In this document: in pieces, positions 1 to 64,000 of the stretch
Position numbering within the stretch: the stretch's first letter is position 1
Layout: the number at the start of each line of letters is the position of its first letter
From: Melioribacteraceae bacterium
Lineage (GTDB): Bacteria > Bacteroidota > Ignavibacteria > Ignavibacteriales > Melioribacteraceae
DNA length: 64,000 nucleotides
Assembly: GCA_030584085.1 (NCBI GenBank)
Contig: CP129490.1
Span: 3,443,511 to 3,507,510, forward strand
Direction of reading: 5' to 3'
Notes under the pieces: generated by a model
Told to the model about the DNA's origin: nothing
The model's input: only the letters and a program-made list of their open reading frames with translations
Database searches by the model: none
Position numbers and translations under genes: made by a program

Positions 1-1148
1 TTGCTGAAAACATACAACGCAAGTGGATTAGGATTTTGATTTACAATGTACAGGATTTCATTAAAATCTTTGAATGTAATTATAGGTAGTACAGGACCAA
101 ATATTTCATTCTGCATTATTGCAGAATCGAGTTTAACGTTTTCAATTAAAGTTGGACTAATAAATTTATCCGACTCATCAATTTCACCGCCATGAATAAT
201 TGTCGCTCCATCATTAACCGCATCATCTATTAATCGTTGAATTGATTGAAAGTGTTTAACATCTATCAATCTGCAATAATTATTTTCTTCTCTTAGAGTA
301 TTTTTATCGCCATATAAATTTTTTGTTGCTTCAATCATATATCCGACAAACTTTTCCTTTACGTCTTCATGAATTAATAAGTAATCGGGAGCGACACAAG
401 TTTGCCCGCCATTCATAAATTTACCCCAGGCAATTCTAGTTGCCGAAGTTCGTAAATCAGCATCCTTATTTAATATTACAGGTGATTTCCCTCCTAATTC
501 TAAAGTAACTTTTGTCAAATTTTTTGCAGCCGCTTCCATAACTAATTTGCCAACCGTAGGACTTCCTGTAAAGAAGATATGATTAAACGGAAGGGATGTC
601 AACTCTCTAGCAACTTCTTCATCACCGAGAAATGTTTTTACTTCGTCTTCCGGAAATAGTTTATCTATCATTTTTTTTAACAGTGCTGAAGTGTTGGTAC
701 TTTTTTCTGAAGGTCTCACAATTACAGTATTTCCAGCAGCAATTGCTAATCCCAATGGAGCCATAACCAATTGAAAAGGATAATTCCATGGTGAGATTAT
801 CAGAGATTGACCGATCGATTCGTACAATACTTTGCTGGATGAACCAAATAAAGATAGTGGGGTTGAAACTCTTTTTGGCTTCATCCATTTTTTTAAGTGC
901 TTGATGATGTGCTTTAATTCAGAAGTGGTTGCATAAATTTCTGAAAGCCTTGTCTCTTCTCTTGATTTGCGAAAGTCTTTGTAAACTGCTTCACATATTT
1001 GATCTTGCGAAACTAATATTTCATTTAAGAGTTTTTTCAATTTAGCTTTCCGTTCTTCTACCGATGAATTAGCTAATCGCATTCTGTTCGATTTTTGTAA
1101 ATCGAATACTCTTTTAATTTCCTTTTGTAAATTTTCTTCGATGGGCAT
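1..1148 (-). CDS. Aldehyde dehydrogenase, class 3-like (3' end cut by window edge)
   Basis: The reading frame runs open from the ATG at 1148 to the window edge, giving about 382 codons of an enzyme usually about 455-460 residues long, so the C-terminal part is missing. It should oxidise an aldehyde to an acid with NAD(P)+. Visible motifs are SPWNYPFQL of the cofactor-binding domain, FTGSPTVGK, ELGGKSPVI with the general base Glu217, and NGGQTCVAPDY with the nucleophile Cys251. The 34-residue Glu-Cys spacing and the absence of a long N-terminal extension point to the ALDH3/YwdH-like subgroup, often used for fatty or aromatic aldehydes. The substrate cannot be read from the sequence. The family call is firm. 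Confidence 0.93.
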   Translation of the reverse strand, partial: MPIEENLQKEIKRVFDLQKSNRMRLANSSVEERKAKLKKLLNEILVSQDQICEAVYKDFRKSREETRLSEIYATTSELKHIIKHLKKWMKPKRVSTPLSLFGSSSKVLYESIGQSLIISPWNYPFQLVMAPLGLAIAAGNTVIVRPSEKSTNTSALLKKMIDKLFPEDEVKTFLGDEEVARELTSLPFNHIFFTGSPTVGKLVMEAAAKNLTKVTLELGGKSPVILNKDADLRTSATRIAWGKFMNGGQTCVAPDYLLIHEDVKEKFVGYMIEATKNLYGDKNTLREENNYCRLIDVKHFQSIQRLIDDAVNDGATIIHGGEIDESDKFISPTLIENVKLDSAIMQNEIFGPVLPIITFKDFNEILYIVNQNPNPLALYVFS

Positions 1149-1283
1149 ATTTAACTGATATTAATGATTGGTTTATGTAAAGATAATCATTGAGCAGTGA
1201 AGAAAAAAAACGGGCTCTTGATTATGTTGTTAAATTCTCTGTAATCTAAAAGCTGATGAGATTTAGTTAACTTCACAGGTCAA

Positions 1284-2702
1284 TTACTTCTTCAAATCCA
1301 TAAAAGAAAATTCCAGATCTTCGTCATCTAACTTGCTGATAATTTTTTCGAGCTCATCAAGCTGCTGTTTAGTTGGTTTATATGATTTGAAAATTTTTAT
1401 TAAATATTCAACGGATTCGCTTCTAAAATATTTTCTATCCTTTGCAACTTTCGTGAAAAACTTTACTGCATTTGTACCGTCTCGATATTTGTAATAATAA
1501 ACACCATTATAAAATTCATACATTGCTCGCAGATATCCGTCTTTAGGTAAATCCGGTAATTGTGGTATCTCCATTTGTATTCCGAGGTCTAGTCTCCCTA
1601 TCATTGTTGCTAATTCATAAACTTGTTTTGCGGTTTTCAAATTATTTTTTATTTCGTTGTATCTAATCAGCTGATCTTCACTTAATTCTTTTTCAATACC
1701 TGTAATAGGTTTATCAATAAGTAATGATGCGACCGCTTTTAGATATATCGCATTGCCTAATGCCGAACGCCATTTGAAATCTTTTTTTTGAATTAATTCA
1801 TCAATAAGTGAAATGGCTTTTTTGTATTCGCCGTTCTTAATATAAAATGTACTTTCTGTATAACCTCTTACATAACCATTTTGATCTTTTTCTATAAATT
1901 CTTTTGCTTCGTTCAAATTATCCAACTGTAGAAGTATTCGAATATGCCAATCGTAAAAATCTTTGTTATTCGGATATTTTTTTACAAGCAAGTTAAAGTA
2001 ACCATAAGCATCAAATGGATTACCCTCCTGAGTAGAGTAAGTTTCACCGAGCATGAACTCAGCAAAGGGTCTTGTCAGTTCACCATTCAAGTGAGCTTGT
2101 TTCATGTAATTAATTCCGCGTGTACGGTCACCGGAAAATCCAAGAATCGAGGCTACAAACTTTGTTAATCCGCCAAGCCGATCAGCATAATACTCAAACA
2201 TACCGAGCATCAAATATGCATCATATAAATCGGGATGCTCAACGACTAATTCTTCAAGCATTCCTTTACCCTTTTTTGCATTGCTGAAAGCTGACATGTA
2301 AGAACCGCTCAAACCATACATTCTTCCCAGGTAACCATAAATGTTTGCCATGTAGTATTTGTTTTCAACGTTCATCTCAATGTCTTCCAATTGTTCAACA
2401 ATATCCTCCGTATATTCAATCAATTCTTCATTTTTCTCTTTTCGGTATTCATATCTTTTTTCATAGTTAAATTGATCGGAATCAGCTAAGTGTCTGAGTG
2501 ATTCTGTTACAATTTTCAGAAAATAATATTTGGGAATGTTTGGATTCTCCGCAATTTTCTCTGTGGTGAGTTGTTCCGCTTTATCAAACTGATGATTAAA
2601 TGCCCAATATACTATTTGATGGTCATATCCGTTTACTACAATGGGTGATTTAGCAAAAATTATTGACGAGCTGATAACAAGTAAATAAAACAAGTTTTTC
2701 AT
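1284..2702 (-). CDS. Secreted TPR-repeat protein of unknown function
   Basis: The protein has 472 residues and starts with a typical signal peptide (hydrophobic residues 4-17, cleavage near FAKS), so it is exported to the periplasm. The rest is rich in paired amphipathic helices with TPR-like spacing, for example around YYMANIYGYLGRMYGLSG, LYDAYLMLGMFEYYADRLGG and FAEFMLGETYSTQ. The YADRLGG segment resembles TPR proteins of Bacteroidota that count as uncharacterised. There are no catalytic motifs. It is a single gene, divergent from the small membrane protein gene at 2895. A scaffolding or envelope role is likely, but no specific function can be given. Confidence 0.75.
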   Translation of the reverse strand: MKNLFYLLVISSSIIFAKSPIVVNGYDHQIVYWAFNHQFDKAEQLTTEKIAENPNIPKYYFLKIVTESLRHLADSDQFNYEKRYEYRKEKNEELIEYTEDIVEQLEDIEMNVENKYYMANIYGYLGRMYGLSGSYMSAFSNAKKGKGMLEELVVEHPDLYDAYLMLGMFEYYADRLGGLTKFVASILGFSGDRTRGINYMKQAHLNGELTRPFAEFMLGETYSTQEGNPFDAYGYFNLLVKKYPNNKDFYDWHIRILLQLDNLNEAKEFIEKDQNGYVRGYTESTFYIKNGEYKKAISLIDELIQKKDFKWRSALGNAIYLKAVASLLIDKPITGIEKELSEDQLIRYNEIKNNLKTAKQVYELATMIGRLDLGIQMEIPQLPDLPKDGYLRAMYEFYNGVYYYKYRDGTNAVKFFTKVAKDRKYFRSESVEYLIKIFKSYKPTKQQLDELEKIISKLDDEDLEFSFMDLKK

Positions 2703-2894
2703 TTTTTCCCTTAATGATTGGGGTTAAGATAAGAAAATCAATCACACGCCTGCAAACGGATACTAAAAATTACATATAAATTAGACCGATGGTCACATTT
2801 CAAATTATTTTAAATATGCCCAAAGTTTGCTTAATTTAAAAGCGATAACATTGTTAACGTTTACTGATTTTGTTGATAAACATTGGAGTTGATT

Positions 2895-3320
2895 ATGAAA
2901 TTCAAAAAACCTCTCACCGTAATATTATTAATTCTGCTCATGTTCTTTCAATCAATCAGCGGAATCTTCGGCGGTATCGGACTGATAATTGATCCTTCAG
3001 GTGAAACACTTCAAATACCGATTGAGTGGCTAGCGGATTCACCTTTCAATAATTATTTAATTCCGGGAGTAATTCTATTTAGCTTTCTCGGCGTGATTCC
3101 ATTTTTTGTTTTATTCGGTCTTTGGAGAAAAAGATTCTGGGCTTGGCAAGGAAGTTTATTTATTGGTGTAATATTGATTATTTGGATTATTGTAGAAATA
3201 ATTATAATAGGTTATCAGCATAATCCACCGCTTCAATTTATTTATGGTTTGATCGGATTACTAATAATTACTTTTACATTAATACCAAATGTAAAAGTAT
3301 ATTTTAAACCACCGGATTAA
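2895..3320 (+). CDS. Small integral membrane protein, four predicted helices
   Basis: This protein has 141 residues, is very hydrophobic and contains about four membrane segments: residues 4-24, the region of YLIPGVILFSFLGVIPFF, LFIGVILIIWIIVEIIII, and FIYGLIGLLIITFTLIP. The start is placed at ATG 2895 rather than the in-frame TTG at 2883, because GGAG at 2885-2888 lies 6 bases before this ATG and the TTG has no such site. The overall pattern resembles small DUF-type membrane proteins of Bacteroidota. No function is recognised. It stands alone between a divergent TPR gene and the convergent LytTR operon. Confidence 0.7.
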   Translation: MKFKKPLTVILLILLMFFQSISGIFGGIGLIIDPSGETLQIPIEWLADSPFNNYLIPGVILFSFLGVIPFFVLFGLWRKRFWAWQGSLFIGVILIIWIIVEIIIIGYQHNPPLQFIYGLIGLLIITFTLIPNVKVYFKPPD

Positions 3321-3341
3321 TTTTTTTACTTTGTTTGAAGA

Positions 3342-4097
3342 TTATTTATCCAACCACTCTTTAAACGAAGCTGCACGCTCTACACTTACAAGTGCTTCAA
3401 TTTCTTTTGGCTCAAGAGGATTCAATTCAATTTTAATTCTTGATCTGGAGAATGGAATCATATTCTTAATTGCATGAAAGTTTACGATCATCTTTCTATT
3501 TATTCTAAAAAAATTTTCAGGATTAATTAATTCAACCAAATTCTCAAGAGAATAATTCAATGGGTAAGAAGAACCGGTAAATGTTGTTAAGAATACATTT
3601 TTCTCCATTGCATAGAAATATGCTATTTCATCAGTCTCGATTTTTTTAATCTTACTTCCGTATTGAATTAAAAATCGTTTTTTATAATTTATTTTTTGAT
3701 TTAGAATAGATGAAAAGATTTCTTCAAAATCCTTCAGGTAAGATGATTTTACATCCTTGTATTTAATTAGACTTTCTCTAAGTTCATTTTTGCGGATTGG
3801 CTTTAATAGATAGTCGATGCTGTTTAGCTTAAATGCTTTTATTGCATAGTGATCATAAGCTGTTGTAAAAATAATTGGCACTTCTACATTAATCTTTTCA
3901 AAGATCTTAAAACTCAATCCGTCTTCTAATTGAATATCTAAGAAAATCAAATCCGTTTTATTATTCTTTAACCATTTAACTGAGTTTTCAATTGATGTTA
4001 ATTTCGCTGTTACTTCAATTGACGCATCAATTTCTTTGATCAATTCTTCTAACCGATCTGCTGCAAGTTTTTCGTCTTCTATTATTATTGATTTCAT
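3342..4097 (-). CDS. LytTR-family response regulator
   Basis: This is a 251-residue cytoplasmic regulator. Residues 1-120 form a receiver domain with the acidic pair EDE (residues 7-9), phospho-acceptor Asp54 in IFLDIQLEDG, and a conserved Lys in LLKPIRKNE. The C-terminal LytTR DNA-binding domain (about 150-250) includes the segment FFRINRKMIVNFHAIKNM. An in-frame TTG at 4121 would add eight residues, but the ATG at 4097 begins directly at the conserved beta strand MKSIIIEDE and is preferred. The gene follows the small membrane protein gene by 13 bases and the LytS-type kinase gene, which should be its partner. Targets are unknown. Confidence 0.93.
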   Translation of the reverse strand: MKSIIIEDEKLAADRLEELIKEIDASIEVTAKLTSIENSVKWLKNNKTDLIFLDIQLEDGLSFKIFEKINVEVPIIFTTAYDHYAIKAFKLNSIDYLLKPIRKNELRESLIKYKDVKSSYLKDFEEIFSSILNQKINYKKRFLIQYGSKIKKIETDEIAYFYAMEKNVFLTTFTGSSYPLNYSLENLVELINPENFFRINRKMIVNFHAIKNMIPFSRSRIKIELNPLEPKEIEALVSVERAASFKEWLDK

Positions 4098-4110
4098 TTT
4101 ATAAAACTTA

Positions 4111-4512
4111 TTAATAGACAAGAATTGAAAGAATAATTACCGCTAAACCAAATATTCCAACAAGAATATCAATTACTATAATTTTCTTACCGTGGTTTCG
4201 TGAAAGCATTCCGGATACCCATTTTTGAAATTTTTCATAATCCATAATAAAGAACAATGCTTTAATAGCCGTTAATGAAAATAGAATACTGATAATATAG
4301 GAATATTCAATTTGTGTAGTAAGTTCTTTATACCATGTAAAAGCGACAAGAACTAATCCTATTATTGCAATTGGTACAATCCATCTGGGGCGTTTTTTAG
4401 TGTAAGCTTTTGCAATAAATTTATTCTCATCCCATGGAACTAAATGCATATAAAACGGTTTTAACAACGCCATTAATCCAAAGACAACACCCAGTATTTT
4501 AAAATAATTCAT
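4111..4512 (-). CDS. Small membrane protein between LytS-type kinase and LytTR regulator
   Basis: This 133-residue protein has about four hydrophobic helices: residues 4-18, IVPIAIIGLVLVAFTWY, IISILFSLTAIKALFFI, and IVIDILVGIFGLAVIILSILVY at the C-terminus. The stop at 4111 is 13 bases from the start of the response regulator, and its start is 40 bases after the kinase stop, so the three genes look like one transcript. No known domain is recognised. Its conserved place inside a two-component operon suggests a role in sensing or in modulating the kinase, but this is inference from position only. Confidence 0.75.
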   Translation of the reverse strand: MNYFKILGVVFGLMALLKPFYMHLVPWDENKFIAKAYTKKRPRWIVPIAIIGLVLVAFTWYKELTTQIEYSYIISILFSLTAIKALFFIMDYEKFQKWVSGMLSRNHGKKIIVIDILVGIFGLAVIILSILVY

Positions 4513-4552
4513 TAACTAATCCGATTTATTTTCAAAGTTATTTTCGCCAAAA

Positions 4553-5602
4553 TTATTCCTCGAAATTGAGGAGAGGAATTTTTGCTATATATTCATTTCC
4601 TTTATAACTGAATACGGGTTGAACATTACTTAATAACGCATATCTTTTCTGCAAGTTACTTAATCCGATTTTTTTCGATTCAACATAAGTAGTTTTGGGA
4701 TGAAGATTATTAACTACGACTACATAATTTCCCTCATTGTAAATTTGTAATCGAAGCTGTGAATCTTCGGAAGCTATATTATGCTTAAAGCAATTTTCTA
4801 GCAAGGTTTGTAGTGAAAGCGGTGGTACTAAATAACAAAGCTTGTTAGCGTCTATATTAACTTCATACTTAACCGCATTACCAAATCGAATTGACTGCAA
4901 GTACAAATACGCTTTCGCAAATTCAACTTCATCTTTTAATTCGACAACTTGTTTATCAATAACATCAAGAGTATAACGGTAAACCGAAGAAAACTCATCA
5001 ACAAATTGCTGAGCTTTCTCGGGATCCCTTTTTATTAGAGAAGACAAAACATTTAAGCTGTTAAAAAGAAAATGTGGGTTTAGCTGACTTTTTAAAATTT
5101 CGAACTTAATCTCAGAATTTTCTCTTTCCAGTTTCTCGGTTTTTAATTCAGCCGATTGATTTCTTTTAAACCATATTATTGCTTCAATTACGCTTATGAT
5201 AATAATATTTATTACCACTGTAATAAGAGAATTATTAATAACATTTTTAAATAATCCGTCATCATACGGCATTAATGTTCCAGCAACAACAGTTGTTGCC
5301 GTACCGATTAGTATTCCAATAACAACAGCAAAGAACAATTCTAAAGGAATTCTTGGGACTAACTTTTGAGGCAACGGAAATTTTTTATCAAGATTGTTAA
5401 TTAATATGAGATCGAGGATGACTAAAAATAATGCGAAGACAAAACTGAATAATGTACCGATGATCAGACGTATAAAAAAGTTGGCTATGTTATTAATCTC
5501 TATATAACCAGTAAAATAATTGTACGAGATAATTATTAACTGAACAAAAAGAGCGACCAAAAATATTGTTATTGTAACATTTTTATTCAACTTCATTTTC
5601 AT
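4553..5602 (-). CDS. LytS/YehU-type sensor histidine kinase
   Basis: This 349-residue membrane kinase has about four transmembrane segments in residues 8-145 (including ITIFLVALFVQLIIIS, LIIGTLFSFVFALFLVILDLILI, LFFAVVIGILIGTATTVVAG and TVVINIIIISVIEAIIW). A short coiled coil (ELKTEKLERENSEIKFEILK) follows, then the His_kinase domain with phospho-acceptor His177 in QLNPHFLFNSLN. The HATPase region has PPLSLQTLLENCFKHN and KKIGLSNLQKR. No periplasmic sensor domain is evident, so the signal is probably sensed in the membrane. The gene leads a three-gene operon ending with a LytTR regulator, its likely phosphotransfer partner. Confidence 0.93.
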   Translation of the reverse strand: MKMKLNKNVTITIFLVALFVQLIIISYNYFTGYIEINNIANFFIRLIIGTLFSFVFALFLVILDLILINNLDKKFPLPQKLVPRIPLELFFAVVIGILIGTATTVVAGTLMPYDDGLFKNVINNSLITVVINIIIISVIEAIIWFKRNQSAELKTEKLERENSEIKFEILKSQLNPHFLFNSLNVLSSLIKRDPEKAQQFVDEFSSVYRYTLDVIDKQVVELKDEVEFAKAYLYLQSIRFGNAVKYEVNIDANKLCYLVPPLSLQTLLENCFKHNIASEDSQLRLQIYNEGNYVVVVNNLHPKTTYVESKKIGLSNLQKRYALLSNVQPVFSYKGNEYIAKIPLLNFEE

Positions 5603-5681
5603 ACCGTAAAATTCGTTAAAAACTTAATAAGTTGCTTCGTAAATTAAACCGAGAGGCGTTAGAGCGCCCCTCCGTATTTAA

Positions 5682-6326
5682 TTAAAACAGACCATACTTA
5701 AACGTGATACCGCCTGAAAATTTTTGAAATAAGTGTTCATCTGCCCCTAGTAACTCAAGAGGTGACGTGTTTCGAAAAGAACCGATTATTCCAATCCAAT
5801 AATTGCCTAAAATATTGTACTGTAATTCCAACGCCGGTTCAAAAATTGCGAAAGATGTTTTATCAATTATTTCTTCTGTCCAAACTTTGTCTTTTCTGTA
5901 ATCTTTATCGTATTGATAATAAGCTTCACCCATGCCGCTTGTAATTGATACAGATAATTTGAAATCATTGCTTAGTGAAAAAATTCGTTCTACATAGATA
6001 CCGGCATATGCTGCATTTAAATGATAGGAACCATCGTCAACTACTTTATTTAGTCCTCTATCGTAATGCAATCCTGAAAATGAAAATCCAATACCCCAAT
6101 TTTCATTAATTACTGCGACTATCTTTCCGTCTAAATATCCAGCCAAGTTTGATTCAACAGATGAAAACCTTCCGTTAATTCCGACATAACCTCCTATTGA
6201 TGTTTCATTAATCATGAACAAGTGATTCTTTTCAACTTGCGCAAAAGAAATTGATGTAAGTAATACAATTAATATTGCCAAAATTAATTGCTTACTTGTT
6301 CCGCTATTTTTTACTGTGTTCAACAT
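5682..6326 (-). CDS. Exported outer-membrane beta-barrel-like protein
   Basis: This 214-residue protein has an N-terminal hydrophobic stretch (LILAILIVLLTSISFAQ, cleavage near FAQ-V), indicating export. The mature part consists of alternating hydrophobic/polar strands with aromatic belts (VGINGRFSSVESNLAGYLDG, GIGFSFSGLHYDRG, FEPALELQYNILGNYWIGI) and ends in GGITFKYGLF, a C-terminal aromatic residue typical of outer-membrane barrels. It resembles small porin-fold proteins of Bacteroidota, but no specific family is recognised. AAGGTAAA lies just upstream of the ATG at 6326. It lies between two regulatory operons on the same strand. Confidence 0.7.
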   Translation of the reverse strand: MLNTVKNSGTSKQLILAILIVLLTSISFAQVEKNHLFMINETSIGGYVGINGRFSSVESNLAGYLDGKIVAVINENWGIGFSFSGLHYDRGLNKVVDDGSYHLNAAYAGIYVERIFSLSNDFKLSVSITSGMGEAYYQYDKDYRKDKVWTEEIIDKTSFAIFEPALELQYNILGNYWIGIIGSFRNTSPLELLGADEHLFQKFSGGITFKYGLF

Positions 6327-6542
6327 TTTACCTTCTCCGTTTGTTAAGTTTATAGTGATTTAACATTCATCCGAAACTTAACGTGTAGAGTAAGCGAAAC
6401 GAAAAAAATGTTGATGAACCGGCATTATTGAAGGACAAACCGGTAATAGGAAGGATGAAATTGTCATAAAAAAAATGATGGATTGAAGAATTAAAAACTT
6501 ATGGGAAATCAGCAATGAAGAATGGAAATTTAAAATAATTTT

Positions 6543-7247
6543 CTAATCATCACTTTCGAACATATAGCCTATTCCCCTTACACTTTTAATGTATTGCGGG
6601 TTGGAGGGATCTTCTTCAAAATATTTTCTTAGACGAACTATAAAATTATCAACCGTTCTTGTTTCAACTTCGGAAGTAATATTCCAAACTTTTTCCAACA
6701 ATTTTTTTCTTGAAACCGGTTTTCCTTTTTGTTCGATCAAACATTGTAATGCCATTGCTTCGTGCGGAGTCAATCTTAGTTCTTTATCTTCGCATTTACA
6801 TATTAGTGTTTCAAAGTTAATTGCGTTTTTTCCAAACTTAAAAATAGGTGAGGTGCTTACCGAAGTTGTATACCATTGCTTCCTTTGTAACATTCTTTTC
6901 ACACGAAGCAGTAACTCGGCAAGATGAAACGGTTTGCTGAGGTAATCATCGGCGCCCAATTCCAAACCATGAATTTTATCTTCTTTCCGAGTTCTTGCAG
7001 TTAACATTAAAATCGGGAGTTGTGGATTCTCATTTCGTATTCTTTCAGCAACTTCAAAACCATCTATGTAAGGAAGCATTATATCAAGAATCACCAAATC
7101 AAATTCTTCTTGCTTGTAGAATTCAAGAGCTTCTCTACCATCGCGTGCATGTTTAACTTCGTAATTCTCTTCCTCCAAGTTAAACTTTAATCCAACAGCT
7201 AAGCTTTCTTCATCTTCAACGAGTAAAATCCTTGTGTATTTATTCAT
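6543..7247 (-). CDS. OmpR/PhoB-family response regulator
   Basis: This 234-residue regulator has a receiver domain (residues 1-120) with acidic residues EDEE at 11-14, phospho-acceptor Asp55 in VILDIMLPY and the conserved Lys in DDYLSKPFHLAELLLR, followed by a winged-helix output domain ending in EDPSNPQYIKSVRGIGYMF. ATG 7247 is chosen. The longer TTG-started version adds seven residues before MNKYTRILLVEDE that have no counterpart in the family. Its start overlaps the end of the sensor kinase gene by 8 bases, suggesting translational coupling. The regulon is unknown. Confidence 0.95.
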   Translation of the reverse strand: MNKYTRILLVEDEESLAVGLKFNLEEENYEVKHARDGREALEFYKQEEFDLVILDIMLPYIDGFEVAERIRNENPQLPILMLTARTRKEDKIHGLELGADDYLSKPFHLAELLLRVKRMLQRKQWYTTSVSTSPIFKFGKNAINFETLICKCEDKELRLTPHEAMALQCLIEQKGKPVSRKKLLEKVWNITSEVETRTVDNFIVRLRKYFEEDPSNPQYIKSVRGIGYMFESDD

Positions 7248-8280
7248 TTTGACTCTCGCTACTTTCAATTAATTCACGTTTCTTAGTTAACTTGAGTAAT
7301 TTTCTTGTGAACATTTTTTTATAATGCTTGTGAATTGGGAGTTCAATTTTAAATGTTGTTCCCTTGTTAATTCCTTCACTGTAACATGTAATTTTACCGC
7401 CATGACTTTTAAGAATTTCGTTAACCCAATATAAGCCAAGTCCGGTACCTTTAACGTTTGGAATATTGCTGGCGTAAACTCTATAGAATTTCTTAAATAT
7501 CTTTTTTAATTGCTCTTGATCAATTCCAATTCCTTTATCTGAAAACTCAATAATAAATCGTTTTCTTTCTGCAAATAATTTTATTCCTATATGCAGAACA
7601 TTCGGGGAATATTTAATCGCATTGTCGATTAAATTATCGAGGACAATTTTTAAAGCGTTTTTATCAATTACGATTTCGGCCTCAGAATCACCCATGATAC
7701 TCAGACTATTCTGAGGTAATTGAAATTGTGCTGCAGATTGTTCAACTAAAGATTTAATTACTTCGCTGCTATTATAGACACGATATTCATTTGAAATTTT
7801 TTTCTGTTCAAGTCGTGATATTTCTAATATTGAATTGATCAGGTTGTTCAAGCGTTCGGCATCTTTTATCATGTAGTCAATAAAACGTTTTTTATTCTCG
7901 GGCGAGAGTTCCCGGGAATCTATTGTCTCAAGGTATAACTGTATTGATGCAAGCGGAGATTTTAACTCATGTGTAACATTTGCGATAAAATTATCATACA
8001 ATCGAGTTAAACGAAGCTGAACATTAAGATTTCTAAAAATTACGGACATACCAAACGCTATCGCAACAATAAGAACAATTCCACCAACGAATAGAAAAAT
8101 ACTTGGTCCGTCGATTTTTATTTGAGGAGATAATTGATCCCCGACTCTCTCAAAAATAATTGAGTTAGAAACATACCAATATATCCACAGCCCAAGTAAA
8201 GCCATCCAAGCTAATTGGGCAAAGATAAAAACAAGAATAAAGTAAACGTTGGAATTTATTTTTTTGATGTTATTCAGCAT
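7240..8280 (-). CDS. Sensor histidine kinase of the OmpR-type pair
   Basis: This 346-residue membrane kinase has two transmembrane helices (about residues 12-38 and 58-82) bounding a short periplasmic loop of about 20 residues, so it has no large extracytoplasmic sensor. HisKA carries His104 in NVTHELKSPLAS. HATPase_c shows the N box (DNLIDNAIKYSP), G1 box (FSDKGIGID), F box (KIFKKFYRVY) and G2 box (KGTGLGLYWV). All catalytic elements are present, so it should be active. The gene is upstream of and overlaps the response regulator, its presumed target. Confidence 0.95.
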   Translation of the reverse strand: MLNNIKKINSNVYFILVFIFAQLAWMALLGLWIYWYVSNSIIFERVGDQLSPQIKIDGPSIFLFVGGIVLIVAIAFGMSVIFRNLNVQLRLTRLYDNFIANVTHELKSPLASIQLYLETIDSRELSPENKKRFIDYMIKDAERLNNLINSILEISRLEQKKISNEYRVYNSSEVIKSLVEQSAAQFQLPQNSLSIMGDSEAEIVIDKNALKIVLDNLIDNAIKYSPNVLHIGIKLFAERKRFIIEFSDKGIGIDQEQLKKIFKKFYRVYASNIPNVKGTGLGLYWVNEILKSHGGKITCYSEGINKGTTFKIELPIHKHYKKMFTRKLLKLTKKRELIESSESQNE

Positions 8281-8668
8281 CCTTTTAAATAATTTATTTT
8301 CACTAGTTCCAATAAAAGTCTTCTTTGAATAATGGTATAATCATAACTAAGAAACGAAAGTATAAATATCCGTACTTAATTCTAAATGACAAATGAGCTT
8401 ATATATAAATTTACATTTCTTTTTCAAACATCAAACATTTTTGTTCACTTATTGAATTTTTCAGGTAGTAAGATTGCAAAAACAGTAAACAGGATAGAAT
8501 ATTTCAAAAATTTTACGGTTAAGATGTGAGAGTAGATATACGGTTTTAATTTTAGGAGAATTACAGCAGAACTTTCAAAACAATGGAACACAGATGACGC
8601 AGAAATTGATGATACACTCTGATTTAACCTGCGAGAATCAATCGCACCTGTGTTACAGTTATATCGAT
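8281..8668. other. 388-base intergenic stretch, no gene seen
   Basis: This is the gap between the sensor kinase start (8280) and the typA stop (8669), both on the minus strand. It must hold the promoter of the two-component operon. I find no open frame of useful length, no RNA gene and no clear terminator. A segment near 8583-8655 has short repeated words (ACACAGATGACGCAGA and similar) like decayed intergenic repeats, but no defined element can be supported. Confidence 0.4.
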
Positions 8669-10474
8669 CTAAACCTTCTCCAAATTATATCTTTTTCTTT
8701 CGTTCGGGTCTAAATGAAGTTTACGCAGACGAATAGATTTTGGTGTCACTTCAACCATCTCATCTTCCGAGATATACTCTAGCGCTTCTTCCAAAGAAAA
8801 CTTAATTGCAGGTGCAATTTTTACTGCTTTATCTGAACCGGATGCCCGCATGTTAGTAAGTTTTTTACCACGCTGAACGTTTACTTCAATATCAATATCT
8901 TTATTGTTTTCACCAACAATCTGTCCCTTATAAACAACATCTCCCGGTTCAATAAAAAATTTACCGCGGTCTTGTAACGAATCAATTGCGTATGCAGTGG
9001 CAGCACCTTCTGCCATTGAAATCAATACACCGTTTAATTTACCGCCGATGGAACCTTTGAAAAATTCATATTGATAAAATCGATGATGCATAATTCCTTC
9101 ACCGGCAGTTGCAGTCAATATCTTTGTACGCAGACCCATTAATCCTCTTGAAGGGATATGAAACTCTAATTTTTGAAGACTCCCCTTGCTTTCCATTTTA
9201 ACCATTTCACCTCTGCGTTGACCAACAAGTTCAATTACTTTACCTGCCGATTCGGTTGGAACATCAACAACAAGAACTTCTATCGGTTCGGCTTTCTTCC
9301 CGTCAATTTCTTTGTAAATAACTTTGGGTTCTCTTATTTGCAGTTCATACCCTTCACGGCGCATGTTCTCAATTAAAATTGATAAATGAAGAATACCTCT
9401 TCCGGAAACTCTGTAAGCATCTGGAGAATTAGTTTCGTTGACTCGTAATGCAACATTGCTTTCAAGTTCTTTGAATAATCTATCCCGAAGCTGACGTGAT
9501 GTTACGAACTTTCCTTCTCTTCCGTAAAATGGTGAATTGTTTACTGTAAAGGTCATGCTAATTGTAGGTTCATCAATGGATATAATTGGTAACGGTTCAA
9601 GATTTTCAGAATCCGAAATCGTATCACCAATATTTATATCTTCGATACCTACAATAGCACAAATATCTCCGCATTGAACTTCCTCAACTTCGGTTCTGCC
9701 AAGTCCCTCAAAAACAAATAACTGTCTTATTGAAACTGCATGAATTGTACCGTCTCTTTTTATGATAGAAAGTTTATTGTTTTTATTAAGCGATCCTCTG
9801 AATACTCTTCCGATACCAATTCTTCCTACATAATCATTATAATCTAGAGTCGTTGCTTGAATTTGTACAGGTCCTTCTTGAATTGGCGGGGATGGAATTT
9901 TATCAATAATTGTTTCGATAAGAGGTGTTAAATCTTTTCTTTCGTCTTTCAATGTTTTAATTGCCCATCCGTCTCTGCCACTTGCAAATACGTAAGGGAA
10001 ATCAAGTTGATTTTCATCTGCGCCTAAATCAATAAACAAATCGTAAACTTCATCAAGAACTTCTGCAGGGCGATTATCCGGTCTGTCTATTTTATTAATT
10101 ACAACAATCGGTTTAAGGTGAAGCTGCAATGCTTTCTCTAAAACAAAACGTGTTTGCGGCATTGGACCTTCAAACGAATCAACTAAAAGCAAAACTCCGT
10201 CTGCCATTTTAAGAACACGTTCAACTTCACCGCCAAAATCGGCGTGACCGGGAGTATCGATAATATTAATCTTATAATCTTTATAGGGAATACTGATATT
10301 CTTTGCAAGTATTGTAATTCCGCGTTCTCGTTCGAGATCATTTGAATCTAAAAATTGTGCCTGCACAACTTGGTTTTTTCTGAAAACATGACATTGTTTT
10401 AATAATTGGTCAACTAATGTAGTCTTTCCATGGTCAACGTGTGCAATTATTGCGATATTTCTAAGTTCTTTCAC
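8669..10474 (-). CDS. typA: Ribosome-associated translational GTPase TypA/BipA
   Basis: This 601-residue GTPase is full length for the family. The P loop is AHVDHGKTT (residues 11-19). Switch regions include RERGIT, DTPGH for G3 and NKID for G4. It then has an EF-Tu-like domain 2, an EF-G-like domain III/V with [12 protein letters not shown], and the BipA-specific C-terminal domain containing [18 protein letters not shown] and [15 protein letters not shown]. BipA binds 70S ribosomes and aids 50S assembly, mainly under stress and cold. The gene is single and divergent from the BrnT gene. The call is firm. Confidence 0.97.
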
Positions 10475-10621
10475 TATTTCTCCTAAGTAATAAAATCAAG
10501 CCGGTTAAGTAATGGAAATAAAAGGAGTTAGTCAAGCATATTATTTCTAAATCAAATTTGATAATATGGCTAATTATACTTACTTTTATACATATAATAG
10601 AACAAAGCGATTGGGAGAGTT

Positions 10622-10909
10622 TTGGAAAAATCTGCTTCATTTGAGTGGGATGAAGAGAAAAACAGATTAAATAAGGAAAAACACAATGTGTCCTTCGAGG
10701 TAGCCCAGTTTGCTTTTCTTGATAATAAAAGAGTTATTGCAAAAGATCTAGAACACAGTAAAGGTGAGGAGCGATTTTATTGCTTTGGGAAAATTGGAAG
10801 AGAAATTGTTACTGTCAGATTTACTTATAGAAGTAAAAGAATAAGAATAATCGGTGCAGGTTACTGGAGAAAAGGAAAAAAGATCTATGAAAAAGAAAAT
10901 AAAATATAG
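10622..10909 (+). CDS. brnT: BrnT-family ribonuclease toxin
   Basis: This 95-residue protein of the BrnT (DUF497) family is an RNase toxin with a RelE-like fold. Typical features are FEWDEEKNRLNKEKHNVSF at the N-terminus, a central FYCFGKIGREIVTVRFTYR and the terminal segment RIRIIGAGYWRKGKKIYEKE. The start is TTG 10622, supported by GGGAGAG about 5 bases upstream. The antitoxin gene begins inside its last codons. In known BrnTA modules the toxin gene comes first and the complex represses its own promoter. Nothing appears damaged, so the pair is probably functional. Confidence 0.92.
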   Translation: MEKSASFEWDEEKNRLNKEKHNVSFEVAQFAFLDNKRVIAKDLEHSKGEERFYCFGKIGREIVTVRFTYRSKRIRIIGAGYWRKGKKIYEKENKI

Positions 10910-11120
10910 TGATGAAAAAATCGGTGAAGTAGAAATTGTTAAAGACTTTTTACCGAAGCCCGAGGAATTAGTCTTAAAGGATAATACTGTAAAGGTGACA
11001 TTAAATTTAAGTCAATCGAGTGTTACGTTTTTTAAAGAATTGGCCAAAAAAGAAGGAAGACAGTATCAAAAGCTTATTAGAAATTTACTCGATAATTATA
11101 CTTCCCACTATTCTAGGTAG
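10887..11120 (+). CDS. brnA: BrnA-family antitoxin
   Basis: This 77-residue partner of the BrnT toxin overlaps the toxin gene by 23 bases. The ATG at 10887 is preferred over the in-frame GTG at 10854 because AAAGGAAAA lies about 10 bases upstream and the protein then begins MKKKIKYSDEKIGEVE. The N-terminal half binds and neutralises the toxin. The C-terminal half (KVTLNLSQSSVTFFKELAKK, then RQYQKLIRNLLDNY) is a ribbon-helix-helix DNA-binding domain, expected to autoregulate the promoter upstream of 10622. Confidence 0.9.
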   Translation: MKKKIKYSDEKIGEVEIVKDFLPKPEELVLKDNTVKVTLNLSQSSVTFFKELAKKEGRQYQKLIRNLLDNYTSHYSR

Positions 11121-11192
11121 TTGTAACCAATTATATCACATTTTAAGAGCTCATTAGCAAAATTAAAAATAGAAACTTTTAGAAAGTATTTA

Positions 11193-11615
11193 ATGCCTCA
11201 ACCAACCCTAACAAACAAAGACCAGTTCCCAACTGAAGAAATAATATTTTCTCACATAGGAAATTCAAAAGTAATTTGGGAAGAATTATTTAAACACATT
11301 CACACAGAACATCCGGATCTAATACATGAATGGAGATATTACAACGACGGAAAAAGCTGGTTGATGAAAGTTACCCGTAAATCAAAAACTATTTTTTGGT
11401 TATCTGTAATTAAAAACGCTTTTCAAATTACTTTTTATTTTGGTGACAAAGCGGAACACACATTATTGGAAAGTTCAATTTCTGAAAAATTGAAAAAAGA
11501 ATTTAAAGAAGGAAAGAGATTCGGGAAGATTAGAGGTATTACTCTCGTTATGAACAAAAAGCAATATCTAAAAGACGCCAAAGAATTAATCAATCTAAAA
11601 ATCAGCCTCAAATAA
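11193..11615 (+). CDS. DUF3788 family protein
   Basis: This 140-residue soluble protein of the DUF3788 type has the family pattern WEELFKHI, EWRYYNDGKSWLMKV, KTIFWLSV, FQITFYFGDKA and a conserved Lys-rich C-terminal helix. The function of this family is unknown. The compact alpha/beta pattern resembles DUF1801/YdhG-type small proteins. It starts 73 bases after the antitoxin gene and is followed 8 bases later by another small gene, so the two may be co-transcribed. Confidence 0.8.
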   Translation: MPQPTLTNKDQFPTEEIIFSHIGNSKVIWEELFKHIHTEHPDLIHEWRYYNDGKSWLMKVTRKSKTIFWLSVIKNAFQITFYFGDKAEHTLLESSISEKLKKEFKEGKRFGKIRGITLVMNKKQYLKDAKELINLKISLK

Positions 11616-11623
11616 GTAATCGA

Positions 11624-12127
11624 ATGAAACCAACACTAGAGTCTCAGTTAATTAACTTCCGCAAAGAAGAGATGGTTACATTTCTTAAAACTCATCCTGA
11701 ATTTTTTAATACCGCAATCGAATTAGCAATCAAAGATGAACGACTTATATCATGGCGTGCTGCCTGGCTTCTTTGCAACTGTATGGAAAATAATGATACG
11801 CGAATTCGACAGTATATAAACAAGATTATAAAAGTTTTACCGGGGAAAGAAGACGGTCACCAAAGAGAATTAATAAAAATTCTGCTCAAGATGAAATTAA
11901 ACGAGGAACAAGAAGGTAATCTCTTTAATCTGTGTATGAATTTGTGGGAAGGAATACAAAAAAGTCCGTCTGTTAGAATTACCGCATTTAAATTCATTTA
12001 TGCTTTGGCCGGAAAATATCCGGAGTTAAAAAGTGAAGTCCAATATTTAACTCAGGATCATTTCCTCGCAACACTCTCTCCCGGAATTAGGAGTTCGATT
12101 ACAAGAATGATTGACAACGAATTATAA
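11624..12127 (+). CDS. Helical (HEAT/ARM-like) protein of unknown function
   Basis: This 167-residue protein is predicted to be all helical with paired-helix spacing like a short HEAT or ARM solenoid (WRAAWLLCNCM, REIIKILLKM-type segments and RITAFKFIYALAGKYPEL). No signal peptide, membrane segment or catalytic motif is seen. It follows the DUF3788 gene after 8 bases. Related proteins of similar size occur in Bacteroidota as uncharacterised genes. A protein-binding role is a guess from the fold only. Confidence 0.6.
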   Translation: MKPTLESQLINFRKEEMVTFLKTHPEFFNTAIELAIKDERLISWRAAWLLCNCMENNDTRIRQYINKIIKVLPGKEDGHQRELIKILLKMKLNEEQEGNLFNLCMNLWEGIQKSPSVRITAFKFIYALAGKYPELKSEVQYLTQDHFLATLSPGIRSSITRMIDNEL

Positions 12128-12285
12128 TGCAATTATAATTTCAAAAAAAGAGACATAAGTAAAGGAAATTATTCTGATTAATCAAGACACAATTCATGAT
12201 TCTAATTCTATATCTTGTAACTTTCTCGGGTATCGGTTTGTCCTAAAAACATATTTTTTATCAAAAGCTAGAGGGAAAGAAATAA

Positions 12286-13263
12286 ATGAAAGTCGCAATT
12301 TATAAAAGCTATGGATCACCAAATGTTTTACAAATAAAAGAAGTAGATAAACCAATTCCAAAAGAAAATGAATTATTAATTAAACTGAGTGCTTCAACCG
12401 TCACAACAGTGGATTCTATTTTTCGTAAAGGTGATCAATTCTTTGCCCGAGTGGCGACCGGAATTACAAAACCCAAAAATGAAATATTAGGGACTGAGTT
12501 TTCAGGAGAAGTAATAGAAACGGGCAAAAATGTTACTCGCTTTAAGAAGGGTGATCTTGTGTTTGGGGCAGCAGATGAATCGAGAGGAACTTATTCCGAA
12601 TATTATACTATGCCTGAAGAAGGTCCGCTTGTTTCAAAACCCGACAATCTGTCAATGGAAGAAGCCGCATCTGTTCCATCCGGGGCTTTAACCGCTTTAC
12701 CGTTTTTAAGAGATTCAGGGAAAATTAAAAAGGGTGATGAGATTTTAATAATCGGCGCGTCCGGTTCGGTTGGATCATTTGGTGTTCAACTCGCAAAATA
12801 TTTTGAAGCGAAAGTAACCGGAGTTTGCAGTACTTCAAATGTTGATTTGGTAAAATCAATTGGGGCTGATTATGTAATTGATTATAAAAAAGAAGACTTC
12901 GCCCGACAAAATAAAAAGTATGATATAATATTTGATTCAATCGGGAAGAGTTCATTTAAAACATGTAAAAAGCTTTTAAGTGAAAATGGGATTTATTTAA
13001 ATCCGGTTATAAGCTTTAAAATTTTATTTCAAATGATGTGGACATCAAAAGCAAGCAAGAAAAAAGCCATAATTACTTTTACAGGTTTGAGATCAAACGA
13101 AGAAAAGAAAAAAGATTTAATTTTCTTATCGGAATTAGTGGAAGCAGGTAAGCTTAAACCGGTATTAGATAAAATATATCCGTTTGAGCAAACTGCTGAA
13201 GCGCACGAATACGTTGACAAGGGACATAAAAAAGGAAATGTCGTAATTAGATTTGAACAATAA
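12286..13263 (+). CDS. Zinc-independent MDR-family NAD(P)-dependent reductase
   Basis: This 325-residue enzyme of the medium-chain dehydrogenase/reductase superfamily is close to quinone oxidoreductases. The N-terminal GroES-like domain has EVDKPIPKENELLIK and GTEFSGEV. The Rossmann segment is ILIIGASGSVGSFGVQLAK (nucleotide-binding loop at about residues 157-164). The Cys/His ligands of zinc alcohol dehydrogenases are absent, so it probably reduces quinones or activated alkenes with NADPH. AGAGGGAAAG precedes the ATG at 12286. It is a single gene convergent with the YgjV-like gene. Confidence 0.88.
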   Translation: MKVAIYKSYGSPNVLQIKEVDKPIPKENELLIKLSASTVTTVDSIFRKGDQFFARVATGITKPKNEILGTEFSGEVIETGKNVTRFKKGDLVFGAADESRGTYSEYYTMPEEGPLVSKPDNLSMEEAASVPSGALTALPFLRDSGKIKKGDEILIIGASGSVGSFGVQLAKYFEAKVTGVCSTSNVDLVKSIGADYVIDYKKEDFARQNKKYDIIFDSIGKSSFKTCKKLLSENGIYLNPVISFKILFQMMWTSKASKKKAIITFTGLRSNEEKKKDLIFLSELVEAGKLKPVLDKIYPFEQTAEAHEYVDKGHKKGNVVIRFEQ

Positions 13264-13270
13264 TAGAAAA

Positions 13271-13891
13271 TTATTGATCTAGTTTTTTGAGAAATGTCTT
13301 GTCATCAATTCGTTCAAATCCAAGAGCTTTTAAATATTTATCGTGAATTTGGTGATGACTTTCGGTGATTAATTTTTTATAACCTTTCTCTTTCATAAAA
13401 TCGGCAGTAAAGAAAAGGAACTTTGCGTTTTTTAAATCTCTATAATCCGGAATGGCGTAATCTAAAAGGATGTGAATGGTTTCATGATCTTCTTCCTTAA
13501 AAACAAAAAGTCCGGTGGGAATCATATTCCTTAATATGAAATAAAATTGTGCATCGGGATGATCTTCTTTTTTGAAGTTGGGAAAAATTGCCGAAATATC
13601 TTTACCATAGAAATCCAAAAATTTAAGTAAATATTTTCCTTGCGGACCGTTTGTAGGTAAAAGCGTGAAGTAATCTTTCTTTCTATACATTCCCCACAAA
13701 TAGTAAATATCAACTATCGCGATAAAACTATTCAATGCAAGTACCGGATAAGCACCAATAATTGCTCCATAAGTAGCAAATGTTGCAGCACCGAATAAAT
13801 TTATTCTCCGCAGCATCCAGATATTTTTCATCGTTAATGAAACTGCGATGAGAAAGGAGCCGATATAACCTATAATTTCATACCAATTCAT
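13271..13891 (-). CDS. YgjV-like membrane protein with GNAT-like C-terminal part
   Basis: In this 206-residue protein, residues 1-80 hold three hydrophobic helices (IIGYIGSFLIAVSLTM, INLFGAATFATYGAIIGAYP, LNSFIAIVDIYYLWGMY), which resemble the YgjV/Imp family of inner-membrane proteins. Residues 110-206 are soluble and end with YKKLITESHHQIHDKYLKAL followed by GFERI, the spacing seen at the end of GNAT acetyltransferase domains. The usual acetyl-CoA loop (Q/RxxGxG/A) is not clear, so this half may be inactive. The function is unknown. The gene is convergent with the MDR reductase, with only 7 bases between stops. Confidence 0.7.
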   Translation of the reverse strand: MNWYEIIGYIGSFLIAVSLTMKNIWMLRRINLFGAATFATYGAIIGAYPVLALNSFIAIVDIYYLWGMYRKKDYFTLLPTNGPQGKYLLKFLDFYGKDISAIFPNFKKEDHPDAQFYFILRNMIPTGLFVFKEEDHETIHILLDYAIPDYRDLKNAKFLFFTADFMKEKGYKKLITESHHQIHDKYLKALGFERIDDKTFLKKLDQ

Positions 13892-13990
13892 GGCACAAGT
13901 ATAAAAGAAAAAGTAATAACTACAAAGCCGCGATTAAATTCAATCGACAAAAATAAAAATGTTATTTTAGTGCAATTGAAAGGAGGAAAT

Positions 13991-14599
13991 ATGGAAAACT
14001 TTAAAATATTTCTTCGTACAACGTTCGTCGGTGGTTTTTTAATTGTACTTCCGATTGTAATATTACTTGTTGTACTTAATTGGTTGTTTGAAACATTAAC
14101 CGGCTATATAAGACCGATTACAAATATTCTGATTGAGACAGCAAGAGTAAATGAATTTGTTGCATCTTTTTTTGCCGTCTGTTTTATAATTCTTGTTTTC
14201 TTTTTAGTTGGACTACTAGTAAAAACCGAAATGGGTAAAGTTTCCTTTGAAGCTTTTGAAAATAAATTCTTAGGAAAAATTTTCGGATACAGAATTATTA
14301 AAGAAACTGTTTTACAAATTTTTGGTGAAGAGAAAAATTTATTTAAAGCGGTTGCTCTTGTCAAACTTTTCGGTAATGAAACATTGATGACAGCGTTTGT
14401 AACAGAAGAACATTCCGATGGAAGTTATACCGTTTTTATTCCTTCCGGTCCAGCCCCGACAGCGGGATTTGTTTATCATGTTCAAAAAGAACAAATAACT
14501 GTTATCGATATCCCGGTTGATCAAGCACTCCGAACAATTTTAAGTTTAGGTGGTGGATCAAAAAAAATTATTGAAATTTATAATAAAGCAAAAAAATGA
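13991..14599 (+). CDS. DUF502 family membrane protein
   Basis: This 202-residue protein has two transmembrane segments near the N-terminus (FLIVLPIVILLVVLNWLF and FVASFFAVCFIILVFFLVGLLV), followed by a soluble domain containing FGYRIIKETVLQIF and VFIPSGPAPTAGFVYHV, diagnostic of DUF502. The start is ATG 13991, with AAAGGAGG directly upstream. The in-frame GTG at 13970 would put the ribosome site inside the coding region. It heads a cluster in which the next gene overlaps by 4 bases (ATGA). The role of the family is not established. Confidence 0.9.
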   Translation: MENFKIFLRTTFVGGFLIVLPIVILLVVLNWLFETLTGYIRPITNILIETARVNEFVASFFAVCFIILVFFLVGLLVKTEMGKVSFEAFENKFLGKIFGYRIIKETVLQIFGEEKNLFKAVALVKLFGNETLMTAFVTEEHSDGSYTVFIPSGPAPTAGFVYHVQKEQITVIDIPVDQALRTILSLGGGSKKIIEIYNKAKK

Positions 14600-14829
14600 T
14601 TCCCGAACTTGAAAAACAAAAAGAGTTGTTAAAGGAAATTAATTCATTCGAGATGCCGTTTGGGAAATACTCCGGAAGGAAATTGATCAATCTGCCATCA
14701 TATTACTTGGAGTGGTTTGAAAGAAAAGGATTTCCTGAAGGAAAGCTTGGCCAAATGCTCAGACTTGTTTATGAAATTAAACTTAATGGATTAGAAGATA
14801 TCGTTAAAAAAATTAACATCAATAAATAA
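14596..14829 (+). CDS. DUF3820 family small protein
   Basis: This 77-residue protein of the DUF3820 (QSregVF-like) type has the family core FGKYSGRKLINLPSYYLEWF followed by GKLGQMLRLVYEIKLNGL. It overlaps the DUF502 gene through ATGA, implying translational coupling, and lies 11 bases upstream of tag. The biochemical role of these proteins is not known. They are often found beside DNA-metabolism genes, as here. Confidence 0.85.
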   Translation: MIPELEKQKELLKEINSFEMPFGKYSGRKLINLPSYYLEWFERKGFPEGKLGQMLRLVYEIKLNGLEDIVKKININK

Positions 14830-14840
14830 ACGGATAATAA

Positions 14841-15410
14841 ATGCAGAGATGTCCTTGGTGCGGAGATGATCCGCTTTATGTAAAATATCATGATACAGTT
14901 TGGGGTGTGCCCGAACATAATGACAGAAAACTATTTGCAAAACTTTGTCTTGACGGTGCGCAAGCCGGTTTAAGCTGGATTACTATTCTTCGCAAGGAGA
15001 AAAATTATTACAAAGCGTTCGATAATTTTGATGCAAAGAAAATGGCAAACTATAATCAAAAGAAAATAGATGAGCTGCTAAACAATCCCGGTATTATTCG
15101 CAATAAGTTAAAAGTAAATGCTTTTATAACTAATGCACAATCATATCTTCAAGTAAAAAAGGAATTCGGATCGTTTGATAAATACATTTGGCACTTCTCC
15201 GATTTTAAAACTGTAAATAATAAATTCAAGTCGTTGAAAGAAGTGCCGGCAAAAACTCCTTTGGCTGAAGAGATAAGCAAAGACTTAAAGAAACGAGGAT
15301 TTAAGTTTGTCGGTCCCACAATTGTTTATGCATTTATGCAGGCAATCGGAATGGTTAACGATCACCTTATAGATTGTTTCCGGTATAAAGCAGTTCAAAA
15401 ACTGCATTAA
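14841..15410 (+). CDS. tag: DNA-3-methyladenine glycosylase I
   Basis: This 189-residue base-excision enzyme removes 3-methyladenine from alkylated DNA. The zinc-binding set of TAG is present and falls at the E. coli numbering: Cys4, His17, His175 and Cys179. WITILRKEKNYYKAF and the terminal HLIDCFRY are typical. The position matching Glu38 of the E. coli enzyme, which contacts the base, is Asp38 here (LCLDGAQAGLSW), a substitution I believe is common outside enterobacteria. It is third in the DUF502-DUF3820-tag cluster. Confidence 0.95.
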   Translation: MQRCPWCGDDPLYVKYHDTVWGVPEHNDRKLFAKLCLDGAQAGLSWITILRKEKNYYKAFDNFDAKKMANYNQKKIDELLNNPGIIRNKLKVNAFITNAQSYLQVKKEFGSFDKYIWHFSDFKTVNNKFKSLKEVPAKTPLAEEISKDLKKRGFKFVGPTIVYAFMQAIGMVNDHLIDCFRYKAVQKLH

Positions 15411-15588
15411 TAATGGAAATAAATATGCGTTAAAGTAAATAAAATAATTAGGTAACTAAGTTTTATTTGTTTATGTTGGGTGCAGTATGGCAGTATCTTT
15501 AACAAGTAGATGTAGAAATTACCTTCCAATATTTTTAAAGCCTGTCACGACAATCAATTATTTAAAATTTTTAAAAGGAGCATCTGTT

Positions 15589-15801
15589 ATGGCAGAGCGT
15601 AAACAAGGTACAGTAAAATGGTTCAACAATTCTAAAGGTTACGGATTTATTTCACAAGAAGGAGGAGAAGATGTTTTTGTTCACTTCGATTCAATTGTTG
15701 GTGATGGATATAAATCTTTAGAAGAAAATGCGAAAGTTGAATTTACTATTACTCAAGGTCCTAAAGGATTACAAGCAGCAGAAGTAAAAATTATTCACTA
15801 A
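15589..15801 (+). CDS. Cold-shock domain protein (CspA family)
   Basis: This 70-residue single cold-shock domain protein has RNP1 (KGYGFI) and RNP2 (VFVHF) motifs that bind single-stranded RNA and DNA. The ATG at 15589 follows AAAAGGAG by about 8 bases. An in-frame upstream extension from 15487 has no family resemblance and lies in the leader. The gap of 178 bases from tag would allow the long structured 5' leader typical of cold-shock mRNAs. A strong terminator follows at 15825. Confidence 0.95.
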
Positions 15802-15824
15802 GAAAAAATTCTTACTGCAAATAA

Positions 15825-15855
15825 AGCCCGGTCATTAGTTTGATCGGGCTTTTTT
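15825..15855 (+). terminator. Rho-independent terminator after the cold-shock gene
   Basis: AGCCCGGTCA pairs with TGATCGGGCT (10 pairs, one G-T) around a 6-base loop, followed by a run of six T, 24 bases after the cold-shock stop codon. Confidence 0.92.
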
Positions 15856-16192
15856 ATTAAATGACGGAATTGCTATGAGCAGTATATTGCTACTGACTCT
15901 CTTACCTCTTTCAAATTAATTTAAGTTATTTCACAATTCTTCTGTCCAAACAAGGTGATTTTCTTAACACGGAAATAAAAATAATATTCCAAAAGAATTA
16001 TTAAATTTGAAAAGTTGCTACTCATTCCAATTGGTTTCTAGTAAGCGGAATTTTTCAATTGTAATCAGTGGAATAACTGTTAAAAAGAAAATTTTTGTTG
16101 CTTTTCTTTTCAATACAAAACAATGTTATGGTAAATCTACTAATTGAATTGTAATTAAAATAATTACTTCAAAATTTATTTGGTATGCAATT
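15856..16192. other. 337-base intergenic stretch, no gene seen
   Basis: This lies between the cold-shock terminator and the HNH nuclease gene, and presumably holds the nuclease promoter. It is AT-rich with stop codons in all frames. I see no RNA gene, inverted repeat or att-like site that can be supported. Confidence 0.4.
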
Positions 16193-17125
16193 ATGAGTTA
16201 TGAAAGCAATATGTTAGCCAAACTTCGGATGCCTTCTCGAAGTGAAGTTGAAAAGAATTTGTTAATAATACTCGTTGAACATAATGGGACAATTAAAGAG
16301 TTTGGAACTGGCGAGGAGATAGTTACAAAAATTGCAGATACGTTTAATTTAAATACGGAGCAAAGGAAATCCTATTTAGAAACTATCTATCGAAAAGAAA
16401 ATCGACTTAAAAAGTCGAATCTATGGCATCGTTTATTATTTAGAGCAGCTGACAACTTAGCAAAAAGAGAACTAATAACTCGTCCGACGAAAACATATCA
16501 ATTGACAAATAAAAAAGAATGGATGCTTACTGAAGCCGGTTACAATAAGGCTTTGGCTTTATTAAATATCCCGAAAGAGCAAAAAAATAAACTCTTTATT
16601 AAATCTTTTGAGGTGGAAGAAGTAGCTAAAAAAATTAGAGTAACCGAAAAACCCCAAAAGTATATCCCCTTCTCAAGTAATTCGAATAAAAAACAGACCA
16701 CTAGATTAATGAATATTCGTTCAAGAGGTTTTAGACAAGCAATCATAGAGGCTTATGATTTTAAATGTGCTATCTGTGGATTGAAAATTTATTCTCCCAA
16801 CAAATATCAATGGGAAGTTGAAGCAGCGCATATTATTCCACACAGCAAAAATGGTAAAGATGATATATGGAATGGTCTTAGTTTATGTCGATTTCATCAT
16901 TGGGCATTCGATGTTGGATGGTATGGGATTGACCCTGAATTACGGATTGTGACATCTAGATTTGTGCATAATCTGCCGAACGATATGGGTAAACAGTGGA
17001 ATTATGATTTAATAAACTACCCAACAAATAAGAATATTAAGCTTTTTTTACCATCAGATAAAAGTCAATGGCCAGACTTCCTAGCTTTACAATGGCATAT
17101 GGAAAACATTCTACAAAAAGGTTAA
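16193..17125 (+). CDS. HNH endonuclease with Mrr N-terminal-like wing domain
   Basis: This is a 310-residue probable DNA endonuclease. Residues 10-125 resemble the winged-helix Mrr_N domain (LWHRLLFRAADNLAKRELI followed by WMLTEAGY). Residues 170-260 form an HNH nuclease with zinc ligands in CAICGLKI, the catalytic His in VEAAHIIPHSKNG, then NGLSLCRFHHWAFD, ending in strands of the His-Me finger. Such stand-alone Mrr_N-HNH proteins are thought to restrict foreign, often modified, DNA. No methyltransferase is adjacent, so a type IV-like role is possible but unproven. A small acidic gene starts 4 bases after its stop. Confidence 0.85.
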   Translation: MSYESNMLAKLRMPSRSEVEKNLLIILVEHNGTIKEFGTGEEIVTKIADTFNLNTEQRKSYLETIYRKENRLKKSNLWHRLLFRAADNLAKRELITRPTKTYQLTNKKEWMLTEAGYNKALALLNIPKEQKNKLFIKSFEVEEVAKKIRVTEKPQKYIPFSSNSNKKQTTRLMNIRSRGFRQAIIEAYDFKCAICGLKIYSPNKYQWEVEAAHIIPHSKNGKDDIWNGLSLCRFHHWAFDVGWYGIDPELRIVTSRFVHNLPNDMGKQWNYDLINYPTNKNIKLFLPSDKSQWPDFLALQWHMENILQKG

Positions 17126-17129
17126 CAAA

Positions 17130-17321
17130 ATGGAAAATAAAATTATCTATTCCCTAAGCATAGAAGATGTACAACTAGTAGCAAATGAAATTCTCAATCG
17201 AACAGTAACAAACGATGAAATGAATATTATTGAAGAGACAATTAATAAAAATGTTGATTGGTTTGAAATAATTGAAAATGTTATCATAACTAAAATAGAA
17301 AACCAAGATAACAATAAATAA
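17130..17321 (+). CDS. Small acidic protein paired with the HNH nuclease
   Basis: This 63-residue, acidic, helical protein contains SIEDVQLVANEILNR and TNDEMNIIEETIN, a pattern (sensor-like EDVQxVAxxxLxR, then an acidic helix and a Trp-containing segment VDWFEII) seen in short uncharacterised bacterial proteins. It begins 4 bases after the nuclease gene, with AAAGG 9 bases before its ATG, so it is co-translated. Its charge and position would suit an inhibitor or DNA mimic, but it belongs to a widespread small family and that idea is weak. Confidence 0.65.
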   Translation: MENKIIYSLSIEDVQLVANEILNRTVTNDEMNIIEETINKNVDWFEIIENVIITKIENQDNNK

Positions 17322-17460
17322 TTGTAAGTAGTGAAACTTGTCAAGATTACTTAAATGGCTTATAAGATAGTCGTAAAAAATATATTATTATTGGTGATAG
17401 ATATAGAACAGTGAGAATAAGATAATTAAGTTAAATAGCTTCTGATTCTGAGGTAACAAA

Positions 17461-17820
17461 ATGGTAAAAACAGAAAGAATAATTGTAGTCGGTGACAGAG
17501 TTTTAATTAAACCGGAAAGTGATCTTGAAAAAACTAGAAGCGGATTATATCTTCCTCCTGGAGTAACGGAAAAAGAAAAAGTACAAGGTGGATATATTAT
17601 TAAAGTTGGTCCTGGTTATCCAATCCCCGCAACGACAGATGAAACAGAAGTTTGGAAAGAAAAAGAGACAAAATATATTCCGCTACAAGCAAAGGAAGGT
17701 GACTTTGCATTATTCTTAAGACGCGATGCAATTGATATTGAACTTGATAAACAAAAAATGGTGATTGTAAGTCAATCGGCAATTTTATTATTGCTTCGTG
17801 ATGAAGAACTATTAATGTAA
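17461..17820 (+). CDS. GroES-like co-chaperonin, stand-alone
   Basis: This 119-residue protein of the chaperonin-10 fold has GDRVLIKPE at the N-terminus, the mobile-loop region LEKTRSGLYLPPGVTEKEKV and EGDFALFLRRDAIDIELD near the C-terminus. It is about 20 residues longer than classic GroES, with an insert around ATTDETEVWKEKETKYIP. No groEL gene follows. Bacteroidota and relatives commonly carry such an extra GroES-family gene in addition to the groESL pair. Whether it caps GroEL is not known. Confidence 0.85.
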   Translation: MVKTERIIVVGDRVLIKPESDLEKTRSGLYLPPGVTEKEKVQGGYIIKVGPGYPIPATTDETEVWKEKETKYIPLQAKEGDFALFLRRDAIDIELDKQKMVIVSQSAILLLLRDEELLM

Positions 17821-17872
17821 CCGTCGGCTTTATGCCGACATGAAAAACGGCAGACATAAAGTCTACGGTTAC
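17817..17872. repeat. Compound palindrome between convergent genes (possible bidirectional terminator/REP-like element)
   Basis: The outer arms GTAACCGT (17817-17824) and ACGGTTAC (17865-17872) pair perfectly. Inside are two smaller hairpins: GTCGGC/GCCGAC (17823-17839) and AGAC/GTCT (17852-17864). Both inner hairpins carry a TTTATG or CATAAA loop. The element fills the whole gap between the GroES-like gene (+) and the DUF5916 gene (-). A terminator role for both strands is likely. Its modular structure resembles dispersed REP-type palindromes. Confidence 0.7.
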
Positions 17873-17875
17873 AAT

Positions 17876-20527
17876 TTACATATCAAACCAATAAGAAAAC
17901 TTTACTAAGAAAATATCATTCCCTTCGGCAGCCCATAAATTTTTGAAATCATTACCCAAATTAAATTTGCCCGGATCATCAAAATTTGTTTGATCATGCG
18001 CCCACACGAAGTAAAATATTGAACCGGGAAGAACTTCCCAACGTAATACAATATTTCCTCTTAATGATTTGAAATTAAAATCCGGATTACCAAAAGTAAA
18101 CGAACTATTAGGTCCATCACCATCAGGATCAACTGTATATTCAGAGTTTTCGGAATCATAACTGACTGTCGATCCGTTTTTACCGTAATCATTATAATCG
18201 AGCGAACTCGGTCTCGCAGCTTCTTTGAAATTGGAATAGGCCCCGACAGCAAATAATGGTTGTAAATACAATTGTAAACTCAACGTCGGTGTGAAAGTCC
18301 AATTTAATCTAATATTTGCGGCTAAAAGATCCTGGTCGATGTTTGCAAAAATATATCTGTTACCGTAAGTGTTAACCGCAGATGCGTCTTCAATTCGAGT
18401 TACCCATTGTGTTTTTTCATGCATGAATTGGTATTCTGGACCAAATGTAAATGAAATTTGAGAATTTGGTTTCCAAACCATTTCTAACCATGCGTTGTAA
18501 GCATTTGAACCAAGTGCATCAGAATTAAAATATCCACCTGCATAAAACATCACATCTTTTCTGCTATCGGTATTTCCCCAAAATTCAATTCCGTAATATG
18601 AAGGATTTTTCATCATCGGACCACCGCGTGTAAGAGTTTTAACCATAGTTTCTGTCTGGCTAAATAGAACTAATCCGAATTCCCAATAATTATGAAATTG
18701 TCCGCCGATTCTTCCCCATAATAAGTTTTGATAATTGTTTCCTTCAAAATCGTATGTTCGTGCGTGAGAAACATAAAACCATTTTTGTCTGAACAAACTA
18801 TCGGGATCGTACCAACGATAACCGAGAACAGTATGTCCGTTAATTCTATCAGCCATCCACTGGAAACCGAGATCGTTGTTTTCAAATCCCGGTGAAACTA
18901 AACCGAGAGCCGAGTTTATATAAAAATTCCCTTTCTGTTTATTCAATGCAATGCGTGAGTAAACACCCGAAAGTGAAGTTCTATTTGTATCGAGAGTCAT
19001 ATACGTTGCGTCGGGTCTTTGCATATATCTATAAGGTTGCTTTTGTAGTCTGGTTAAATAGTCTTTTGATCCGGTAGTATATGAACCGATTACATAACCT
19101 GTAAGTGCGTAAGTTTCATCATCATCCAAGTATGTCCAACCATCAAGACCGAATACATATGCTTGATCACTCATTCTTGCTTCAAGTTCCGGAGTTCTTA
19201 AGTCACGATTAACGGCTGTAGCAATAAAACCCAAACCCTGCTTTCCGCCGTTTATTTCTTTTTGCGCTCTAATTGCACCATAATGAGTAAGAGGTTCAAC
19301 TTCAACTTGATGTTCATTTCCTTCTAATCGATAATTCGCATATGTTCTTTCGGTTAAGGCACTTACTGCACCGAGAGACCATGTATCGTTTAGTTTACCT
19401 GTCAGTTTTGCAGCACCTAATATTCTTGTCTCGGTTGGATAATTTACATACTCATTGTCCGGAACCGGACCTTGCGGCGATCTTCCGATTCTTCTCGAAT
19501 AAATCAAATCGGGATTTCCGAAATTAAATCCCCAATTACTGTTTGATCCATTAGAACCAAAGCTGAATATATTTCCGCCTTCAATAAAAAATGGTCTTTT
19601 TTCAGGATAGTAAGTTTCGAATGCCGACAAGTTTAATACAGCGGGATCAACTTCTACTTGACCGAAATCAGGATTAACTGTTAAATCCAAATTCAAGTTA
19701 GTTCCTATTCCAACTTTTATATCTGCACCAAATGTTGTTTTGTATTGATTGCCCTTATAGAAAGGATCATTTTCATCATGTACAAGATATTGCGCTTTTT
19801 GAACAATGTAAGGAAGAATTTCTAATCTTTGTTTTGGTTCAACCCCTTGAATTCCTTCAAGAGTTGCAAAGTGAGAAACAAACCCGCTTTCAGTTTTAGG
19901 AATCATTACAAAGTAGGTAACTTCTTTTTTTCTTTTTAATTCTCTTTTAAAATTTATTCCCCAGTTCATTACATCGGCTTGATTAAAACGTAATTGTGAA
20001 AACGGGATTTTCATTTCAATAGTCCAATCATCACCGTTGACAGAAGTTTTGGCTTCCCAAATTCCATCCCAAGAATCGGTGTTCCAGCTATCATTATAGA
20101 AGACACCGTCTCTGATTGAACCGCCGGCATTGACTGCAAAATAATAACCGGTTTTTCTATCAAGATATGGATCAACATAAAAAGTGAACCAATCCGAATC
20201 ATGCCAGGAATCTCTTCTGGCCAGACTGGCATCAAGTTCGTCTAGTTTGGAATCGTAAAGACGAGCACCTACATATAGATATGAATCATCATAAGCGACC
20301 CAAACATGTGTTGGTTCTGTTGCCGGGTTTCCTTCTTCCGGATCGCGCTGGGTAAATTCTTTAACAGGAGGTTTGCTCCAAATTTCTTCCTCCAGAATTC
20401 CATCAAGGTTTATTGATTGTTCCAATTTGAAAGCATTGACTCGCTTGGAATTACCGGCTTTTTCCTTTGCGGATACAAATGAAAAGCTAATTAGAAATGA
20501 AAATAAAATTAGAATTACTAATTTCAT
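17876..20527 (-). CDS. DUF5916 outer-membrane protein with CBM9-like domain
   Basis: This 883-residue exported protein has a signal peptide (LVILILFSFLISFSFVSA). Residues 35-230 form a CBM9-like/DOMON beta sandwich (EEIWSKPPVKEFTQRDP, THVWVAYDDSYLYVGARLYD, DWFTFYVDPYLDRKTGYYFA, EMKIPFSQLRF). Residues 240-883 form the DUF5916 barrel, starting with VEPKQRLEILPYIV and including the conserved EKRPFFIEGGNIF; it ends with aromatic Phe-x-Met. Six G precede the ATG at 20527. The family is common in Bacteroidota and its substrate is unknown. A carbohydrate- or peptide-related outer-membrane role is inferred from the domain. Confidence 0.9.
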   Translation of the reverse strand: MKLVILILFSFLISFSFVSAKEKAGNSKRVNAFKLEQSINLDGILEEEIWSKPPVKEFTQRDPEEGNPATEPTHVWVAYDDSYLYVGARLYDSKLDELDASLARRDSWHDSDWFTFYVDPYLDRKTGYYFAVNAGGSIRDGVFYNDSWNTDSWDGIWEAKTSVNGDDWTIEMKIPFSQLRFNQADVMNWGINFKRELKRKKEVTYFVMIPKTESGFVSHFATLEGIQGVEPKQRLEILPYIVQKAQYLVHDENDPFYKGNQYKTTFGADIKVGIGTNLNLDLTVNPDFGQVEVDPAVLNLSAFETYYPEKRPFFIEGGNIFSFGSNGSNSNWGFNFGNPDLIYSRRIGRSPQGPVPDNEYVNYPTETRILGAAKLTGKLNDTWSLGAVSALTERTYANYRLEGNEHQVEVEPLTHYGAIRAQKEINGGKQGLGFIATAVNRDLRTPELEARMSDQAYVFGLDGWTYLDDDETYALTGYVIGSYTTGSKDYLTRLQKQPYRYMQRPDATYMTLDTNRTSLSGVYSRIALNKQKGNFYINSALGLVSPGFENNDLGFQWMADRINGHTVLGYRWYDPDSLFRQKWFYVSHARTYDFEGNNYQNLLWGRIGGQFHNYWEFGLVLFSQTETMVKTLTRGGPMMKNPSYYGIEFWGNTDSRKDVMFYAGGYFNSDALGSNAYNAWLEMVWKPNSQISFTFGPEYQFMHEKTQWVTRIEDASAVNTYGNRYIFANIDQDLLAANIRLNWTFTPTLSLQLYLQPLFAVGAYSNFKEAARPSSLDYNDYGKNGSTVSYDSENSEYTVDPDGDGPNSSFTFGNPDFNFKSLRGNIVLRWEVLPGSIFYFVWAHDQTNFDDPGKFNLGNDFKNLWAAEGNDIFLVKFSYWFDM

Positions 20528-20623
20528 AAAAAAAATCCCCCCAACTGTTCTCTAATAAACGAATAATTGTCCCATTTATTGTATTTAGACTCATCTAAGC
20601 GAAGAAAGTTGTAAGGAGGCGAG

Positions 20624-20661
20624 AAAAAAAAGGCCGACTAAAAATTATTTCTCAGTCAGCC
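20624..20661 (-). terminator. Rho-independent terminator of the ECF sigma/DUF4252 operon
   Basis: On the minus strand GGCTGACT pairs with AGTCGGCC (8 pairs, one G-T) and is followed by eight T. It lies 11 bases after the stop of the last DUF4252 gene. Confidence 0.88.
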
Positions 20662-20672
20662 CAAATAAAAAT

Positions 20673-21212
20673 TTAGTTTTTTGCAAAATTTACGTTCATG
20701 CCTTGAGATCGGATTGCAATTTCTAGAAGTTCATCAAGATCACCGAAAATTTGAGTCATAACCATCTCTTCATCATTTACGGCAATAACAAACATTTCCT
20801 TTATTCTATCTGTGTTTGTTTTAACCATCACCGCAAACATGTCAGTATTATCAACCGATCTTATAATACAATCATAGCCATCGTCTTTTAATTCTGCGGT
20901 TATTTCTCTAAGTGAATTGAAGCTGGGTTTATAGTTTTTCCAATCATAATTTTTATAAACACCAAGCTGAATTCTATCGACTTTCCGTAACATATCGTCG
21001 GTAAATTCAGGTGCATCCGAAAAACTTACAACCGCACTTGAAAGTGTTATGGCTGCCGGTCCTATCGAAAATTCAACTTCTTTTTTAAAATCACCTTCAA
21101 CACTGCTGAATACTTTATTCCTTACACCTTTGAAATAACCATCAACTGCGATACATCCGGATAACAAAAATGCTATCGCCAAAGTTATTGTTATCAATTT
21201 AGTTGCTTTCAT
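20673..21212 (-). CDS. DUF4252 lipoprotein
   Basis: This 179-residue protein has a lipobox, LLSGC (Cys19 would be lipidated). The mature part resembles DUF4252: an LRKVDRIQLGVYKNYDW-type strand, a long helix, and the closing segment MVMTQIFGDLDELLEIA. It is the last gene of the sigma factor operon, 61 bases after a second DUF4252 gene, and is followed by a terminator. DUF4252 proteins recur in such sigma/anti-sigma operons of Bacteroidota. Their role is unknown, presumably in the envelope. Confidence 0.85.
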   Translation of the reverse strand: MKATKLITITLAIAFLLSGCIAVDGYFKGVRNKVFSSVEGDFKKEVEFSIGPAAITLSSAVVSFSDAPEFTDDMLRKVDRIQLGVYKNYDWKNYKPSFNSLREITAELKDDGYDCIIRSVDNTDMFAVMVKTNTDRIKEMFVIAVNDEEMVMTQIFGDLDELLEIAIRSQGMNVNFAKN

Positions 21213-21273
21213 AATCGTTTCCCCATTTTCAAAAATTTAGACGTTCCGCTTTCGAGTTTGTGTCATAAACATA

Positions 21274-21849
21274 TTATTTCTTGTCGGTTTTAGTTTCATC
21301 TGTTTCATTAACTTTGCCGAGAGCCGGAATATCAAAACGATTAGTCAGTTTGCCAATTGTCTCTAAATTGATATCGCCGACAATATTTACGAAGGCGGCT
21401 TCGCCTGGTTTATCGAATGCAAGTACTACGAGACCGGTAAATTTATCGGAATTACCTGTTCGCACATAAACGTAAGCAGTTTCATCTTTTGCTTTTCTTT
21501 TAACAATTCTTTGCCAGCTTTTTCCGTTAAGTTTTTTGTCGATATCTTCCATGCGCTTTAATAAAGCAGATTCGTTATTATCCGAAACTTCGAAAGAGTT
21601 AACTTTGATGAGTTTTAATCCTTTCAGTAATTCAGTAACATCGGGTTCACTTTCATTTGTGATTTTGGAAACCATCTTAAGTAAGTTTTCTTCCAGATAA
21701 ACTTCAGTTACTCCCTCACCGGTTTCAAATTGTGCTAAATCACCAAAATCAACATAACCGGGTTCGTTGGTAAAGTCCTTGCTTTGTGCGAAAATCATGC
21801 TGAATGCGGTAAAGAAAACTATTGCAAAATATTTTGTTAAGTTTTTCAT
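21274..21849 (-). CDS. DUF4252 exported protein
   Basis: This 191-residue protein has a signal peptide (FAIVFFTAFSMIFAQ) and a DUF4252 core: YVDFGDLAQFETGEGVTEVY, a LLKMVSKITNESEP helix, GLKLIKVNSFE and FVNIVGDINLETIGKL. It starts 1 base after the anti-sigma stop, so it is coupled with it. It is a paralogue of the next gene, but lacks a lipobox Cys, so one copy is soluble or periplasmic and the other membrane anchored. Function unknown. Confidence 0.88.
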   Translation of the reverse strand: MKNLTKYFAIVFFTAFSMIFAQSKDFTNEPGYVDFGDLAQFETGEGVTEVYLEENLLKMVSKITNESEPDVTELLKGLKLIKVNSFEVSDNNESALLKRMEDIDKKLNGKSWQRIVKRKAKDETAYVYVRTGNSDKFTGLVVLAFDKPGEAAFVNIVGDINLETIGKLTNRFDIPALGKVNETDETKTDKK

Positions 21850-21850
21850 T

Positions 21851-22417
21851 TTATATATCTCCTTTTTTGAATAAATCGTTTACATATCCAAAACCTTCAT
21901 TTAATGGTTTTACAACTCTATTTGGAAGAATTTCTTCCGTAAGTGTTGTATGTGTCGAATTAAAAATTTTACTAACAAGCAATAATGCTTCGTGTGCTTG
22001 TTTGTTTGCTAATTCAATTTCGGCTTGTGAATATTGATTGTTGAACTGTTGTTCTTTTACAAAAAGTGATGAGATCATTAATCCAATTACAATGGCGGTC
22101 GCAACAAAAACTATCTGCGGTCTTGTTAAGAATATGTTCAACAAATCCGAGATGAAACTGTTTTCATTAACTTGTATCGAATTATTAATTGAATGTTCTA
22201 CTCTTTCAAGAATATAATCCGGCATTACTTCTCTTGGTAAAGAATGAATTGAATCTGCTGTTGCTTTATATTCTTTGTAGAACAAATTCAATTCTTCATT
22301 TTTTCTTATAAGAAACCAGACTTTAATTTTTTCAAACATGTTTGCACTACCATAAGCGGCATTGATTATTAAGTCGATAGTTTTTTGTTCGTTTTTATTT
22401 TCTAATATATTATTCAT
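21851..22417 (-). CDS. Membrane anti-sigma factor-like protein
   Basis: This 188-residue protein has a cytoplasmic N-terminal helical region (about 1-100), one transmembrane helix (PQIVFVATAIVIGLMISSLFV, about residues 105-125) and a short extracytoplasmic tail ending DLFKKGDI. There is no zinc-finger HxxxCxxC motif. The role as an anti-sigma factor is inferred from position: its start overlaps the sigma factor gene by 8 bases. It would hold the sigma factor at the membrane until an envelope signal arrives. Confidence 0.75.
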   Translation of the reverse strand: MNNILENKNEQKTIDLIINAAYGSANMFEKIKVWFLIRKNEELNLFYKEYKATADSIHSLPREVMPDYILERVEHSINNSIQVNENSFISDLLNIFLTRPQIVFVATAIVIGLMISSLFVKEQQFNNQYSQAEIELANKQAHEALLLVSKIFNSTHTTLTEEILPNRVVKPLNEGFGYVNDLFKKGDI

Positions 22418-22919
22418 AATTTTTCATCTTTTCTTGTAATTGTTTTCTTGCTCTTAATAGTTGCACTTTTACTGTATTTATCGGGAGATCTAATGTTTTA
22501 CTGATCTCCTTATATTTAAGTCCTTCAATTTCGTATAGGACAAAAACACTTCTTAGATGATCAGGCAATTCTTTTATTAATTCTTTTACTTTTGATACTG
22601 CCATTTTTATCTGTGTCATTATTAATGGATTACTTTCATTTTCCTGCGCACTGATTGATTCCGAAAACTCTTCGTCAATTTCATGTAATGGTTTTCGTTT
22701 TCTTATATAATCAATACACAAATTGTGAGTTGTTCTCATCAGCCAGGATTTTGCCGCAAGTAGATTTATCTTATCTAAATTTTCCCAAAACCGGATTAAA
22801 ACTTCTTGAGCCGCGTCGTCTGCTTCCATTCTGTCTTTCAACATGCAAAGAGCATAGCCGTAAATCATATTTTTATGCTGTTTTACCAGCAAACTGTATT
22901 TCTTTTCCCTAGAGATCAT
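22410..22919 (-). CDS. ECF-family RNA polymerase sigma factor
   Basis: This 169-residue sigma-70 family factor has only region 2 (GYALCMLKDRMEADDAAQEVLIRFW, WLMRTTHNLCIDYIRKRK) and region 4 (LPDHLRSVFVLYEIEGLKY, then KTLDLPINTVKVQLLRAR). It leads a four-gene operon with a membrane anti-sigma-like protein and two DUF4252 proteins. ECF factors usually activate their own operon in response to envelope stress. The promoter should lie between 22919 and the divergent terC start at 23015. Confidence 0.95.
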   Translation of the reverse strand: MISREKKYSLLVKQHKNMIYGYALCMLKDRMEADDAAQEVLIRFWENLDKINLLAAKSWLMRTTHNLCIDYIRKRKPLHEIDEEFSESISAQENESNPLIMTQIKMAVSKVKELIKELPDHLRSVFVLYEIEGLKYKEISKTLDLPINTVKVQLLRARKQLQEKMKNYE

Positions 22920-23014
22920 GATTTCTACATATAAAGACGGAATGAGACCTAAAAATGTTACAAAGAAGTTGATAAATAATTTATTAGTTTAGCTGATTCG
23001 TTTTAGGAAAAATT

Positions 23015-23971
23015 ATGACATTCTATTTTTGGCTCGGTTTTCTGCTTTTGGTTTTTATACTTCTCGCACTCGATCTCGGTGTATTTCATAAAAAAGACAA
23101 GGCAATTTCTACAAAAGAAGCTTTGTTATGGACCGGGTTTTGGATTTTCCTCGCATTGCTTTTTAATGTATTCATTTATTTTGCTTATGAATATCATTGG
23201 CTTGGCATAGGTCTTCATGTTGGTCATGATATGGGTGGTAAGGAAGCGGCGATAAAATATTTCACAGGTTATGTGATTGAAAAATCACTTAGTCTGGATA
23301 ACATATTTGTCATCGCAATGATTTTTGCGTACTTCCGAGTTCCGGATATTTATCAACATAGAGTTTTATTTTGGGGAATTCTTGGTGCACTTATAATGCG
23401 CGGAATTATGATTTATGCAGGTGCAGCTCTAATTGATCGTTTTGATTGGATGATTTATGTATTCGGTGGATTATTAATTCTTACCGCAATTAAAATGCTG
23501 ATTTCAAAAGATGAAGAAATTCATCCGGATGAAAATCCACTTGTAAAATTAGCAAGGAGGCTTTATCCCGTAACCGGGACATATGAAGGGCATCACTTTT
23601 TTACACATCTGAATGGAAAAAGAGCCATTACCCCTTTGTTTTTAGTATTGCTTGTAATTGAAAGCACCGATGTAATTTTTGCCGTCGATTCAATTCCCGC
23701 AATTTTTGCGATTACAACCGATCCTTATATTGTGTTTACTTCAAATGTATTTGCAATCCTTGGATTAAGATCACTCTATTTTGCTCTAGCCGCAATGATG
23801 AATAAATTCCGTTATCTAAAAATTAGTATTGTGGTTGTGCTGATTTTCGTTGGTGTAAAAATGTTAATTTCGGAACTATATCATATTCCGACACTCTTTT
23901 CTCTCGGAGTAATAATATTGATTTTAGGTTTTGGAGTTGCAGTGTCTCTTCTGCAAAAAGATAAAAACTAA
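23015..23971 (+). CDS. TerC/Alx family integral membrane protein
   Basis: This 318-residue protein has seven to nine membrane helices and the TerC signatures LDLGVFHKK, KYFTGYVIEKSLSLDNIFV and LLVIESTDVIFAVDSIPAIFA with buried acidic residues. Members are linked to tellurite resistance and metal (manganese) export. I see no yybP-ykoY-type riboswitch in the 95-base leader. It is a single gene, divergent from the ECF operon. Confidence 0.93.
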   Translation: MTFYFWLGFLLLVFILLALDLGVFHKKDKAISTKEALLWTGFWIFLALLFNVFIYFAYEYHWLGIGLHVGHDMGGKEAAIKYFTGYVIEKSLSLDNIFVIAMIFAYFRVPDIYQHRVLFWGILGALIMRGIMIYAGAALIDRFDWMIYVFGGLLILTAIKMLISKDEEIHPDENPLVKLARRLYPVTGTYEGHHFFTHLNGKRAITPLFLVLLVIESTDVIFAVDSIPAIFAITTDPYIVFTSNVFAILGLRSLYFALAAMMNKFRYLKISIVVVLIFVGVKMLISELYHIPTLFSLGVIILILGFGVAVSLLQKDKN

Positions 23972-24313
23972 TCTTGCCCTATCAACAAAAGGTATTTAAA
24001 ATCATTGTTTTCAGGCACATTTCATATTTTAGTGCAAAATTCTAGTATCATTTTGAGATATGTCACCTGGTAAATTAATAATTTGATTGTTTTTCACGAT
24101 TAAACTACACTTATCAGTTTATTAAATAAGGACCTTATCTCTCAGAAGTATATTAATTTGTAAGAACTCCACCTAATTGAAACTTCAATTTAATACAATC
24201 AGCTATTCTCAAATGTATCGCAATATCAAATTGAGACACATTCACTTCACATAATCTTCGTTTTTGTAGCAAAAACGTAATATTTTCTTGGCACCTCCTT
24301 TGGATAAGTAGTT
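23972..24313. other. 342-base leader/promoter region of the large surface protein
   Basis: No gene is seen. The stretch contains two similar words, TTTTGAGATATGTCACCT near 24053 and AATTGAGACACATTCACT near 24231, which could be regulator sites but are too loose to claim. Its 3' end forms one arm of the hairpin described at 24294-24353. Only weak promoter-like sequences are visible. Confidence 0.4.
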
Positions 24314-24353
24314 ATGATGAAATCAGAAACGAACATAAAAAACCAAATGGAGG
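24294..24353 (+). promoter_or_regulatory. Hairpin that can hide the ribosome site of the alternative TTG start
   Basis: CCTCCTTTGG (24294-24303) pairs with CCAAATGGAGG (24343-24353) in ten pairs with one bulged T. The 3' arm contains GGAGG (24349-24353), the best ribosome binding site in the region, 5 bases before TTG 24359, which is in frame with the surface protein. The loop holds ATGATG at 24314. Pairing is seen directly; regulation is inference. Confidence 0.5.
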
Positions 24354-27300
24354 CTACATTGAATAAGAGAAATTTACTCTCTTCTATTCTAACAGTTGTT
24401 TTCTTAGTAACAGGGTTAACAACACAACTATTCGCGTCGGTTAATCCGAACGCAGATCAAAAACAAACTCCTTATAATCCGGGTAATGTTATTATGACCG
24501 GTGCTAGTACTGCAAAAGTATTTGGTATCGACAAAGGTACAGGCGATATTGATATAACAAACCCTTATTCAAATAATACACAAGAAGTTTGGGCAGGTAC
24601 ATTTAAAGGTGATTTAGACGGACAGAATGCTAAATTTTACTGTATCGATCTACAACATCCTTTAGCAACATGGACCTCAGAACATCAACATGAATATACA
24701 GACGATGGAAATACTCCGGCGGAAATAACTTATATACTATATAATTATTATCCATTTAAATCACTTCCATATTCCGGTTCGTTAACCGAGTCGAAAGAAG
24801 CCGCTGCAGTACAGTTGGCAATTTGGCATTTTGCAGATGGTGTTAATGCAAATACAATTAGTAAATCAGATATTAAAAGCAGAACTTTAGCAATTATAGC
24901 TGATGCAAATGCCAATGCAGCTTCAATTACTTACGCTAACACATTAACAATTGTTCCTTCAACACAAACAATTCCTAGTGGTCAAGCAGCTCTTTTTGAT
25001 ATTTACACAACAGATAATTTTGACAATGCTGCACCAAATATTTTAGTAAATCTTTCAAGTACTTCCGGTACTTTAAGTGACGTTTCAGTTACTACGGATG
25101 CAACAGGTCATGCTGGTCCGGTTAGCTTAACTCAAGGTGCTGTAGATTTTGCCAATGTAACTGCAACGGCAGAAGTAACAATACCTTTGGGAACAAGATA
25201 TGTACATAAAACAAATCCGGACGATAAACAAAAATTAGTACTTGCAACACCTACGACCGGAACCCTTAACAGAACAGCCGAAGTTAATTGGGAATTTGCC
25301 GAAGATGATTGTGACGGTGACGGCGATAATTCTGTTTCAATATTTGACGGATTTAAATTTGAATTTGACGGTATGATTAATAATGGAGACGGAACTTCTA
25401 CTTGGACTTATACAGTAACCGGTATGGGTGCTTCGAAAGATCTTTCTCATTGGGTACTTGCTCTTTGTGAAGAACACGAAGTACTTAGTGCATCATTCAG
25501 CGGGAAATGGGAAGTTGTAGTTGATCCTACCACAAGTGTTTATGGTATTAAGTGGGATAAAGAAATTGATAAAAACGGTGGTACACTTACTTTCTCATTT
25601 ACACTCAACGGTATTTATGATATAGATATAGTTGATATAGCTTTTAAAGCAGGTACCTCGAGTTATTATTGTACAATTCTTGGTCCTTCTTGTGAAGAAA
25701 TTGAAGATTGTGAAAACAAAATCGGTGATTTCATTTGGCATGATAAAAACGTGAACGGAATTCAAGACAACAATGAACCTGGTATTGAAGGTGTTGTTGT
25801 TGAGTTGACTTATGGCAGTACTACTCTAACCACTACAACTGATGAAAACGGTTATTATGAATTTGCCGGTTTAGAAAATGGCACTTATTCAGTTAAAGTT
25901 GCTTCTTCAAATTATGCTGCGGGTGGTGTTTTGGAAAGTACTGACCAAACTAAATGGTACTCGACAAAGAAAAATGAAGGTAGCGACGATTCAAAAGATA
26001 GCGATGCAAACAAAAATGAATCTGTTACAGTAACATTAGATTGTGCAGATAACACAACAATAGATTTTGGTTTCTATAAAACATGTGTTTCAATAATTAA
26101 AGAAGGTCCTGCTACGGCTAAACCTGGTGATGTAATCACATATACTTTCCGAATTGAAAACTGCGGCGATGTTACTCTTAGCGGTGGTGTGGATATATAT
26201 GATGATTTAATAAATCCATCCGGTGATCATAAAATCAAAAACATTACACCGGTTCATCCTGGTGACGTGAAATTCTTCGAAAAAGAATACACAGTTAAAT
26301 CGACAGATTGCGGCGAGTTAGTTAACCATGCATGGGCTATCGGGCATCCAATTGACGGATCCGCAAATGTACGCGATGACTCTGAATGGACAACCATGAT
26401 TGAATGTGCACCGGATTGTTCAGGTGAAATCGGTGATAGAATTTGGTTAGATTACAGAGAAGACGGTGGTGATAAAAACTGTAACGGTATTCAAGACGGA
26501 TCAGGTGCAACTTCAGAGCCCGGTATTTCTAATGTTAGAGTTATATTAAAAGATGCGGCAAATACTCCAATAGATACAGTTTATACAAATTCAAACGGTA
26601 ACTATCTATTTACAGGACTTTGTGCCGGAACTTACTTTGTATTTGTTGATGAATCAACTTTACCGGAAGGTTACACACCTGCACCAACAGATCAAGGTAG
26701 TAACGACGCAAAAGATAGCGATGTAAATGGAGTCGAAGTTGTCTTACCACACGATGATTCAAAAGATTATACAATTGATTTCGGTTATTGTGCTCCTGCT
26801 GAAGAACCTGAAGTTGATATAGAAGTTATTAAATCAGCATCTACTTATAATGCAGAAGACGGAACTCAGTTTAATTACATTATAACAGTTACTAATAATG
26901 GTCCTGACGATGCTCACGGAGTAGAAGTGTCTGATCTTCTTCCTGACGGTGTTGTATTTATAGCAAGTTCAGCTTCTGTAGGATCATATGATCAAAACAC
27001 AGGCGTATGGAATGTTGGAAACTTAGCAAACGGAGCTTCTGAAACATTACAAATTACAGTTCAAGTTGATGTTGAAGATGTAAACAATGCTAGTTTCAAT
27101 TTAGGAATCGCTTCTGATTACAACTTGTTTGTTCTTTATGATGCAACACAACCTTCATCCGATACAGAAGGAAGAGTTGCTGTTGGTAGAAATGCAAGTT
27201 TTGCAAATTACAGTGTTGGGGATAAACTTCCCGCTAATAGCGGTGATGTGCTGATTGTCGGAAACGATCTTCAATACACTTCCGGTGCGGTTTATAACGG

Positions 27301-29176
27301 AAACATAGTTTATGGTAATACAACAAATCTAGATAGTGTTTACTACGCTGTAAGTATTAGTGGTGGTTCTTTAATAAAGAATCCTAATCGTATTGACTTC
27401 TCAGCAGCTGAGGGTTACTTACTTGGATTATCCTCAACATTGTTCGGTTATAGTGTAAACGCTACAACAACAATGGAATGGGGCGGCTTAAAGTTAACCG
27501 GTACTGATCCTTATCTTAATGTATTTAGCGTTGATGCTGCTGATCTTTCTGCAGCTAATAATGTAACAATCAATGTACCTAACGGTTCTGTTGTGCTTGT
27601 TAACGTTAGCGGAACTACTGTAAGTTGGTCCGGTGGTTTAACAGTACAAGGTACATCAATAGGAAATGTGCTTTATAACTTCAAAGAAGCAACAGATATT
27701 ACAATTCAAGGTATTGACATTCGCGGTTCAATTCTTGCACCAAAAGCACACGTTAATTTTGTAGCCGGTGTACAGAACGGTCAAATGATTTGTAAATCAC
27801 TTGAAGGAATGGGTCAATTCAACAACTCACAATTTATTGGCAATATTCCGGTTGAACAAGTCATTACAAACGTTGCAACATTAACAAACGTAATTGAAAC
27901 AGATACAAATCCAGACAATAATAGTGACGATGCTGTTGTCGTAGTGAATGGTCAAGATAATGGAAACGGTGGTGGCAATGGTGGTGGAAACGGCGGCGGA
28001 AGTGGAGATGGTAATTGGGAATACATTGGTAGCTTCTTAGAAGGTCAAATAGTTTGGTCACTAGCTTATACTGACGATGGATGTATCTTAGTCGGTACAT
28101 GGGGTGGCGCAATCTATAAATCAAATACAGAAGGTACAGAGTTTACACAAATTAACGAAGATATGAATGTTGGTTTCATTTGGTCATTGTTAGTCCATAA
28201 CGGTTACTACTATGCTGGTACTGAACAAGGTGTATTTAGATATAATGGATCTACCTGGACATTAGTTGGTTTAGCTGGTATGGATGTAAGATCATTAGTT
28301 GCAGTTGAAGGAAAGATCTACGCGGGTGTTTGGACTGGCGGAGTTTATGTCTCTGAAGATGATGGATTGACATGGACAAACCTACAATCCGATATGCTTA
28401 ACTGGGCAGCAGTACACGATATAACAGTTACATTCGATCTAGACTTTAACATCGAACTCTTCGTTGCTACATTAGGTAACGGTGTATGTTACTCAGGTGA
28501 CGGAGGTGCTTCGTGGGTTGAACTAAACATTGGTTACAACTTTGTATGGTCAATCGCTTCAACATCTAACGGTACATTATTCGCCGGTACATACGGTGGT
28601 GGTCTTTACACATCTGTTGACGGTGGAATGAACTGGTCACATGTTACTGAAGTAACTGCAAACTATATCTATGACATAACAGTTGACGTAAACAATAATG
28701 TTTATATCAGTACACTACTTGGTGGAATATATGTTTCGGTTGACGGTGGTTCATCATTCAACAATGCTGGGATGGGCGGATTAGGTACTAGCTCAGTATT
28801 AGCATTCGGTTCTTCTGAAGCAAGCAACGTATATGTTGGTACAAGTGATGGTAAGATCTATCGCAAAACTGATAACAATGGTGTAACTTCAGTTGAAGAT
28901 GAAGATTTACCAAGAGAGTTCAAATTGGATCAAAACTATCCGAACCCATTTAACCCAAGTACAACAATTCAGTTTGCAGTACCAAAAGCTGGTGAATATA
29001 AAGTTGTTGTTTATAACATCCTCGGTCAGCAAGTTGCAGAATTACTAAATACTCAATTGCAACCGGGAGTTCATAAAGTGGATTTCAGTGCTAATCAATT
29101 AGCATCCGGTATCTATATCTATCAACTGATTGGTCAAGATGTAAACTTCTCCAAGAAGATGATATTAATAAAGTAA
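24314..29176 (+). CDS. Giant T9SS-exported surface protein with thioester, SdrD_B, DUF11, choice-of-anchor A and beta-propeller domains
   Basis: Of 1620 residues: signal peptide to about 42; TQXA-type thioester domain about 54-205, with Cys110 (FYCIDL) and Gln167 (AAAVQLAIWHFAD) as the expected Cys-Gln pair; Ig-like about 205-290; a domain with acidic DCDGDGD; SdrD_B-like domains about 468-588 and 704-825, each beginning IGDxIWxD; a DUF11-like domain between them; DUF11 about 834-922 continuing at 1179-1214; choice-of-anchor A-like about 924-1178; Gly-rich linker about 1215-1233; BNR/Ycf48-like propeller about 1234-1522; T9SS type A tail from 1535 with NYPNPFNPSTTI. It is probably a cell-surface adhesin. 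ATG 24314 has a weak ribosome site; TTG 24359 (MNKRNLL) has GGAGG. A strong terminator follows. Confidence 0.9.
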   Translation: MMKSETNIKNQMEATLNKRNLLSSILTVVFLVTGLTTQLFASVNPNADQKQTPYNPGNVIMTGASTAKVFGIDKGTGDIDITNPYSNNTQEVWAGTFKGDLDGQNAKFYCIDLQHPLATWTSEHQHEYTDDGNTPAEITYILYNYYPFKSLPYSGSLTESKEAAAVQLAIWHFADGVNANTISKSDIKSRTLAIIADANANAASITYANTLTIVPSTQTIPSGQAALFDIYTTDNFDNAAPNILVNLSSTSGTLSDVSVTTDATGHAGPVSLTQGAVDFANVTATAEVTIPLGTRYVHKTNPDDKQKLVLATPTTGTLNRTAEVNWEFAEDDCDGDGDNSVSIFDGFKFEFDGMINNGDGTSTWTYTVTGMGASKDLSHWVLALCEEHEVLSASFSGKWEVVVDPTTSVYGIKWDKEIDKNGGTLTFSFTLNGIYDIDIVDIAFKAGTSSYYCTILGPSCEEIEDCENKIGDFIWHDKNVNGIQDNNEPGIEGVVVELTYGSTTLTTTTDENGYYEFAGLENGTYSVKVASSNYAAGGVLESTDQTKWYSTKKNEGSDDSKDSDANKNESVTVTLDCADNTTIDFGFYKTCVSIIKEGPATAKPGDVITYTFRIENCGDVTLSGGVDIYDDLINPSGDHKIKNITPVHPGDVKFFEKEYTVKSTDCGELVNHAWAIGHPIDGSANVRDDSEWTTMIECAPDCSGEIGDRIWLDYREDGGDKNCNGIQDGSGATSEPGISNVRVILKDAANTPIDTVYTNSNGNYLFTGLCAGTYFVFVDESTLPEGYTPAPTDQGSNDAKDSDVNGVEVVLPHDDSKDYTIDFGYCAPAEEPEVDIEVIKSASTYNAEDGTQFNYIITVTNNGPDDAHGVEVSDLLPDGVVFIASSASVGSYDQNTGVWNVGNLANGASETLQITVQVDVEDVNNASFNLGIASDYNLFVLYDATQPSSDTEGRVAVGRNASFANYSVGDKLPANSGDVLIVGNDLQYTSGAVYNGNIVYGNTTNLDSVYYAVSISGGSLIKNPNRIDFSAAEGYLLGLSSTLFGYSVNATTTMEWGGLKLTGTDPYLNVFSVDAADLSAANNVTINVPNGSVVLVNVSGTTVSWSGGLTVQGTSIGNVLYNFKEATDITIQGIDIRGSILAPKAHVNFVAGVQNGQMICKSLEGMGQFNNSQFIGNIPVEQVITNVATLTNVIETDTNPDNNSDDAVVVVNGQDNGNGGGNGGGNGGGSGDGNWEYIGSFLEGQIVWSLAYTDDGCILVGTWGGAIYKSNTEGTEFTQINEDMNVGFIWSLLVHNGYYYAGTEQGVFRYNGSTWTLVGLAGMDVRSLVAVEGKIYAGVWTGGVYVSEDDGLTWTNLQSDMLNWAAVHDITVTFDLDFNIELFVATLGNGVCYSGDGGASWVELNIGYNFVWSIASTSNGTLFAGTYGGGLYTSVDGGMNWSHVTEVTANYIYDITVDVNNNVYISTLLGGIYVSVDGGSSFNNAGMGGLGTSSVLAFGSSEASNVYVGTSDGKIYRKTDNNGVTSVEDEDLPREFKLDQNYPNPFNPSTTIQFAVPKAGEYKVVVYNILGQQVAELLNTQLQPGVHKVDFSANQLASGIYIYQLIGQDVNFSKKMILIK

Positions 29177-29206
29177 AAGAAAGTGATTGGTTTGTGATTA
29201 TATGAA

Positions 29207-29234
29207 AGGCGGCTCATCTGAGCCGCCTTTTTTT
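29207..29234 (+). terminator. Strong Rho-independent terminator after the surface protein
   Basis: AGGCGGCTC and GAGCCGCCT form a perfect GC-rich stem around a 4-base loop, then a run of seven T. It lies 30 bases after the stop at 29176. Confidence 0.95.
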
Positions 29235-29263
29235 ATTTAGTCAATCTAGATACAAATTAAAAG

Positions 29264-29297
29264 AGCCCAGCTTCTCGGAAAAGCTGGGCTTTTAGTT
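29264..29297 (-). terminator. Terminator of the SRPBCC gene (possibly bidirectional)
   Basis: AGCCCAGCTT pairs with AAGCTGGGCT (10 perfect pairs, 7-base loop). T-rich flanks occur on both sides. It lies just downstream of the stop of the minus-strand gene at 29301. Confidence 0.8.
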
Positions 29298-29300
29298 TCG

Positions 29301-29858
29301 TTATTTAATTAAATGATATTGTGATAGATCAGGCATGTCATTCCAATCAACCGGACCATTCTCAAAACTGTAAATTAATCTTGGTAATACCGCTTTTCCC
29401 CAAGCTGCTACAAAATATTCATAGCCTTTTTGCCAATCTTCTCCCTCACCCCAACCACTTTGTATAAAATGAATTTTTGTTTTTCCATCGTCCGTCGGAT
29501 TAAATCTAATATTCACAACTGTTTTTTGATTAGCTCTAAGGTCAGGTAATGATGGTGGGAATCCCCAAGTGAATGAAATCATTTTATTTTCTTCGAATGA
29601 AATTACTTTTTCATCTTCGGCACCGCGGCTTCCTTCCGGTGCATCCGGGAAAAAGTAAATGTGATAATCGCCGAACAATTCTAATTCTATTTTCCCATCC
29701 AAAGCAAAAAATGTCTGAATACCTTCGACTGTTGTCCAAGCTTTGTATGCTTGTGATGGCGAAGTGTTTACTGTAAATTCAAAATCTATAATTTTATTTT
29801 GTGCGTTCATGTTTATCCCCCAAATAAAAAGCCAAATGAATATTGTTTTACTTTTCAT
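29301..29858 (-). CDS. SRPBCC/AHSA1-domain protein, exported
   Basis: In this 185-residue protein, an N-terminal hydrophobic stretch (TIFIWLFIWGINMNAQ) looks like a signal peptide. The rest is a START-like/AHSA1 domain: FEFTVNTSPSQAYKAWTTVE, GKIELELFGDYHIYF, EENKMISFTWGFPP, KIHFIQSGWGEG and a C-terminal helix region. AHSA1-like domains usually bind hydrophobic ligands in the cytosol, so the export signal is slightly unusual. AGGGAC precedes the ATG. The ligand is unknown. Confidence 0.85.
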   Translation of the reverse strand: MKSKTIFIWLFIWGINMNAQNKIIDFEFTVNTSPSQAYKAWTTVEGIQTFFALDGKIELELFGDYHIYFFPDAPEGSRGAEDEKVISFEENKMISFTWGFPPSLPDLRANQKTVVNIRFNPTDDGKTKIHFIQSGWGEGEDWQKGYEYFVAAWGKAVLPRLIYSFENGPVDWNDMPDLSQYHLIK

Positions 29859-29958
29859 TTTTGTGTCCCTTGTTTTGTGATTTATTGCTTTAAGATAAAC
29901 TTAGCAAAATACTGCGAGCACAAAATAATAATTTTTTACAATGACTATTCAATGGAGT

Positions 29959-30141
29959 TTAATTTTTTATGTGTTTTTCCCATTCCTTATACAATTCATA
30001 AACTTCTTCAGGTACATAAGTATACCAACCGTAACCCGTTCTTCTATCACGATCAATTTCTTTCATTGAATTTTTTATAATTCTTTCACGACAAACAAAT
30101 ACTGATTTTTGAATTACCGAAAGCTATACCTCTGCACTCAT
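29959..30141 (-). pseudogene. Short gene with an in-frame amber codon at codon 6
   Basis: From ATG 30141 the frame reads MSAEV, then TAG (30124-30126), then LSVIQKSVFVCRERIIKNSM and on to DRRTGYGWYTYVPEEVYELY, ending at TAA 29959: 61 codons in all. AAGGT lies about 12 bases before the ATG. The composition after the TAG (charged, aromatic, helix-forming, no other stops) looks like true coding sequence. An internal ATG at 30066 would give a 35-residue product. It is either a decayed small gene, a readthrough case or a sequence error. No family is recognised. Confidence 0.5.
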
Positions 30142-30170
30142 TTCAACGATTTACCTTCTAGATATTTTCA

Positions 30171-30506
30171 TCATCTTAAAAAATCTTCACGACAAGGATT
30201 GAATACATCTATAATGATGCCCGGCGTTAATGATTTTACTCCATGTTCAATGTTGGGAGGGACATAAAAACCGTCACCTTCATTTAATATTTTTGTTTCA
30301 TCTCCGATGTTCACTTCAAACTTTCCTTTTTCTATATATGAAGTTTGACTATGATGATGACTATGTTTTGCGCCGACTGCTCCTTTTGCAAAGAAGATTT
30401 TAACCATCATCAAATCCTTATTAAAGCCGAGCATTTTACGCTTTATTCCCTTCATGATATTTTCCCAAGGGATTTCTTCATTGATCAAATATTTTTTGCT
30501 TTCCAC
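30171..30506 (-). CDS. Small cupin-domain protein
   Basis: This 111-residue single cupin fold has the metal-binding motif [20 protein letters not shown] (cupin motif 1) and the second motif [21 protein letters not shown] 30506 is chosen as start: GAGG lies 6 bases upstream, whereas the TTG at 30518 has none. It is of the size and pattern of KdgF-type and sugar-isomerase-like cupins, but the substrate cannot be told. It begins 18 bases after the pyrophosphatase gene and may be its last co-transcribed gene. Confidence 0.85.
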
Positions 30507-30524
30507 AAATAACCTCAATGGATT

Positions 30525-32723
30525 TTACAAAATAGAAAAGGCAACTGTTAAGCCTGACATAACGATTGCAACCATACTCATTAATTTTATCAATATGTTC
30601 AAACTAGGTCCCGATGTATCTTTGAAAGGATCACCAACAGTATCACCGATCACTGTAGCTTTATGACTCGAAGAACCTTTACCGCCGAGGTTTCCTTCTT
30701 CAACATATTTTTTTGCATTATCCCAAGCACCACCAGAGTTTGCCATAAATACGGCAAGAATAAATCCCGTTGCTAAACCACCGACTAACAATCCCATTAC
30801 ACCAGGGACACCGAAAACTATTCCAACTAAAATAGGAATGACTATTGCGAGTGAAGAGGGAAGAATCATCTCTAACTGTGCACCTTTAGTTGAAATCTCA
30901 ACACATCTAGCATAATCAGGAATTGCTTTGCCATCTAATATTCCCGGGATTTCAGCAAATTGTCTTCTTACTTCGTCAACCATTTTCTGCGCGGCACGTC
31001 CGACGGCATTCATAGTTAAACCGCAGAAAACAAATGCCATCATTGAGCCTATAAAAATTCCGACTAAAACAATCGGATTCATCAAGTTCACTTCAAAGTA
31101 ATGCATAAAGTCCATTATCTCTGCATCTTTAATACTTACAACAACTCCATTCCCAAGCGAAAGTACTTCTTCACCAATTCTTATTAAACCTATTCGTAAT
31201 TCTTCGATGTATGAAGCGAGCAAAGCCAAAGCGGTTAAAGCTGCCGAACCGATTGCAAAACCCTTTCCGGTTGCAGCTGTTGTGTTCCCTAAAGAATCTA
31301 GTGCATCAGTTCTTTCTCTTACTTTTGATCCGAGATTACTCATCTCTGCATTGCCGCCTGCATTGTCTGCAATTGGTCCGTATGCATCGGTAGCGAGTGT
31401 TAAACCTAATGTAGAAAGCATACCGACTGCTGCTATTCCTATTCCATATAAGCCCATATTAATATTTGCTAAATCAAAGCCGGAGGCAAACATAAATGAA
31501 AAAATAATTCCGACCACTACAGATATTACAGGAATAATTGTTGAAATCATTCCCATTCCTAAGCCGGAAATAATAACTGTAGCCGCACCGGTTTTTGAAC
31601 TTTCGGCAATCGCAATTGTTGGTCTGTATGAAGCTGATGTGTAATATTCGGTTCCTTTACCAATTACAATTCCGGTAACTAAGCCGGTTACGACTGCCGC
31701 CCAAATTCCCCAAGGATTTGGAAATCCCAAAAGATGGATTATACCGAGAGAAAATATTACTATAAGAATTGAACTTACATTTATTGATCTTGATAAAGCG
31801 GCAAGTAATTGTTTTTGATTTGCTTCTTCTTTTGCTCTAACCATAAATATTCCGATTATAGAGAGAACGATTCCAACCACCGCAACAAGCATAGGTGCAA
31901 TTACAGCATTAAACTGCATCGAAGTGTCTTTTAAGTAAGCAGCTGAACCCAAGGCTGCAGTAGCTAATATTGAACCGCAGTATGACTCATATAGATCGGC
32001 ACCCATTCCGGCAACGTCACCAACGTTATCGCCGACATTATCAGCAATAGTAGCGGGATTACGCGGATCGTCTTCGGGAATTCCGGCTTCAACTTTACCG
32101 ACAAGATCACCGCCCACATCTGCCGCTTTAGTAAAAATACCTCCGCCAACCCTCGCAAACAGAGCTTGCGCCGAGGCACCCATTCCAAATGTTAACATTG
32201 TCGTCGTAACTACTATTAAATTGTGTCCGTCTGTTAAAGTAACCGGATAAACATAATTTAAAACTATAAACCAGATTGAAATATCTAACAGACCTAAACC
32301 TACTACAACCAACCCCATTACTGCACCGCTCCGGAATGCAACTTGAAGACCATCATTAAGTGAATTACTTGCTGCATGAGCAGTTCGTGCGGATGCATAC
32401 GTTGCAGTCTTCATACCGAAAAAGCCGGCTAAAGCCGAAAAGAATCCACCGGTTATAAATGCAAACGGAACCCACGGGTTTTGGTAATTAAATCCATAGG
32501 CAAGAATTGAAAATAGAATTGTCATTATAACAAAAAATATAATCACAACTTTATATTGCTGTTTTAAGTAAGCCATCGCACCTTCACGAACATAAACAGC
32601 AATTTTTTTCATCGTGTCATTCCCTTCACTTCTTTTCATCATCTGTTTAAAGAAAAAGTACGCAAAACCTAACGCAAGAATTGAACCTATTGGTACAAGC
32701 CAGAATAAATTGTTCGGAATCAT
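30525..32723 (-). CDS. hppA: Membrane-bound proton/sodium-translocating pyrophosphatase, K+-dependent type
   Basis: This 732-residue, roughly 16-helix inner-membrane pump couples PPi hydrolysis to cation export. The substrate-binding loops are [40 protein letters not shown] and, near the C-terminus, [12 protein letters not shown] and [18 protein letters not shown]. The K+-determining segment is [18 protein letters not shown], with Ala where K+-independent enzymes have Lys, so it should need K+. Whether it moves H+ or Na+ cannot be read safely. GAGGTAATAAA precedes the ATG. It follows the 258-residue unknown gene by 21 bases. Confidence 0.96.
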
Positions 32724-32744
32724 TTTATTACCTCAATAATTATA

Positions 32745-33521
32745 TCAACTAAAACCTATATCAGTAGCCGATCTCCACCACACATGATATTTGTCTTTTA
32801 ATTCCTCTCTTGAAGGAAACGGATAAAATAAGAATGAATTTGCTTCACCAACAAAGATTCCATTCTTACACATTCTGTAAAACAACTCACCTTTGAATGT
32901 TCTTATAATTGTTTTTGATGGTTTATCAGGCTTATTACTTAAGCTGATAAGACAATCGCGTAAATGATGTATATTCGGATAAGGCAAATCATCGGTCGAT
33001 CCGGTTTCCGGATTGTTTGCAAGTTCACCTAATTCGAGTTCAACAAAAACTATTTTAGGAACCCAGATTGGTTTTTTCTTGTCTGTTAATATTTCAATAA
33101 AATTAGTAGGACTTGCGATACTTGCAATCAATGGTGAGACCGGACTGAGCTGCTGGTAAAGGTGAAGTTTATCGTTTGTTCTTTCTTCATACTTCCCTTG
33201 TTCAAGCTCTAAGACACGTCCGTCATCCGTAACTAAGTATAAGTTTTTAAGCGCTTCTAAAGGAATGTGTTCAAGAACTCTATAAATACCTAAGTAAACG
33301 GATCGTTTTGGTTTACCGTTCTCTTGAGGAACACATCGTGTTTCGATAAGATCTAATGGAAAGTGTGAGTTTAGTTTTTGAGGATCAACTTCGAAGAATA
33401 TTGCTTGACCCCTTGTTCGTTTTTTTGTACCAACCGCGAAGTAAGTACCAAATTCATTCGGCGGCAGCATCGAGGCAATTAAAGCTTCGGGTGTTAAAGA
33501 TAGATAGAGATACTTTTTCAT
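32745..33521 (-). CDS. Unknown conserved protein upstream of hppA
   Basis: This 258-residue soluble protein has no signal peptide or membrane segment and no motif I recognise. It is mixed alpha/beta with segments such as LIASMLPPNEFGTYFAVGTK, RGQAIFFEVDP, YLGIYRVLEHIPLEALKNLY, NFIEILTDKKKPIWVPKIVFVE and a Trp-rich end (HVWWRSATDIGF). It lies 188 bases after gnd and 21 bases before hppA, so it is more tightly linked to the pyrophosphatase. Genes of this type may recur next to sugar-acid genes, but no function should be assigned. Confidence 0.65.
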   Translation of the reverse strand: MKKYLYLSLTPEALIASMLPPNEFGTYFAVGTKKRTRGQAIFFEVDPQKLNSHFPLDLIETRCVPQENGKPKRSVYLGIYRVLEHIPLEALKNLYLVTDDGRVLELEQGKYEERTNDKLHLYQQLSPVSPLIASIASPTNFIEILTDKKKPIWVPKIVFVELELGELANNPETGSTDDLPYPNIHHLRDCLISLSNKPDKPSKTIIRTFKGELFYRMCKNGIFVGEANSFLFYPFPSREELKDKYHVWWRSATDIGFS

Positions 33522-33709
33522 AGTGATACTCTATTTTATTTTTCAATTATGAATTTACTAATTTCTACTGCATTATAATACTTTCACATCCTTTTAAAGT
33601 GTAAATCAACCTTTAATAAAAATAATTCTTGAGGAAAAATTATTTCCCTTACTTTAAAGTGAAAAAACTTCGACCTGTAGATAACCCAACATAAGAAATA
33701 ATTTCTCAA

Positions 33710-35161
33710 TTATGCATTGTAAGTGGAAGAAGCTGTTTTACCGCCTCTTCCCGTCCAATTTGTATGGAAGAATTCGCCTCTTGGTTTATCAATTCTTTCG
33801 TAAGTATGAGCACCAAAATAATCTCTTTGCGCTTGGAGTAAGTTTGCAGGAAGTCTTTCGCTCCTGTAACCGTCAAAGTAATTTAATGCAGTTGACATTG
33901 CCGGGATCCAAATTCCGTTTGTAGCAGCAGATGCAATAACTCTTCTCCAAGAATCCTGAGATGATTCGATTGTTTTTTTGAAAAAATCATCCAGTAATAA
34001 ATTAGTTAACTTCGGATTCTTATCGAATGCTTCTTTTATCTTTCCCAAAAAGATAGAACGAATGATACAACCTCCGCGCCACATCAAAGCTATACCGCCG
34101 TAATTCAAGTTCCATCCGTATTCTTCAGCTGCGTATCTCATCAATATATAACCCTGAGCATACGAGATAATTTTGGAGGCATATAAAGCTTTACGTAAAT
34201 CTTCTATGAATTGTTTTTTATCGCCTTCAAATTTCGGGATTGGACCCTTTAAAATTTTTGATGCTTCAACTCTATCATCCTTCATTGCTGAAAGAGTACG
34301 GGCATAAACTGCTTCACCGATTAAAGTTAAAGGAACACCTTGATCGAGTGATGCAACGGCAGTCCATTTACCGGTTCCTTTTTGCCCGGCAGTATCAAGA
34401 ATTTTTTCAACAAGCGGTTCACCGTCTTCATCTTTATAAGCAAGAATATCTCGAGTTATTTCAATTAAATAACTATCGAGTTCGCCTTCGTTCCATTCTT
34501 TAAATACATCATGCATATCATCGTAACTCATACCGAGCAAGTCTTTCATAATTTGATATACTTCGCAAATCAACTGCATATCACCATATTCAATTCCGTT
34601 GTGAACCATTTTAACAAAATGACCGGCACCCCCTTCACCAACCCAATCACAACAAGGTGAACCGTCTTCAACTTTTGCTGCTATATCTTGAAAGATTGAC
34701 TTCACATGTGGCCAAGCATCTTTCGAACCACCGGGCATGATTGACGGACCTTTAAGTGCGCCTTCTTCACCGCCGGAAACACCTGTACCGATAAACAACA
34801 ATCCTTTTTCTTCCAATTCTTTTGTTCTTCTAATTGAATCCGGGAAGTGTGAGTTGCCACCGTCAATTATTATATCACCTTTATCGAGTAACGGAACTAA
34901 TTGATCGATCACTTTATCAACCGGGCTGCCGGCTTTGACCATGATCATAACTTTACGAGGCGATTTTAAATTTTGAATTAACTCTTCAACAGTATGCGTA
35001 CCAATTATATTCTTTCCTTTTCCTCTTCCATTAACAAAGTCATCAACTTTTTGTATCGTACGATTATAAACTGCAACTGTGTAACCATGACTTTCCATAT
35101 TCAGCACTAAGTTCTCTCCCATTACAGCTAAACCAATTAATCCAATATCAGCTTTACTCAT
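33710..35161 (-). CDS. gnd: 6-phosphogluconate dehydrogenase, decarboxylating
   Basis: This 483-residue enzyme oxidises 6-phosphogluconate to ribulose 5-phosphate and CO2 with NADP+. The Rossmann start is IGLIGLAVMGENLVLNM. The substrate region is IGTGVSGGEEGALKGPSIMP, then FVKMVHNGIEYGDMQLI with the catalytic Lys/Asn, and QKGTGKWT. The C-terminal helical domain ends with the tail ERIDKPRGEFFHTNWTG that closes the neighbouring active site. AGGAGAACA precedes the ATG. It lies 17 bases after the LarA-like gene, the last step of the sugar-acid operon. Confidence 0.97.
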   Translation of the reverse strand: MSKADIGLIGLAVMGENLVLNMESHGYTVAVYNRTIQKVDDFVNGRGKGKNIIGTHTVEELIQNLKSPRKVMIMVKAGSPVDKVIDQLVPLLDKGDIIIDGGNSHFPDSIRRTKELEEKGLLFIGTGVSGGEEGALKGPSIMPGGSKDAWPHVKSIFQDIAAKVEDGSPCCDWVGEGGAGHFVKMVHNGIEYGDMQLICEVYQIMKDLLGMSYDDMHDVFKEWNEGELDSYLIEITRDILAYKDEDGEPLVEKILDTAGQKGTGKWTAVASLDQGVPLTLIGEAVYARTLSAMKDDRVEASKILKGPIPKFEGDKKQFIEDLRKALYASKIISYAQGYILMRYAAEEYGWNLNYGGIALMWRGGCIIRSIFLGKIKEAFDKNPKLTNLLLDDFFKKTIESSQDSWRRVIASAATNGIWIPAMSTALNYFDGYRSERLPANLLQAQRDYFGAHTYERIDKPRGEFFHTNWTGRGGKTASSTYNA

Positions 35162-35178
35162 TTTTTGTTCTCCTAAAT

Positions 35179-36450
35179 TTATTCTGTAAATCTATCTTTA
35201 TATGACCATAACCCTAATGCCGGATTTGAAATGTAGTACACTTCTTCTCCATCAACATTATTCAAACCATCTTTTAGTTTATCCGGATTGTATTTTTTCA
35301 ACATTATTGATAAATCCGCATAATTATAATTAACACTTTCTATTTCTTCTTTGGTAATATAACCAGGGCAGTAAGTTATTTTAAATCTATTTTCAGATGA
35401 ACCGTGAATTAAATGTGCAGCGGCGCTTAAGTTGTTTTTTAAGTCATCATTTTCATCGACAAATTTTAATATTTCCGGAGTGGTTAGATATCCATATTTA
35501 CGAATTAATTTATCTATCTGTTTGTCTTCACCAAATTCTTTTAGTCCCGGTGCAAGAATAATCAGTTCTCCATCATCATCAATTGCCATTCGAGTTCGAT
35601 AAACACCTTTATTACCTAACCAAGTTGATTTGAATTCTTCAGGTTCTAGATAAACTATAGTCTTTTTCAACGGCTTTTCCAGCATTATGAAGTTTACTTT
35701 TAGAGATAACTCTGCGGCGAGTTTAAAACATTCGTAATCGTCGCCAACATATAATCCTCTCAAAACGAGTTTGTCGTTTTCATCTTTACCGACAACTGTA
35801 AGCACGTAAACGATGGGTAAATCTAGTGCAAAATTATCGGAAGCATAATTAAGAACTTTGCGAACAGGCGTATCAGCTCTTCCCATCATTCGTTCCATTC
35901 CGTAAACTGCGCCGAGGAAATGACTTTTGTTAATACCTTCTTGTCCGCCTGTACCTACAAACACATTTTTATTATAATTAGCCATTCCCACAACTTCGTG
36001 CGGGACAACTTGTCCAATGGAAAGAATTAAATCGTGTCCGCCTTCAACAAGCAGTTTGTTAACTTGTGCGGGCCATTCATAATTTAATTTTCCTTCAGAA
36101 ACTTTTTCAATAAACTCGGAAGGAACAATTCCGAGAGTAGCTAAATCTTCCCGCCATTTATGAACTCTGAATAAATTTTTGGGAACACCTTTGTACATAT
36201 GATCTATTTCTTTTTCTGTCATCGGAGAATGAGTTCCAAGCGCAGGAAGAATGTCAGTTAATTTATCTTTATAATAATCATAAGTTATAGTGGTTAACTC
36301 ACCGGCCTTGGAATGGAATCGTGTAATATCGGGAGGAATAGCGAGCACTTTATTTTTACCACCTAATTTTTCATAAGTTGTAAACAGTGCAGCTTTAATT
36401 TCTTCTTGAGTGAATACTTTATTTTCAGATCCTTCTGCAAAGTATAACAT
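35179..36450 (-). CDS. LarA-superfamily racemase/epimerase (DUF2088), candidate sugar-acid 2-epimerase
   Basis: This 423-residue protein is of the nickel-pincer-dependent LarA superfamily. His74 (LGTHSPM), His151 (GQVVPHEVVG), Lys161 (NYNKNVFV) and His177 (NKSHFLG) match the roles of His108, His174, Lys184 and His200 of lactate racemase; the 10- and 16-residue spacings of the last three are identical. Lys161 would hold the cofactor. LarA enzymes invert the alpha-hydroxyacid carbon by hydride shift. Placed between a PfkB kinase and gnd, it is more likely to act on an aldonate such as gluconate/mannonate than on lactate. larB, larC and larE are not in this window. Confidence 0.85.
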   Translation of the reverse strand: MLYFAEGSENKVFTQEEIKAALFTTYEKLGGKNKVLAIPPDITRFHSKAGELTTITYDYYKDKLTDILPALGTHSPMTEKEIDHMYKGVPKNLFRVHKWREDLATLGIVPSEFIEKVSEGKLNYEWPAQVNKLLVEGGHDLILSIGQVVPHEVVGMANYNKNVFVGTGGQEGINKSHFLGAVYGMERMMGRADTPVRKVLNYASDNFALDLPIVYVLTVVGKDENDKLVLRGLYVGDDYECFKLAAELSLKVNFIMLEKPLKKTIVYLEPEEFKSTWLGNKGVYRTRMAIDDDGELIILAPGLKEFGEDKQIDKLIRKYGYLTTPEILKFVDENDDLKNNLSAAAHLIHGSSENRFKITYCPGYITKEEIESVNYNYADLSIMLKKYNPDKLKDGLNNVDGEEVYYISNPALGLWSYKDRFTE

Positions 36451-36501
36451 AATTTAAAACCCAAAAAATATTTTCTTCATAAATGAAAAGTCAGTTAAGC
36501 T

Positions 36502-37578
36502 TTATCGCTTCACTCGCGCGTTTCCGTGCCAAATACTCCAGATCATTTCTTCATCTGCGGGCTGCGCGTAATCTGTTAAAAACGTTGTTGCTAAAGCACC
36601 GCTTGCCCAACCAAACTGCATCCATTTTTCCGGATTCCAGCTTTTTAGAATACCGTACAACATACCACCGACAAATCCATCACCGCCACCGATTCTATCC
36701 AAAACGTAGATTTCTCTAGGCTCTGCAATAAACCAATCATTCTTATTAAGCATTATTGCACCCCAAAGATGCTGATTTGTATGAATTACTTGACGAAGAG
36801 TTGTAGCAAAAACGGATGTGTTTGGAAATTCTTTCTTTACCCTTGTGATCATATCCTTGAAGCTGTCGATCTTGTTTACTTCTTTTCCGCCAGCTTCTGG
36901 TCCCTCAATTCCCAAACAAAGCTGGAAGTCTTCTTCATTACCGACTAAAATGTCCGACACCGAAGCTATCTCGGTGAAAGCATCTCTTAATTCTTTTTCT
37001 CTTCCCTTCCAAAATGAAGCCCGGTAATTTAGATCGAATGAAATTTTTGTTCCGTGTTTTTTTGCAGAACGTGCAAGTTCTAAACAAAATATGCTTGTAT
37101 CTTCTGAGAGTGCTGCAATTAGTCCGGATAAATGAATTATTTGAACTCCTTCTTTTCCAAAAATTCTATCTAAGTCGAAGTCCTTTACGTTGAGTTTTCT
37201 TCCAACCTCACCGGCTCTATCGTTATGAACTCTAGGTCCACGCAGACCGTAGCCGCTATCGGCAATATTTAATTGATGACGATAGCCCCATGGGTTACCC
37301 TGTTCAACTTCCGGTCCTTCAAAATCCATATGCCGGCTTTTCAAATTACTTTTAATCTTTTCCGAAATGGGGCTGTCCTTTACAAAAGAAGTTAATACTT
37401 TTACCGGTAATCCCAAATATGAAGCAATACTTGCCACATTAGTTTCGGCACTTGTTACCTGCATCATAAACATATCGCTGCTATGAACAGGCTGCCCGTT
37501 TACAGGTGTAATTCGTACTCCGATACTTGTTGGTACAAGCAATGCATATTTGCAATCTTTCTTTAACTCTAATGACAT
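36502..37578 (-). CDS. PfkB-family sugar-acid kinase (KDG kinase or gluconokinase type)
   Basis: This 358-residue ribokinase-fold enzyme has SFDLNYRASFWKG typical of KdgK-like kinases, ILVGNEEDF, and the ATP/catalytic loop LDRIGGGDGFVGGMLYGIL with the base Asp. Sequence alone suggests 2-keto-3-deoxygluconate kinase. The operon has Gnd but no KDPG aldolase, so phosphorylation of gluconate at C6 is an alternative. ATG 37578 is taken as the start, with GAGGAAC 6-7 bases upstream, not the TTG at 37590. Gaps are 79 bases to the SDR gene and 51 to the LarA-like gene. Confidence 0.85.
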   Translation of the reverse strand: MSLELKKDCKYALLVPTSIGVRITPVNGQPVHSSDMFMMQVTSAETNVASIASYLGLPVKVLTSFVKDSPISEKIKSNLKSRHMDFEGPEVEQGNPWGYRHQLNIADSGYGLRGPRVHNDRAGEVGRKLNVKDFDLDRIFGKEGVQIIHLSGLIAALSEDTSIFCLELARSAKKHGTKISFDLNYRASFWKGREKELRDAFTEIASVSDILVGNEEDFQLCLGIEGPEAGGKEVNKIDSFKDMITRVKKEFPNTSVFATTLRQVIHTNQHLWGAIMLNKNDWFIAEPREIYVLDRIGGGDGFVGGMLYGILKSWNPEKWMQFGWASGALATTFLTDYAQPADEEMIWSIWHGNARVKR

Positions 37579-37657
37579 ATTGTTCCTCAATATTTTCTTT
37601 TGAAAAGCAATCTACGAGATTTTTGAACTGCTAATAATAGTAGATAAAACCGTTAAA

Positions 37658-38506
37658 CTACACACCGCTGTACGCATTAAAACCACCATCCACCGGTAAT
37701 ACAACACCCGTTATAAATTCGGAGGCATTAGACAAAAGGAACAATGTAGCACCTATTAAATCATCGGGTTCTCCGAACTTACCCATAGGAGTTGCAGCAA
37801 TAATTTTGTTTCCTCTATTGGTTAACTCATTGGTATTTTCATCAATAAGTAAAAATTTATTTTGAGCTGTAATGAAAAATCCCGGGGCAATTGCGTTTAC
37901 TCTTACATTCATTTTAGCAAAATGCACAGCCAGCCATTCCGTTAAATTATTGATTGAGGATTTTGCCGCAGAGTATGCAGGGATTTTCGTCAATGGTCTA
38001 AATGAATTCATTGAAGATATATTTAATATTGTACCTGACTTTCGCTGAATCATTTCTTTTCCAAAAACCATAGTCGGTACTAAAGTACCCATAAAATTCA
38101 AGTCAAAGACCTTTGTTATGCTCTTCAGATCTAGCCCGAAAAAAGTATCATCCAAAGACTCCACATCATCGGTAATGAATTCCGTCTTGGTAGTAGCAGC
38201 CGGCGAATTACCTCCGGCACCGTTTATTAAAAAATCCACGGCTCCTAATTTTTCATTGATTAATTTTTGTGCGGCAATTAAAGAACTTTTTTCCAAAACA
38301 TTAGCTTCAATACCGATTGCATTGCAGTTTAGTTCTTTTTGCAATTTCTCAGCTAATTCATCTGCATTATTTTTTGAAATATCTAAAATGGCGACTTTCA
38401 TACCAACTTTTGCTAAACCCATTGCAAGTGAATTGCCAATAGTTCCGCCACCTCCGGTAATAACACAGACTTTGTTTTGTAAATCAGAAAATGTCGTTCC
38501 TTTCAT
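37658..38506 (-). CDS. SDR-family oxidoreductase, D-mannonate (fructuronate) reductase-like
   Basis: This 282-residue short-chain dehydrogenase has the Gly motif ITGGGGTIGNSLAMG, the segment INGAGGNSPAATT found in the SDR type of D-mannonate oxidoreductase (UxuB/YjmF-like), the catalytic set ISSMNS and YSAAK, and the NAPGF-like IAPGFF. The expected reaction is NAD(P)H-dependent interconversion of fructuronate and mannonate. ATG 38506 is preferred over TTG 38521 since GGAG lies 7 bases upstream. It is the first gene of the operon and lies about 185 bases downstream of a palindrome at 38690. Confidence 0.85.
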   Translation of the reverse strand: MKGTTFSDLQNKVCVITGGGGTIGNSLAMGLAKVGMKVAILDISKNNADELAEKLQKELNCNAIGIEANVLEKSSLIAAQKLINEKLGAVDFLINGAGGNSPAATTKTEFITDDVESLDDTFFGLDLKSITKVFDLNFMGTLVPTMVFGKEMIQRKSGTILNISSMNSFRPLTKIPAYSAAKSSINNLTEWLAVHFAKMNVRVNAIAPGFFITAQNKFLLIDENTNELTNRGNKIIAATPMGKFGEPDDLIGATLFLLSNASEFITGVVLPVDGGFNAYSGV

Positions 38507-38958
38507 ATATTCTCCGGTCAATTATCACTTATTAAAAATATTTTGTTGCTATATTAAATTACTTGTTTAGTTATAAAGAAATTGAGTCACTCTTAAAAAT
38601 TAGTTCAGTTCATCTTATTTTCATTTTTTCTGTTTCTGCCTAAAAATAGAACATATAAGTCAATCATTAAGGGATAATCAAACTTGCTATTTGTATATAC
38701 AAATATACAATACTCTTTCTTTCCCTACAAGAAATAATGGAGAATTCCTTAAAGTACTATGATTAATGAAACCGCCGTTTGTCAGTTGCTGCTAAAATGC
38801 ATAAGATGTTTATGAAAATGTTGTTCTAGTAATTCATAATGTGTTTTTTCACTTTTTCTTAAACATCACAAAATCTTATTTTTTAATTCCGCAATTTCCA
38901 TAGTAGTACTCTTATATTATAATTTATAATTCTTTTTTGCTAAGCCATAGGCTAACTG
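38507..38958. other. 452-base region upstream of the sugar-acid operon
   Basis: No gene is seen. It contains the palindrome at 38690-38703 and probably the promoter of the SDR-led operon on the minus strand. Toward 38950 it merges into a transposase remnant on the plus strand. Confidence 0.45.
38690..38703. promoter_or_regulatory. Palindromic operator candidate for the sugar-acid operon
   Basis: TTTGTATATACAAA is a perfect 14-base palindrome. Its form (TTGNATATNCAA-like) resembles operators of hexuronate repressors of the UxuR/ExuR (FCD-GntR) type, TTGGTATACCAA. It lies 184 bases before the SDR start, plausible for a promoter with a leader. No regulator gene is adjacent. Confidence 0.4.
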
Positions 38959-39215
38959 TTATGCAATTTGTTCTGCTTCTTCGAAGAAATCAGACCTGTT
39001 ATTTATACCACGAATGCAGTAGAAGCATTGCATCATCAATTTAGGAAAGTAACCAAATCCAGATCTATTTTTCCAAACGACGATGCACTTAAAAAAATGT
39101 TATACTTAGCTTACAGAGATTTATCAAAAAATGGACAATGCCGATTCGTAATTGGGCTATTGTGCTTTCAAATTTTTCAATCAATTTTAAGGGTAGATTT
39201 TATGATTTTACTTAA
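38959..39215 (+). pseudogene. IS256-family transposase, C-terminal remnant with frameshift
   Basis: The frame begins after a stop near 38957 and reads NLFCFFEEIRPVIYTTNAVE, then [20 protein letters not shown] and YLAYRDLSK, matching the end of IS256-type mutator transposases. At a run of A near 39125-39131 the match moves to the next frame and continues [20 protein letters not shown] and KGRFYDFT before TAA 39215. One missing A explains the shift. About three quarters of the gene, including most of the catalytic part, is absent and no terminal inverted repeats are visible, so it is inactive. Confidence 0.85.
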
Positions 39216-39271
39216 ACAAAATCTCATCTACACAAACTACTTTGCAGACTCGTAAAATTTCATTAGCAACA

Positions 39272-40534
39272 TTATTTTGCAATAAAAGCTGTTTGCATAT
39301 CTTCTTGTTCTGTCTTTGATATTTGATACTTATTGGCCACTTCCTTCCAATTTGCAACCGTTTTCTTTATAAGAGATATTATTTTTAAAGCCTTCTTTTC
39401 GCTGAGACGAAAGTACTCAATCACTTCCATAGCTAAGTCAAGTTCTAAGGAGTTATCATTTTCTGATATATTTAAATTCAATTCGGTACCCTTCTCATTT
39501 GGATTGACATCATATGCCGGTGAAAGAATCCATCCTTTATCTGTCAAAATAAATCCATGATTTCGTAAATAATCATCAGTATTTGAGACACAGATATTAA
39601 ATACTATCCTTTTCCATAGTTCTTCTAAATCCTCATTCACCCTTGCTCCATTTACAGCAATGAATTCTGCTAACTCTAAATAGCTAACTCCTTGCGAATA
39701 ATCAGAACCATCTTTATAGCCAAGAAGAGTCATTGCTGAAGCAAAATGAATTCTCCGTTTTTTATTTCTATCAAATCGTTTTGTTAAAAAAGTATGATGT
39801 TTGCTTGAGTACTTTTTTGTCATAGCTTGAGCTACATCAATCCCAGATTTTATGGCAAGATCATGAACGACCATTTCCCAAGCGCCAATATTTTTTTCAT
39901 CATTAATACTTGGGAATTTGGCAATCCAGAGATTTCCTTTCTCATCTATAACACTTGCTTTGGGTCTTGCCCCTCCCAATGATGATCCCTGGGCGATTAA
40001 TAAATTCAGCCATTTTATATATTCCGGATCATTTATTAATTCGTCTTGCTCTATTCTCAAACTTGCTTGTTCAAGTTTCTTAATAGTTGTAAACGGTGGA
40101 GTTGCTAAATCTTTATTGTCATTTAAAAACGCACCATCGGCATTTGTCTTAAATCTAATGGCACCAGATCGATGTTCATCAAATACTCCTAATAAATAAT
40201 CGGATTCATATAAAATGTTTTGAGTACGCTTCTCAATTCTAGCTAGTACTGCTTCTCTCCTTCGCATAAGCAGTCTCCCCCATCGATCAGGTGATGAGTC
40301 AAGAAAAATACCGAAATTATCCTTACCTTCATTCAAATATTGTTTCCCTTGATACAATCTTAAGTCCGGATCTAATACTTGTGCAAAGTCAGCGTTTAAC
40401 CATTCATCAGAATATTGGAAAGAGAAAATCTCTTTTCCTCTTATTACTTCTGAATATAAAACTCCCATAAGTCTAGCGCCTATGATCGATTGCCAATCAG
40501 CATAAACTAATATCTCTTTTCTATCCTTCTTCAT
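39272..40534 (-). CDS. hipA: HipA-family kinase toxin
   Basis: This 420-residue Ser/Thr kinase-fold toxin has the N-terminal HipA domain with LDSSPDRWGRLLMRRRE, the Gly-rich loop GSSLGGARPKASV, the ATP Lys in LWIAKFPS, the catalytic loop NTDDYLRNHGF and the metal motif AYDVNP. HipA of E. coli phosphorylates glutamyl-tRNA synthetase and induces dormancy. The target here is untested. The ATG overlaps the stop of the antitoxin gene as ATGA. All key residues are present, so it should be active. It lies beside an IS256 remnant, consistent with acquisition. Confidence 0.93.
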   Translation of the reverse strand: MKKDRKEILVYADWQSIIGARLMGVLYSEVIRGKEIFSFQYSDEWLNADFAQVLDPDLRLYQGKQYLNEGKDNFGIFLDSSPDRWGRLLMRRREAVLARIEKRTQNILYESDYLLGVFDEHRSGAIRFKTNADGAFLNDNKDLATPPFTTIKKLEQASLRIEQDELINDPEYIKWLNLLIAQGSSLGGARPKASVIDEKGNLWIAKFPSINDEKNIGAWEMVVHDLAIKSGIDVAQAMTKKYSSKHHTFLTKRFDRNKKRRIHFASAMTLLGYKDGSDYSQGVSYLELAEFIAVNGARVNEDLEELWKRIVFNICVSNTDDYLRNHGFILTDKGWILSPAYDVNPNEKGTELNLNISENDNSLELDLAMEVIEYFRLSEKKALKIISLIKKTVANWKEVANKYQISKTEQEDMQTAFIAK

Positions 40535-40830
40535 AATAATTTCCTCGGAGCTCTTTCTTTAATCAATAATTTTGCGTCTTGCAATTTTCTACCTAGCTCA
40601 TCATCACTTGCTATATTTAATAAGTCATCCGCTAATCCTAATACAAAAAGAACATCAACATAAGATCCTATGCTTACTGAAGGTGAACCCTTCTCAATAG
40701 CTAATAACGTTGGTCTGCTAATTCCCGCACGTTCAGCTATTTGCTCAGCACTTAATTTTCTCCTTAACCGAGCCAATTTAATGTTTTCTCCCAATTGGAT
40801 TAATATTTTTTTTGTTTTTGGCGATATCAT
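40531..40830 (-). CDS. hipB: HipB-family HTH antitoxin
   Basis: This 99-residue protein has an XRE-type helix-turn-helix (IKLARLRRKLSAEQIAERAG, then ISRPTLLAIEKGSPSVS) and a C-terminal tail DDELGRKLQDAKLLIKER. It neutralises HipA and should bind operators in its own promoter. The gene precedes hipA and overlaps it by 4 bases, the usual hipBA order. An inverted repeat at 40861-40884 lies just upstream. Confidence 0.92.
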   Translation of the reverse strand: MISPKTKKILIQLGENIKLARLRRKLSAEQIAERAGISRPTLLAIEKGSPSVSIGSYVDVLFVLGLADDLLNIASDDELGRKLQDAKLLIKERAPRKLL

Positions 40831-41167
40831 TTGATTCTTATATTTAATGTAAATTATTTCTTACAAATATAACATATTTTGTAAAATATATTTATCATTA
40901 TTAATATTTTTTATATCTATCAAAACAAAAGAATCAAGGTTCCTGCGATGATCTAATTATATCGGTATTTGTATTAACTATGATAATTATTAGATAATCG
41001 AAATGATAAATAATTCATCGCTGTTGAATATCGATACAGAAAATAGCTTTAATTACCGCTCCAAATAAGACTCTGAAGTATTAAACTGAAGTACATTTGA
41101 AGTACATTTGGAGCTTTCATTGGTCGAAATTGGCTAATTTTTATCAGATATGAGAAAAGCACGAATT
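40831..41167. other. 337-base intergenic region between hipB and tRNA-Lys
   Basis: No gene is seen. It includes the hipBA promoter with an inverted repeat near 40861-40884. At 41087-41108 the 11-base unit TGAAGTACATT is repeated twice in tandem; its meaning is unclear. Confidence 0.45.
40861..40884. promoter_or_regulatory. Candidate HipB operator
   Basis: TTACAAATAT and ATATTTTGTAA are inverted copies (one extra T) separated by AAC, 31 bases upstream of the hipB start. The position fits an autoregulatory operator over the promoter. Confidence 0.45.
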
Positions 41168-41202
41168 AAAAAACCTCAATTTTGAGCTAAAATTGAGGTT
41201 TT
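41168..41202 (-). terminator. Terminator downstream of tRNA-Lys
   Basis: AACCTCAATTTT (41172-41183) pairs perfectly with AAAATTGAGGTT (41189-41200) around GAGCT. On the minus strand a T run follows. It starts a few bases after the tRNA 3' end. Confidence 0.85.
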
Positions 41203-41205
41203 CTG

Positions 41206-41278
41206 TGCACCGTGCCGGATTCGAACCGGCGACCTGCTGATTAAGAGTCAGATGCTCTACCAACTGAGCTAACGGTGC
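41206..41278 (-). tRNA. tRNA-Lys, anticodon CTT
   Basis: The minus strand folds into a 73-base cloverleaf: acceptor GCACCGT/ACGGTGC with discriminator A, D arm TAGCTCAGTTGGTAGAGC, anticodon CTT (41243-41245) in the loop ACTCTTAAT, and T arm with GGTTCGAATCC. The 3' CCA is not encoded. It closely follows the tRNA-Lys consensus. A terminator follows. Confidence 0.97.
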
Positions 41279-41346
41279 ACTGCAAATATAATTCCTTCGG
41301 TTTATACTTACAAAAATTTTAAGTAAACTTATTTTTATTATTTCAA

Positions 41347-42240
41347 ATGGATTACATGATAAATCTTCTTCAGACTTTATTGTTCGTTTTATTATTTCCC
41401 ATCTTTCTATTTTCTCAAAGTTTTTCTATAGATGATGATCTTGATCGATCAATTTATTTTGATTCAATTCCAACCAGAGTAATTTCGCTAGCTCCCAATA
41501 TCACGGAAATGATTTATCAATTAAATGTCGGCGATAAATTAGTTGGCAATACCAAATATTGTTACTTCCCCGAAGATGCTAAGAGTGTCTCTAAGGTTGG
41601 AGATATTCTGACAATTAATTATGAAAAAATTATTGAACTTCAACCTGATGTTATTTTTCTAACGGTTGAAGGAAATCAAAAACATGTTTATGAAAAACTC
41701 CTGAATCTCGGTTTCAAAGTGTTTGTTTCAAACCCGCGAGACTACGAGGGAATTAAGAAAACATTCAAAGATCTAGGTAAGGTTTTCGGTAAACGGCAAT
41801 TGGCAAAAATTAAAATTCAAGAATGGGATTCAACTTTAGCACAAATAAAAAGTGATTCTAAAAATTTTACTAGAAAAACTGTTATGATCCTTGTCGAGTT
41901 AAATCCGATTATGATTGCCGGGAAAAATACTTTTATCAATACTTATATTGAAACTTGCAACATGAAGAATTTTTCTGAAGAAGCACAGTTAAACTATCCG
42001 ATATTTAGCAGAGAAACTGTAATCGAAAGAGATCCCGATATTATTGTTTACCCATCATCGGGAAAAGAATCGATAAAAACTTTGACAGACACTTATCCGG
42101 AATGGGCTTCTCTATCGGCAATAAAAAATAATAGAGTATTTTTTGTTGATCGTGATTTGTACTTTAGACCGGGGCCACGTTTTATTGAAGCACTTACAGA
42201 TTTTTATTCAAGATTAGCAAAAACTTCTTCGATTGATTAA
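41347..42240 (+). CDS. ABC-transporter-type metal-chelate binding protein (BtuF-like)
   Basis: This 297-residue periplasmic binding protein of the helical-backbone type III class is used for cobalamin, haem or siderophore uptake. The N-terminal hydrophobic signal (LLFVLLFPIFLFSQS) is followed by the typical RVISLAPNITEMIYQLNVGD, GDILTINYEKIIELQPDVIF and PRFIEALTDFYSRL. No permease or ATPase gene is adjacent, so the cognate transporter is elsewhere. A second ATG four codons downstream is equally possible as start. Confidence 0.9.
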   Translation: MDYMINLLQTLLFVLLFPIFLFSQSFSIDDDLDRSIYFDSIPTRVISLAPNITEMIYQLNVGDKLVGNTKYCYFPEDAKSVSKVGDILTINYEKIIELQPDVIFLTVEGNQKHVYEKLLNLGFKVFVSNPRDYEGIKKTFKDLGKVFGKRQLAKIKIQEWDSTLAQIKSDSKNFTRKTVMILVELNPIMIAGKNTFINTYIETCNMKNFSEEAQLNYPIFSRETVIERDPDIIVYPSSGKESIKTLTDTYPEWASLSAIKNNRVFFVDRDLYFRPGPRFIEALTDFYSRLAKTSSID

Positions 42241-42375
42241 TGGGAAGAGCGTTGATTAAATAAGTGTGTTTTTATTCAAAAGTTTTTCTCCCTTTCACTT
42301 TTTCTCCCCTTCTCTATCAATTAATATTTATTCTTGGGAACGTTACGCTTAGTCTAAATTATTTTTCTTAATAAC

Positions 42376-42684
42376 TTAAATAGGTTCCCAATCGACTCCA
42401 TCACATGGAATATAATCCTCCGTTGGATGCTCATCATATTTTAAGCAAAGAACTGCAGACGCATCAAAATGCTTACATTGCGAGCAAATTGTATCTTCCA
42501 AAACAATTTTATTTTCTTCACGAAAAATCTTTAGCTGAATAACAGCCGGATGAAAAACCACACCATAAATTGACATTGCGGTAATTATCCACCAATATCT
42601 ATAATCAATGTAATCAGTTGCTATCCATAGTACGGGAATTAAAACTGCAACCCTTATCAGACCCCAAAAAATTATTTTACCCAT
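42376..42684 (-). CDS. Small membrane protein with Cys-rich cytoplasmic tail
   Basis: This 102-residue protein has two hydrophobic helices (IIFWGLIRVAVLIPVLWIA and YWWIITAMSIYGVVFHPAVI). The C-terminal 45 residues hold four Cys: TICSQCKHFD, VLCLKYDE and YIPCDGVDW, a spacing that could bind one metal ion. No family is recognised. It is a single minus-strand gene between two plus-strand genes. Confidence 0.7.
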   Translation of the reverse strand: MGKIIFWGLIRVAVLIPVLWIATDYIDYRYWWIITAMSIYGVVFHPAVIQLKIFREENKIVLEDTICSQCKHFDASAVLCLKYDEHPTEDYIPCDGVDWEPI

Positions 42685-42777
42685 AAGTTAAAGTAACACC
42701 ATTTTTACACAAATTGCTTTTAGAGATTTATTAGTTTAATTTTAGCCGTAAATTACAACAATTTCGATACTTATAGC

Positions 42778-43809
42778 ATGGAAAACGAAGCTCCAAAACG
42801 GAAAAAGTTTTATAACAAAAAGAAATATTACGGCAATAAAAAGAATCCGCCAAAAGAAAAGAAGGAAGGTAATCCATTTTCTTTTAATAAAGTTTCTATA
42901 GTCGTTCCGCTTTTTAATGAAGAAGAATCTTTAGGTCCGCTGTATTTTGAAATAATAAAAGTGGTTAAGGCAAATAATATTGATTATGAATTGATCTTTA
43001 TTGATGACGGAAGTACAGATAGCTCACTCGAAAAATTGAGAGAACTTAATCGAAAAGACAACAAGATTAGATACATCTCTTTTAGAAAAAATTACGGAAA
43101 ATCTGCTGCTTTAAATGTTGGTTTCCAAAAAGCAAGCGGCGATGCTGTAATTACAATGGATGCCGATCTTCAAGATGATCCAGCTGAAATTCCAAATTTA
43201 TTAAAGAAGCTTGATGAAGGTTTCGATATGGTTTCCGGCTGGAAAAAAGTCCGCTTCGATCCATTTATTAAAAAACATTCATCTAAGTTTTTTAATTATA
43301 CAACAAAAGTAATGACTGGAATTAATATCCACGATTTTAATTGTGGATTAAAAGCCTACAGAAAAGAAGTTATAAAAAATATAAATGTGTATGGTGAGCT
43401 TCACAGATATATTCCTGTGCTCGCAAATAATAAAGGATTTACCGTAACAGAGATTCCGGTAAGGCATCATCCAAGAAGATATGGCAAAACTAAATTCGGA
43501 ATATCTAGATTCTTCAAAGGGTTTGTTGATTTACTTACTGTAGTATTTAATTCTCGTTATATAAGTAGACCATTACATTTGTTTGGATTTTTTGGGGCGA
43601 CTGCATTTTTATTTGGTATAATTGTCAATCTCTGGTTGACATATGAAAAATTATTCTTGGGAAAAGGAATTGGAAATCGTCCCCTATTATTTTTAGGAAT
43701 TTTACTCATCATTGTTGGTGTTCAATTTTTTGCTGTTGGTTTACTTGGTGAAATAATAGTCCATAATACTCCACGTCAGGAAGATTACAACATCAAAGAA
43801 AAAAGATAA
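42778..43809 (+). CDS. Family 2 glycosyltransferase (DPM1/ArnC-like), membrane anchored
   Basis: This 343-residue protein has a Lys-rich N-terminal tail, then a GT-A domain with VSIVVPLFNEEESLGPLY, LIFIDDGSTD, MDADLQDDP as the metal-binding DXD region, and GLKAYRKEV. Two C-terminal transmembrane helices follow (LFGFFGATAFLFGIIVNLWL and LLFLGILLIIVGVQFFAVGL). Such enzymes transfer sugars to polyprenyl phosphate. It is the first gene of the polysaccharide cluster, with the next gene 9 bases on. Confidence 0.93.
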   Translation: MENEAPKRKKFYNKKKYYGNKKNPPKEKKEGNPFSFNKVSIVVPLFNEEESLGPLYFEIIKVVKANNIDYELIFIDDGSTDSSLEKLRELNRKDNKIRYISFRKNYGKSAALNVGFQKASGDAVITMDADLQDDPAEIPNLLKKLDEGFDMVSGWKKVRFDPFIKKHSSKFFNYTTKVMTGINIHDFNCGLKAYRKEVIKNINVYGELHRYIPVLANNKGFTVTEIPVRHHPRRYGKTKFGISRFFKGFVDLLTVVFNSRYISRPLHLFGFFGATAFLFGIIVNLWLTYEKLFLGKGIGNRPLLFLGILLIIVGVQFFAVGLLGEIIVHNTPRQEDYNIKEKR

Positions 43810-43818
43810 ATCTTAATA

Positions 43819-44856
43819 ATGTCTTCCTACCAATATATTTTTTCGGTAATAGTTCCTACTTATAATCGATCCAATGAAATTAATGAACTTCTAAATTCAT
43901 TAGTTAACCAAACATTAGATGATTCATTATTTGAAGTGATCATTGTTGATGATGGTTCAACAGATAATACTGATAAAGTAGTTAACAATGTAATCGATAA
44001 CTCATCAATAAATTTGAGATTCTTAAAGCAGGACCATAAAGGTCCGGGCGAAGCTCGTAACTTAGGAATGAAAGAAGCTAATGGTGAATATTTGCTCTTT
44101 ATTGATAGCGATTGCATTGCTGATGAAAATTGGCTTACGGCATATAAAATAGCGTTAGAGGAAAAGAAATTAAAACCGGCAGGATTTGGTGGTCCCGACA
44201 AAGTTTTACCAACCTTCTCTCCTGTTCAAAAAGCAATTGATTATTCGATGACTTCTTTCATAACAACCGGTGGAATTCGAGGTCATTCGAAAAAAGGAAT
44301 TTCAAAATATTATCCGCGCAGTTTTAATATGGGTGTAAGAAAAGATGTTTATGAAAAAATCGGTGGAATGGGAAAACTAAGACATGGACAGGATATCGAA
44401 TTCAGTCATAGAATTCTTTCAACCGGTGAATCGGTAATTAAAGTTGATAACGCTGTAGTTTATCATAAAAGAAGAATGTCCATAAAAAAATTTTTCCGGC
44501 AAGTATTTAATTGGGGCGTGGCAAGAATTAATCTTTATAAGATAGATAAAGGAATGCTTGAGCCGGTTCATTTTTTCCCCTCAATCGGAACTTTACTTTC
44601 ATTAACGGTTATAATTCTGACTCTAATATTTCCAAAAGTTTTCATTTGGTTTGTTTTATTCGGATTAATGATTTTACTTTCTATGGGTATTCATGGAATT
44701 GTTAAGTACAAAGATTATAGAACTCTCTTCTATATTCCAGTTATTGTACCGACTCAAATATTTGGTTATGGATTGGGATTTTTAATTGCATTTGTTAGAA
44801 GAGTAATTTTAAAAAAAAACGAGTTTACCGGATTCGTAAAAAAATATTATCAATAA
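43819..44856 (+). CDS. Family 2 glycosyltransferase
   Basis: This 345-residue GT-A enzyme has FSVIVPTYNRSNEINELLN, EVIIVDDGSTDNTDK, LFIDSDC as the DXD-like motif and DIEFSHRI with the catalytic-site acid. C-terminal hydrophobic helices (LLSLTVIILTLIFPKVFIWF and MGIHGIVKY region) suggest membrane association. It follows the previous gene by 9 bases. Donor and acceptor are unknown. Confidence 0.92.
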   Translation: MSSYQYIFSVIVPTYNRSNEINELLNSLVNQTLDDSLFEVIIVDDGSTDNTDKVVNNVIDNSSINLRFLKQDHKGPGEARNLGMKEANGEYLLFIDSDCIADENWLTAYKIALEEKKLKPAGFGGPDKVLPTFSPVQKAIDYSMTSFITTGGIRGHSKKGISKYYPRSFNMGVRKDVYEKIGGMGKLRHGQDIEFSHRILSTGESVIKVDNAVVYHKRRMSIKKFFRQVFNWGVARINLYKIDKGMLEPVHFFPSIGTLLSLTVIILTLIFPKVFIWFVLFGLMILLSMGIHGIVKYKDYRTLFYIPVIVPTQIFGYGLGFLIAFVRRVILKKNEFTGFVKKYYQ

Positions 44857-44917
44857 TGTATAATTGATAATGGAGAATATATTTTTTTCATTATAAATTT
44901 TACATTATAAACTACCC

Positions 44918-46195
44918 TTGAAAAAAGTATTGATCATAACATATTATTGGCCGCCTGCGGGTGGACCGGGAGTACAGCGAGTTTTGAAATTCGCAAAGTA
45001 CTTACCTGATTTTAGCTGGCAGCCAATTATCTTAACTGTAGAAAACGGTGAATACCCGGCGATTGATGAAAGCTTGCTTGATGATATTCCCCCTGGAATA
45101 AAAGTCTATAAAACAAAATCATTTGAACCGTTTAATTTATACAAAGGTATTACCGGACAAAAAGGAAATATTCCTACACATGTTTTAAATAAAAGTGAAA
45201 ATGAAAGTGCTTTACAGAAACTTTCAAAATGGATAAGAGCCAATGTATTTATTCCGGATGCAAGAGTTGGGTGGATACCTACAATTGTTAAAGAAGGTAA
45301 AAATATTATAGAGAAAGAAAAACCAGATTTAATTTTTAGTTCATCTCCACCACATTCATTACAAATCGGTGCTATGAAATTAGCAAAACAAACTGGTTTA
45401 AAATGGGTTGCTGATTTTCGTGATCCTTGGACTGATGGCTTCTGGCAAAAAGAGTTGCCTCGCACAAGGTATGCTATTAAGAAGGATAGCAAACTTGAAA
45501 GAAAAGTTTTACAAAGTTCGAATGCAGTTATCACTGTAAGTGACTCAATAGCAGAATTATTAGATAAAAAAAACCATAATAGTTACCATGTAATTCCCAA
45601 TGGATACGATGAGTATGATTTCGCTAATATCGTTAAATCAAAATCCGAAAAATTCACAATTGTATACACCGGAAGTTTAAGAAAAAGTCAGATTCCTAAT
45701 AAATTTTTAAGATCGCTAAGTGAATTAAATAGCAACAATGCGATTTTAAATCTAGAATTACATTTTATTGGGACGGTGCATCCCGATGCTGTGAATCTAG
45801 TCAATGAGTTTAACTTGAACAAGTTGGTCAAATTTTATTCATACAAACCGCACAATGAATTAATTAAATGTATTATCAACGCTGATATGCTTCTTTTATC
45901 AATTCCCAATACTCAAAATAACGAAGGAATATTAACCGGAAAACTGTTTGAATATATTGGAAGCAACAATTTTATTCTATGTATTGGACCAAAAAATGGA
46001 GATGCTGCAAAAATCATTTCTGAATTAAATTGCGGTATAACTTTCGATTTTGATGAAGATACTTCTAAAATTGTGCTTGAAAAATATAGTCAGTGGGAGG
46101 CGGGATTTAGTCATACCCCTGAGATCAATTCAGAACAATATACTCGTAAGAATTTGACAAAAAAATTAAGTTCAATTTTTGATTCGATTTTATGA
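44918..46195 (+). CDS. Family 4-type glycosyltransferase
   Basis: This 425-residue GT-B enzyme has an N-terminal acceptor domain ITYYWPPAGGPGVQRVLKFA, WVADFRDPWTDG, VITVSDSIAELL, VIPNGYDEYDF and the donor-site region TGKLFEYIGSNNFI. No in-frame ATG lies upstream and the protein must begin with KKVLIITYYW, so TTG 44918 is taken as start, with no clear ribosome site. Its stop overlaps the next gene start by 4 bases. Confidence 0.9.
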   Translation: MKKVLIITYYWPPAGGPGVQRVLKFAKYLPDFSWQPIILTVENGEYPAIDESLLDDIPPGIKVYKTKSFEPFNLYKGITGQKGNIPTHVLNKSENESALQKLSKWIRANVFIPDARVGWIPTIVKEGKNIIEKEKPDLIFSSSPPHSLQIGAMKLAKQTGLKWVADFRDPWTDGFWQKELPRTRYAIKKDSKLERKVLQSSNAVITVSDSIAELLDKKNHNSYHVIPNGYDEYDFANIVKSKSEKFTIVYTGSLRKSQIPNKFLRSLSELNSNNAILNLELHFIGTVHPDAVNLVNEFNLNKLVKFYSYKPHNELIKCIINADMLLLSIPNTQNNEGILTGKLFEYIGSNNFILCIGPKNGDAAKIISELNCGITFDFDEDTSKIVLEKYSQWEAGFSHTPEINSEQYTRKNLTKKLSSIFDSIL

Positions 46196-47193
46196 ACATA
46201 AGAAAAAAAATATTTATGCTGGATAAGTTTTTAACCGATTTGCGGTCTCCAAAACGTCATTACAAAATTACAGATGATCTTCATGGCCCTGAGTTGGGTG
46301 AATATTATTTTTTATTCGAAGAAAAATCCGTAGCCTCAGGTAAAAAGCAAAAATTAATTAAACGCTTTGATGAAAATGGAATTCCGATAAATAAAACATA
46401 CGTTGATGTTGAAGAGAAAGAATATGTTTATTTTCCAATTTCAATCGGTCAAATGGGACTTTCTGTTTATCACACTTATTTAAAAACAAGAAGTGAAACC
46501 GATAAAATCAGATTTCTGAAATTTGTTGATTGGTTTGCCGATACAAACAATTATGATTATTCAGAAAAACTTGGTGTTCGATGGCTTACACATGTCTCTC
46601 TTCCTCAGTATAAAAATCCGGGTCCGTGGCAATCTGCTTTTTCACAAAGCCGAGCAATATCAATTTTACTTCGCGGCTATCAATTAACAAAAAACAAAAA
46701 TTATCTCGACTCCGCAGAAAAAGGGTTAGTAAGTTTTGGGCTTTCGGTTCCGGATGGCGGCGTTACTTCATTTACAAAACATGGACCATTTTATGAAGAA
46801 TATACTTCTTCGGTTCCAACCCTAGTATTAAACGGGATGATATTTGCACTTTGCGGAGTTTATGATTTTGTTAGAGTTTCTCCCGAAAACGAAACAGCAA
46901 AAAAATTATTTAGCGAAGGAATAAAAACATTAGAAAATATTTTGCCAGAATTTGATTTAGGCTTTTGGTCGAAATATAATTTATGCAATGCAGATTGGTA
47001 TCCCGAAATTGACCCGGCAACGATTGGGTATCAGAGATTACATATTAATCAGTTAGAAATGCTATATAAGTTAAGCGGAAAAGAAATCTTTAACGCATTT
47101 GCTAAAAAATTTACAGAACAAGATACATTGATGAATGCGCTAAAAATGTACCGGATAAAATTTAGTGCATTAAAAAAAATCGGTAGAGTTTAG
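46192..47193 (+). CDS. D-glucuronyl C5-epimerase family protein
   Basis: This 333-residue protein resembles the C-terminal catalytic domain of glucuronyl C5-epimerases (Glce/PF06662): YFPISIGQMGLSVYHTYLKT, WFADTN, GVRWLTH, PGPWQSAFSQSRAISILLR, SVPTLVLNGMIFALCGVYDF, GFWSKYNL and HINQLEMLY. These enzymes convert glucuronate to iduronate units within a polymer. It lies between glycosyltransferase and methyltransferase genes with a 4-base overlap upstream, so its substrate is probably the surface polysaccharide made here. No signal peptide is present, suggesting cytoplasmic action. Confidence 0.85.
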   Translation: MNIRKKIFMLDKFLTDLRSPKRHYKITDDLHGPELGEYYFLFEEKSVASGKKQKLIKRFDENGIPINKTYVDVEEKEYVYFPISIGQMGLSVYHTYLKTRSETDKIRFLKFVDWFADTNNYDYSEKLGVRWLTHVSLPQYKNPGPWQSAFSQSRAISILLRGYQLTKNKNYLDSAEKGLVSFGLSVPDGGVTSFTKHGPFYEEYTSSVPTLVLNGMIFALCGVYDFVRVSPENETAKKLFSEGIKTLENILPEFDLGFWSKYNLCNADWYPEIDPATIGYQRLHINQLEMLYKLSGKEIFNAFAKKFTEQDTLMNALKMYRIKFSALKKIGRV

Positions 47194-47200
47194 TTTTCTT

Positions 47201-47947
47201 ATGGCAGAAAAACATTTTTTTGAACAGATCGAATTTACAAATTGGTATTTAATCCCATACTTTAAAAAGCACATTGATAATTTTGATTCATGCAATGTAC
47301 TTGAAGTAGGATGCGCTGAAGGGGGATTTGTAAAAGTGCTTCACGATAGAGGAATTAAAGTAAAAGGATTGGAGTTGGAGCAGATCAGAGTTGATACCGC
47401 CAAATCTAAAGCACCAGAATTGGATATAATACAAGCTGATATTACCGATCCAAATGTTTCAGAAAACCTAGGTACAAAGTTTGACGTGATTGTCATGCGG
47501 GATGTTATAGAACATATTCCGAACAGAGATGCCGCATTTAAAAATCTGTATAACTTATTAAATGATAATGGATTTTTATTTATAACTTTTCCACCGCGTT
47601 TTTCGGGTTTCGCAGGTCATCAGCAAAATGGGAAATCATTTTTTAAATATCTTCCCTATATTCAAATTTTACCTAACTTTTTAATTCGATTTTTAGGAAA
47701 GATTTCCAATCAAAGCGACAAATTGATTAATCATGTTATTATTAATTATAAAATCGGGTTAAGTATTAATAAATTTGAAAGGTTTTATAATAAGTATTCA
47801 TTTGAGGTCATTAAAAAAAATCTGTTTTTATTCAGACCGATTTACAAAACAAGATTTGGAGTTAATCCAATTAATATTCCAAACATTCCTTTATTTAGAG
47901 AAATATTGGCATTTGGATGCGAGACATTATTAAAAAAGAAAGTTTGA
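47201..47947 (+). CDS. SAM-dependent methyltransferase, class I
   Basis: This 248-residue Methyltransf_11/25-like enzyme has VLEVGCAEGGFVKVLHDRG as SAM motif I, ELDIIQADITDP and DVIVMRDVIEHIP, a postI/II pattern typical of small-molecule methyltransferases, followed by LLNDNGFLFITFPP. It lies 7 bases after the C5-epimerase-like gene and 9 before the YfhO gene. A sugar or lipid-linked glycan substrate is likely by context. Confidence 0.9.
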   Translation: MAEKHFFEQIEFTNWYLIPYFKKHIDNFDSCNVLEVGCAEGGFVKVLHDRGIKVKGLELEQIRVDTAKSKAPELDIIQADITDPNVSENLGTKFDVIVMRDVIEHIPNRDAAFKNLYNLLNDNGFLFITFPPRFSGFAGHQQNGKSFFKYLPYIQILPNFLIRFLGKISNQSDKLINHVIINYKIGLSINKFERFYNKYSFEVIKKNLFLFRPIYKTRFGVNPINIPNIPLFREILAFGCETLLKKKV

Positions 47948-47956
47948 GAAGGAAAT

Positions 47957-50434
47957 ATGACTAAAAAGAAAAGTAACAAAGAAAATTTAAAAGTGACTAA
48001 AGATATTTTGGATAACTTAAAAACTTATCAGAAATATTTAATTCTGGTAGCTTTGCTTTTAGTACCAATATTCACCTTCATGTCACCTCAAATATTGGAT
48101 GGCAAAATTCCGGTTGGATCAGACATAGTGGGGTCAAAAGGAAATACAAATCTTGTTTTACAATATGAGGAACAAACCGGCGAAACCGCTTTATGGAATC
48201 CATCTTTATTCAGTGGTATGCCTATGTATAACAGAAAATCACCAACAACATTACACATCGATTCGCTTATAAATTTTCTCGGAAATATTTTTTATCACTT
48301 CTTCTGGTATTTTTTACTTGGTGGTTTAGGTTTGTATCTATATCTGCATCAGAAAAAAATTCCATGGTATATCGCCGCAATGATTGCAACTGCATTTATT
48401 GCTCTTCCGGATTGGCAGGCAATGTTAAACGCTGGACACTTTTCTAAAATTCGTGCAATAATGGTTCTGCCTTGGTTGTTGTTTACATTCGACTATTTTC
48501 TTGAGAAGAAAAATTGGTTTAGTGCAGGTCTTTTTGCATTAGCCTTTTCTTGGCTAGTTAGGACACACCATTTTCAAATTGTGTTTTATGCAATATTGAT
48601 GCTTTTGTTTTTATACGTTTATTATTTCATAAAAATATTACTTGAAAAAAAATTCAAAGAGTTTGCCGAATTAACTTTGAAGTTTGCTGTTGCTGTTGTA
48701 CTTACAATAATGACTGCCGCTCAACCAATGCTTGCAACTTATGAGTATGCAGATTACTCAACTCGTGGTGGTAATCCAGTTCAACTTGGTGAAGAAGCTG
48801 AAAGTGCAGCAAGAACAGGTGGAGTTAGTTTTGAATATGCTACGCGATGGTCATTAGCACCGAGAGAAATTATTGACTTCTTTATTCCACGATATACCGG
48901 CGGAGCTTCATCAGAAGTTTATGACGGTGACCAACTACCTCAACTTAAAGGTCAGCAAGTCCCCGGTTACTGGGGTGAAATGCCTTTCACAGAAAGTTAC
49001 GATGCGATGGGAATGATACTTTTTCTTTTCGCAATGTTTGGTATTGTTTATTACAGAAAGAATCCTTTTGTAATCGCATTAGGTGTTTTTTTAGTATTCT
49101 CCGTTCTTCTTGCTTTAGGAAGACATTTTCCTTTGTTATATAATTTATTTTACGAGTACATGCCGTTCTTTTCAAAGTTTCGTGTACCGGTTATGTTTGC
49201 GCATATAACCTTTATTGCAACATTTATTTTAGGTGCGTTTGGATTAAAAGCTTTGTTTAGTGGAATCGAAAAGAAAGATTACAAAATTTTATTTACAATC
49301 TTCGGTGGTGGAATTTTATTCTTGTTATATGTTTTAATGAGCAAGGGTTCTTACGCTTATATTTCTGCAAATGAACTCGGAAGATACAATCAGCAAACAT
49401 TAGATATAATTAAGCAAATTAGAATGGAGTTTCTTACTACCGATACGATTCGTGTGTTAATTTTAGTTGGACTCACTGCTTTAGTAGTCCTGGGATATGT
49501 TTTTAATAAACTTAATAAAGTTGTAACTGTTGCTGCAATTTTAGTTTTAGTTTCTTTTGAAATTTTTTCTATTACTACACGACAAGTATCTCATGCTAAT
49601 CTGATTGAAGAAGCTCAAATAGAAGCAACTGCATTTAGACAAACACAAATTACAAATGCTCTTAAGGATAGATCAGACAACATGCGAGCGTTGGTTATCA
49701 GTAATGATTTTCAAAGCAATTATTATGCGTATTTCTATCCCACTATAAATGGTTATTCAGCTATTAAGCTTCAGGTTATTCAAGATATTATAGATCATAA
49801 CTTGTTCAAATTTCCTACACAAGATCGCCTGAATTGGAATGTAATTAATATGTTAAACGGAAAGTATATTATTTCTCCCAATCCGTTAAACTACCCATTC
49901 TTAAAAAAAATAACCGAAGCACAGGATCGAAATGAAATTTTATATGAAAACATGATTGTTCAGCCAAAAGCATGGTTTGTAAAAGAAATTAAATCATTTG
50001 ATTCCTCTGAAAATCTTGTATTGTTTATGAATGATTTTGAATTCAACCCGGACAGCTTGGCATTATTGGTAAATCCTTCTCTTGAAACACAAAATTTTTC
50101 AGGCAAAGGAAGCGTTGATGTCGTTGAATATACTCCGAACAAAATTACTTTAGATATCAAAACTGACAGTGAACAGTTTTTAGTATTATCTGAAGTCTAT
50201 TATCCCAAAGGTTGGAATGCGGTAACAAGCAACAATGAAGAATTAATAATCGAAAAAGCGAACCATATTCTACGCGGAGTTAAAGTCCCGGTGGGGAATT
50301 ATCAAATTACATTCTCATTCGAACCTGAAACTTATTATTCGAGTATGAGTATTGTTTGGGTGGGAAATATAATCATTTTATTAATAATCTTTCTTAATCT
50401 TTTCAGAAAAAGACTTCGAAACAAAGGCAATTAA
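47957..50434 (+). CDS. YfhO-family polytopic membrane protein
   Basis: This 825-residue protein has about 12 hydrophobic helices in its N-terminal two thirds and a soluble C-terminal part followed by a last helix. Features include VPIFTFMSPQILDGKIPVGSD, LWNPSLFSGMPMYNRKSP, LPDWQAMLNAGHFSKIRAIM and FFSKFRVPVMFAHITF. This is the YfhO/GT-C-like family, thought to decorate polymers (such as lipoteichoic acid) with sugars from a polyprenyl donor. SD-like GAAGGAAA precedes the ATG. Placed in the glycan cluster, a polymer-modifying role is reasonable. Confidence 0.85.
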   Translation: MTKKKSNKENLKVTKDILDNLKTYQKYLILVALLLVPIFTFMSPQILDGKIPVGSDIVGSKGNTNLVLQYEEQTGETALWNPSLFSGMPMYNRKSPTTLHIDSLINFLGNIFYHFFWYFLLGGLGLYLYLHQKKIPWYIAAMIATAFIALPDWQAMLNAGHFSKIRAIMVLPWLLFTFDYFLEKKNWFSAGLFALAFSWLVRTHHFQIVFYAILMLLFLYVYYFIKILLEKKFKEFAELTLKFAVAVVLTIMTAAQPMLATYEYADYSTRGGNPVQLGEEAESAARTGGVSFEYATRWSLAPREIIDFFIPRYTGGASSEVYDGDQLPQLKGQQVPGYWGEMPFTESYDAMGMILFLFAMFGIVYYRKNPFVIALGVFLVFSVLLALGRHFPLLYNLFYEYMPFFSKFRVPVMFAHITFIATFILGAFGLKALFSGIEKKDYKILFTIFGGGILFLLYVLMSKGSYAYISANELGRYNQQTLDIIKQIRMEFLTTDTIRVLILVGLTALVVLGYVFNKLNKVVTVAAILVLVSFEIFSITTRQVSHANLIEEAQIEATAFRQTQITNALKDRSDNMRALVISNDFQSNYYAYFYPTINGYSAIKLQVIQDIIDHNLFKFPTQDRLNWNVINMLNGKYIISPNPLNYPFLKKITEAQDRNEILYENMIVQPKAWFVKEIKSFDSSENLVLFMNDFEFNPDSLALLVNPSLETQNFSGKGSVDVVEYTPNKITLDIKTDSEQFLVLSEVYYPKGWNAVTSNNEELIIEKANHILRGVKVPVGNYQITFSFEPETYYSSMSIVWVGNIIILLIIFLNLFRKRLRNKGN

Positions 50435-50435
50435 G

Positions 50436-51638
50436 ATGACCATTATTGGGATGATTGTTGATAATGATTTTAATAAAGATATGCGAGTAAGAAATGAAGC
50501 TTTTGCGTTAGCAAATGCTGGATTTTCAATTAAGATTCTTTGCTGCACTAAAAAAGTGCAAATTCCACATAAAAATATCCAAATAATTCCAGCTAAAATA
50601 CCAGAATTGATAAAAAATAGATTTAGACCACTAGTCAATAGCTTCCCATTGTACTTTTGGATTTGGCGATTTAAAATAAATAATTTTTTAAAATACTATA
50701 ATATCAGAATATTACATATTCATGATCTATATATGGCAGTCCCCTCTTTAAAATCTAAATTTACTGCCAATATACATTTAGTCTTAGATTTACATGAAAA
50801 CTTTCCAGCAGCTATATCAAACTATAAATGGGCAAATTCATTTTTGCGATTTTTAATTCGACCTGAGAAATGGTTAATTATGGAGAAGCAGCTTTTAGAA
50901 AGTGTAGATTCTATCGTTGCATTAAGTGATTATTATAAAAAGCAGTTATTATCGAAGTATAGCCTGTCGGCTGATAACATATTAGTATACCCAAATGTCC
51001 CGGACACAGGGCAATTATTAAATTATCCGCTAGATGCAAACTTAACTTATAAAATTGATTCATTTACAATTTTATATTTCGGAGTGATTGCAGAACGAAG
51101 GGGGCTAGATATAATTTTTAATTCCATCCCAATATTAAAAAGCCAAATTCCAAAATTTAGGTTCTTGCTAATAGGACCTATTGATAACGCAGATAAAGAG
51201 ATTTTTTATAAACAAATCAATTCAGAAGAAATAAAAGAACATGTTACCTATGTCGGATTTCAAGAAATGGAAAAATTTCCATCGTGGATAAAGATAAGCG
51301 ATATTTGTATTTCACCCATCAAAAAGAATGATCAGCATGATATTGGGGTCGCTAATAAAGTTTTTCAGTATATGTTATTCGGTAAGCCAATAATAGTTAG
51401 TGATAGCTTATCACAGAAATTACTAACGGAAACAGAAAAATGTGGACTTGTTTTTCGACACAACTCGACAGAGGATTTCGCTAATAAAGTATTAGAACTT
51501 TTTAAAAATTCTGAACTTAGACAGCAGTTGGGTGCTAATGGAAAATCAGCGGTTTTAACAAAATATAATTTATCTGTTTACTCAGAAGTTTTAATTAATC
51601 ACTATAAAAAAATTGAGACTGATTTTGAAGTTAGATAA
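50436..51638 (+). CDS. Family 4-type glycosyltransferase
   Basis: This 400-residue GT-B enzyme has MIVDNDFNKDMRVRNEAFAL, LHIHDLYMA, LVLDLHENFPAAISN, VDSIVALSDYYKKQL, VYPNVPDTG and the donor region KVFQYMLFGKPIIVSDS. It begins 1 base after the YfhO stop. Its 3' end overlaps the next methyltransferase frame. It is likely to add a sugar in the same surface glycan; the sugar is unknown. Confidence 0.92.
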   Translation: MTIIGMIVDNDFNKDMRVRNEAFALANAGFSIKILCCTKKVQIPHKNIQIIPAKIPELIKNRFRPLVNSFPLYFWIWRFKINNFLKYYNIRILHIHDLYMAVPSLKSKFTANIHLVLDLHENFPAAISNYKWANSFLRFLIRPEKWLIMEKQLLESVDSIVALSDYYKKQLLSKYSLSADNILVYPNVPDTGQLLNYPLDANLTYKIDSFTILYFGVIAERRGLDIIFNSIPILKSQIPKFRFLLIGPIDNADKEIFYKQINSEEIKEHVTYVGFQEMEKFPSWIKISDICISPIKKNDQHDIGVANKVFQYMLFGKPIIVSDSLSQKLLTETEKCGLVFRHNSTEDFANKVLELFKNSELRQQLGANGKSAVLTKYNLSVYSEVLINHYKKIETDFEVR

Positions 51639-52410
51639 TCAACAATATTACGATAATTATAATTGGGAAAAAGCTAAACTTGATGTGCGGCTCACAGAGA
51701 AGATAAACATTTTATTTAATAGTATTCCGTCAGATGTTAGAAATGTTTGTGATATTGGCTGCGGTGACGGTGCAATTACTAATAAATTAAGAGAGCATTT
51801 TAAGGTAGTTGCGTCTGATAGAAGTTTTAATGCACTTAAATTTGTTGAAACAGAAAAGTTTTGTTCTTCTGCGGAAAAACTACCACTAAAGAATCATTCA
51901 TTTGATCAAGTTTTTTCGAGTGAAATGATTGAACATCTTCCTGATGATATTTTTCGGAATACTATTAATGAATTCAAAAGAATTTCGAAAAAGTATATCT
52001 ATTTAACTTTTCCTAATGACGAGAATGTTCAAAAGAATTTTGTGAAATGCCCAAACTGTAATTTTGTGTTTAATAAAATTTATCACCTACGGAATCTTAA
52101 TTTGGAAAAAATTGAGAAGTTGTTTCCGGAATATGAAATTATTTTTCAAACAACTCACGGGAAGCCAACAAAGAAATACAACAAATTATTGGCAAAATTA
52201 AAACATGCTTTAGTTCCGCCGAAATCTTGGATACCAATGCGATGGACCCCTGAAAAGCGAAGATCAACAATGTGTCCTGAATGTTCTCATTCATTTGAAA
52301 TTACATATGAATTTAATCTACTTGGCTTTTTAATTGACAGCTTGAATGAAATTATCTCCCCCAGAATACCTTACCAACAATTTGTTTTATTGAAGAAAAG
52401 AAATGCTTAG
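51613..52410 (+). CDS. SAM-dependent methyltransferase with zinc-ribbon-like Cys pairs
   Basis: In this 265-residue protein, SAM motif I is VCDIGCGDGAITNKLREHF, followed by VVASDRSFNALKFV and FSSEMIEHLPDDIF. The C-terminal half holds two Cys pairs, KCPNCNFVFN and MCPECSHSFE, which may form a zinc site. The start is uncertain: TTG 51613 and TTG 51625 are both in frame and no ATG fits, so translation may depend on coupling with the overlapping upstream glycosyltransferase gene. Confidence 0.85.
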   Translation: MRLILKLDNQQYYDNYNWEKAKLDVRLTEKINILFNSIPSDVRNVCDIGCGDGAITNKLREHFKVVASDRSFNALKFVETEKFCSSAEKLPLKNHSFDQVFSSEMIEHLPDDIFRNTINEFKRISKKYIYLTFPNDENVQKNFVKCPNCNFVFNKIYHLRNLNLEKIEKLFPEYEIIFQTTHGKPTKKYNKLLAKLKHALVPPKSWIPMRWTPEKRRSTMCPECSHSFEITYEFNLLGFLIDSLNEIISPRIPYQQFVLLKKRNA

Positions 52411-53902
52411 TAAATTAAAAAAGACAATAAAACATTCTATTATTTACAGTCTTGGAAATTTATCTTCAAAGTTAGTCGGATTAATACTACTTCCTTTATA
52501 TACTGAATACCTCACGACATCCGAATACGGTATACTTGCGCTGCTTGAGGTTACAAGTCAGATTTTAATTTTAATGCTCGGTTTGAATTTAAGTACTGCA
52601 ATGCTAAGATGGTGTTCTGCTGAAAAAGACGAAAATAGAAAACGTTCAATTGTCTTTACAATTTCTTTCTCCACAGTAATAATATCATTATTGAGTTTAA
52701 TTTTTTTACTGCCATTTGTTGATTTCTTTTCCGAGTTATTCTTTGATCACAATAGGTATAGTAACTATTTCACTATCCTTTTCTTTTCTATTGCATTCGG
52801 GATTTTAAACTTACTACCACTTAGTTTAATCAGGGTTCAAGAGAAATCCACTTTTTTTGTAGTTGTTACCACTTTAAAGTTTACAATAATTCTGATACTC
52901 AATATTTATTTCATAGCTTTTCTTCAGATGGGTGTTGAAGGTGTTATACTTGGTCAATTAATTGGACAAATTTTATTTACGCTAGTCACTCTTCCATTCA
53001 TGATTAGAAATTCTTCAACAAAGTTTGATTTGATTACATTGAAGCATATGATAAGTTACAGCTTTCCGCTTGTCTTTTCTTCTTTGTTCGCGATGCTTTT
53101 ATCAATGGGAGATAGATATATTCTAAAAATTCTCAGCACGCTTTCGGATGTTGGAATTTACTCTCTTGGATATAAGGTCGCCAGTTTTATTAATGTATTT
53201 ATTATACATTCTTTTCAACTGGGTTTTCTTCCATTAGCTTTTAAATATGCAGAACAAAACGATTCCAAAAGATTTTTTTCGAAAATCCAAACGTATTTTA
53301 CTTTACTACTTGTTCTTTCCGCTTTAGCTCTTTCTATATTTTCATTAGAAATTGTCGAAGTGTTTACGTCTGATGAAAGTTATCTGTCGTCCTATTTGAT
53401 AATTCCTTTTATAAGCTTTGCCTTTGTATTAAAAGGAATGGAGTATGTATTCTCCTTAGCATTTCATCAAATGAAGATTACCAAGTATAACGCAATAATA
53501 GTTATAACAAGTGCTCTTTTAAATATTGGGCTTAACTTTTTACTAATACCAATTTACGGAGTGTTCGGGGCAGCGATATCGATGATTATTTCTTATTCTT
53601 TAATGTCGTTTTTATCTTATTTCTTTGCTCAAAGAGTTTATTTTATTCCTTTTGAAAAATGGAAACTGTTACTTCTTTTATTTCTATTTGCTCTAATTGT
53701 ATCGGGAGTATTTTTATTTGTGAATGATTTTAAACTTTTTTTAAGAATCTCCATTAAAATCATAATTGTAGTTGGATTTCCATTTGTGTTATATTTCTTC
53801 AATTTCTATGAAGAGATTGAGTTGCTTCGGATTAAGCAATCTTGGCATAAGTGGCGAAATCCAAAACGGTGGAGGGATAATATCAAGCAATTTAAACTTT
53901 AA
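52403..53902 (+). CDS. Polysaccharide flippase (Wzx/MOP superfamily)
   Basis: This 499-residue membrane protein has about 14 predicted helices. It begins SIIYSLGNLSSKLVGLILLP, YTEYLTTSEYGILALL, typical of oligosaccharide flippases. It would move lipid-linked repeat units across the inner membrane. It overlaps the methyltransferase gene by 8 bases and closes the cluster. No Wzy polymerase is identified in the window. Confidence 0.9.
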   Translation: MLSKLKKTIKHSIIYSLGNLSSKLVGLILLPLYTEYLTTSEYGILALLEVTSQILILMLGLNLSTAMLRWCSAEKDENRKRSIVFTISFSTVIISLLSLIFLLPFVDFFSELFFDHNRYSNYFTILFFSIAFGILNLLPLSLIRVQEKSTFFVVVTTLKFTIILILNIYFIAFLQMGVEGVILGQLIGQILFTLVTLPFMIRNSSTKFDLITLKHMISYSFPLVFSSLFAMLLSMGDRYILKILSTLSDVGIYSLGYKVASFINVFIIHSFQLGFLPLAFKYAEQNDSKRFFSKIQTYFTLLLVLSALALSIFSLEIVEVFTSDESYLSSYLIIPFISFAFVLKGMEYVFSLAFHQMKITKYNAIIVITSALLNIGLNFLLIPIYGVFGAAISMIISYSLMSFLSYFFAQRVYFIPFEKWKLLLLLFLFALIVSGVFLFVNDFKLFLRISIKIIIVVGFPFVLYFFNFYEEIELLRIKQSWHKWRNPKRWRDNIKQFKL

Positions 53903-54109
53903 CTTATCATGTCGTATTCAATTTCTCTGCTCTATCCGTGATTTTTTTAACTTCAGTCTAATGTTTTTATATACATTTAGAATTTTTCGAACTGACAATC
54001 ATCCGACACCTCATATCCAATTTAATATTTTGATTTCTATTTAGTTGCAATGTTTATAATAAATACTTATTATTGATTTTGCGTGACAAATTAAGAACCT
54101 GAGGTAATT

Positions 54110-56131
54110 ATGAAAATTATAATATTGTTTTTTTTATTTGTACTTATAAGCAGATTATGTCTAGGTCAAAATGAAATCGATACTGGTCTAATAGCTCATT
54201 ATCCGTTGAACGGGAATGCGATTGACATTTCAGGGAATAACTTACACGGAGACTTAATAGGAACTCAATCCACTCACGATCGTTTTGGTAATTTTGGTAG
54301 TGCTGTATTTTTTAATGGAGAAAACGATTTTATAAACTTAGGCAGTAGCAATTTATTAAAACCTTATCCTCCGATAACAATTGCAGTATGGGTAAATTAT
54401 GCTTCCCTACCAGCGGTAATTTGGGGTAATGATTTTAACGAAACAATTTATTACGGGCTAAGGTTATTGGTAAACCAAAACAATATAATTGACTTTTCTT
54501 ATTGCAATGGACTTAATATTGGCCCCAATGCAAGAAAAACAGTGATGGCCGATATACATGCCCCAAACCAATGGGTGCATATTGCTGGCACAATTGATAT
54601 AAATTATAATATGCAACTTTATATAAATGGAATTAAGGCTGATATTGAACAAAGTGGTTATGCAGAATCTTTAGTTTATAGTGATGGTCCTGCTGTATTT
54701 GGAATGCTGGATAGTCAGACTTACGGACCTCCATATTTTTTGAATGGACGTCTCGATGATTTCAGACTGTACAACAGAGTCTTAACTGATAGGGAAATTA
54801 GAGCTCTTGTTGATGGGTGGGACAATTCCAAAAACTTTTTGCTTTCTATAGATAATGTATTAATGGATAATCCAAATCAAATAGAAGTTCCAGTCTATTT
54901 TACCATCCCCGACAATAAAACTCTAAATTCCTTTGAAATTGACATAGAAGGATTCCAAGATGATGTGAATTTCCACTATTTATTAACTGAAAATAGTGAT
55001 GTCCTAACAAGCGATTGGGGAATTTCTGTTTATAGTACTTCAGAAGGTATTTCAATTGCTGGAGCCACTGAAATTAGTTCTGGTGAGACGAGGTCAGGTT
55101 TATTTTTTAATTTGATCTATTCTGTTGAACAACCGATACTTGAAAATAAAATTGTACCACTTATTGTAACTAAAGCAATAGTGAACAATAATTCTAGTTA
55201 CGTAGAGACAATCAACGGCTCTATAACTGTTTATTCAGACGAGATTACATATGGTGATGTCGATTTAGACGGACAAGTAAGAGCTCTCGACGCCTCCTAT
55301 ATATTAGAATACTTAATTGGCGGAATTGAATTTAACAACACTCAATTTCTTTCTGCTGATGTTACTCTCGATTCAACCGTGTCCGGTCTTGATGCAAACA
55401 TTATATTGGATTACTTAACTGGAAAAGTTCAAAAATTACCATACACTCCGGACAGTAATCATATTGCATTCACAGGTAAATTTTATATGGATGACATCGT
55501 TGACGGCGAATCTGCATTGATTGAATTACCGATTTATTTAGAAACTCAATCGAATACTTTTTCAGTTGAGGGTGAAATTGAATTCGATAATAAAAAGTTT
55601 GAGTTAATTTCAGTACGATGGGGAAAAAAGTATTCAAATTTTTCAACTACATATTCAAATAATAATGGACTAGTCAGTTTTGCTTTATTTGGAAATACAA
55701 TTCCTGGTAGTGATACTTTACTTACATTTATTCTTAGTAATAAAGTATTTGTCGAAAATTCTGTTGTTTCCTTAGATCGTGTTAGAGTCAACGAATCCAA
55801 GAACCAATTTAATGTTGCTTCCTCTATTCTTAACATGTTAACTGATGTTAAGAATGAGGTAAGTCTGTTGAATTACACTTTAGATCAGAATTATCCGAAT
55901 CCGTTTAACCCTTCCACTACAATTTCATTCACAATACCTAATAGCGAGCATGTAAGCCTTGAGATATTTGATGTTTTAGGAAGAAAAATCTCAACATTAG
56001 TAAATAGCAAACTTGCTGCTGGGAATCATGCATTTACTTTTCATGCTGATGAGTATAATAGTGGACTGTATCTATATCGGATAACATCTGGAGATTTTAT
56101 AGATGTAAGGAAGATGATCTTAATAAAATAA
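54110..56131 (+). CDS. T9SS surface protein: LamG, cohesin-like, dockerin, cohesin-like
   Basis: Of 673 residues: signal peptide (1-20, ending LCLGQ); LamG/concanavalin-like domain about 25-225 (GLIAHYPLNGNAIDISGNNL, NQWVHIAGTIDI, FLNGRLDDFRLYNRVLTDRE); cohesin-like beta sandwich about 243-378; dockerin type I pair about 380-440, with a good calcium loop DVDLDGQVRALDAS and a weaker second loop DVTLDSTVSGLDAN; second cohesin-like domain about 450-575; T9SS type A sorting domain from 589 with NYPNPFNPSTTI. It is probably a glycan-binding surface protein. A CCTGAGG-type ribosome site precedes the ATG. It follows the polysaccharide cluster by 207 bases. Confidence 0.88.
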   Translation: MKIIILFFLFVLISRLCLGQNEIDTGLIAHYPLNGNAIDISGNNLHGDLIGTQSTHDRFGNFGSAVFFNGENDFINLGSSNLLKPYPPITIAVWVNYASLPAVIWGNDFNETIYYGLRLLVNQNNIIDFSYCNGLNIGPNARKTVMADIHAPNQWVHIAGTIDINYNMQLYINGIKADIEQSGYAESLVYSDGPAVFGMLDSQTYGPPYFLNGRLDDFRLYNRVLTDREIRALVDGWDNSKNFLLSIDNVLMDNPNQIEVPVYFTIPDNKTLNSFEIDIEGFQDDVNFHYLLTENSDVLTSDWGISVYSTSEGISIAGATEISSGETRSGLFFNLIYSVEQPILENKIVPLIVTKAIVNNNSSYVETINGSITVYSDEITYGDVDLDGQVRALDASYILEYLIGGIEFNNTQFLSADVTLDSTVSGLDANIILDYLTGKVQKLPYTPDSNHIAFTGKFYMDDIVDGESALIELPIYLETQSNTFSVEGEIEFDNKKFELISVRWGKKYSNFSTTYSNNNGLVSFALFGNTIPGSDTLLTFILSNKVFVENSVVSLDRVRVNESKNQFNVASSILNMLTDVKNEVSLLNYTLDQNYPNPFNPSTTISFTIPNSEHVSLEIFDVLGRKISTLVNSKLAAGNHAFTFHADEYNSGLYLYRITSGDFIDVRKMILIK

Positions 56132-56134
56132 TGC

Positions 56135-57208
56135 TTACACCGCTTTCAACTTCTCAGTTCTGTCGGCTATTTTTATTTTTTCTATCAGCTCATCTATTAC
56201 ACCTTCCATAACTTCTGAAAGGTTGTATAGTGTTAAACCGATTCTGTGGTCGGTGACTCTATTTTGGGGATAATTATATGTACGTATTTTATCACTTCTA
56301 TCACCGCTCTTAACTATTGTTTTTCTTTGTTGTGCAATATTGCTGTTATGTTCTTGGAGTTTCAAATCATATAATCTTGCTTTTAAAACTTTCATTGCTT
56401 TTTGACGGTTTTTTAGTTGTGATCTTTCATCCTGACATTGAACAACAATTCCGGTTGGAATGTGAGTAAGTCTTATTGCTGTTTCAACTTTGTTAACATT
56501 TTGTCCGCCTGCACCACCGCTTCTGTACACATCAACTCTAATGTCATTAGGATCAACATCCACTTCAACATCTTCCGCTTCAGGTAAAACTACCACTGAT
56601 GCAGCAGAGGTATGAACTCTTCCGCTTGCTTCAGTTTCGGGAACACGTTGAACTCTATGTACACCACTTTCAAATTTTAAGTCCCCGTAAACACCTTTAC
56701 CTGTAATATTAAGCACAACTTCTTTGATAGCACCCATTGCGCCTTCGTTAATATCGATTAACTCATATTTCCAACCTTTAACTTCAGCGTAACGAGTGTA
56801 CATTCTCAAGAGATCAGCAGCAAATAATCCGGCTTCATCTCCGCCTGTACCGGCACGGATTTCCATAATTGCCGGTTTATCGTCGGCTGGATCTTTTGGA
56901 ATTAATAAAAACTTAATTTCATCTTCTAATTCGATTTTTCTTGTTTCGAGCTCATCTAATTCAGCTTCTGCAATCTCTACCAGTTCTTTATCTTTGGATG
57001 AATATAATATATCTTTGTTTTCTTCCAAGTTTTCAATTACACTTTTGTATTTTTCATAAGCTTCAACAATATCCTCTAGATGACTTCGTTCACGACTTAG
57101 TTTAATTAACTTCTCTTGGTCACTTAAAGTAGCGGGATCGGATAGCTGTATGTTTATCCTATCAAACTTTTCTTTCACTTCTCTTAATTTTTCTAGTAAA
57201 TCCATCAT
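56135..57208 (-). CDS. prfA: Peptide chain release factor 1
   Basis: This 357-residue protein ends translation at UAA and UAG. The codon-reading PxT motif is PET in [18 protein letters not shown]. The catalytic GGQ sits in [20 protein letters not shown]. The length and the [19 protein letters not shown] segment fit RF1, not RF2, and there is no RF2-style SPF or programmed frameshift. The gene is convergent with the T9SS protein, with only 3 bases between stops. Confidence 0.97.
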
Positions 57209-57266
57209 ATCCTCTGAAAATAGGAATCAAATATACCAAAGTTGATTTCCAAAATCTAAAACGTAA

Positions 57267-58544
57267 TTATGTGAGTTTTCTTAATAAATTGAGATATTCT
57301 ATTTGTTTTTGGATGGACGGAAGTAGATTCTCTTTATGCAACTCTAATTCAATCAAGCCAAGCTGTGTATAAACATTATTTAGCGCATCGAACATCGGCA
57401 TTTCTGGATAACCATTGTCTCTTAAAAAATGAACTAGTTTCAATGTCTTAAATGAATCAAACCAAATTTTTTTTTGACGATTTAATTGTTCGGCTGATTT
57501 TGAGTTCTTAATAATTTGCTGATATGCTGATTCGAAATTATTGTTTACTAAAAATTGATTTAATTCCGGGCAGATTAATTTTGTCTCTGATAAAATTTTT
57601 TGTGATGAATAATTATCATCAGATAGAAATAGTTGTAAAAATTTTTTGAGAATTATAAAAGATTGTGGATCATAAAGAACATATTCATCACGTACTTTTT
57701 TATAGAATCTTGTCATACGCTGACCTGTACCGAATGGAACCCGCCATGATTTTCTGGATGATGCTATAACTGTTGTTTCATCAATAGAAATAATTTCAAC
57801 AAGTTTTGCTGCTTTCTCTAAAAAATAAAAATCCTCGCCCGCTTTCTTTTTATTCATGCCGCCGATCTTTACATAAGTTATTGGATCAATAACCATACAT
57901 GATCCTATTGAATGATAAGCATACGGAGAATCTGCGAACTTTAATCCCAGAACATAGTAACGCAAAAATATTTCATAATTTATGATTGCTTCATTATCCA
58001 TTTCATGAGCATACTTTATGACTCCGGCTTTGATATCTTTATTTGTATAGTTAAGAAGTGTCGATAAGTAATTTGATTCGACTTTACAATCCGCATCTAA
58101 ACATACAATCAAACTTTGAGAAAGATAGTCAGCATAAAGCAAAGCTTGATCCATACCAATTTTTCTAGCCAATCCCACTCCGGCATCTTTCGCAGGCAGT
58201 TCTCTACCTTTTGACGAAGCATCAATGTATTCAATATTTAATGCATGAGTATTTGCATCGTGTTTTAATTTCTTAAGTAGAGTTAAGGAATGTTTATTGT
58301 TGTTAACAACATCATCTAAGCTTTGTTCGGAATTATTAATTACAAACAAGATTAAGGATTTACTTTTTGCTTCTTCGTCATTTTGGGAAAGCGAATCAAT
58401 TAATATTGGAATGTTATCTAACTCTTTAATTGCGGGAACAACAACCACTAAATTGAATTTTTGATCAACGTTGAAGTTCAGCCATTTTTCATTAGCTCTC
58501 TTTTCTAAATATTGTTTGATCTGGCTCGGTAAAAACAAATTCAT
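57267..58544 (-). CDS. Family 2-type glycosyltransferase
   Basis: This 425-residue soluble GT-A protein has LVVVVPAIKELDNIPILIDS, a nucleotide-site Asp in IVCLDADCKVESNYL (DXD-like), YHSIGSCMVIDP, MNKKKAGEDFYFLEK with the catalytic-type ED, and a helical C-terminal 150 residues. It overlaps miaA by ATGA, so the two are co-translated, which is an unusual pairing. The substrate is unknown. Confidence 0.88.
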   Translation of the reverse strand: MNLFLPSQIKQYLEKRANEKWLNFNVDQKFNLVVVVPAIKELDNIPILIDSLSQNDEEAKSKSLILFVINNSEQSLDDVVNNNKHSLTLLKKLKHDANTHALNIEYIDASSKGRELPAKDAGVGLARKIGMDQALLYADYLSQSLIVCLDADCKVESNYLSTLLNYTNKDIKAGVIKYAHEMDNEAIINYEIFLRYYVLGLKFADSPYAYHSIGSCMVIDPITYVKIGGMNKKKAGEDFYFLEKAAKLVEIISIDETTVIASSRKSWRVPFGTGQRMTRFYKKVRDEYVLYDPQSFIILKKFLQLFLSDDNYSSQKILSETKLICPELNQFLVNNNFESAYQQIIKNSKSAEQLNRQKKIWFDSFKTLKLVHFLRDNGYPEMPMFDALNNVYTQLGLIELELHKENLLPSIQKQIEYLNLLRKLT

Positions 58545-59452
58545 ATATTTTTACCAAAGAATTCATTGGTAATGATACGATTAGCTTTATCATAATCTGG
58601 GCCTTCAATCCAATGCATTTTAATTCCTTCTCGTTCCATTTTCCTAAACCATGTCATCTGTTTCTTTGCAAAATTATGTATTGCGCTATTTAACTTTTGG
58701 AACATGTCATTGTAACTAAGTTCACCTTTAATAAATAAGCTTATGTATTTATATTCCAGACCAAAGAACTGGAGTTTATCATGACTAATTCCATTGTGTA
58801 ATAATTCTTTAACTTCTTCAATCATACCGTTCTTCAAACGTGATTTTAATCTTTCCGTAATTCGGTTTTTAATCACACTTCGTTCTAGATAAATTCCTAT
58901 CGTCAATGAACTAATCTTATTCTTAATTTCATTTTCCTTTGTGGATTCAGAAATTAATATTGCTTTAACAATCCTCTCTTTATCTAAAAGATCTGTTGTA
59001 TTATGGAAAGTGGATTTCTTTTGTAAGAGAATTTCTCTTAATTCGGATTCATCCAATGCTAACAACTCTTTTGCCCGCTCCGAATTAAAATCAACATCGA
59101 TAAGTTGATAGTTTGATAAAATTGAATGAAGATAGAGCCCCGTACCGCCTACTAAAAACGGAATTCTATTTCTTGAATTAATGTCTTTATAACTTTGATG
59201 AAATAAATTGACAAACTTATAAAGATCGAATTCTTCTCTCGGCGATATAACATCTATCAAATGATAAAGAACAGTTTTGCCTTTTATTTTATAGTCATCT
59301 AAATCTTTTCCGGTTCCAATATCCATTCCCTTATAAACTTGGCGTGAATCTGCAGATATAATTTCACCGTTAAATTCGTTTGCAAGTTGAGCGGCTAATT
59401 TCGTTTTACCAACGGCTGTTGGACCAAGAATGGTTATGAGATTATAACTCAT
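58541..59452 (-). CDS. miaA: tRNA dimethylallyltransferase
   Basis: This 303-residue enzyme adds a dimethylallyl group to A37 of tRNAs reading UNN codons. It has the P loop ILGPTAVGKTKLA (residues 8-20), the DSRQVYKGMDIGTGK loop, PFLVGGTGLYLHSIL, and the C-terminal KKQMTWFRKM. Its length is normal for Bacteroidota-type MiaA. It starts 6 bases after the stop of the upstream 769-residue sensor-like gene. Confidence 0.96.
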   Translation of the reverse strand: MSYNLITILGPTAVGKTKLAAQLANEFNGEIISADSRQVYKGMDIGTGKDLDDYKIKGKTVLYHLIDVISPREEFDLYKFVNLFHQSYKDINSRNRIPFLVGGTGLYLHSILSNYQLIDVDFNSERAKELLALDESELREILLQKKSTFHNTTDLLDKERIVKAILISESTKENEIKNKISSLTIGIYLERSVIKNRITERLKSRLKNGMIEEVKELLHNGISHDKLQFFGLEYKYISLFIKGELSYNDMFQKLNSAIHNFAKKQMTWFRKMEREGIKMHWIEGPDYDKANRIITNEFFGKNI

Positions 59453-59458
59453 AATAAT

Positions 59459-61768
59459 TTATAAAGAAGAGCTGATAGGCAATGCTATATTAAATGTAGC
59501 GCCTTCACCCAAATTACTAACTACGTTAATTGTACCTGAGTGACTTTCGACAATTTTTTTTGTAATTGTTAAACCAAGTCCGGTTCCTTCTTTTTTACCG
59601 TGTGTCATAAACGGTTCAAAAAGTTTATCAACTAAACTGTCTGGAATTCCCAGACCTTCATCTTTTATTGATATAACCACGGCATTTTTATCTTTAGAAA
59701 ATTTAGTAGCAATATGAATTTTCCCGCCTTCCGGCATTGCGTCGCATGCATTCCTTACAATATGATTATAACATTGGAAAAATTCTTTAACATCCATCTG
59801 TACTTTAACATCCTTATCAAATTCATTACTGATATTACAGTTTCTTGATTTTACATAAGAGTTCAAACGATCTGCGAACTCGGTAAGTGTTTCATTCAAA
59901 CTTATTCTCGAAGTTCTTAATACAGCTTTTCCTTCGGAATAACTAGCGGTAGTTTGAACCAAGTCGGCGACTTGAGTTAATTGTTCTAAAATCATTTCAA
60001 CAATTTGCGCCGCATCTTTATTCAATTCTTTTGACTTAAGATGTTCTGCGTAACGTTTACTTACTAGAACAGGTTTCTTAATATCTTGAATTAAAAAGTT
60101 TGTCATCTTACCAAGCGATTGCACTCGTTCACCCTGAAGAAACTTTTCAAGCATTTCCGCATTTTGTAAAGCGAGTGAACATTGAATTGATATTGCGTTT
60201 AAAAACTCTTCATCCTTTTCGGTGAAATGACCGTTTTTGCTGTTAAGTAATTGAATTACACCTACAACGTTATCTTCACGGTCCTTTAACGGGAAACACA
60301 ACATACTTTTTGTTTGATACCCTGATGAACGATCTACATCAGATTTGAATCTTTGATCTTGGGCTACATCTTCAATGTTAACGGTTTGTCTATTTTGTGC
60401 AACCCATCCGGCAACACCTTCACCAATTGAAAGTCGAATTTCTTTAGTCTCGCTGCCCATTGCAATTTTTGACCAAAGTTCATTTCGTTCGCGATCTATT
60501 AAATATAGAGTTCCCCTATCGGCTTGTGTTAACTCGGTTGCTACATTCACAATGTTTTGAAGTACATCATCAATTTTAATGTTGGAATTAACAAGCTGTA
60601 ATGCTTTTATAATCTTCTTTAATTGATCGGATTGTAACTTTGTATTTGATGTAAAAGAAGAGTCATGGGTTTTTGCCGGACTTCCATTTTCTATCTTATC
60701 TTCGAATGTACTTTTTGAATAAGATATTTTTTCTTCCGGAAGAATATTTTCATTGTAATCTTTATCGAACGAATCGGAATGAGTTTCTTCTTCCAATTTA
60801 AAGTCTTCGGTTTGACTTACTTCTTCATTCTCCGATATAAATTCATCTTGCTCAACAGGTTTATCTTCATCAAAACTAAAGTTTTCCGGTTCGGTTGATG
60901 TTTCTGTAGTTGGCTTGTCCTTTTTCTCCTCATTGTGAAATGCTTCAAGGAAAGCTTCATCAAAATCTGTGTATTTAGGTTTCTTCGGTTTGTCTTCTGT
61001 TTCGTTTACTTTCCTGTCATCAAGCGAAGATAATTCAGAAAATGTTTCGTCATTATCTGAAACGTAATCATCTAATGATTCTTCTTCTTCCGGGAAAAGC
61101 GGTTCATCGGCTTTATCTTCTTTTTCCTTTAGATTATAATCCGATTTTTCTTCAGGTACATGCAGTTTATCGTATGTTTCATCAATTTCTTCTTCATAGA
61201 GCGAAGCTTCTTCGTCAATTTTAGAATCATGTTTATCTATTAAATCATCCTTCAAGCTCTGTTCAAACGAAGTTACATCTGTTTTTTTATCTTTAAACTG
61301 TGGGCTTTCATGTTCACTTTCAAAACCCGGATAAACTTCATCTTCGGTGTATTCTTGTTCACCTTGCGGTTCAATATCGGAATAATTTAATAAGTTTGTT
61401 TTGATCATATGGTTCTGATCAATCAGCGCATTCACTTCATCTTTGGAAAAAGCAATTAAATAACTATCGCGTAAAGCAACGGCGGTTGATGTTCTTGAAG
61501 TCTCTTCTGCAATTTCATCGTAACCGAAGAAATCATTTTCACTAAATATAAACGACTTGGTTGATCCAAGTAATTTCTTTTTAAGAAGATTAACTTCACC
61601 ACTGACAACTAAATAAATTTTATCGGCAGGATTTTCTTCTCGATATAATATTTCACCTTCTTTAAGAGGTTTCAATTCACCCTTAACGTCGGTCAGATCA
61701 ACTTCCTGTATATCGATATCAAGAAATAATTTATTGCTTTGAAGCGCGATATATAATTGATTTTCCAT
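59459..61768 (-). CDS. cNMP-binding, GAF and pseudo-histidine-kinase protein
   Basis: Of 769 residues: an N-terminal cyclic-nucleotide-binding fold (about 5-125; LKEGEILYREENPADKIYLV, ENDFFGYDE), a long acidic, presumably disordered linker (about 140-370), a GAF domain (about 395-540; LTQADRGTLYLIDRERNELW, GEGVAGWVAQNRQTVNIEDV), then a dimerisation helix where the usual His is Gln561 (NFLIQDIKKPV in place of HEIKNP) and a complete HATPase (YNHIVRNACDAMPEGG, DEGLGIPDS, GTGLGLTITKKI). It may act without His phosphorylation. ATG 61768 is preferred to TTG 61783. Transcribed ahead of miaA. Confidence 0.88.
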   Translation of the reverse strand: MENQLYIALQSNKLFLDIDIQEVDLTDVKGELKPLKEGEILYREENPADKIYLVVSGEVNLLKKKLLGSTKSFIFSENDFFGYDEIAEETSRTSTAVALRDSYLIAFSKDEVNALIDQNHMIKTNLLNYSDIEPQGEQEYTEDEVYPGFESEHESPQFKDKKTDVTSFEQSLKDDLIDKHDSKIDEEASLYEEEIDETYDKLHVPEEKSDYNLKEKEDKADEPLFPEEEESLDDYVSDNDETFSELSSLDDRKVNETEDKPKKPKYTDFDEAFLEAFHNEEKKDKPTTETSTEPENFSFDEDKPVEQDEFISENEEVSQTEDFKLEEETHSDSFDKDYNENILPEEKISYSKSTFEDKIENGSPAKTHDSSFTSNTKLQSDQLKKIIKALQLVNSNIKIDDVLQNIVNVATELTQADRGTLYLIDRERNELWSKIAMGSETKEIRLSIGEGVAGWVAQNRQTVNIEDVAQDQRFKSDVDRSSGYQTKSMLCFPLKDREDNVVGVIQLLNSKNGHFTEKDEEFLNAISIQCSLALQNAEMLEKFLQGERVQSLGKMTNFLIQDIKKPVLVSKRYAEHLKSKELNKDAAQIVEMILEQLTQVADLVQTTASYSEGKAVLRTSRISLNETLTEFADRLNSYVKSRNCNISNEFDKDVKVQMDVKEFFQCYNHIVRNACDAMPEGGKIHIATKFSKDKNAVVISIKDEGLGIPDSLVDKLFEPFMTHGKKEGTGLGLTITKKIVESHSGTINVVSNLGEGATFNIALPISSSL

Positions 61769-62034
61769 AATGACAAGATTCAAATTATACTATGTGACTG
61801 CCCTACTTTGATTTATATCTTTTAAAATACTATAAAAACGGTTAAAGATTAACAAAAAACTTGTGCAAAAGCAAAATGTCATGTCGATTTTACTTCGTAA
61901 AATTCCTTATTTACAGTAAAAAGAATCACTTTTTTGGATTTTGGACTTGGTTTTGTTAATAGCTAAATTTGAAACTCATGTACATTCACGTTAAGTAAGA
62001 TTGAATCTTTTCATAAATCAAAACATCAAATTGG

Positions 62035-62607
62035 ATGAGCGAAGAACTACTAATTGAGAAAGCTCAAAACGGAGATAGAGCCGCATTATCTCAGCTCGTA
62101 AAAAATTACGAGCAGACGGTATATAATTTTTCGTTTAAGATTTGCCGAAATAAAGAACGAGCCGAACATACCATGCAAGAAACTTTTATGAGTATGGTAA
62201 AAAACATCGGTCAGTTCAGCGGAAAATCTAAACTCTCGACTTGGCTTTATACCGTTGTTTCAAATCATTGTATGATGCTTGCTCGTTCACAAAAGAAACA
62301 TGAACACGGTTCAATTTCTATTGATGATGATGAAGGTTTGATTTCGGAAAATAATATTGCCGATTGGAAAATTACCCCCGATCAAATTTCCGAAAACAAT
62401 GAACTGCGGGAAATGCTTGACGAAGCAATTAAAAAATTACCAGCGGATTATAGAGTTGTTTTTTTGCTGCGTGATGTCGAAGGTTTATCAACAGAAGAAA
62501 CCGGAAAGGTTACCGATCTCTCTATTGCTGCTGTTAAATCCAGACTTCATAGAGCGAGAGCTTTTTTAAGAAATGAATTAAATGCAAAACTAAGTTATGA
62601 AAACTGA
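62035..62607 (+). CDS. ECF-family RNA polymerase sigma factor
   Basis: This 190-residue sigma-70 family protein has region 2 (YNFSFKICRNKERAEHTMQE, then KSKLSTWLYTVVSNHC) and region 4 (LPADYRVVFLLRDVEGLSTE, then VTDLSIAAVKSRLHRAR). Its end overlaps a zinc anti-sigma gene by 11 bases. It is divergent from the large sensor-like gene; the 266-base gap between them should hold both promoters. The stimulus is unknown. Confidence 0.95.
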   Translation: MSEELLIEKAQNGDRAALSQLVKNYEQTVYNFSFKICRNKERAEHTMQETFMSMVKNIGQFSGKSKLSTWLYTVVSNHCMMLARSQKKHEHGSISIDDDEGLISENNIADWKITPDQISENNELREMLDEAIKKLPADYRVVFLLRDVEGLSTEETGKVTDLSIAAVKSRLHRARAFLRNELNAKLSYEN

Positions 62608-62833
62608 AAAAGTCAGCTGCAAAGAAGTAATGAATCACATTTGTGATAATCTTGGTGAAGACCTCGATTCACCGAGATGCGTTGCGATAAAATCACATTT
62701 GGATAATTGCGATAGCTGTCAAAAATATTTTAAGAGTGTCGATACGACAATTCAGTTTTATAAAAAGTATAATGTTGAAGTTGATGATGATACACACAAA
62801 CGATTACTTGATTTTTTAGGACTTGACGAATAA
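62597..62833 (+). CDS. Zinc-finger anti-sigma factor-like protein, no membrane helix
   Basis: This 78-residue protein has a ZAS-type zinc motif His-x3-Cys-x2-Cys in HLDNCDSCQKYF, with an earlier Cys in SCKEVMNHICDN. There is no transmembrane segment, so it is a soluble anti-sigma, like ChrR- or RsrA-type sensors that may respond to redox changes of the zinc ligands. It overlaps the sigma gene by 11 bases. Its target is the sigma factor before it. Confidence 0.85.
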   Translation: MKTEKVSCKEVMNHICDNLGEDLDSPRCVAIKSHLDNCDSCQKYFKSVDTTIQFYKKYNVEVDDDTHKRLLDFLGLDE

Positions 62834-62887
62834 CCATCCGCATTAATACCACAATAAATTTTAATACAATAAAACCGGAGTAAATAA

Positions 62888-63322
62888 ATGGATAACGTAC
62901 ATTATTATAATACGACTGTTAGATGGACCGAAGGAAGAAAAGGTGAATTGATTGAGCCGACAATGCCGACAATTGAAGTTGCAACTCCTCCCGAGTTTCC
63001 AAAAGGAGTTCCAAATACATGGTCGCCTGAACATTTATATGTAGCGTCTGCAAATATTTGTTTGATGACAACATTTTTAGCAATTGCAGAAAATTCCAAG
63101 TTAGATTTTAAGAGTTTCGAATGCGACGGAGTTGGCAAGATGGAAAAAGTTGATGGTCGTTTTATGATTTCCGAAATTGTGTTAAAGCCAAAAGTTGTTG
63201 TTACGGAAGAAAAAGATATTGAACGCGCACAACGAATAGTGGAAAAAGCAGAAAATCATTGTTTGATTTCCAATTCGATGAAGACAAATATAAAATTAGA
63301 GATGAATGTAGTAGCAGAATAA
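62888..63322 (+). CDS. OsmC-family peroxidase-like protein
   Basis: This 144-residue OsmC/Ohr fold protein shows PEHLYVASANICLMTTFLAI with one Cys at the usual reactive position, and ENHCLISNSMK with the second Cys of the pair. These proteins reduce organic hydroperoxides. It lies 54 bases after the zinc anti-sigma gene, which together with the redox-type zinc motif suggests an oxidative-stress sigma regulon, an inference from position. Confidence 0.9.
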   Translation: MDNVHYYNTTVRWTEGRKGELIEPTMPTIEVATPPEFPKGVPNTWSPEHLYVASANICLMTTFLAIAENSKLDFKSFECDGVGKMEKVDGRFMISEIVLKPKVVVTEEKDIERAQRIVEKAENHCLISNSMKTNIKLEMNVVAE

Positions 63323-63329
63323 ATGTTTT

Positions 63330-63357
63330 GTAGAGACTTGATTAATCAAGTCTCTAC
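63330..63357. repeat. Perfect 28-base palindrome between convergent genes
   Basis: The arms GTAGAGACTTGATT and AATCAAGTCTCTAC are exact reverse complements with no spacer. It lies 8 bases after the OsmC stop and 7 before the DUF4097 stop. It can form a hairpin on both strands and probably terminates both genes. The GTAGAGAC...GTCTCTAC outline is similar to REP-like palindromes that I know to be dispersed in several bacterial genomes. Confidence 0.8.
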
Positions 63358-63364
63358 GAAGGAT

Positions 63365-64000
63365 TTATGATTTTTTGAGGTAAACTTTTCCGTGTACCGT
63401 AGTTATTTTTATTTTATTTGACCCGGAACCAGTTACTCCGGTAGCGACAAGTTTATTATCGTGACTCTTCCATTTGCTTCCGGCATCTTCAACTTTTTCG
63501 GATAAGTTGAAATCACTTATAACATCAACATCATCTTCATCACCGTCATCGTAAATAATTTCAATTTCTATGTCCATTGAAAGATCGGCGGGAACATATA
63601 ATGTAATATCGCCGCTCATCGAAGAAAGTTTTACATCTCGTTTGCCTTCTGTTCCGACAACAGTAACTTCAACATCACCGCCCATTGTTGAGGCATCAAC
63701 CCAGCCTGCAATTTCTTTAATTAAAACACTTCCGCCCATAGTGGAAGCTTTTACATATTCGGCAGCTTTGTTTACCCTTACACTTCCTCCCATTGTACTT
63801 ACATTGGCACCGTTTATCGCTTCATCAACATTAATTGATCCGCCCATACTTTTCATTTTTACTTCTTTACCGGTTGAACCTTTACTGCTCTTTACATTTT
63901 TTTGAGTTACTGTTCCTCCCATAGTTGAAGCATCAACATCACCGATAACGTTTTCAACAAGAACACTTCCGCCCATGGTACTAACTTCACCGTCAACTTC
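63365..64000 (-). CDS. DUF4097-like beta-repeat protein (5' end outside the window)
   Basis: The frame is open from the stop at 63365 to the window edge, so the N-terminus with any signal peptide is missing. At least 211 residues are visible. They consist of repeats with the core STMGGSVxV, spaced about 20-22 residues (VSTMGGSVLVENV, ASTMGGTVTQKNV, VSTMGGSVRVNKA, ASTMGGSVLIKEI, ASTMGGDVEVTVV), ending with SSMSGDITLYVPADLSM and a Lys-rich end. This is the DUF4097/DUF4098 adhesin type of right-handed beta-helix, probably at the cell surface or in the periplasm. Confidence 0.85.
   Translation of the reverse strand, partial: EVDGEVSTMGGSVLVENVIGDVDASTMGGTVTQKNVKSSKGSTGKEVKMKSMGGSINVDEAINGANVSTMGGSVRVNKAAEYVKASTMGGSVLIKEIAGWVDASTMGGDVEVTVVGTEGKRDVKLSSMSGDITLYVPADLSMDIEIEIIYDDGDEDDVDVISDFNLSEKVEDAGSKWKSHDNKLVATGVTGSGSNKIKITTVHGKVYLKKS

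Follow-up and report, generated by a model that had tools for sequence, protein, structure and literature searches.

A predicted class II thioester domain in a giant surface protein that ends in a type IX sorting tail, from a Melioribacteraceae bacterium

Introduction

The survey that defined thioester domains (TEDs) returned hits exclusively from Gram-positive bacteria (PMC4450167). A later survey reported that Bacteroidetes have many adhesive domains in common with Gram-positives; TED is not named among them (PMC8286594). A giant gene in the 64,000-nucleotide stretch analysed here (the window), from a Melioribacteraceae bacterium, raises the question of whether a Gram-negative protein predicted to be exported by the type IX secretion system (T9SS) carries a TED, and, if so, which residues would form the bond. 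A sequence-only reading had proposed a thioester domain at residues ~54-205 with a Cys110-Gln167 pair. We found no literature on thioester domains with T9SS or in Ignavibacteria.

Results

The gene and its start

The features of the locus are listed in Table 1. The reading frame was numbered from the ATG; the true start is likely the TTG, as suggested by a GGAGG 5 nt upstream of it, and this start would give the protein a conventional signal peptide. The gene lies beside a TerC/Alx-family gene and a short opposite-strand ORF without a family match.

Table 1. Features of the giant surface protein gene (positions in the window; residues counted from the ATG)
Feature	Positions	Strand	Basis
Giant surface protein gene, 1620 aa read from ATG 24314	24314..29176	+	ORF
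Candidate ribosome-binding site GGAGG for TTG start 24359	24349..24353	+	Sequence; inferred
Putative signal peptide LNKRNLLSSILTVVFLVTGLTTQLFA	24359..24436	+	By eye, from sequence
TED head (beta-barrel and three-helix bundle), residues ~63-208	24500..24937	+	PF08341 match; AF2 elements
Cys110, predicted thioester Cys, YCID motif; sole Cys in residues 1-330	24641..24643	+	50/51 relatives
Gln167, TQxxPhiW-type helix motif, not bond partner	24812..24814	+	51/51 relatives; PMC4450167, PMC6194298
Inserted Ig-like beta-sandwich (Big_1/intimin type), class II insert, residues ~209-292	24938..25189	+	Profile matches, VIA
Beta P-beta Q hairpin TRYVHK...KQKLVLATP closing the TED, residues 293-320	25190..25273	+	AF2 strands
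Gln306, predicted thioester-forming Gln	25229..25231	+	49/51 relatives; register with SfbI, CpTIE and PnTIE Gln
SdrD_B stalk domain, residues 469-587	25718..26074	+	PF17210
DUF7507 (CLIPPER_2) stalk domain, residues 596-684	26099..26365	+	PF24346
Second SdrD_B-like stalk domain, limits approximate, by eye	26420..26795	+	PF17210 (two stretches)
DUF11/CLIPPER first part, Lys840 and Asp874	26816..27091	+	PF01345 835-926; triad conservation
Choice-of-anchor A/pAdhesive_15 ice-binding-like beta-helix inside DUF11	27116..27841	+	TIGR04215 E=3.7e-59; PF20597; fold search
DUF11/CLIPPER last strands, Asn1186	27845..27943	+	Triad conservation; 9IFR alignment
Beta-propeller-like region (Sortilin/BNR type)	28244..28777	+	PF15902
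T9SS type A sorting tail	28937..29164	+	TIGR04183, PF18962

A thioester domain is present and widespread in the order

The Pfam TED model PF08341 matched residues 108-199 (E=4.7e-14; 53.1 bits, where the gathering score is 22), so the profile search proposed for the domain gave a clear match with this family. With the second family proposed, TIGR03934 (TQXA), residues 138-178 scored 29.7 bits and marginally missed the cut-off of 30.4 bits.

We assigned almost no probability to the PF08341 match being a chance or contaminant feature. The source genome is complete in one contig of 3.74 Mb, in which PF08341 matches once, and TED and T9SS tail lie on the same open frames. A profile scan of genome contigs revealed 17 loci, labelled as Ignavibacterium, Melioribacter, Stygiobacter or other Ignavibacteria, plus two labelled as Chlorobiaceae and Bacteroidetes. 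Across an evenly drawn sample of the phylum, the TED was present in 33 of 395 genomes, 31 of which belong to the order of the window; in the family of the window it was present in 56 of 79 genomes (44/56 for the high-quality ones). The family counts, the complete genome and the shared frames together rule out a chance match. These findings indicate that the TED is widespread in this bacterial order and occurs in most genomes of the family.

Gln306, not Gln167, is the predicted bond partner

Cys110 lies in FYCIDL, and Gln167, 57 residues further on, lies in VQLAIWHFAD. Both residues and their spacing were as the sequence-only reading had described; the assignment of Gln167 as the bond partner was not upheld. 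In published TEDs the bond Gln lies on a later PhiQzetaPhiPhi strand, and the TQxxPhiW-helix Gln is dispensable for the thioester (PMC4450167; PMC6194298). The window protein has a second candidate, Gln306, in KQKLVLATP, which follows the Ig-like stretch and stands 196 residues past Cys110. All three class II motifs were found: [YFL]C-Phi-zeta, which holds the bond Cys, as YCID; TQxxPhiW as VQLAIW, with V166 in place of T and with Q and W invariant in the relatives; and the terminal PhiQzetaPhiPhi strand as K/Y-Q-K-L-V, where K305 of the window protein occupies a hydrophobic position.

In an alignment of 51 non-redundant TED ORFs, which share kinship so that the counts are not independent, Cys110 was conserved in 50, Gln306 in 49, and Gln167 and Trp171 in all 51. 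Gln306 lies more than 100 residues outside the 102-position Pfam model with which most relatives were collected. Both Gln306 exceptions are copies within a single tandem cluster (L017): the first carries Lys at this position, and the second has Cys110 replaced by Ser and Gln306 by Pro and retains Gln167 and Trp171. The cluster (L017:468-10842, on one Ignavibacteria contig) consists of four short genes, each encoding a TED and a T9SS tail.

A Cys110-Gln167 thioester in a compact domain confined to residues 54-205 would agree with the invariance of Gln167 and with the position of its equivalent, which adjoins the thioester in solved TEDs (PMC6194298). In those structures, however, this Gln is beside the thioester and not part of the bond, and the bond-forming Gln sits on the terminal strand. 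Moreover, a Cpa (streptococcal) TED mutated at the TQxxPhiW Gln still forms the thioester, as cited in PMC4450167, and the copy that lacks both Cys110 and Gln306 still has Gln167. On the literature, the fold register (below) and conservation we rejected this pair, which we consider highly improbable. Proximity of Cys110 to Gln167 would be a misleading test, because solved TEDs have that Gln adjacent to the thioester anyway. Sequence, conservation and fold comparison instead predict Gln306 as the bond-forming Gln. The PF08341 match confirms a thioester domain within the span first proposed, but its end at ~205 was not upheld: the domain runs on through the beta-sandwich insert to ~320 (about position 25273 of the window), beyond the 24473-24930 first assigned to it. 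Gln306 is thus the residue to mutate and guides construct length; a construct stopping at residue 205 would be without the bond.

The predicted fold places the domain in class II

A phmmer search with the head alone against PDB gave a best E of only ~0.7, to CpTIE; assignment of the TED class was therefore beyond the reach of sequence alone. A profile of the relatives matched PDB entries in the insert, which was intimin/invasin-like, and weakly in the head; Big_1 was found in relatives.

Residues 42-320 were modelled by AF2 together with 17 relatives (pLDDT 85). The AlphaFold training set consists of solved structures, TEDs included. The model runs from barrel strands through three helices and sandwich strands to a terminal hairpin (strands 253-257, 267-269 and 273-278 in model numbering), with the insert between helix 3 and strand P and no alpha0 helix. 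In Foldseek against PDB the best match was 6fwy, the E. faecium TIE86 TED (E=2.2e-11, 281 columns), followed by 6fwv, the B. anthracis TIE (E=4.2e-8), and the SfbI TED (E=4.1e-4). The whole-model TM-score was just 0.49 and rmsd was high, which may mean that head and insert are hinged differently in the model. VIA-align gave Z 16.4 for 6fwv (rmsd 9.3) and 14.9 for 6fwy (rmsd 7.9) over ~228 residues, Z 10.8 for a third class II TED, and Z 9-12 for class I TEDs in the head part; intimin (Z about 10) and invasin domains matched the insert alone.

The same alignments bear on the bond partner. Their C-terminal ends (model/structure) were 274/270 for SfbI, 274/276 for CpTIE and 273/255 for PnTIE. On the assumption of gap-free ends, the proven bond Gln of each (261, 267 and 247, respectively) falls on model residue 265, which is Gln306; the CpTIE C138A mutant gave a register off by one.

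Class II TEDs are defined by a beta-sandwich of seven strands that separates helix 3 from strand P and by the lack of an alpha0 helix; the sandwich, ~75 residues, precedes the last hairpin (PMC6194298). EfmTIE86 (6fwy), BaTIE (6fwv) and SaTIE (6fx6) (Miller 2018, PMC6194298) share with the model a head without alpha0 and a sandwich in this place. As in these Gram-positive proteins, the bond Gln, here the predicted one, is on the terminal hairpin and the TED is N-terminal on a stalk; the Cys-Gln spacing is 195 in BaTIE, 204 in EfmTIE86 and 171 in SaTIE (PMC6194298), against 196 here. The class I TEDs of SfbI and Cpa (PMC4450167; 5a0l, 2xid) resemble the model in head fold (Z 10-12 over 149-164 residues), whereas they have an alpha0 helix and no beta-sandwich insert. 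By predicted fold and motifs, the TED of the giant protein is class II (slipknot).

TIEpLS20 of the B. subtilis conjugative plasmid pLS20 (PMC8092201) is likewise a large multidomain surface protein with a class II TED, whose thioester Cys is essential (PMC8092201). It also pairs these two motifs, as YCID...YQRLM at a spacing of 188. In contrast to the window protein, it is plasmid-borne, Gram-positive and has a role in conjugation, and sequence similarity is weak: hhalign of the TED relatives against the pLS20 TIE family gave E 0.048.

The giant protein differs from the Gram-positive class II TIE proteins in its Gram-negative host, its T9SS tail instead of LPXTG, an insert that is Big_1/intimin-like by sequence, and a stalk built from SdrD_B and DUF11/DUF7507 domains. 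It is therefore outside the strict sense of TIE (Gram-positive, LPXTG).

The stalk holds a conserved Lys-Asp-Asn triad and an ice-binding-like domain

DUF11 domains can be locked by an isopeptide bond that joins Lys to Asn, with Asp as the catalyst, as in the Acinetobacter CLIPPER (DUF11) structure 9IFR with Lys715, Asp748 and Asn806 (PMC12617251). The window protein has a triad in the same order, conserved in relatives at Lys840 (45/45), Asp874 (43/45, with Glu in the other two) and Asn1186 (44/44). Its DUF11 domain differs from 9IFR in being split by an ice-binding-like domain of ~240 residues (935-1176), which sits between Asp874 and Asn1186. In an AF2 model of residues 827-1216 (pLDDT 88.8), ice-binding proteins matched model residues 100-349 with Z 18, and 9IFR matched residues 5-386 across the insert (118 aligned residues, Z 13.5). 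The latter match is consistent with a split CLIPPER domain in the model.

Eight relatives were scanned for domains. Seven had TED, pAdhesive_15 and T9SS tail; the eighth, a short protein of the L017 cluster, had TED and tail alone. At another locus (L012:5144-6319), a second stretch akin to the DUF11 and choice-of-anchor A part was observed upstream of the TED gene.

A type IX tail replaces LPXTG

The proposal that the protein carries a type IX tail in place of LPXTG held: TIGR04183 scored 40 bits against a cut-off of 23, and the genome encodes SprA (1039 bits) and the sortase PorU (989 bits). The tail family has 132 matches genome-wide, nearly all above cut-off. All 46 complete ORFs among the relatives end in an NPFNP-type T9SS tail. 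A further T9SS tail was seen in the window at 55892-56119, on a 678-aa open frame.

Discussion

Proposed mechanism and alternatives

The giant protein is in all likelihood a T9SS-anchored fibrillar covalent adhesin with an N-terminal class II TED (residues ~63-320), built like a Gram-positive TIE. From the sequence families, fold prediction, conservation, tail and T9SS genes at hand, we infer thioester formation, reactivity, export, anchoring and isopeptide bonding along the following lines. Once the protein has passed through Sec, Cys110 of a beta-barrel strand would condense spontaneously with Gln306 of the terminal hairpin and release ammonia, and Gln167 and Trp171 of helix 2 would line the thioester site. 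The T9SS (SprA) would move the protein over the outer membrane, and PorU would cleave off the C-terminal tail and anchor the protein at the surface. The thioester would end up at the distal tip of a stalk that comprises SdrD_B and DUF7507/DUF11 domains. There, attack on the Gln306 acyl group by a target nucleophile, probably the amine of a Lys, would yield an intermolecular isopeptide bond. The ice-binding-like domain within DUF11 would be a second adhesive domain, and the Lys840-Asp874-Asn1186 triad may act as an internal isopeptide clamp.

The TED could instead be a stable scaffold, with the thioester buried or hydrolysed and binding achieved non-covalently through loops or the ice-binding-like domain. 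TEDs vary widely, most of those characterised have no known biological target (PMC6194298), and the ice-binding-like second adhesive module is strongly conserved, in keeping with such a role. However, Cys110 and Gln306 are near-invariant in relatives and degenerate TEDs are confined to the tandem extra copies of one genome (L017), and we consider a scaffold unlikely.

The covalent adhesin has a variant, compatible with the mechanism above, in which the partner is not an external substrate but another cell or the cell's own surface, as in aggregation, biofilm or mating-pair contact. In B. subtilis, conjugation is promoted by a class II TED adhesin (PMC8092201), and Melioribacter roseus, a cultured relative, is free-living with cell-surface cellulolytic activity (PMC3534657), so that a host ligand is not required. 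No conjugation genes were seen adjoining the TED protein gene, however, and we hold this variant to be possible but somewhat less probable than its contrary.

With a covalent adhesin as the preferred reading, we lean, with less confidence than for the adhesin itself, towards the broader view that a free-living Gram-negative order uses a T9SS-anchored counterpart of TIE, composed of a reactive class II thioester head and an isopeptide-clamped ice-binding-like domain. If so, thioester chemistry would be compatible with the periplasm and with passage through the type IX pore; we found no precedent for a TED Cys crossing the oxidising periplasm. The question is raised of whether the labile thioester is made ahead of export, while the protein is still periplasmic, or only once it has reached the cell surface. 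A conserved family of T9SS-borne TEDs would mean that covalent adhesion is not restricted to sortase-anchored proteins or to host infection but also occurs in free-living diderms.

Origin and other anchors

A tblastn search against plasmids returned Gram-positive records only, with weak matches. A putative transfer from Gram-positives is a plausible source of the TED. In another genome of the phylum (L083:1300-1962), a small class I-like TED (YCVD, LQAAIW, KQGLV) was observed with a PEP-CTERM tail, which, judged from its sequence, may represent a second diderm anchor for TEDs.
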